DNA from: Candidatus Schekmanbacteria bacterium GWA2_38_11
Lineage (GTDB): Bacteria; Schekmanbacteria; GWA2-38-11
Reading direction: 5' to 3'
Assembly: GCA_001790645.1 (NCBI GenBank)
Contig: MGDB01000127.1
Coordinates: 22,025 to 36,001, forward strand
Length of the DNA: 13,977 nt
Program-made: the position numbers and the translations under genes
The notes under the pieces: model-generated
What the model was told of the DNA's origin: nothing
Seen by the model: the letters and a program-made list of their open reading frames with translations, nothing else
Databases searched by the model: none
Shown: positions 1 through 13,977 of the stretch, piece by piece
Layout of the letters: every line of letters begins with the position of its first letter
Position numbering within the stretch: the stretch's first letter is position 1

Positions 1-22
1 GAATCCTCGGACACTTAAACTC

Positions 23-319
23 TTACTTTCCCTCTCTTATCTGTTCCTCTTCCACTTTTCCTCCGGTTATTGAAGTTCTCTGCATTAGTTCATCTATCCT
101 TGAACTGTTACTCTTAAATCCCTGTTCTAATGACTTAAGCCTTGTTTCTGTCTGCTGTTTTTCAGTAGATCTGTCTTTTTCTATTTTAGAGAGGTTATTT
201 TTTAATTCAAGTATTTCACTGTCCAGATGATTTATTCTGCTAAAGAAGCATCCTGAAAAAAAGACAAAGTTAATAGAAATAAAAAAAACGAGAAATAATT
301 TAAAAGAGATTGAACTCAT
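23..319 (-). CDS. Small coiled-coil lipoprotein
   Basis: A 98-residue predicted lipoprotein of unknown function. A charged start and a hydrophobic stretch (residues 7-21) end in a lipobox-like FSGC, with Cys24 as the likely lipidated residue. The remainder (about 30-75) is rich in Leu, Glu, Lys and Ser with heptad-like spacing and should form a coiled coil, recalling Lpp-like or tether lipoproteins in architecture only. The tail is very polar. The start is supported by a strong AAGGAGGA ribosome site a few bases upstream. The gene lies 24 bp after the membrane HELIH protein on the same strand, so the two are probably co-transcribed. What is seen: signal sequence and coiled coil. What is inferred: envelope localisation. 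No family name can be given. Confidence 0.7.
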   Translation of the reverse strand: MSSISFKLFLVFFISINFVFFSGCFFSRINHLDSEILELKNNLSKIEKDRSTEKQQTETRLKSLEQGFKSNSSRIDELMQRTSITGGKVEEEQIREGK

Positions 320-343
320 TCTCTTTCCTCCTTTTTTATGAGC

Positions 344-1033
344 TTATTTTTTTATACCTGATACGTCAAGCAAAATCCTGGTTAAATATTCAACCAAGTT
401 TTTGGAATTATTTATGCACCTCTCAAAAAATTGCCAGATACTTAAATGATCAGAACCTAAGATTGAAAGTATTATTCCAAAAAAAATTATATTCAGCAGC
501 AGAACAATAACAAAAGAAAATAATGCACCATTTTTTTCTATGTCGCTCTGTTCAAACTTAAAGTCATGGAATAGTGATGATAAGTGTAGACCTGTTCCTA
601 ATCCGGCAAGAAAAATCATGTAACACTGAAATTCTTTTTCTATAAAAAGTTTCAGCCCGCAGAAGATAAGCGCAAAGAGCGGAAAGAAATAAGGAGAAAG
701 TTCGATTACAAAATTACTTTTTGAAATCTCAATTTCTCCTCCCTTGGTGTCAGAAGCAAAGAATGACTTTACTCCTTTGAAGGATATTATTGAATAAAAA
801 GTGTGAATCAGTTCATGATAAAAGACCTCAAAAAATTCCATTAAGGATGAGCCGAGTCTGGATATAATGATTCTGACAAGAACGTAAAGTGCTATTCCTG
901 CAGGGAGGTAAAGGCTGTTTTTATTAACCCTTAAAAAATCCTCAGCAGTGTCAAAGAGAGATAAAGCCGCTCCTGAAACCAGAGGTATAAAAATCAGACC
1001 AATTAAGTTTTTAATTATTCTGCTAAAACTCAT
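344..1033 (-). CDS. Integral-membrane protein with HELIH zinc-metalloprotease motif (M50-like)
   Basis: A 229-residue polytopic membrane protein with about five hydrophobic segments (roughly 9-27, 44-60, 108-131, 136-153, 170-193). HELIH at 73-77 matches the HExxH zinc-protease signature and follows a hydrophobic stretch. This, with the small membrane-only build, resembles M50B-like site-2-protease relatives. A later segment with His156, Asp157 and Asp164 could supply the third metal ligand, but the classic M50 NPDG motif is not obvious, so activity is uncertain. No clear ribosome site precedes the ATG; the leader is very A/T-rich. The gene is followed 24 bp later by a coiled-coil lipoprotein, suggesting an envelope-related pair. 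Alternatives are a degenerate, non-catalytic M50 relative or an unrelated membrane protein with a chance HExxH. Confidence 0.65.
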   Translation of the reverse strand: MSFSRIIKNLIGLIFIPLVSGAALSLFDTAEDFLRVNKNSLYLPAGIALYVLVRIIISRLGSSLMEFFEVFYHELIHTFYSIISFKGVKSFFASDTKGGEIEISKSNFVIELSPYFFPLFALIFCGLKLFIEKEFQCYMIFLAGLGTGLHLSSLFHDFKFEQSDIEKNGALFSFVIVLLLNIIFFGIILSILGSDHLSIWQFFERCINNSKNLVEYLTRILLDVSGIKK

Positions 1034-1191
1034 TTTTTTATTTTATTTCAATTTTATTTCCAAAGCAACTTGAAAACCTGAAAGATGGTAATTGTGCGGG
1101 TTGGTATGGGTGAGTTTTTTGAAAAATAAGTTTTTATTTTACTTTTTCTCTTGATGATAATGATGCAGGCGATAACGCCCTTCTGATAAAA
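1034..1191. other. Gene-free gap downstream of the DUF433 gene
   Basis: This 158-bp A/T-rich gap is where a partner toxin of the DUF433 antitoxin would be expected on the minus strand. No start codon with an open frame of useful length was found. A 46-codon stretch stays open in phase after the antitoxin stop, and another short frame is rich in Arg, His and Tyr, but neither resembles a known toxin. Confidence 0.5.
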
Positions 1192-1404
1192 CTACAAGCA
1201 ATCCCCTTCAAAATTTTTGGCAGCATATTCGAGTGCTGCGGTTATTCCTTCACGGGTTAAGGCTGGATATCCCCGTAAGATTTCTTCTGTAGTTATTCCT
1301 GAAGCAAAACACTGAAGGATAAATGCAACTGAGATACGGGTTTCCTTTAATATAGGTTTTCCGGAAAGAATTTTGGGGTCACAAATAATTAGTTCTTCTT
1401 TCAT
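1192..1404 (-). CDS. DUF433-family antitoxin-like protein
   Basis: A 70-residue protein matching the DUF433 pattern: an ICDPKILSGKPILKETRISV start (about 7-26), then the FASGITTEEILRGYPALTRE segment (33-52) and an AALEYAAKN helix near the C-terminus. DUF433 proteins are small winged-helix or HTH-like antitoxins usually encoded directly before a PIN-like (DUF5615) toxin. Here nothing recognisable follows on the same strand before the HELIH gene, so this is a solitary copy. The start is supported by an AAAGGGAG ribosome site about 8 bp upstream. A perfect short palindrome (GTATA-AA-TATAC, 1441-1452) lies in the upstream promoter region and could be an autoregulatory operator, as is common for antitoxins. 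The family call is fairly sure; the biological role without a toxin is not. Confidence 0.8.
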   Translation of the reverse strand: MKEELIICDPKILSGKPILKETRISVAFILQCFASGITTEEILRGYPALTREGITAALEYAAKNFEGDCL

Positions 1405-1440
1405 AATTTAACTCCCTTTGGCAAAATACTATTTTTTACT

Positions 1441-1452
1441 GTATAAATATAC
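1441..1452. promoter_or_regulatory. Possible operator palindrome upstream of the DUF433 gene
   Basis: GTATAAATATAC has perfect 5-bp arms around AA, about 37 bp before the antitoxin start, in an A/T-rich region suited to a promoter. Antitoxins of this type often repress their own promoter. In AT-rich DNA a palindrome this short can arise by chance. Confidence 0.25.
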
Positions 1453-1587
1453 CATATAATTTAAAAGGTCAATAAAAGTCCTTTTATATTTAATCATTTA
1501 TTAATAGCAATTACTCTGTTCGGAAGTATTTTTTTCCAGCTATTAAAAAGGAAAATTCGGGTAAGGGAGGCTTCCTTCCTGCCACGT

Positions 1588-1636
1588 CGCTACCTGCCTA
1601 CCTACCTGCCAGCAGGCAGGGCACTCCTCGCAATGA
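1588..1636. repeat. Degraded copy of GC-rich hairpin repeat
   Basis: A CCTGCCTACC...GGCAGG inverted repeat followed by CTCGCAATGAC, the same 3' end as the complete repeat at 4494-4630. The left TGTCATTGC end is missing. It stands out from its A/T-rich surroundings and lies just before the uracil-DNA glycosylase gene. Confidence 0.6.
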
Positions 1637-1697
1637 CCGCGGAATAAGTTTTTCAATAGAGTTGACAGAAATAGGGTTTATAGATAAAGTAAATTGG

Positions 1698-2387
1698 ATG
1701 AACAAAATCTACAGCATTTTACACGACCTGGAAAACTATCTTAATTTCCAGAAGACCCTTGGAGTACGAGGAGTAATAAATCCCCGTGAAAAAATATCAG
1801 ACCAGCAAAAACAGGCGGAAGCACCAAAAGAGACTTTGATGGAGCTTTTGAGAAAGGAAATGGGAAACTGCACACGCTGCAAACTCCACCCGACAAGAAA
1901 GAACCTGGTTTTTGGTACAGGAGATTTATATTCTGAACTGGTATTTGTAGGTGAAGCACCCGGTGCTGATGAAGATATCCAGGGAGAGCCCTTTGTCGGA
2001 AAAGCAGGAATGCTTTTAACAAAAATTATACAATCTATGGGATATGACAGAAAAGAAGTTTACATTGCTAATATCATCAAATGCAGACCTCCCAATAACC
2101 GTAATCCGGAGACTGATGAGATTCAGCAATGTGAACCATTTCTCATAAAACAACTTTCCATCTTAAAACCTAAAGTCATATGTGCCCTTGGGACCTTTGC
2201 TGCTCAAACCCTTTTAAAAACGCAGGAAAGAATATCGCTCCTGAGAGGGAAATTCCATTCCTATCAGGGAATAAAAGTTATGCCAACCTATCACCCTGCA
2301 TACCTCCTCAGGAATCCAAGTGAAAAGAGATCTGTCTGGGAAGATGTTAAACTTGTGATGAAGGAACTTGGTAAGAAAATTAATTGA
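1698..2387 (+). CDS. Uracil-DNA glycosylase, family 4 (iron-sulfur type)
   Basis: Removes uracil from DNA to start base-excision repair. From the ATG at 1698 the protein has 229 residues. It carries the family-4 GEAPG motif (85-89) followed by the EDIQGEPFVGKAG segment, and the MPTYHPAYLLRNP motif with His199. Four cysteines, C58 and C61 (CTRC), C129 (IIKCRPP) and C145, fit the 4Fe-4S ligands of this family. The N-terminal ~45 residues are a variable helical extension. The frame is also open back to a TTG at 1662, which would add 12 residues; neither start has a good ribosome site, and the TTG abuts a hairpin repeat, so ATG is preferred. It stands alone between a repeat and a convergent HU-like gene. 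Function is confident from motifs; start is moderate. Confidence 0.93.
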   Translation: MNKIYSILHDLENYLNFQKTLGVRGVINPREKISDQQKQAEAPKETLMELLRKEMGNCTRCKLHPTRKNLVFGTGDLYSELVFVGEAPGADEDIQGEPFVGKAGMLLTKIIQSMGYDRKEVYIANIIKCRPPNNRNPETDEIQQCEPFLIKQLSILKPKVICALGTFAAQTLLKTQERISLLRGKFHSYQGIKVMPTYHPAYLLRNPSEKRSVWEDVKLVMKELGKKIN

Positions 2388-2422
2388 TGCCGTTCCAGTA
2401 TATAGAAAACTGAAACGGCATC
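2386..2422. terminator. Hairpin between convergent udg and HU-like genes, likely bidirectional terminator
   Basis: Arms GATGCCGTTCCAGT (2386-2399) and ACTGAAACGGCATC (2409-2422) pair over 14 bp with one mismatch around a 9-nt A/T-rich loop. The hairpin overlaps the glycosylase stop codon and lies about 65 bp past the HU-like stop, between convergent genes. Neither side has a clean T tract; the minus-strand side (AATTAATTTT) is the better one. Confidence 0.5.
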
Positions 2423-2486
2423 ATGAAATATAATAATAAATTATAGCAATTGAAGTGAAAGACTAACAAGAACCGGAACTGTATTG

Positions 2487-2765
2487 CTATTTTACATTTA
2501 GTGCGTCTTTAAAAACCTTTGACGGCTTAAAACTTACAACCCTTCTTGGAGATATTTCATATTCTTGTCCTGTTTTGGGATTCCTTCCTGCTCTTTGTTT
2601 CTTTTCGCGTACAGCAAATTTCCCAAAACCGCTTAATATGATCTCTTCCCCGTTAGACAACGTCTGCCTGATTGTTTCTATAACCCCTTCTACTATTTCA
2701 GACGCTTCTTGTTTGGTCAGGCCAAGGTCTTCTCTCACCTTGTCTTTCAGGTCTTCTCTGGTCAT
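2487..2765 (-). CDS. HU/IHF-family DNA-bending protein
   Basis: A 92-residue histone-like protein of full family length. Residues 1-40 form the helical dimerisation part (TREDLKDKV...LTKQEASEIV). LSGFGKF (44-50) and the beta-arm GRNPKTG (60-66), with Pro63 as the intercalating residue, are diagnostic; RRVVSFKPSKVFKDALN follows. The RAGRNPKTGQEYEISPRRVV stretch looks closer to IHF-alpha than to classical HU, but assignment between the two is not possible without a tree. It binds and bends DNA in the nucleoid, possibly assisting sigma-54 promoters, which depend on bending (inference; two are present in this window). The start has an AAGGGGG ribosome site. A likely own promoter lies at 2875-2902, within the gap after argJ. 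Confidence 0.95.
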   Translation of the reverse strand: MTREDLKDKVREDLGLTKQEASEIVEGVIETIRQTLSNGEEIILSGFGKFAVREKKQRAGRNPKTGQEYEISPRRVVSFKPSKVFKDALNVK

Positions 2766-2874
2766 TTCTACACCCCCTTTTTATTCTAAATTTTTAAAAC
2801 GTTTAAAAATATTACAGGCTAAATTTTTTTTAAGTTCAAATACCAAAGTCTAAATATCAAACCAAGTCAAGCAG

Positions 2875-2902
2875 TTAATAGCACAACCATCTTTTCTGTC
2901 AA
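2875..2902 (-). promoter_or_regulatory. Predicted sigma-70 promoter of the HU-like gene
   Basis: On the minus strand a perfect TTGACA (2897-2902) is followed after 16 bp by TATTAA (2875-2880), a 4/6 match to the -10 box. It lies about 110 bp upstream of the HU-like start and just past the argJ stop, so HU can be made separately from argJ. Confidence 0.5.
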
Positions 2903-2913
2903 GCCAAAATAAT

Positions 2914-4128
2914 TCAACTATACAATGCATTAATTTTTACATATTCATAAGAAAGGTCTGAAGTCAAGACTGTAGTATTGTTTTTTCCCTGATTGAGGCA
3001 GACTTCCAGAATGATTTCTTTCTTTTTTAAAATCTTCTGAATCTTGTTTTTATTGAAATTTGCAGCACACCCATTTTCAACAATTTTTTCACCATCATAA
3101 AAAATGCAAACTTTCTCAGGTGAAAATTCTATCCCTGAAGCACCAAGAGCTGCTACTATTCTTCCCCAATTCATGATTTCGCCGAAGAAAGCAGTTTTCA
3201 CTAAATTGGAATTAGCAATTGCCATTGCACAAGTCTTAGCAGCTTTTTTTGACCTTGCTTTTGAAACTTTGACTCTAATCAGCTTTGTTGCTCCTTCGCC
3301 ATCCACAACAATCATCTTAGCAAGTTCTTTAGCAACTAACTTCAACCCTTCCTGGAAAAGAGGGAACTCCCTAGATTTTGCTTTAAATTCCCCGCAGTCT
3401 GCCATGCCGTTAGCAAGAATCAGGACCATGTCGTTTGTACTCATACAACCATCTATAGTGATCATGTTAAAAGAATCTGTTACTGCCTCATGAAGAGCCT
3501 TTTTGAGGAGATCTTTTCTGATTTTTGCATCAGTTGCGATAAAGGCAAGCATAGTTGCCATGTTGGGAGCAACCATTCCGGCGCCTTTGGCAATGCCTCC
3601 GATCCTTATCTTTCCTTCTCCTATTTTAATTTCAACTGCTGATTCTTTTGCAAAAGTATCAGTGGTTAGTATTGCATCTGATGCACCGGAAAAATCTCCT
3701 GAATTAATCTTGCTTATAAGTTTCTTTATACCGTTTTTGATTTTTCCAACATCAAGCGGTTTTCCTATTATTCCCGTTGAAGCAGTTAGTACCAGTTCCT
3801 CTGGAATATTCAGGTTCTCAGCAGTAAAGGCAGCGACTTCCTTTGTATCTTCTAACCCTCTTTTTCCAGTAGATGTATTGGCATTACCGCTGTTTGCAAT
3901 TATTACCTGTCCCAGACCTCGCTTGATCCGTTTTTGATTTTCGGTCACACATGCTGCCTTAAGTCTGTTAGTAGTAAATGTTCCTGCAGCAGTTGCTATT
4001 GTTTCGGAAAGTATTAAAGCAAGATCTTTTTTGCCATTGGTTTTGATTCCGCAACTTATACCTACAGTTTTAATACCTTTAACAGCATTAATTCCGCCAG
4101 AAATCTTCTTAATTCCTGAAGAGTTCAT
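2914..4128 (-). CDS. argJ: Glutamate N-acetyltransferase / ornithine acetyltransferase ArgJ
   Basis: Moves the acetyl group from N-acetylornithine to glutamate in the cyclic arginine pathway; bifunctional forms also use acetyl-CoA. The 404-residue length is normal. Residues 181-193 (KGAGMVAPNMATM) contain the self-cleavage site, so Thr192 should become the N-terminal nucleophile of the beta chain. Thr118-Gly119 in LTASTGIIG fits the oxyanion hole, and NSGNANTSTG (79-88) is a family motif. The C-terminus ends ...SLDLSYEYVKINALYS-like (TSDLSYEYVKINA), as expected. Whether it is mono- or bifunctional cannot be read from sequence. Its ATG overlaps the stop of the upstream 109-aa gene (ATGA), implying translational coupling. 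No other arg genes are in this window. Confidence 0.97.
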   Translation of the reverse strand: MNSSGIKKISGGINAVKGIKTVGISCGIKTNGKKDLALILSETIATAAGTFTTNRLKAACVTENQKRIKRGLGQVIIANSGNANTSTGKRGLEDTKEVAAFTAENLNIPEELVLTASTGIIGKPLDVGKIKNGIKKLISKINSGDFSGASDAILTTDTFAKESAVEIKIGEGKIRIGGIAKGAGMVAPNMATMLAFIATDAKIRKDLLKKALHEAVTDSFNMITIDGCMSTNDMVLILANGMADCGEFKAKSREFPLFQEGLKLVAKELAKMIVVDGEGATKLIRVKVSKARSKKAAKTCAMAIANSNLVKTAFFGEIMNWGRIVAALGASGIEFSPEKVCIFYDGEKIVENGCAANFNKNKIQKILKKKEIILEVCLNQGKNNTTVLTSDLSYEYVKINALYS

Positions 4129-4454
4129 TGTTCCTCACTTTTTTTACTTTTTAGCATTCTCTCAAATGCCTGCAATACATAGTCCTTCCTGTTTTTCCAA
4201 CCTTTCATATTTAGTTCATACTTGCTCTTTTCTGCTTCAAAGATTTTTTTAAGTCTGAAATTCGTGATAGTTGAATTTCTGCCAAAGAGAGATTCAATAT
4301 TAACCGCAAGTTCTTTCATCTCCTTGATTTCTCCGGAAACAAGCATTTTTCCGGTTCTTGCCAGAGCTATTTCTCTTTCCTTAGCGATTGTAAGCCTCTG
4401 GAAAAATTTCTCGAATAACTTTAAATCTTTTCTTATATCTTCCTCAGACTGCAT
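4125..4454 (-). CDS. Hypothetical coiled-coil protein coupled to argJ
   Basis: A 109-residue soluble protein of no recognised family. It is very rich in Lys, Glu and Leu, with no signal peptide or membrane segment, and looks almost wholly helical (about 4-60 and 68-105). The start has a GGAGGT ribosome site 4-5 bp upstream, and the stop overlaps the argJ start by 4 bp (ATGA), strong evidence that it is expressed. It is the first gene of the argJ transcription unit. Function is unknown; coupling alone does not show a role in arginine synthesis. Confidence 0.7.
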   Translation of the reverse strand: MQSEEDIRKDLKLFEKFFQRLTIAKEREIALARTGKMLVSGEIKEMKELAVNIESLFGRNSTITNFRLKKIFEAEKSKYELNMKGWKNRKDYVLQAFERMLKSKKSEEQ

Positions 4455-4493
4455 TTAAACCTCCGGTATCATTTTAGGTGAACTGTGCTGTAA

Positions 4494-4630
4494 TGTCATT
4501 GCCTGCCTACCGCAGGCAGGCGAGGGAGCAAAGCGACCGAAGCCATCCGATCCAAAGGATCGTCGCGAGAGCTGATTTATCAGCTTGTGGCGATCCCGTC
4601 GGGATTGCTTCGCTTACGCTCGCAATGACA
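4494..4630. repeat. REP/MITE-like modular hairpin repeat with TGTCATTGC ends
   Basis: Bounded by inverted ends TGTCATTGC (4494-4502) and GCAATGACA (4622-4630), it holds a series of perfect hairpins: GCCTGCCT/AGGCAGGC (4501-4508/4514-4521), CGATCC/GGATCG around AAA (4548-4562), AGCTGA/TCAGCT (about 4570-4585) and ATCCC/GGGAT (about 4592-4604). Base composition differs sharply from its surroundings. TCATTGCGAGCGAAGCGAAGCAAT-type repeats are seen in many bacterial genomes. It lies between divergent argJ and valS units. The open frame running through it is not a gene. Confidence 0.8.
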
Positions 4631-4862
4631 AAAGAAAGTTACAATATAGCCTCTAAAAAGAGATCTTAAGGTCAGGGCTGTTTTTTAAAATAGTTATGAG
4701 TTAAATGTCAACAGAATAATGGCTTGTAGTGGATTGCAAAAAGAGCAGAAGGTAATAGGGTTCAAGAAATTCGCTTGAACTCTCGTAAAGTTTAAAGTGA
4801 AAAGCACAAAGCATACGAGGTTATAAATTATAGGTCATAAGTTATAAGTCAGGGAAGTAATC
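4631..4862. other. Spacer without genes upstream of valS
   Basis: No supportable coding frame. It contains a small perfect hairpin GTTCAAG/CTTGAAC (4760-4766/4774-4780) and short A/T-rich direct repeats around 4820-4850 (variants of TTATAAGTTATAA). Nothing identifies a function. Confidence 0.5.
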
Positions 4863-4891
4863 TTGACAGCTATAGACCTTTCTGTTAGTTT
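4863..4891 (+). promoter_or_regulatory. Possible sigma-70 promoter of valS
   Basis: A perfect TTGACA (4863-4868) is followed after 17 bp by TAGTTT (4886-4891), a weak -10 box. It lies about 140 bp before valS, upstream of the hairpin element at 4918-4975, which would therefore be in the transcribed leader. Confidence 0.35.
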
Positions 4892-4917
4892 AATTTTGTG
4901 AAAGACATAAATCACAT

Positions 4918-4975
4918 TCGATAGGAGGGAGATTCTTGTCCCTATATGACAGGATTAGAAAACCCCGTCTATCGA
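4918..4975. repeat. Branched hairpin repeat in the valS leader
   Basis: An outer stem TCGATAG/CTATCGA (4918-4924/4969-4975) encloses hairpin AGGGA/TCCCT (4926-4930/4939-4943) and a decayed TTAGAAAACCCC module. TTAGAAAACCCCGTCTATCG here matches, in reverse orientation and with one difference, the module at 8753-8773 before kdsA, so this is a mobile or dispersed repeat family rather than a valS-specific switch. No T-box core is visible. Confidence 0.55.
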
Positions 4976-5032
4976 TTTTAGAATATATTTCCTTCATTTT
5001 GCTTATAAGAAGATAAAGGAGCTTTTTGCATT

Positions 5033-7705
5033 ATGGATATTGAACTTCAAAAAGTATATGATCCTACAAAAGTTGAAGAGAAGTGGGGTAATTTCTGGTT
5101 AGACAGGAATTTTTCTCATGCTGATGAAAATTCAGATAAACCTTCTTATTCAATTGTTATACCGCCACCAAATGTGACGGGGACTTTGCATATAGGTCAT
5201 GCGCTTAACAATACACTTCAGGATATTCTGGTTCGCTTTAAAAGAATGGATGGCTATAACGTCTTGTGGGTTCCTGGTACTGACCATGCAGGGATTGCCA
5301 CTCAGAATGTGGTTGAAAGACAGTTGCAGGAAGAAGGAGTAAAAAGAGATGATATTGGAAGGGAAGAATTTATCAGGCGGGTATGGGAATGGAAGGAAAA
5401 AAAGGGCGGGCTTATAATCAAACAGCTAAAAAAAATGGGCTGTTCCTGTGACTGGCAGAGAGAAAGGTTTACAATGGATAAGGGCCTTTCTGAAGCTGTG
5501 AATGAGGTTTTTATCCGTCTTTATGAAGAGGGGTTGATTTACCGGGGTAATTATATAATAAACTGGTGTCCGAGATGCCGTACAGCTCTTTCTGATTTAG
5601 AAGTAGAATATGCTGAGACAAAAGGAAAATTATATTACGTTAAATACCCGGTTTCGAATGAGGAGGGAAAATCTATAACTGTTGCCACAACAAGGCCTGA
5701 AACCATGTTAGGTGATACAGCAGTTGCAGTAAGCCCTGAAGATGAGAGATATAAAAACTTTAAAGGTAAGAGGGTAATTCTTCCTTTGATGAAAAGGGTA
5801 ATTCCTGTAATTGAAGATAACTATGTTGATCCTGGGTTCGGGACAGGGGCTCTAAAGATTACACCTGCCCATGATGCAAACGATTTTGAGATAGGATTAA
5901 GGCATAATCTTGAGCAGATAAATGTCCTGTCAGAAAATGGCTTTATGAACGATCAGGCAGGGGTATATAAGGGATTGGAGCGTTTTAAGGCAAGGGAGGC
6001 TGTACTGAAAGATTTAGAGACCCAAGGGTTTTTATTAAAAATAGAGGACTATCTCCATTCAGTTGGGCACTGCTACAGGTGCAAGACTGTGGTTGAGCCC
6101 TATCTTTCAAAGCAATGGTTTGTGAAGACTAAGCCTTTGGCAGCTCCTGCTATTGAAGCTGTTAAGAGAGGAGATATCAGGATTATACCTAAAGTCTGGG
6201 AGAATACCTATTTTGACTGGATGGAAAATATAAGGGACTGGTGTATATCAAGACAGATCTGGTGGGGCCACAGGATACCAGCATGGTATTGCAGAGAATG
6301 CGGTGAAATTATTGTGGCTAAGGCTGAGCCTTTAAAATGTTCAAAGTGTGGTGGCGAGAAATTGGAGCAGGAGAATGATGTCCTTGATACATGGTTTAGC
6401 TCAGGACTTTGGCCCTTTTCTACCATGGGATGGCCGCAGGAAACAAAGGAGCTTAAAAAATTTTATCCTACATCATGCCTTGTAACATCATTTGATATCC
6501 TTTTTTTCTGGGTTGCCCGCATGATAATGATGGGGCTTAAGTTTATGAAGAAAATCCCATTCAGAGACGTTTATATTCATGCTTTGATAAGGGATGCTGA
6601 AGGACAGAAGATGAGCAAATCGAAAGGGAATATTATTGACCCTCTTGATATAATCGAGCGGTATGGAGCAGACACTTTTAGATTTACCCTTGCTGCTATG
6701 GCTGCTCAGGGCAGGGATATAAGAATTTCAGAAGAGAGGCTTGAAGGGTATCGCAATTTTGTTAATAAATTATGGAATGCCTCAAGATTTGTTATGTCTA
6801 ATACAAAGGATTTTGATAAAGAGGATGAGCAAATAAGAGAGCATTCTCTTTCCTCTATTGATAAATGGATTTATAGTAAATTATATCGTTTGATTTTAGA
6901 TGTAATATCTGCTTTTGAAAACTATAAGTTTAATGATGCAGCCAACTACATTTATCAATTTCTCTGGCATGAATACTGTGACTGGTATATTGAGTTTACA
7001 AAACCTGACTTAACAGATGAGAAGGGTGAGAGAAAGAGCACGGTTCAGAAAGTTTTGATTGATGTGCTTGAAAAAACTTTAAGACTTTTACACCCTTTCA
7101 TGCCGTTTATAACAGAAGAGATCTGGCAATATATAATGACGCAAAGGAAACCAGCCCAGCAACAAACTGAGAGCATAATGACTTCTTCTTATCCTAAAGA
7201 ATGGGACGCTTACTTTTATCAGGAGGCTGCTGAGAGTGTGGAAAGGCTTAAGGACCTAATAAGAGAGATCAGGAATATCAGAAGCGAGATGGACATTCCT
7301 CCTGCAGCCAAGGTACGGGTATTTATAAAAATGCCGGGTTCAGAGGAGAAAAGGGAACTGGATTCCATGAAGGAGTATATTTTAAAATTATGCAGGGCAT
7401 CTGATATTGTCACTGGTAAGGATATAAAAAAGCCAAAGGCTTCAGCAACCGGTGTTGTCAGGGACATGGAAATATTTATCCCTCTTGAAGGGATTTTTGA
7501 TTTTGAGGATGAGAAAAAGAGACTCCAGAAAAAACTCAGCAAAATAGATAAGGATTTTTCTTCCTATGACAAAAAACTTAAAAACACGGCTTTTATAAAT
7601 AATGCCCCGGTTGAGGTAATAGAGAAAGACAGGGAGAAATACGGGGAGTTGATAAAAGAAAAAATTAAGATTGAGGGGCATCTTAAAGCTCTCGAGGAGT
7701 TATAA
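5033..7705 (+). CDS. valS: Valyl-tRNA synthetase
   Basis: Charges tRNA-Val with valine in the cytoplasm. It is a full-length class I enzyme of 890 residues. The ATP site has PPPNVTGTLHIGH (HIGH at 53-56) and KMSKS at 526-530. The editing domain that clears mischarged threonine is shown by TTRPETMLGD (219-228) and GTGALKITPAHDANDF (270-285). Cysteine pairs CPRC (179-182), CYRC (347-350), CREC (420-423) and CSKC (436-439) indicate zinc-binding elements, as in many bacterial ValRS. The anticodon-binding region (~600-720) is followed by a C-terminal coiled-coil tRNA arm (~825-890). An AAAGGAG ribosome site lies 11 bp upstream of the ATG. nadC begins 2 bp after the stop. Confidence 0.98.
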   Translation: MDIELQKVYDPTKVEEKWGNFWLDRNFSHADENSDKPSYSIVIPPPNVTGTLHIGHALNNTLQDILVRFKRMDGYNVLWVPGTDHAGIATQNVVERQLQEEGVKRDDIGREEFIRRVWEWKEKKGGLIIKQLKKMGCSCDWQRERFTMDKGLSEAVNEVFIRLYEEGLIYRGNYIINWCPRCRTALSDLEVEYAETKGKLYYVKYPVSNEEGKSITVATTRPETMLGDTAVAVSPEDERYKNFKGKRVILPLMKRVIPVIEDNYVDPGFGTGALKITPAHDANDFEIGLRHNLEQINVLSENGFMNDQAGVYKGLERFKAREAVLKDLETQGFLLKIEDYLHSVGHCYRCKTVVEPYLSKQWFVKTKPLAAPAIEAVKRGDIRIIPKVWENTYFDWMENIRDWCISRQIWWGHRIPAWYCRECGEIIVAKAEPLKCSKCGGEKLEQENDVLDTWFSSGLWPFSTMGWPQETKELKKFYPTSCLVTSFDILFFWVARMIMMGLKFMKKIPFRDVYIHALIRDAEGQKMSKSKGNIIDPLDIIERYGADTFRFTLAAMAAQGRDIRISEERLEGYRNFVNKLWNASRFVMSNTKDFDKEDEQIREHSLSSIDKWIYSKLYRLILDVISAFENYKFNDAANYIYQFLWHEYCDWYIEFTKPDLTDEKGERKSTVQKVLIDVLEKTLRLLHPFMPFITEEIWQYIMTQRKPAQQQTESIMTSSYPKEWDAYFYQEAAESVERLKDLIREIRNIRSEMDIPPAAKVRVFIKMPGSEEKRELDSMKEYILKLCRASDIVTGKDIKKPKASATGVVRDMEIFIPLEGIFDFEDEKKRLQKKLSKIDKDFSSYDKKLKNTAFINNAPVEVIEKDREKYGELIKEKIKIEGHLKALEEL

Positions 7706-7707
7706 TT

Positions 7708-8553
7708 ATGGTGAGACTTGATTGGAAGAAAGTAGACCAGATAATTGAGTGGGCATTGAATGAAGACGTTGGAATGGGAGATTTAACCACTGACGGGATA
7801 ATTGAAGAGGAAACCCAGGCGCGAGGAAAGATCATAGCAAAGGATGATCTTATTCTGGCTGGGATTGATCTTGTTCCCCGGATTTTTGAAAAATCACTGC
7901 TCACTTTTAACTTTAAACCCTTTTTCAAAGATGGGGATTTTGTTCCTAAAGGAGAACTAATAGAATTAATTGAGGGAAACGCAAAAGTTATTCTTACCTA
8001 CGAAAGGGTTGTTCTCAATTTTCTCCAGAGGTTATCAGGCATTGCAACCTATGCATCAAAGTTTGCTTCCCAGGTAGAGGGGACGAAGGCAAAAATTGTG
8101 GATACCCGTAAAACGACGCCTGGATGGCGGATGCTTGAGAAATATGCTGTTAAAATTGGCGGAGGAGAGAATCACAGGTTTGGTCTTTTTGATGCGGTAT
8201 TAATAAAGGACAACCATATAACCTTGTGTGGTGGAATAAAGGAGGCAGTGGAAAGAATACGGAACTTTATTCCTCCTTACTTGAAGGTCGAGGTTGAAGC
8301 TTCCAATTCAAAAGAGGTGCAGGATGCTCTTGAAGCCGGGGCTGAAATCATTTTGCTTGATAATATGAATGTAGATGAGTTAAGAGAGGCTGTAAAACTC
8401 ATAGGTGGAAAAACAGTGATTGAAGTATCCGGAGGGGTTAACCTTTCAAATATCAGGAAGATTGCAGAGATGGGGGTTGATCTTATATCAATTGGCGCAC
8501 TTACCCATTCAGCAACTGCAGTTGATATTAGTATGAAAGCGGAGAAGATGTAG
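7708..8553 (+). CDS. nadC: Nicotinate-nucleotide pyrophosphorylase (quinolinate phosphoribosyltransferase)
   Basis: Converts quinolinate and PRPP to nicotinate mononucleotide, CO2 and pyrophosphate in de novo NAD synthesis. It has 281 residues, the usual length. Diagnostic segments include ERVVLNFLQRLSGIAT (99-114), DTRKTTPGWR (132-141), GGGENHRFGL (151-160) and IKDNHI (166-171), which build the basic quinolinate and PRPP pocket; VEVEA, LLDNM and EVSGG strands of the barrel follow. The ATG is 2 bp beyond the valS stop, and its GAGGAG ribosome site lies inside the last valS codons, so it is co-transcribed with valS. nadA and nadB are not in the window. Confidence 0.97.
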   Translation: MVRLDWKKVDQIIEWALNEDVGMGDLTTDGIIEEETQARGKIIAKDDLILAGIDLVPRIFEKSLLTFNFKPFFKDGDFVPKGELIELIEGNAKVILTYERVVLNFLQRLSGIATYASKFASQVEGTKAKIVDTRKTTPGWRMLEKYAVKIGGGENHRFGLFDAVLIKDNHITLCGGIKEAVERIRNFIPPYLKVEVEASNSKEVQDALEAGAEIILLDNMNVDELREAVKLIGGKTVIEVSGGVNLSNIRKIAEMGVDLISIGALTHSATAVDISMKAEKM

Positions 8554-8559
8554 GAAGCG

Positions 8560-8612
8560 GGAAAACAAGTGGAAGTGCAAAATGCAAAATGAAAAGTGCA
8601 AAATTGATGTTT
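8560..8612 (+). repeat. Short direct repeats AGTGCAAAATG after nadC
   Basis: AGTGCAAAATG, GCAAAATGAAA and AGTGCAAAATT follow one another directly. Simple A-rich repeats; no function visible. Confidence 0.4.
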
Positions 8613-8627
8613 TAAAAGTGGTGTCCG

Positions 8628-8668
8628 ATCGTTCGGCTGAGGACTTTGACCGAACTCAGCCGAACGAT
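8628..8668 (+). terminator. Perfect 14-bp hairpin after nadC, terminator or REP
   Basis: ATCGTTCGGCTGAG (8628-8641) and CTCAGCCGAACGAT (8655-8668) pair perfectly around a 13-nt loop, about 75 bp past the nadC stop. It is followed by A/T-rich DNA without a real T tract. It may stabilise the nadC transcript 3' end or be a REP-type repeat; GTTCGGCTGAG hairpins are widespread in bacterial spacers. Confidence 0.5.
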
Positions 8669-8708
8669 TTAGATATTAGAATTTAGTATTTAATGAGATT
8701 AGAAAATT

Positions 8709-8779
8709 AGCGGGACAAAAATGTTCCGCTTACCTGCCTGTCGGCAGACAGGTCGATAGGCGGGGTTTTCTAACCCCGC
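8709..8779. repeat. Array of three hairpins in the kdsA leader
   Basis: Three stem-loops lie in series: AGCGGGACA/TGTTCCGCT (8709-8717/8722-8730, one wobble), ACCTGCCTG/CAGACAGGT (8732-8740/8745-8753, one mismatch) and GCGGGGTT/AACCCCGC (8760-8767/8772-8779, perfect). The third, with the adjoining TCGATAG, is a reversed copy of a module in the valS leader; the second resembles the CCTGCC hairpins at 1590 and 4501. A composite of dispersed repeat modules is the simplest reading. Confidence 0.6.
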
Positions 8780-8807
8780 TAAAAGGATTTTCAAAGAAAG
8801 TAATCCA

Positions 8808-9641
8808 ATGGTAACAACGACTGTAAAAGTAGGCAATATTGGAATTGGCAATGGGAATCCCTTTTTATTGATTGCTGGCCCCTGCGTAATTGAAAGCAGA
8901 AAGTCGTGTATAGAGATTGCAGCCAGACTAAAAGATTTGTGCCAGAAGGTCGATGTCCCACTGATTTTTAAAACTTCTTTTGACAAAGCAAATCGCTCCT
9001 CCGTCGATTCTTACAGAGGCCCTGGAATAGAAAAGGGGTTGGATGTTTTATCTGAGATTAAAGATAAGCTAAAACTTCCAGTCCTTTCAGATGTCCACAG
9101 AATTTCTGAAGTTGATAATGCCTCCAAGGTATTGGATGTAATACAGGTACCTGCTTTTTTATGCAGGCAGACGGATCTGCTTCAGGAAATCGCAAAGAAG
9201 GGAAAACCGATTAATATTAAAAAAGGACAGTTCCTTGCTCCGTGGGATACGAAAAACATAATTGAAAAAATCGAGCATAAAGGAAATAAGAAAATCCTTT
9301 TAACCGAGAGAGGCACTTCCTTTGGATACAACAACCTTGTGGTTGATTTCAGAGGGATTGCGATTATGCGCAGGTTTGGATACCCGGTAGGTTTTGATGC
9401 TACTCATAGCGTTCAACTCCCGGGCGGAGCAGGTAAGTCCTCTTCCGGAGAGAGAGAATTCGTAATGCCTCTCACAAGATCTGCTCTGGCTTTTGGCTGT
9501 GATTTTATCTATATGGAGGTTCACAAAAATCCTAAGAAAGCACTGTGTGATGGTCCTAACATGGTGGATTTAAAGGAACTTGAAAGAATTTTAAAAATTG
9601 GCAAAAGAATTGATAAATTAATTAAAGAGGAAGGATATTGA
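8808..9641 (+). CDS. kdsA: 3-deoxy-8-phosphooctulonate synthase (metal-dependent class)
   Basis: Condenses PEP with arabinose 5-phosphate to Kdo 8-phosphate, the precursor of the LPS inner-core sugar Kdo, so the organism likely has an LPS outer membrane. The 277-residue protein shows FKTSFDKANRSS (54-65), IQVPAFLCRQTDLL (112-125), NIKKGQFLAPWDTKN (136-150), FGYNNLVVDFRG (172-183) and DATHSVQLPGG (197-207). Cys26, His200, Glu237 and Asp248 align one-to-one, with constant offset of 15, with the metal ligands C11, H185, E222 and D233 of the Aquifex enzyme; the E. coli type has Asn in place of Cys. So this is the metal-dependent class. No strong ribosome site; three hairpins precede it. Its stop overlaps the acpS start. 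Confidence 0.97.
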   Translation: MVTTTVKVGNIGIGNGNPFLLIAGPCVIESRKSCIEIAARLKDLCQKVDVPLIFKTSFDKANRSSVDSYRGPGIEKGLDVLSEIKDKLKLPVLSDVHRISEVDNASKVLDVIQVPAFLCRQTDLLQEIAKKGKPINIKKGQFLAPWDTKNIIEKIEHKGNKKILLTERGTSFGYNNLVVDFRGIAIMRRFGYPVGFDATHSVQLPGGAGKSSSGEREFVMPLTRSALAFGCDFIYMEVHKNPKKALCDGPNMVDLKELERILKIGKRIDKLIKEEGY

Positions 9642-10072
9642 TAGTAGGGATAGGTATAGACCATATAGAAATATCAAGAATTAAGAAAATTATCAAGAAG
9701 GAAAAAGAAAAATTTCTGAAAAGGGTTTTCAGTGAGAGAGAGATAAAATATTGTGAAGGTAAAAGAAATAAATATCAGCACTACGCTGCAAGATTTACTG
9801 CAAAAGAGGCAGTATATAAAGCTCTCAGTCCTGAAGGTAAAGCAGCGCCAAAGGAAATAAGATGGAGGGATATTGAGGTTGTCAATAATGCATCAGGAAA
9901 ACCAGAGATTATATTACATAATAAGGCATTGTCCTTTGCAAAAAAAGTAAAGGTTTCAAAAATATTTCTCTCACTTTCCCACAATAGAGATTCAGCAATT
10001 TGTCAAGCTATTATTGAAGCAAACTCACATGAGTCATTACCTCACACGATAGCGCAAAAATTGGGATGCTAA
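9638..10072 (+). CDS. acpS: Holo-[acyl-carrier-protein] synthase
   Basis: Transfers the 4'-phosphopantetheine arm from CoA to apo-ACP for fatty-acid synthesis. It has 144 residues: GIGIDHIEISRI (4-15) with Asp8 and ARFTAKEAVYKAL (51-63) with Glu57, the Mg-binding pair; SGKPEIIL and LSLSHNRDSAICQAII complete the fold. The C-terminus carries about 15 extra residues. The start is a TTG whose bases overlap the kdsA stop (TTGA), with an AGAGGAAGG ribosome site just upstream inside kdsA; no ATG or GTG fits the conserved N-terminus. This suggests translational coupling to kdsA. Confidence 0.95.
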   Translation: MIVGIGIDHIEISRIKKIIKKEKEKFLKRVFSEREIKYCEGKRNKYQHYAARFTAKEAVYKALSPEGKAAPKEIRWRDIEVVNNASGKPEIILHNKALSFAKKVKVSKIFLSLSHNRDSAICQAIIEANSHESLPHTIAQKLGC

Positions 10073-10154
10073 AACCTCCCTTACCCCGGGGTAGGGGTGA
10101 CTAAAGTCGTCCATTTTCGGACCACCCTTTAAAAAAGAGGGCAGGGGGAGATTT
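10071..10154. repeat. GC-rich imperfect inverted-repeat element between acpS and the GHMP kinase gene
   Basis: Outer arms (10071-10086 and 10139-10154) match 11 of 16 as inverted repeats. Inside are the perfect palindrome TACCCCGGGGTA (10082-10093), a short GTCC/GGAC hairpin, and CCCTTTAAAAAAGAGGG. CCTCCCTTACCCC...GGGGGAG repeats of this style occur in spacers of various uncultivated bacteria. It starts at the acpS stop codon and fills most of the gap. Confidence 0.5.
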
Positions 10155-10170
10155 AAAGACTTTTAAAGAA

Positions 10171-11292
10171 ATGGATAAAGATAAAATCATCACAATTTCT
10201 GCACCTGGGAGGATCTGTCTTTTTGGGGAACATCAGGATTATTTTGGACTACCTGTCATTTCAGCTGCAGTTAATTTACGAATAAGAATAAAAGGAACCG
10301 GAAATAAGGATAGAGCACTTAAAATTGAAATGCCTGATATAGGAGAAAAAGAGGTAATTAAATTATCTACTAAAAATTTTACCCCTGAGAAGGAACGGGA
10401 TTATTTAAGGAGTTGTCTTACCGTTTTAACAAGATATGGATATAAATTTGATCAGGGATATGACTGCATAATTGAGAGCAGCATTCCAATTGGCAAAGGA
10501 GTATCAAGTTCATCTGCAATGGTAGCGGCATGGATCAAATTCCTCTTAACTATATCAAAGAGTAAAAAGGTAGTATCTGAAGAAGAATTAGCTGAGTTAG
10601 CATATCAGGCTGAGGTTAAAGAGTTTAACGAACCTGGAGGAATGCAGGACCATTATTGCGCAAGCTTAGGCGGATTGCTTTACATTGATTCCGGAAGCGA
10701 CGGGGATTCAGTAAAAAAGACAGAAGCTATAAGGCTTAAAATTAAACTGAACGGGTTTGTTATTGGTGATAGTCTGGTACAGAAAGACACAAAAGGAGTT
10801 TTAAATAGAATCAAAACAAATGTATATTCTGCAGTTGAAAAGATTAGAGAAGAATACAGGGCCTTTGATTTCCGGAAGACACAGATAGAAGAGATAAAAA
10901 AATTTTTAGGAAAATTACCTGAAGAACCAAGGTTAAAACTTGAAGCTACTTTCATGACAAGAGACTTAACCAGAGAAGTAAAGGGATTTATTGATAAAGG
11001 AGAGGTTTATGATGTATCTTTTGGAAGGTGGCTTGATAAACAGCATTCAATATTAAGAGATGGATTACAAATTTCCACAAAAAAGATAGAAGAGTTAATC
11101 CATACAGCAAAATCAGCAGGTGCTTTGGGGTGTAAGATTAATGGTTCCGGAGGTGGAGGTTGTTTTTTGGCTTTTGCTCCTGGTAAAGAGAATGAGGTTA
11201 TTGAAGCTATTGAGCAAGCAGACGGTAAGGGGCATAGGGTGAGTATTGACAGAGGAGTTGCTGTAGAAGGAGAGAATGATGCTTCTTCTTAG
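10171..11292 (+). CDS. GHMP-family sugar kinase, galactokinase-like
   Basis: A 373-residue ATP-dependent small-molecule kinase. Motif 1 is APGRICLFGEHQDYFGLPVI (11-30), close to the galactokinase signature GEHTDY but with Gln for Thr. Motif 2, GKGVSSSSAM (108-117), is the phosphate-binding loop. GGMQDHYCASLGG (156-168) supplies the likely catalytic base Asp160. Motif 3 is KINGSGGGGCFLA (322-334). Galactokinase or a kinase for a related sugar is most likely; mevalonate kinase is less likely given GEHQDY. The exact substrate cannot be assigned. The ribosome site is weak and follows the inverted-repeat element. The 3' end overlaps tsaD, so the two are co-transcribed. Confidence 0.85.
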   Translation: MDKDKIITISAPGRICLFGEHQDYFGLPVISAAVNLRIRIKGTGNKDRALKIEMPDIGEKEVIKLSTKNFTPEKERDYLRSCLTVLTRYGYKFDQGYDCIIESSIPIGKGVSSSSAMVAAWIKFLLTISKSKKVVSEEELAELAYQAEVKEFNEPGGMQDHYCASLGGLLYIDSGSDGDSVKKTEAIRLKIKLNGFVIGDSLVQKDTKGVLNRIKTNVYSAVEKIREEYRAFDFRKTQIEEIKKFLGKLPEEPRLKLEATFMTRDLTREVKGFIDKGEVYDVSFGRWLDKQHSILRDGLQISTKKIEELIHTAKSAGALGCKINGSGGGGCFLAFAPGKENEVIEAIEQADGKGHRVSIDRGVAVEGENDASS

Positions 11293-12313
11293 TATAGAGA
11301 GTTCTTGTGATGAAACTTCAACTGCTGTTCTTGAAGACGGATATAAAATAAAATCAAATATTGTTGCTTCTCAGGTAGAAATCCATAAGAGGTTTGGAGG
11401 AGTTGTTCCGGAGCTTGCTTCAAGGCAGCATTTAGAATCCATCATTCCAATAACTGAAGGGGCAATAAAAGAGGCCGGGATAAATTTAGAAAATATCGAG
11501 GCAGTAGCTGTTACGAAAGGGCCGGGGCTTATGGGTTCTCTCCTTGTTGGTCTCTCAGTAGCAAAAGCAATAGCTTTTGTCAGAGGAATCCCGTTTATTG
11601 GTGTAAACCATTTAGAGGGGCACCTGCTATCCATACTTTTAGAGAAGCCTGAGATAAAATTTCCTTATATTTCTTTAGTAGTATCAGGAGGGCATACAAA
11701 TCTTTATTTTGTTAAAGAAATTGGAAACTACAAGTTATTGGGCAAAAGTGTGGATGATGCAGCAGGTGAGGCATTTGATAAGGTAGCAAAGATGCTGGGT
11801 TTAGGTTATCCGGGTGGACCTGTAATTGATGAACTTTCAATGGAAGGGGATCCGGAAGCCATTCCTTTTCCAAGGGCTTATATGCAGGAAAAACCGTTCC
11901 ATTTCAGTTTTAGCGGGCTCAAGACCGCAGTGCTTTCTTATCTAAAAAAAAATGGACTATATGATGAAGAAACAAAACGTGCTAAGATTAAAAAGATTTC
12001 TAAAAAACATTTGTCTGATCTTGCAGCAAGTTTCGAGAAAGCAGTAGTAGATGTCTTGGTGGATAAGGCAATTGAGGCAGCAGATAAAAGGGAATGCTCT
12101 TCAATTGCCATAGCAGGAGGAGTTGCATGCAACAGGGGATTAAGATTAGAACTTAAGAAACGAGCTGATGAAAAAGGGTTAACTGTTTATTATCCAAGCA
12201 ATAAACTGTGTCTTGATAATGCAGCAATGGTTGGGATTGCAGGATACTTTAGGATTTTAAAAGGAGAAAGGGATAAGTTTGACCTTGATGCAACAGCAAG
12301 GCTTGAACTATAA
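11279..12313 (+). CDS. tsaD: tRNA N6-adenosine threonylcarbamoyltransferase
   Basis: Catalyses the final step of t6A37 formation in ANN-decoding tRNAs, moving threonylcarbamoyl from TC-AMP to adenine with TsaB and TsaE. Family motifs are LLLSIESSCDET at the start, NHLEGH with His111 and His115, VVSGGHTNLY, GEAFDKVAKMLGLGYPGGP, SFSGLKTAV, AGGVACNRGLR and CLDNAAMVG with Asp313 as third metal ligand. An ATGATG gives two possible starts (11276, 11279); 11279 is chosen because its AAGGAG spacing is 6 rather than 3 bp and it brings the histidines to the E. coli positions 111/115. It overlaps the GHMP kinase gene by 14 bp (17 from 11276). The stop runs into a hairpin with T tract. Confidence 0.97.
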   Translation: MLLLSIESSCDETSTAVLEDGYKIKSNIVASQVEIHKRFGGVVPELASRQHLESIIPITEGAIKEAGINLENIEAVAVTKGPGLMGSLLVGLSVAKAIAFVRGIPFIGVNHLEGHLLSILLEKPEIKFPYISLVVSGGHTNLYFVKEIGNYKLLGKSVDDAAGEAFDKVAKMLGLGYPGGPVIDELSMEGDPEAIPFPRAYMQEKPFHFSFSGLKTAVLSYLKKNGLYDEETKRAKIKKISKKHLSDLAASFEKAVVDVLVDKAIEAADKRECSSIAIAGGVACNRGLRLELKKRADEKGLTVYYPSNKLCLDNAAMVGIAGYFRILKGERDKFDLDATARLEL

Positions 12314-12341
12314 AAAAGTGTTCAAATATTGAACACTTTTT
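12313..12341 (+). terminator. tsaD terminator hairpin overlapping a palindromic regulatory site
   Basis: AAAAAGTGTTCAA (12313-12325) pairs perfectly with TTGAACACTTTTT (12329-12341) around a 3-nt loop, giving an A-tract/hairpin/T-tract terminator directly at the tsaD stop. The core also belongs to the 19-bp palindrome family that recurs upstream of the next sigma-54 promoter. Confidence 0.7.
12318..12336. promoter_or_regulatory. Site A: predicted enhancer site of a sigma-54 activator
   Basis: GTGTTCAAATATTGAACAC is a perfect palindrome centred about 100 bp before the -24 box of the PEP-CTERM gene, the usual enhancer distance. It matches sites B and C upstream of the second sigma-54 promoter. 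A further half-site (TTTACACAC, reverse GTGTGTAAA) lies 21 bp, two helical turns, downstream at about 12349-12357. Confidence 0.6.
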
Positions 12342-12425
12342 AAAAAAATTTACACACTTTTTTTAAAAATATATCCTCCAAAATATAAAACTATTAATCA
12401 ATTAAATTTCAAATTAAAAAATAGA

Positions 12426-12442
12426 TGGCATAACTATTGCAT
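12426..12442 (+). promoter_or_regulatory. Sigma-54 (RpoN) promoter of the PEP-CTERM gene
   Basis: TGGCATAACTATTGCAT has GG at 12427-12428 and GC at 12439-12440, the -24/-12 elements at exact spacing (TGGCAY-N5-TTGCA). It lies about 80 bp before the start codon. Confidence 0.85.
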
Positions 12443-12522
12443 ACTAAAAAACACAAAAGCATTTGTAAGGTTTAATTTTTCAGAACAAAATTAAGTTATA
12501 AGTTAAAGGAGGTGAAAGGATA

Positions 12523-13190
12523 GTGAAAATGAAAAAAGTATGGGTTTCTGGAATAGTGATTGTTTTAATGACCATGTTTTTGAGCTTTGGAACAGCCCAT
12601 GCTTTGGCCATTACTTCAGTGTTAGGTAGTGATGTGGATGGTTTGTTTGGTGCAGCAACATATAGTTTTTCAGACACCTTTGACTTTGATCCTTTTACAG
12701 GTCCGGATGGTACCATTTACTCATGGGTTAGGCCAGGTATAGATGCCGCTACCCTTGGCAACTATCTATATCTCTACCAGATAGTAGTTAATACCGCACC
12801 ACCTTCTTCAGACGTAGCAAGTGGTATTGCAATACCTTTTCTGGGTCTGATTACAAGTGTAAATGTAGGGGGCTCCGCTGCTGATGATGAATCTATTATA
12901 TTTCTGATTCAACAGGTATTAAGACGCCTTCCTTGGCGGATTTTAGTTTTGGCGAACTGACATTCATTTTTCTACCAAAAATTGGGTATGGAGAGAGCTC
13001 AAAAGTCTTTGGTGTTATATCAAGTCTTCCACCAGCTATTGTACCTTCTGGAGTACTAGATAATGGTAGCCTTGATACAGCTAATGTCTTCGCCCCTGGT
13101 TCTGTCACTGAACCCACAACCCTTTTACTCTTAGGTTCTGGTCTGATCGGGGTGGGCATTTTAGGGAGAAAGAGATTTAAAAAGAGGTAA
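12523..13190 (+). pseudogene. PEP-CTERM secreted protein gene interrupted by a frameshift
   Basis: The product would be an exported protein carrying a C-terminal PEP-CTERM sorting signal, recognised by an exosortase. A GTG start follows AAGGAGGT by 9 bp; an ATG lies two codons later. A signal peptide (about 1-27, ending TAHA|LA) leads into a Gly/Ser/Asp-rich beta-type region. In this frame a stop is reached at 12960, but codons in the -1 frame from 12891 continue with TGIKTPSLADFSFGELTF and end in the tripartite signal: VTEP, hydrophobic LLLLGSGLIGVGIL and basic GRKRFKKR. One extra base near 12901-12911 (for example in TTT) would restore a single protein of about 222 residues. It is either a real mutation or a consensus error. 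It sits behind a sigma-54 promoter. Confidence 0.85.
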
Positions 13191-13395
13191 CCTTTAATGA
13201 GTACAGGCTAAGAAATCCAGATAGGATACAGGTTGATCTTTATGGAACCTATTTGGATCCTTTGCTAAAAAACAAGCCTATTTCTGTAGGAGAAGGGATT
13301 TTAAAAAAATAAGATCAGGTTATTTAGTCCCAACAACAGTAAGAATAGTTATGGATTTAGAGAGCTTAAAAAGAACTTTTTTAGAACTCTTTTAA
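13181..13395 (+). pseudogene. Remnant of an AMIN-domain protein gene, frameshifted
   Basis: The frame from 13181, overlapping the end of the PEP-CTERM gene, reads KEVTFNEYRLRNPDRIQVDL and continues to a stop at 13310-13312. In the next frame it resumes as KKIRSGYLVPTTVRIVMDLE and stops at 13395. Joined through the A7 run (13303-13309; one A appears missing) this gives about 70 residues with the AMIN pattern: L-x-NPDRI-x-VDL, V-G-x-G-I-xx-IR-x-G, and VRIVMDL. AMIN domains direct periplasmic proteins such as AmiC and PilQ to the cell envelope. There is no start codon, ribosome site or catalytic domain, so it is a 5'-truncated relic, perhaps left by recombination beside the PEP-CTERM gene. Confidence 0.65.
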
Positions 13396-13437
13396 AGCAA
13401 AAATGAAAAATAACTCAAAGGATTGAAAATAAAGAAA

Positions 13438-13456
13438 GTGTCCAAAAAATGAACAT
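13438..13456. promoter_or_regulatory. Site B: predicted enhancer site
   Basis: GTGTCCAAAAAATGAACAT matches site A at 15 of 19 positions and keeps the GTGTYCA/TGAACA arms. Its centre is about 240 bp before the second -24 box. Confidence 0.5.
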
Positions 13457-13551
13457 TTTTTGTAAAAAAATTTTAAAAAATAACGGGTTATGTTATTGAT
13501 AATAAATAATATATTCTATAATAAAAAACTCTTTCATAAGTGACAATAAAA

Positions 13552-13570
13552 GTGTCATAATTTTGGACAC
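13552..13570. promoter_or_regulatory. Site C: predicted enhancer site
   Basis: GTGTCATAATTTTGGACAC, flanked by AAAA and TTTT as in site A; its reverse strand begins GTGTCCAAAA like site B. The centre is about 126 bp before the second -24 box. An overlapping TGACA-N7-TGTCA palindrome (13541-13557) adjoins it. Confidence 0.55.
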
Positions 13571-13685
13571 TTTTATTGAAAAATACTTAGAATTTTTGTA
13601 AATTTATTAACTCAGTTAACTCAGTAAAAAAATATTCTCTTAAAAATCAAATTGTTAAAAAATTAATTCATAAAAGAGAGTTTTG

Positions 13686-13702
13686 TGGCACATATGTTGC
13701 AT
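13686..13702 (+). promoter_or_regulatory. Sigma-54 (RpoN) promoter of the second secreted-protein gene
   Basis: TGGCACATATGTTGCAT is an essentially perfect -24/-12 promoter (TGGCAC-N5-TTGCA), 53 bp before the ATG at 13755. Confidence 0.9.
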
Positions 13703-13754
13703 ATAGTAAAGCATGGGAAGTGGTGTTGAGGTTTGATTTTTGAAGGAGATAAAA

Positions 13755-13977
13755 ATGAAAAAAAGAGTAATAGTTCTAATGGTGGTGAGTATCATAGCGT
13801 TGCTTCTATTTCTAAGCCCCAGTAATAGTAATGCTACAACTATTATGTTTGAATTCGACCCTAATATAATCATCGACGCTTATTCAACTTCACCAAATGG
13901 AGTTGGACCGTCTGCGCCAGGTGCCACTTTTGGCAATGAGCAGCATCAATCAGATCCAAGGATGCTATACATTAACA
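13755..13977 (+). CDS. Secreted protein, partial (runs off window), likely same regulon as the PEP-CTERM gene
   Basis: The visible 74 residues start with a clear Sec signal peptide: KKR, a hydrophobic core VIVLMVVSIIALLLFL (about 5-20) and a likely cut after SNSNA (residue 27). The mature part, TTIMFEFDPNIIIDAYSTSP and onward, is a polar, Gly/Pro/Ser-containing sequence of the type common in PEP-CTERM proteins. An AAGGAG ribosome site lies 6 bp upstream. The C-terminus is outside the window, so a PEP-CTERM signal cannot be seen; it is inferred only from the shared sigma-54 promoter and palindromic sites. Not present as a complete gene here. Confidence 0.8.
   Translation, partial: MKKRVIVLMVVSIIALLLFLSPSNSNATTIMFEFDPNIIIDAYSTSPNGVGPSAPGATFGNEQHQSDPRMLYIN

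Follow-up and report, generated by a model that had tools for sequence, protein, structure and literature searches.

Which activator turns on a pair of σ54-dependent genes for secreted proteins, and what DNA would it recognize? The question is raised by a stretch of 13,977 nucleotides (the window), which is part of contig C127 of Candidatus Schekmanbacteria bacterium GWA2_38_11, a genome of 2.11 Mb in 158 contigs that is 70% complete. Here, 19-bp dyads precede two -24/-12 promoters, an arrangement that a sequence-only reading had taken for the enhancers of an NtrC-type activator, perhaps PrsR. Enhancers of the NtrC type are upstream dyads that serve as sites for dimers, and an IHF site lies between the enhancer and the σ54 promoter. 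PrsR itself is known mainly from Proteobacteria, and the lineage of the window appears to lie outside that group, as judged from its relatives, three of which are nearer to it than the level of the domain.

Promoters, dyads and genes of the window

Promoter 1 (TGGCATAACTATTGCA, 12426..12441) and promoter 2 (TGGCACATATGTTGCA, 13686..13701), both on the plus strand, are exact -24/-12 sequences. Each has the TGGCAY-N5-TTGCW sequence of a σ54 promoter, RpoN is encoded in the genome, and the two belong to a set of 28 exact matches to TGGCRYN5TTGCW found there. By themselves, two such matches are not rare in the window, since 0.77 are expected when one mismatch is allowed and two or more arose in 38 of 200 shuffles.

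Site A (GTGTTCAAATATTGAACAC, 12318..12336) is a perfect 19-bp dyad and the single putative enhancer of promoter 1. It starts 4 bp past the stop codon of an ORF (11276-12313) that we take to be tsaD, and its 3' end is 89 bp from the -24 T. Promoter 2 has two candidate enhancers, the distal site B (GTGTCCAAAAAATGAACAT, 13438..13456), 229 bp from the -24 T, and the proximal site C (GTGTCATAATTTTGGACAC, 13552..13570), 115 bp from it; B and C are spaced 114 bp apart, and no strand is assigned to any of the three sites. Each dyad is present where it had been placed. Measured from the dyad centres, the promoters are about 99, 239 and 125 bp away, in agreement with the approximate 100, 240 and 126 bp given earlier. 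The common arms that had been described, GTGTYCA and TGRACAY, are found in A and B but not in the left arm of C, which deviates at two positions (GTGTCAT). At the right ends, A and B have TGAACA and C has TGGACA. A search of the window for GTGTYCAN5TGRACAY with up to two mismatches yielded six strand matches at exactly three places, A, B and C, against an expectation of 0.41, and six or more matches were obtained in 0 of 200 shuffles; the number of sites exceeds chance. The A/T runs said to flank the sites are real, and they recur at the remaining sites of this genome and are weaker in relatives.

Two IHF-like sequences lie between the dyads and the promoters, both on the plus strand. The one at 13645..13657 (AATCAAATTGTTA) matches the IHF consensus WATCAANNNNTTR exactly and is located 28 bp before the -24 T of promoter 2, a position that is conserved in relatives. 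The strict consensus occurs once in the window compared with 1.74 occurrences expected, which is not beyond chance alone, and the support for this element comes from its register. The weaker sequence at 12384..12396 (TATAAAACTATTA), 29 bp before the -24 T of promoter 1, agrees at 8 of 9 fixed positions; as it lacks the CAA, it was not scored as in register. A possible bending protein for such sites is encoded within the window itself, on the minus strand at 2487..2765. This IHF alpha-like protein scores 118.9 bits with NF001401 (cut-off 111) and 107.9 with TIGR00987, under the cut-off of 120.25.

Both promoters are followed by plus-strand genes whose products start with a hydrophobic leader, in keeping with the secreted proteins that had been predicted. 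Target gene 1 (12523..13190) closes with a PEP-CTERM domain (TIGR02595, 21.2 bits against a cut-off of 16). Its signal-peptide part (12523-12960) and its PEP-CTERM part (12933-13190) are in different frames, a split that is a frameshift, either natural or an assembly error. Target gene 2 (13755..13977) encodes an exported-looking protein and is truncated by the end of the contig, which is also the end of the window.

A PrsR/PrsK pair in the same genome

An enhancer reading requires an activator, and the genome contains eight strong matches to σ54 AAA+ activators. One of them is PrsR, scoring 568.5 bits with TIGR02915 (cut-off 502.6); with the same model, none of the remaining seven, nor an additional weaker homologue, exceeds 425.3. 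PrsR is adjoined by PrsK (TIGR02916, 447.7, cut-off 300), so that the homologue the sequence-only reading had proposed to look for is present side by side with its partner, both above curated cut-offs. Also adjoining PrsR are EpsI (64.3, cut-off 42.8) and an exosortase (TIGR02602, 174.4, cut-off 105.55), whose score does not reach the XrtW or XrtA subtype cut-offs. Acetyltransferase-like and glycosyltransferase-like genes complete this neighbourhood. No site was found on the contig that carries PrsR.

The motif across the genome

With at most one mismatch, GTGTYCAN5TGRACAY occurs at five distinct places in the genome: A, B, and one each on contigs C157, C86 and C116. All five are located 89-229 bp upstream of an exact σ54 promoter. 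Two-mismatch matches occur at 29 distinct places, and four of these are partners of the sites just described; promoter context was looked at individually for these four, all of which are at σ54 promoters. With up to three mismatches the motif is not commoner than its reversed control (277/272 versus 296/320), and most genome matches at two to three mismatches are background. For the promoter pattern, a tolerance of one mismatch gives 260 matches compared with 62 in the reversed control.

A nine-site matrix was built from the five places, C, and second sites on C157, C86 and C116, which were added as partners. The nine sites fall at 5 of the 28 exact promoters, and at the remaining 23 nothing scores above 8.2 bits; because the matrix derives from these same nine sites, only the 5/5 at the best places counts as independent evidence. 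The sites of this genome follow the 17-nt near-palindrome TGTYSR/TGTYCA-N5-TGRACA and are all more than 50 bp upstream of the -24 element (59-229 bp overall), with 59-129 bp between the most 3' copy and the promoter. Paired sites are spaced 63, 63, 65, 73 and 114 bp apart. A sixth promoter, whose first base is off consensus, precedes a PEP-CTERM gene on C121 and has a pair of sites, TGTCGGATTTTTGAACA and TGTCGGACTTTTGGACA, 63 bp apart. The PEP-CTERM genes of the window and of C121 are the two with enough upstream DNA, and both have sites; a third, on C15, is truncated at the end of its contig.

These results bear on the outcome that would have told most strongly against the earlier proposal, a motif scattered through the genome with no link to σ54 promoters. 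That possibility was rejected, given that the five best places all precede exact promoters. The elements are dyads of about 17 bp, located tens to hundreds of bp upstream and specific to σ54 promoters, and this layout supports the suggestion of NtrC-type enhancers.

Site definition and spacing in related genomes

Three genomes of the same order (G001, G002 and G003) each encode a PrsR above the TIGR02915 cut-off. The matrix from the window's own genome, used unchanged, finds sites scoring above 14 upstream of 7 of 38 exact promoters in G001, 13 of 53 in G002, and 4 of 31 in G003. For G003, 31 of 34 exact promoters were examined; the other three lie near a contig start, though upstream DNA would have been available for one of them, on the minus strand. 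No site scoring above 12 was found in the 400 bp downstream of the exact promoters in these three genomes.

A refined matrix yielded 71 sites in the four genomes and 1 site downstream of promoters. The refined site is 17 nt long, TGTCGG/TGTYCA-N5-TGRACA, with nearly invariant TGT and ACA. Across the four genomes the left half is mainly TGTCGG and the right half mainly TGAACA, TGGACA or TAGACA. By hand count, 25 of 42 site-bearing promoters have at least two sites. Successive sites are 62-66 bp apart in 15 of 28 cases and exactly 63 bp apart in eight; a 26-bp gap in the underlying list is not real, since both window promoters were entered there under one locus. The window itself is without 63-bp pairing, as A stands alone and B and C are 114 bp apart. 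Distances to the promoter cluster in the clade at 100-109 bp (14 of 71 sites).

One sequence, CTGTTGAGGAATTCAACAG, is identical at a locus of the window's genome (L040) and at one in G001 (L134), in each case 196 bp before the -24 of a σ54 promoter, and probably serves another activator. Both loci are included in the 71 sites and were left out of the counts of exported products, IHF-like elements and hairpin conservation.

The IHF-like element, too, is often found at a set distance from the promoter. Between enhancer and promoter, WWHCAANNNNTTR occurs in the plus orientation, and in most cases 17-19 or 27-29 bp separate its 3' end from the -24 T. NtrC/IHF promoters in general have an IHF site in this interval; here the element is found mostly at these two registers, which are about one helical turn apart. 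An IHF-like element at 15-19 or 25-31 bp is present at 25 of 42 site-bearing promoters compared with 21 of 103 without a site; since the register positions were chosen after inspection of the data, the associated p=9e-6 is optimistic. The contrast with base shuffles, which place the element in register 0.3 times on average and at most twice, is still large. In the window's own genome, one promoter in five, promoter 2, has the element in register.

A composite pattern consisting of the site, 85-115 bp and an exact promoter has 16 matches in the four genomes. It is found in 4 of 5 genomes with a TIGR02915 match above cut-off, compared with 2 of 55 without one, and the reversed control gives 0. 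The fifth genome, G030, which has a TIGR02915 match and no exosortase match, contains no composite match. The exosortase search also found none in the fragmented assembly of G003.

Genes behind the sites

The sequence-only reading had proposed a test for enrichment of the sites before σ54 promoters of PEP-CTERM genes. The four genomes have 43 PEP-CTERM domains, 42 of which were analysed after a short frame at a contig start was omitted. Upstream DNA of 170 bp or more is available for 32 genes, and 21 of these have a promoter (relaxed pattern) together with a site, one of them weak (12.8 bits); the expected link holds in the four genomes. Two of the remaining 11 directly follow a site-bearing PEP-CTERM gene, and 9 have none. 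At 39 PEP-CTERM loci, promoter and site were combined 20 times in the sense direction and never in the antisense direction; controls gave one combination in 168 kb of unrelated loci from the window's genome and none in 207 kb from other genomes.

The association extends to exported proteins in general. Exported-like products are encoded behind 31 of 36 site-bearing promoters and behind 39 of 85 promoters without a site (p=4e-5; of 148 promoters, 22 without a frame and 5 with short upstream DNA were omitted), and 5 of the 36 site-bearing targets are not exported-looking. A separate survey covered 39 downstream stretches, excluding the contig with PrsR. An open frame is present in 38 of these; 12 have a PEP-CTERM-like tail by our own pattern, and 20 of the 26 others have a leader-like start.

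Several targets are unusual. At L148, L206 and L113 in G001 and G002 (downstream stretches L326, L346 and L331), peptides of 51-53 residues with a basic leader are encoded right after enhancer-bearing σ54 promoters. Two of them share the stretch EPKxKxY...DITLFTS, and two precede a very large gene for an exported lipoprotein-like protein. The peptides, which we take to resemble precursors of modified peptides, have no match in Pfam or NCBIfam. Paired enhancers and a σ54 promoter also precede the gene for a conserved protein of about 80 residues, cytoplasmic in appearance, both on C86 of the window's genome (L004/L045) and on C22 of G001 (L130/L321). Its neighbour is presumably a coaBC-like gene, and the protein itself has no match in Pfam or NCBIfam. 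Among the exported targets of G002 (L331, L339, L341, L344, L345 and L349), several share a C-terminal stretch, xAGKTYWYKLEDIDS...AKKxKxKK, which is not PEP-CTERM and, from its sequence, is possibly another sorting tail.

Comparison with the proteobacterial motif

A likely precedent comes from Haft et al. 2006 (PMC1569441), who, in the part of the paper available, predicted a 17-nt PrsR site that ends in TTTACA, is sometimes repeated, and lies before PEP-CTERM genes. The spacer between this motif 1 and the σ54 motif 2 is given there as 62.8 +/- 10.6 nt, with 32-92 nt for the most 3' copy, and the same portion of the text describes the motif in Proteobacteria only, the authors having found none outside in 2006. 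The sites described here share with motif 1 a 17-nt element upstream of the σ54 promoter of PEP-CTERM genes, in a genome with PrsR and PrsK. They differ in the right half, which is TGRACA or TAGACA rather than TTTACA. A TTTACA end was looked for and is absent from A, B and C, and the sites were therefore classed as a motif 1-like variant and not as motif 1 itself. In addition, several sites of the window's genome are palindromic with TGTYCA, and pairs in the clade are most often 63 bp apart. The most 3' copy is 59-129 bp from the promoter (A, at 89 bp, is inside the 32-92 nt range and C, at 115 bp, is outside), and an IHF-like element is present in register. Finally, the clade appears to be outside the Proteobacteria, and many of the exported targets are without PEP-CTERM.

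In proteobacterial PrsR genomes the 17-nt layout is the same as in the clade. A TTTACA pattern at 35-65 bp has two matches in one of seven genomes, both in Massilia (TGTCGGAAATATTTACA and TGTCAGATATATTTACA). Their left half is TGTCGG or TGTCAG even though it was unconstrained in the search, a half-site common to the window's clade. A broader pattern, with two right-half positions free, the left half fixed as TGTYSR and a distance of 40-70 bp, has four matches in 3 of 25 genomes (Massilia, a gammaproteobacterium and Glaciecola); three end in TTTACA, one in TTAACA and none in TGRACA. This broader pattern has no match in G030 or in the four clade genomes. Most PrsR genomes outside the clade thus have no match to these strict patterns. 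When 13 loci surrounding PrsR genes (398 kb) were scanned with a looser pattern, 3 combinations emerged, compared with 1 in loci of other kinds totalling 2,048 kb; one of the 3, TGTCGATTTTTTTTACA in Malonomonas, is convincing.

The recognition helix of PrsR differs as well. It is SRGTFY or SRGTLY in the four clade proteins, and outside the clade RPTLY in 8 of 10 proteins above the TIGR02915 cut-off and RPSLY or RTTLY in the other two. These 10 are the ones scored against NCBIfam from at least 80 listed loci, all 10 being above the cut-off; many of the 80 are other activators. Taken side by side, the sequences suggest that the PrsR recognition helix and the right half-site may have changed together, in a comparison of half-sites and helices that rests on few sites.

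Experimental work on related systems comes from other lineages. Rajeev et al. 2011 (PMC3333781) studied the PrsR-type protein DVUA0057 of D. vulgaris, a predicted regulator of PEP-CTERM genes, and report enrichment of five predicted targets by DAP-chip; according to a legend in the part available, there is no validated binding site motif for it, and its lineage is different from that of the window. The available part of a report on pepA of Aquincola tertiaricarbonis (PMC9850573) describes a PEP-CTERM gene whose -24/-12 start has been mapped, which depends on RpoN and has the predicted enhancer upstream, a layout like that of the window genes in a proteobacterial host. In the literature searched, no validated binding site for a PEP-CTERM/exosortase regulator was found, and titles and abstracts revealed no report of PrsR or σ54 motifs at PEP-CTERM genes outside Proteobacteria. 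The portion available of PMC5744179 added nothing on sites.

Weighing the alternatives

Together, the promoters, the spacing and the encoded PrsR/PrsK pair make it probable, at the level of sequence, that A, B and C serve as upstream activating sequences for the σ54 activator PrsR, which presumably binds them. An alternative, which we consider unlikely though worth weighing, accepts the sites as σ54 enhancers and assigns those of the type TGTYCA-N5-TGRACA to another NtrC-family activator, with PrsR confined to TGTCGG-type sites such as those at C121. Seven further strong σ54 activators are encoded, and the sites of the window's genome are mainly TGTYCA- or TGTCTA-type, C121 being TGTCGG-type. 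In G003, TGTTCAAATATTGAACA (L100/L352), one of the 16 clade matches to the composite pattern, lies before the σ54 promoter of a gene that we take to be glnA-like, and its 17-nt core is that of A. Moreover, three composite matches occur in two genomes without PrsR above the cut-off (L300 and L306 in G036, L301 in G042); all have TGTYCA-N5-TGRACA cores, and one of the G036 cores is the core of B. These matches and the glnA-like site speak most strongly for a second activator and leave room for one. Against a division by site type, a TGTCTA-type and a TGTCGG-type site are found 65 bp apart at the single promoter on C116, and both types also share single promoters at L142 and L167 (63 bp) and at L138 (85 bp). 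Promoters with either type precede exported proteins, and the glnA-like gene of the window's own genome (L044) has no site, the best score being 8.2.

It is far less probable that the dyads function as intrinsic terminators or other RNA hairpins, even though the location of A just after the stop codon of the upstream gene, which it would end, and of C in the leader of the next gene invites the idea. As RNA, A and C do form strong folds whichever strand is read (-13.1 and -15.2 kcal/mol for the plus strand), and A may double as a terminator. However, hairpin potential (z <= -3) is seen at 6 of 9 sites in the window's genome, whereas relatives, in which the 17-nt site itself is conserved, show it at only 6 of 58, and a terminator scan requiring at least three G-C pairs found 0. 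A, B and C are all upstream of σ54 promoters, which such sites track in four genomes. Termination as a general explanation was thus rejected by folding and conservation, the stable hairpin not being conserved in relatives. The least probable of the alternatives is that the dyads are operators of an unrelated dimeric regulator, a repressor or a σ70 activator, lying near the promoters by chance. Many dimeric regulators have perfect 19-bp dyads as their typical sites, which counts in its favor. Yet the positions in the window's genome, all more than 50 bp upstream of the -24 element, fit enhancers, the sites track σ54 promoters in four genomes with none above 12 downstream, and the 17-nt layout matches that of the predicted PrsR motif.

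A proposed model for PrsR-dependent expression

Assignment of the sites to PrsR leads to the following scheme. PrsK would phosphorylate PrsR, whose dimers would bind the sites and oligomerize. IHF would bend the AT-rich spacer, and the AAA+ ring of PrsR would contact the RpoN polymerase and open the promoter. The outcome would be the production of surface proteins jointly with the exopolysaccharide/exosortase pathway.

The best reading of the sites is that they are a diverged variant of the proteobacterial motif 1 of Haft et al., in which the right half and the PrsR recognition helix have changed. A broader and more tentative proposal, possible but rather doubtful at this stage, is that the DNA code and the helix changed together (TTTACA to TGRACA and RPTLY to SRGTFY or SRGTLY), and that PrsR is now a general regulator of exported proteins, its sites often paired six helical turns apart and IHF in a fixed register. 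Its targets would then include PEP-CTERM proteins, SBBP/DUF7948 proteins, large lipoprotein-like proteins, small precursor-like peptides and one conserved cytoplasmic protein.

The findings suggest that the PrsR circuit controlling surface proteins is at work outside the Proteobacteria too, where its DNA sites are altered. The site is sharply defined in its half-sites, pair spacing, IHF register and promoter, and is testable with one protein and short DNA fragments. The circuit would be extended beyond the Proteobacteria surveyed in 2006, and would offer a natural experiment in the joint change of a recognition helix and its DNA. Promoter DNA alone could then predict surface proteins of uncultured bacteria, including those without a PEP-CTERM tag.
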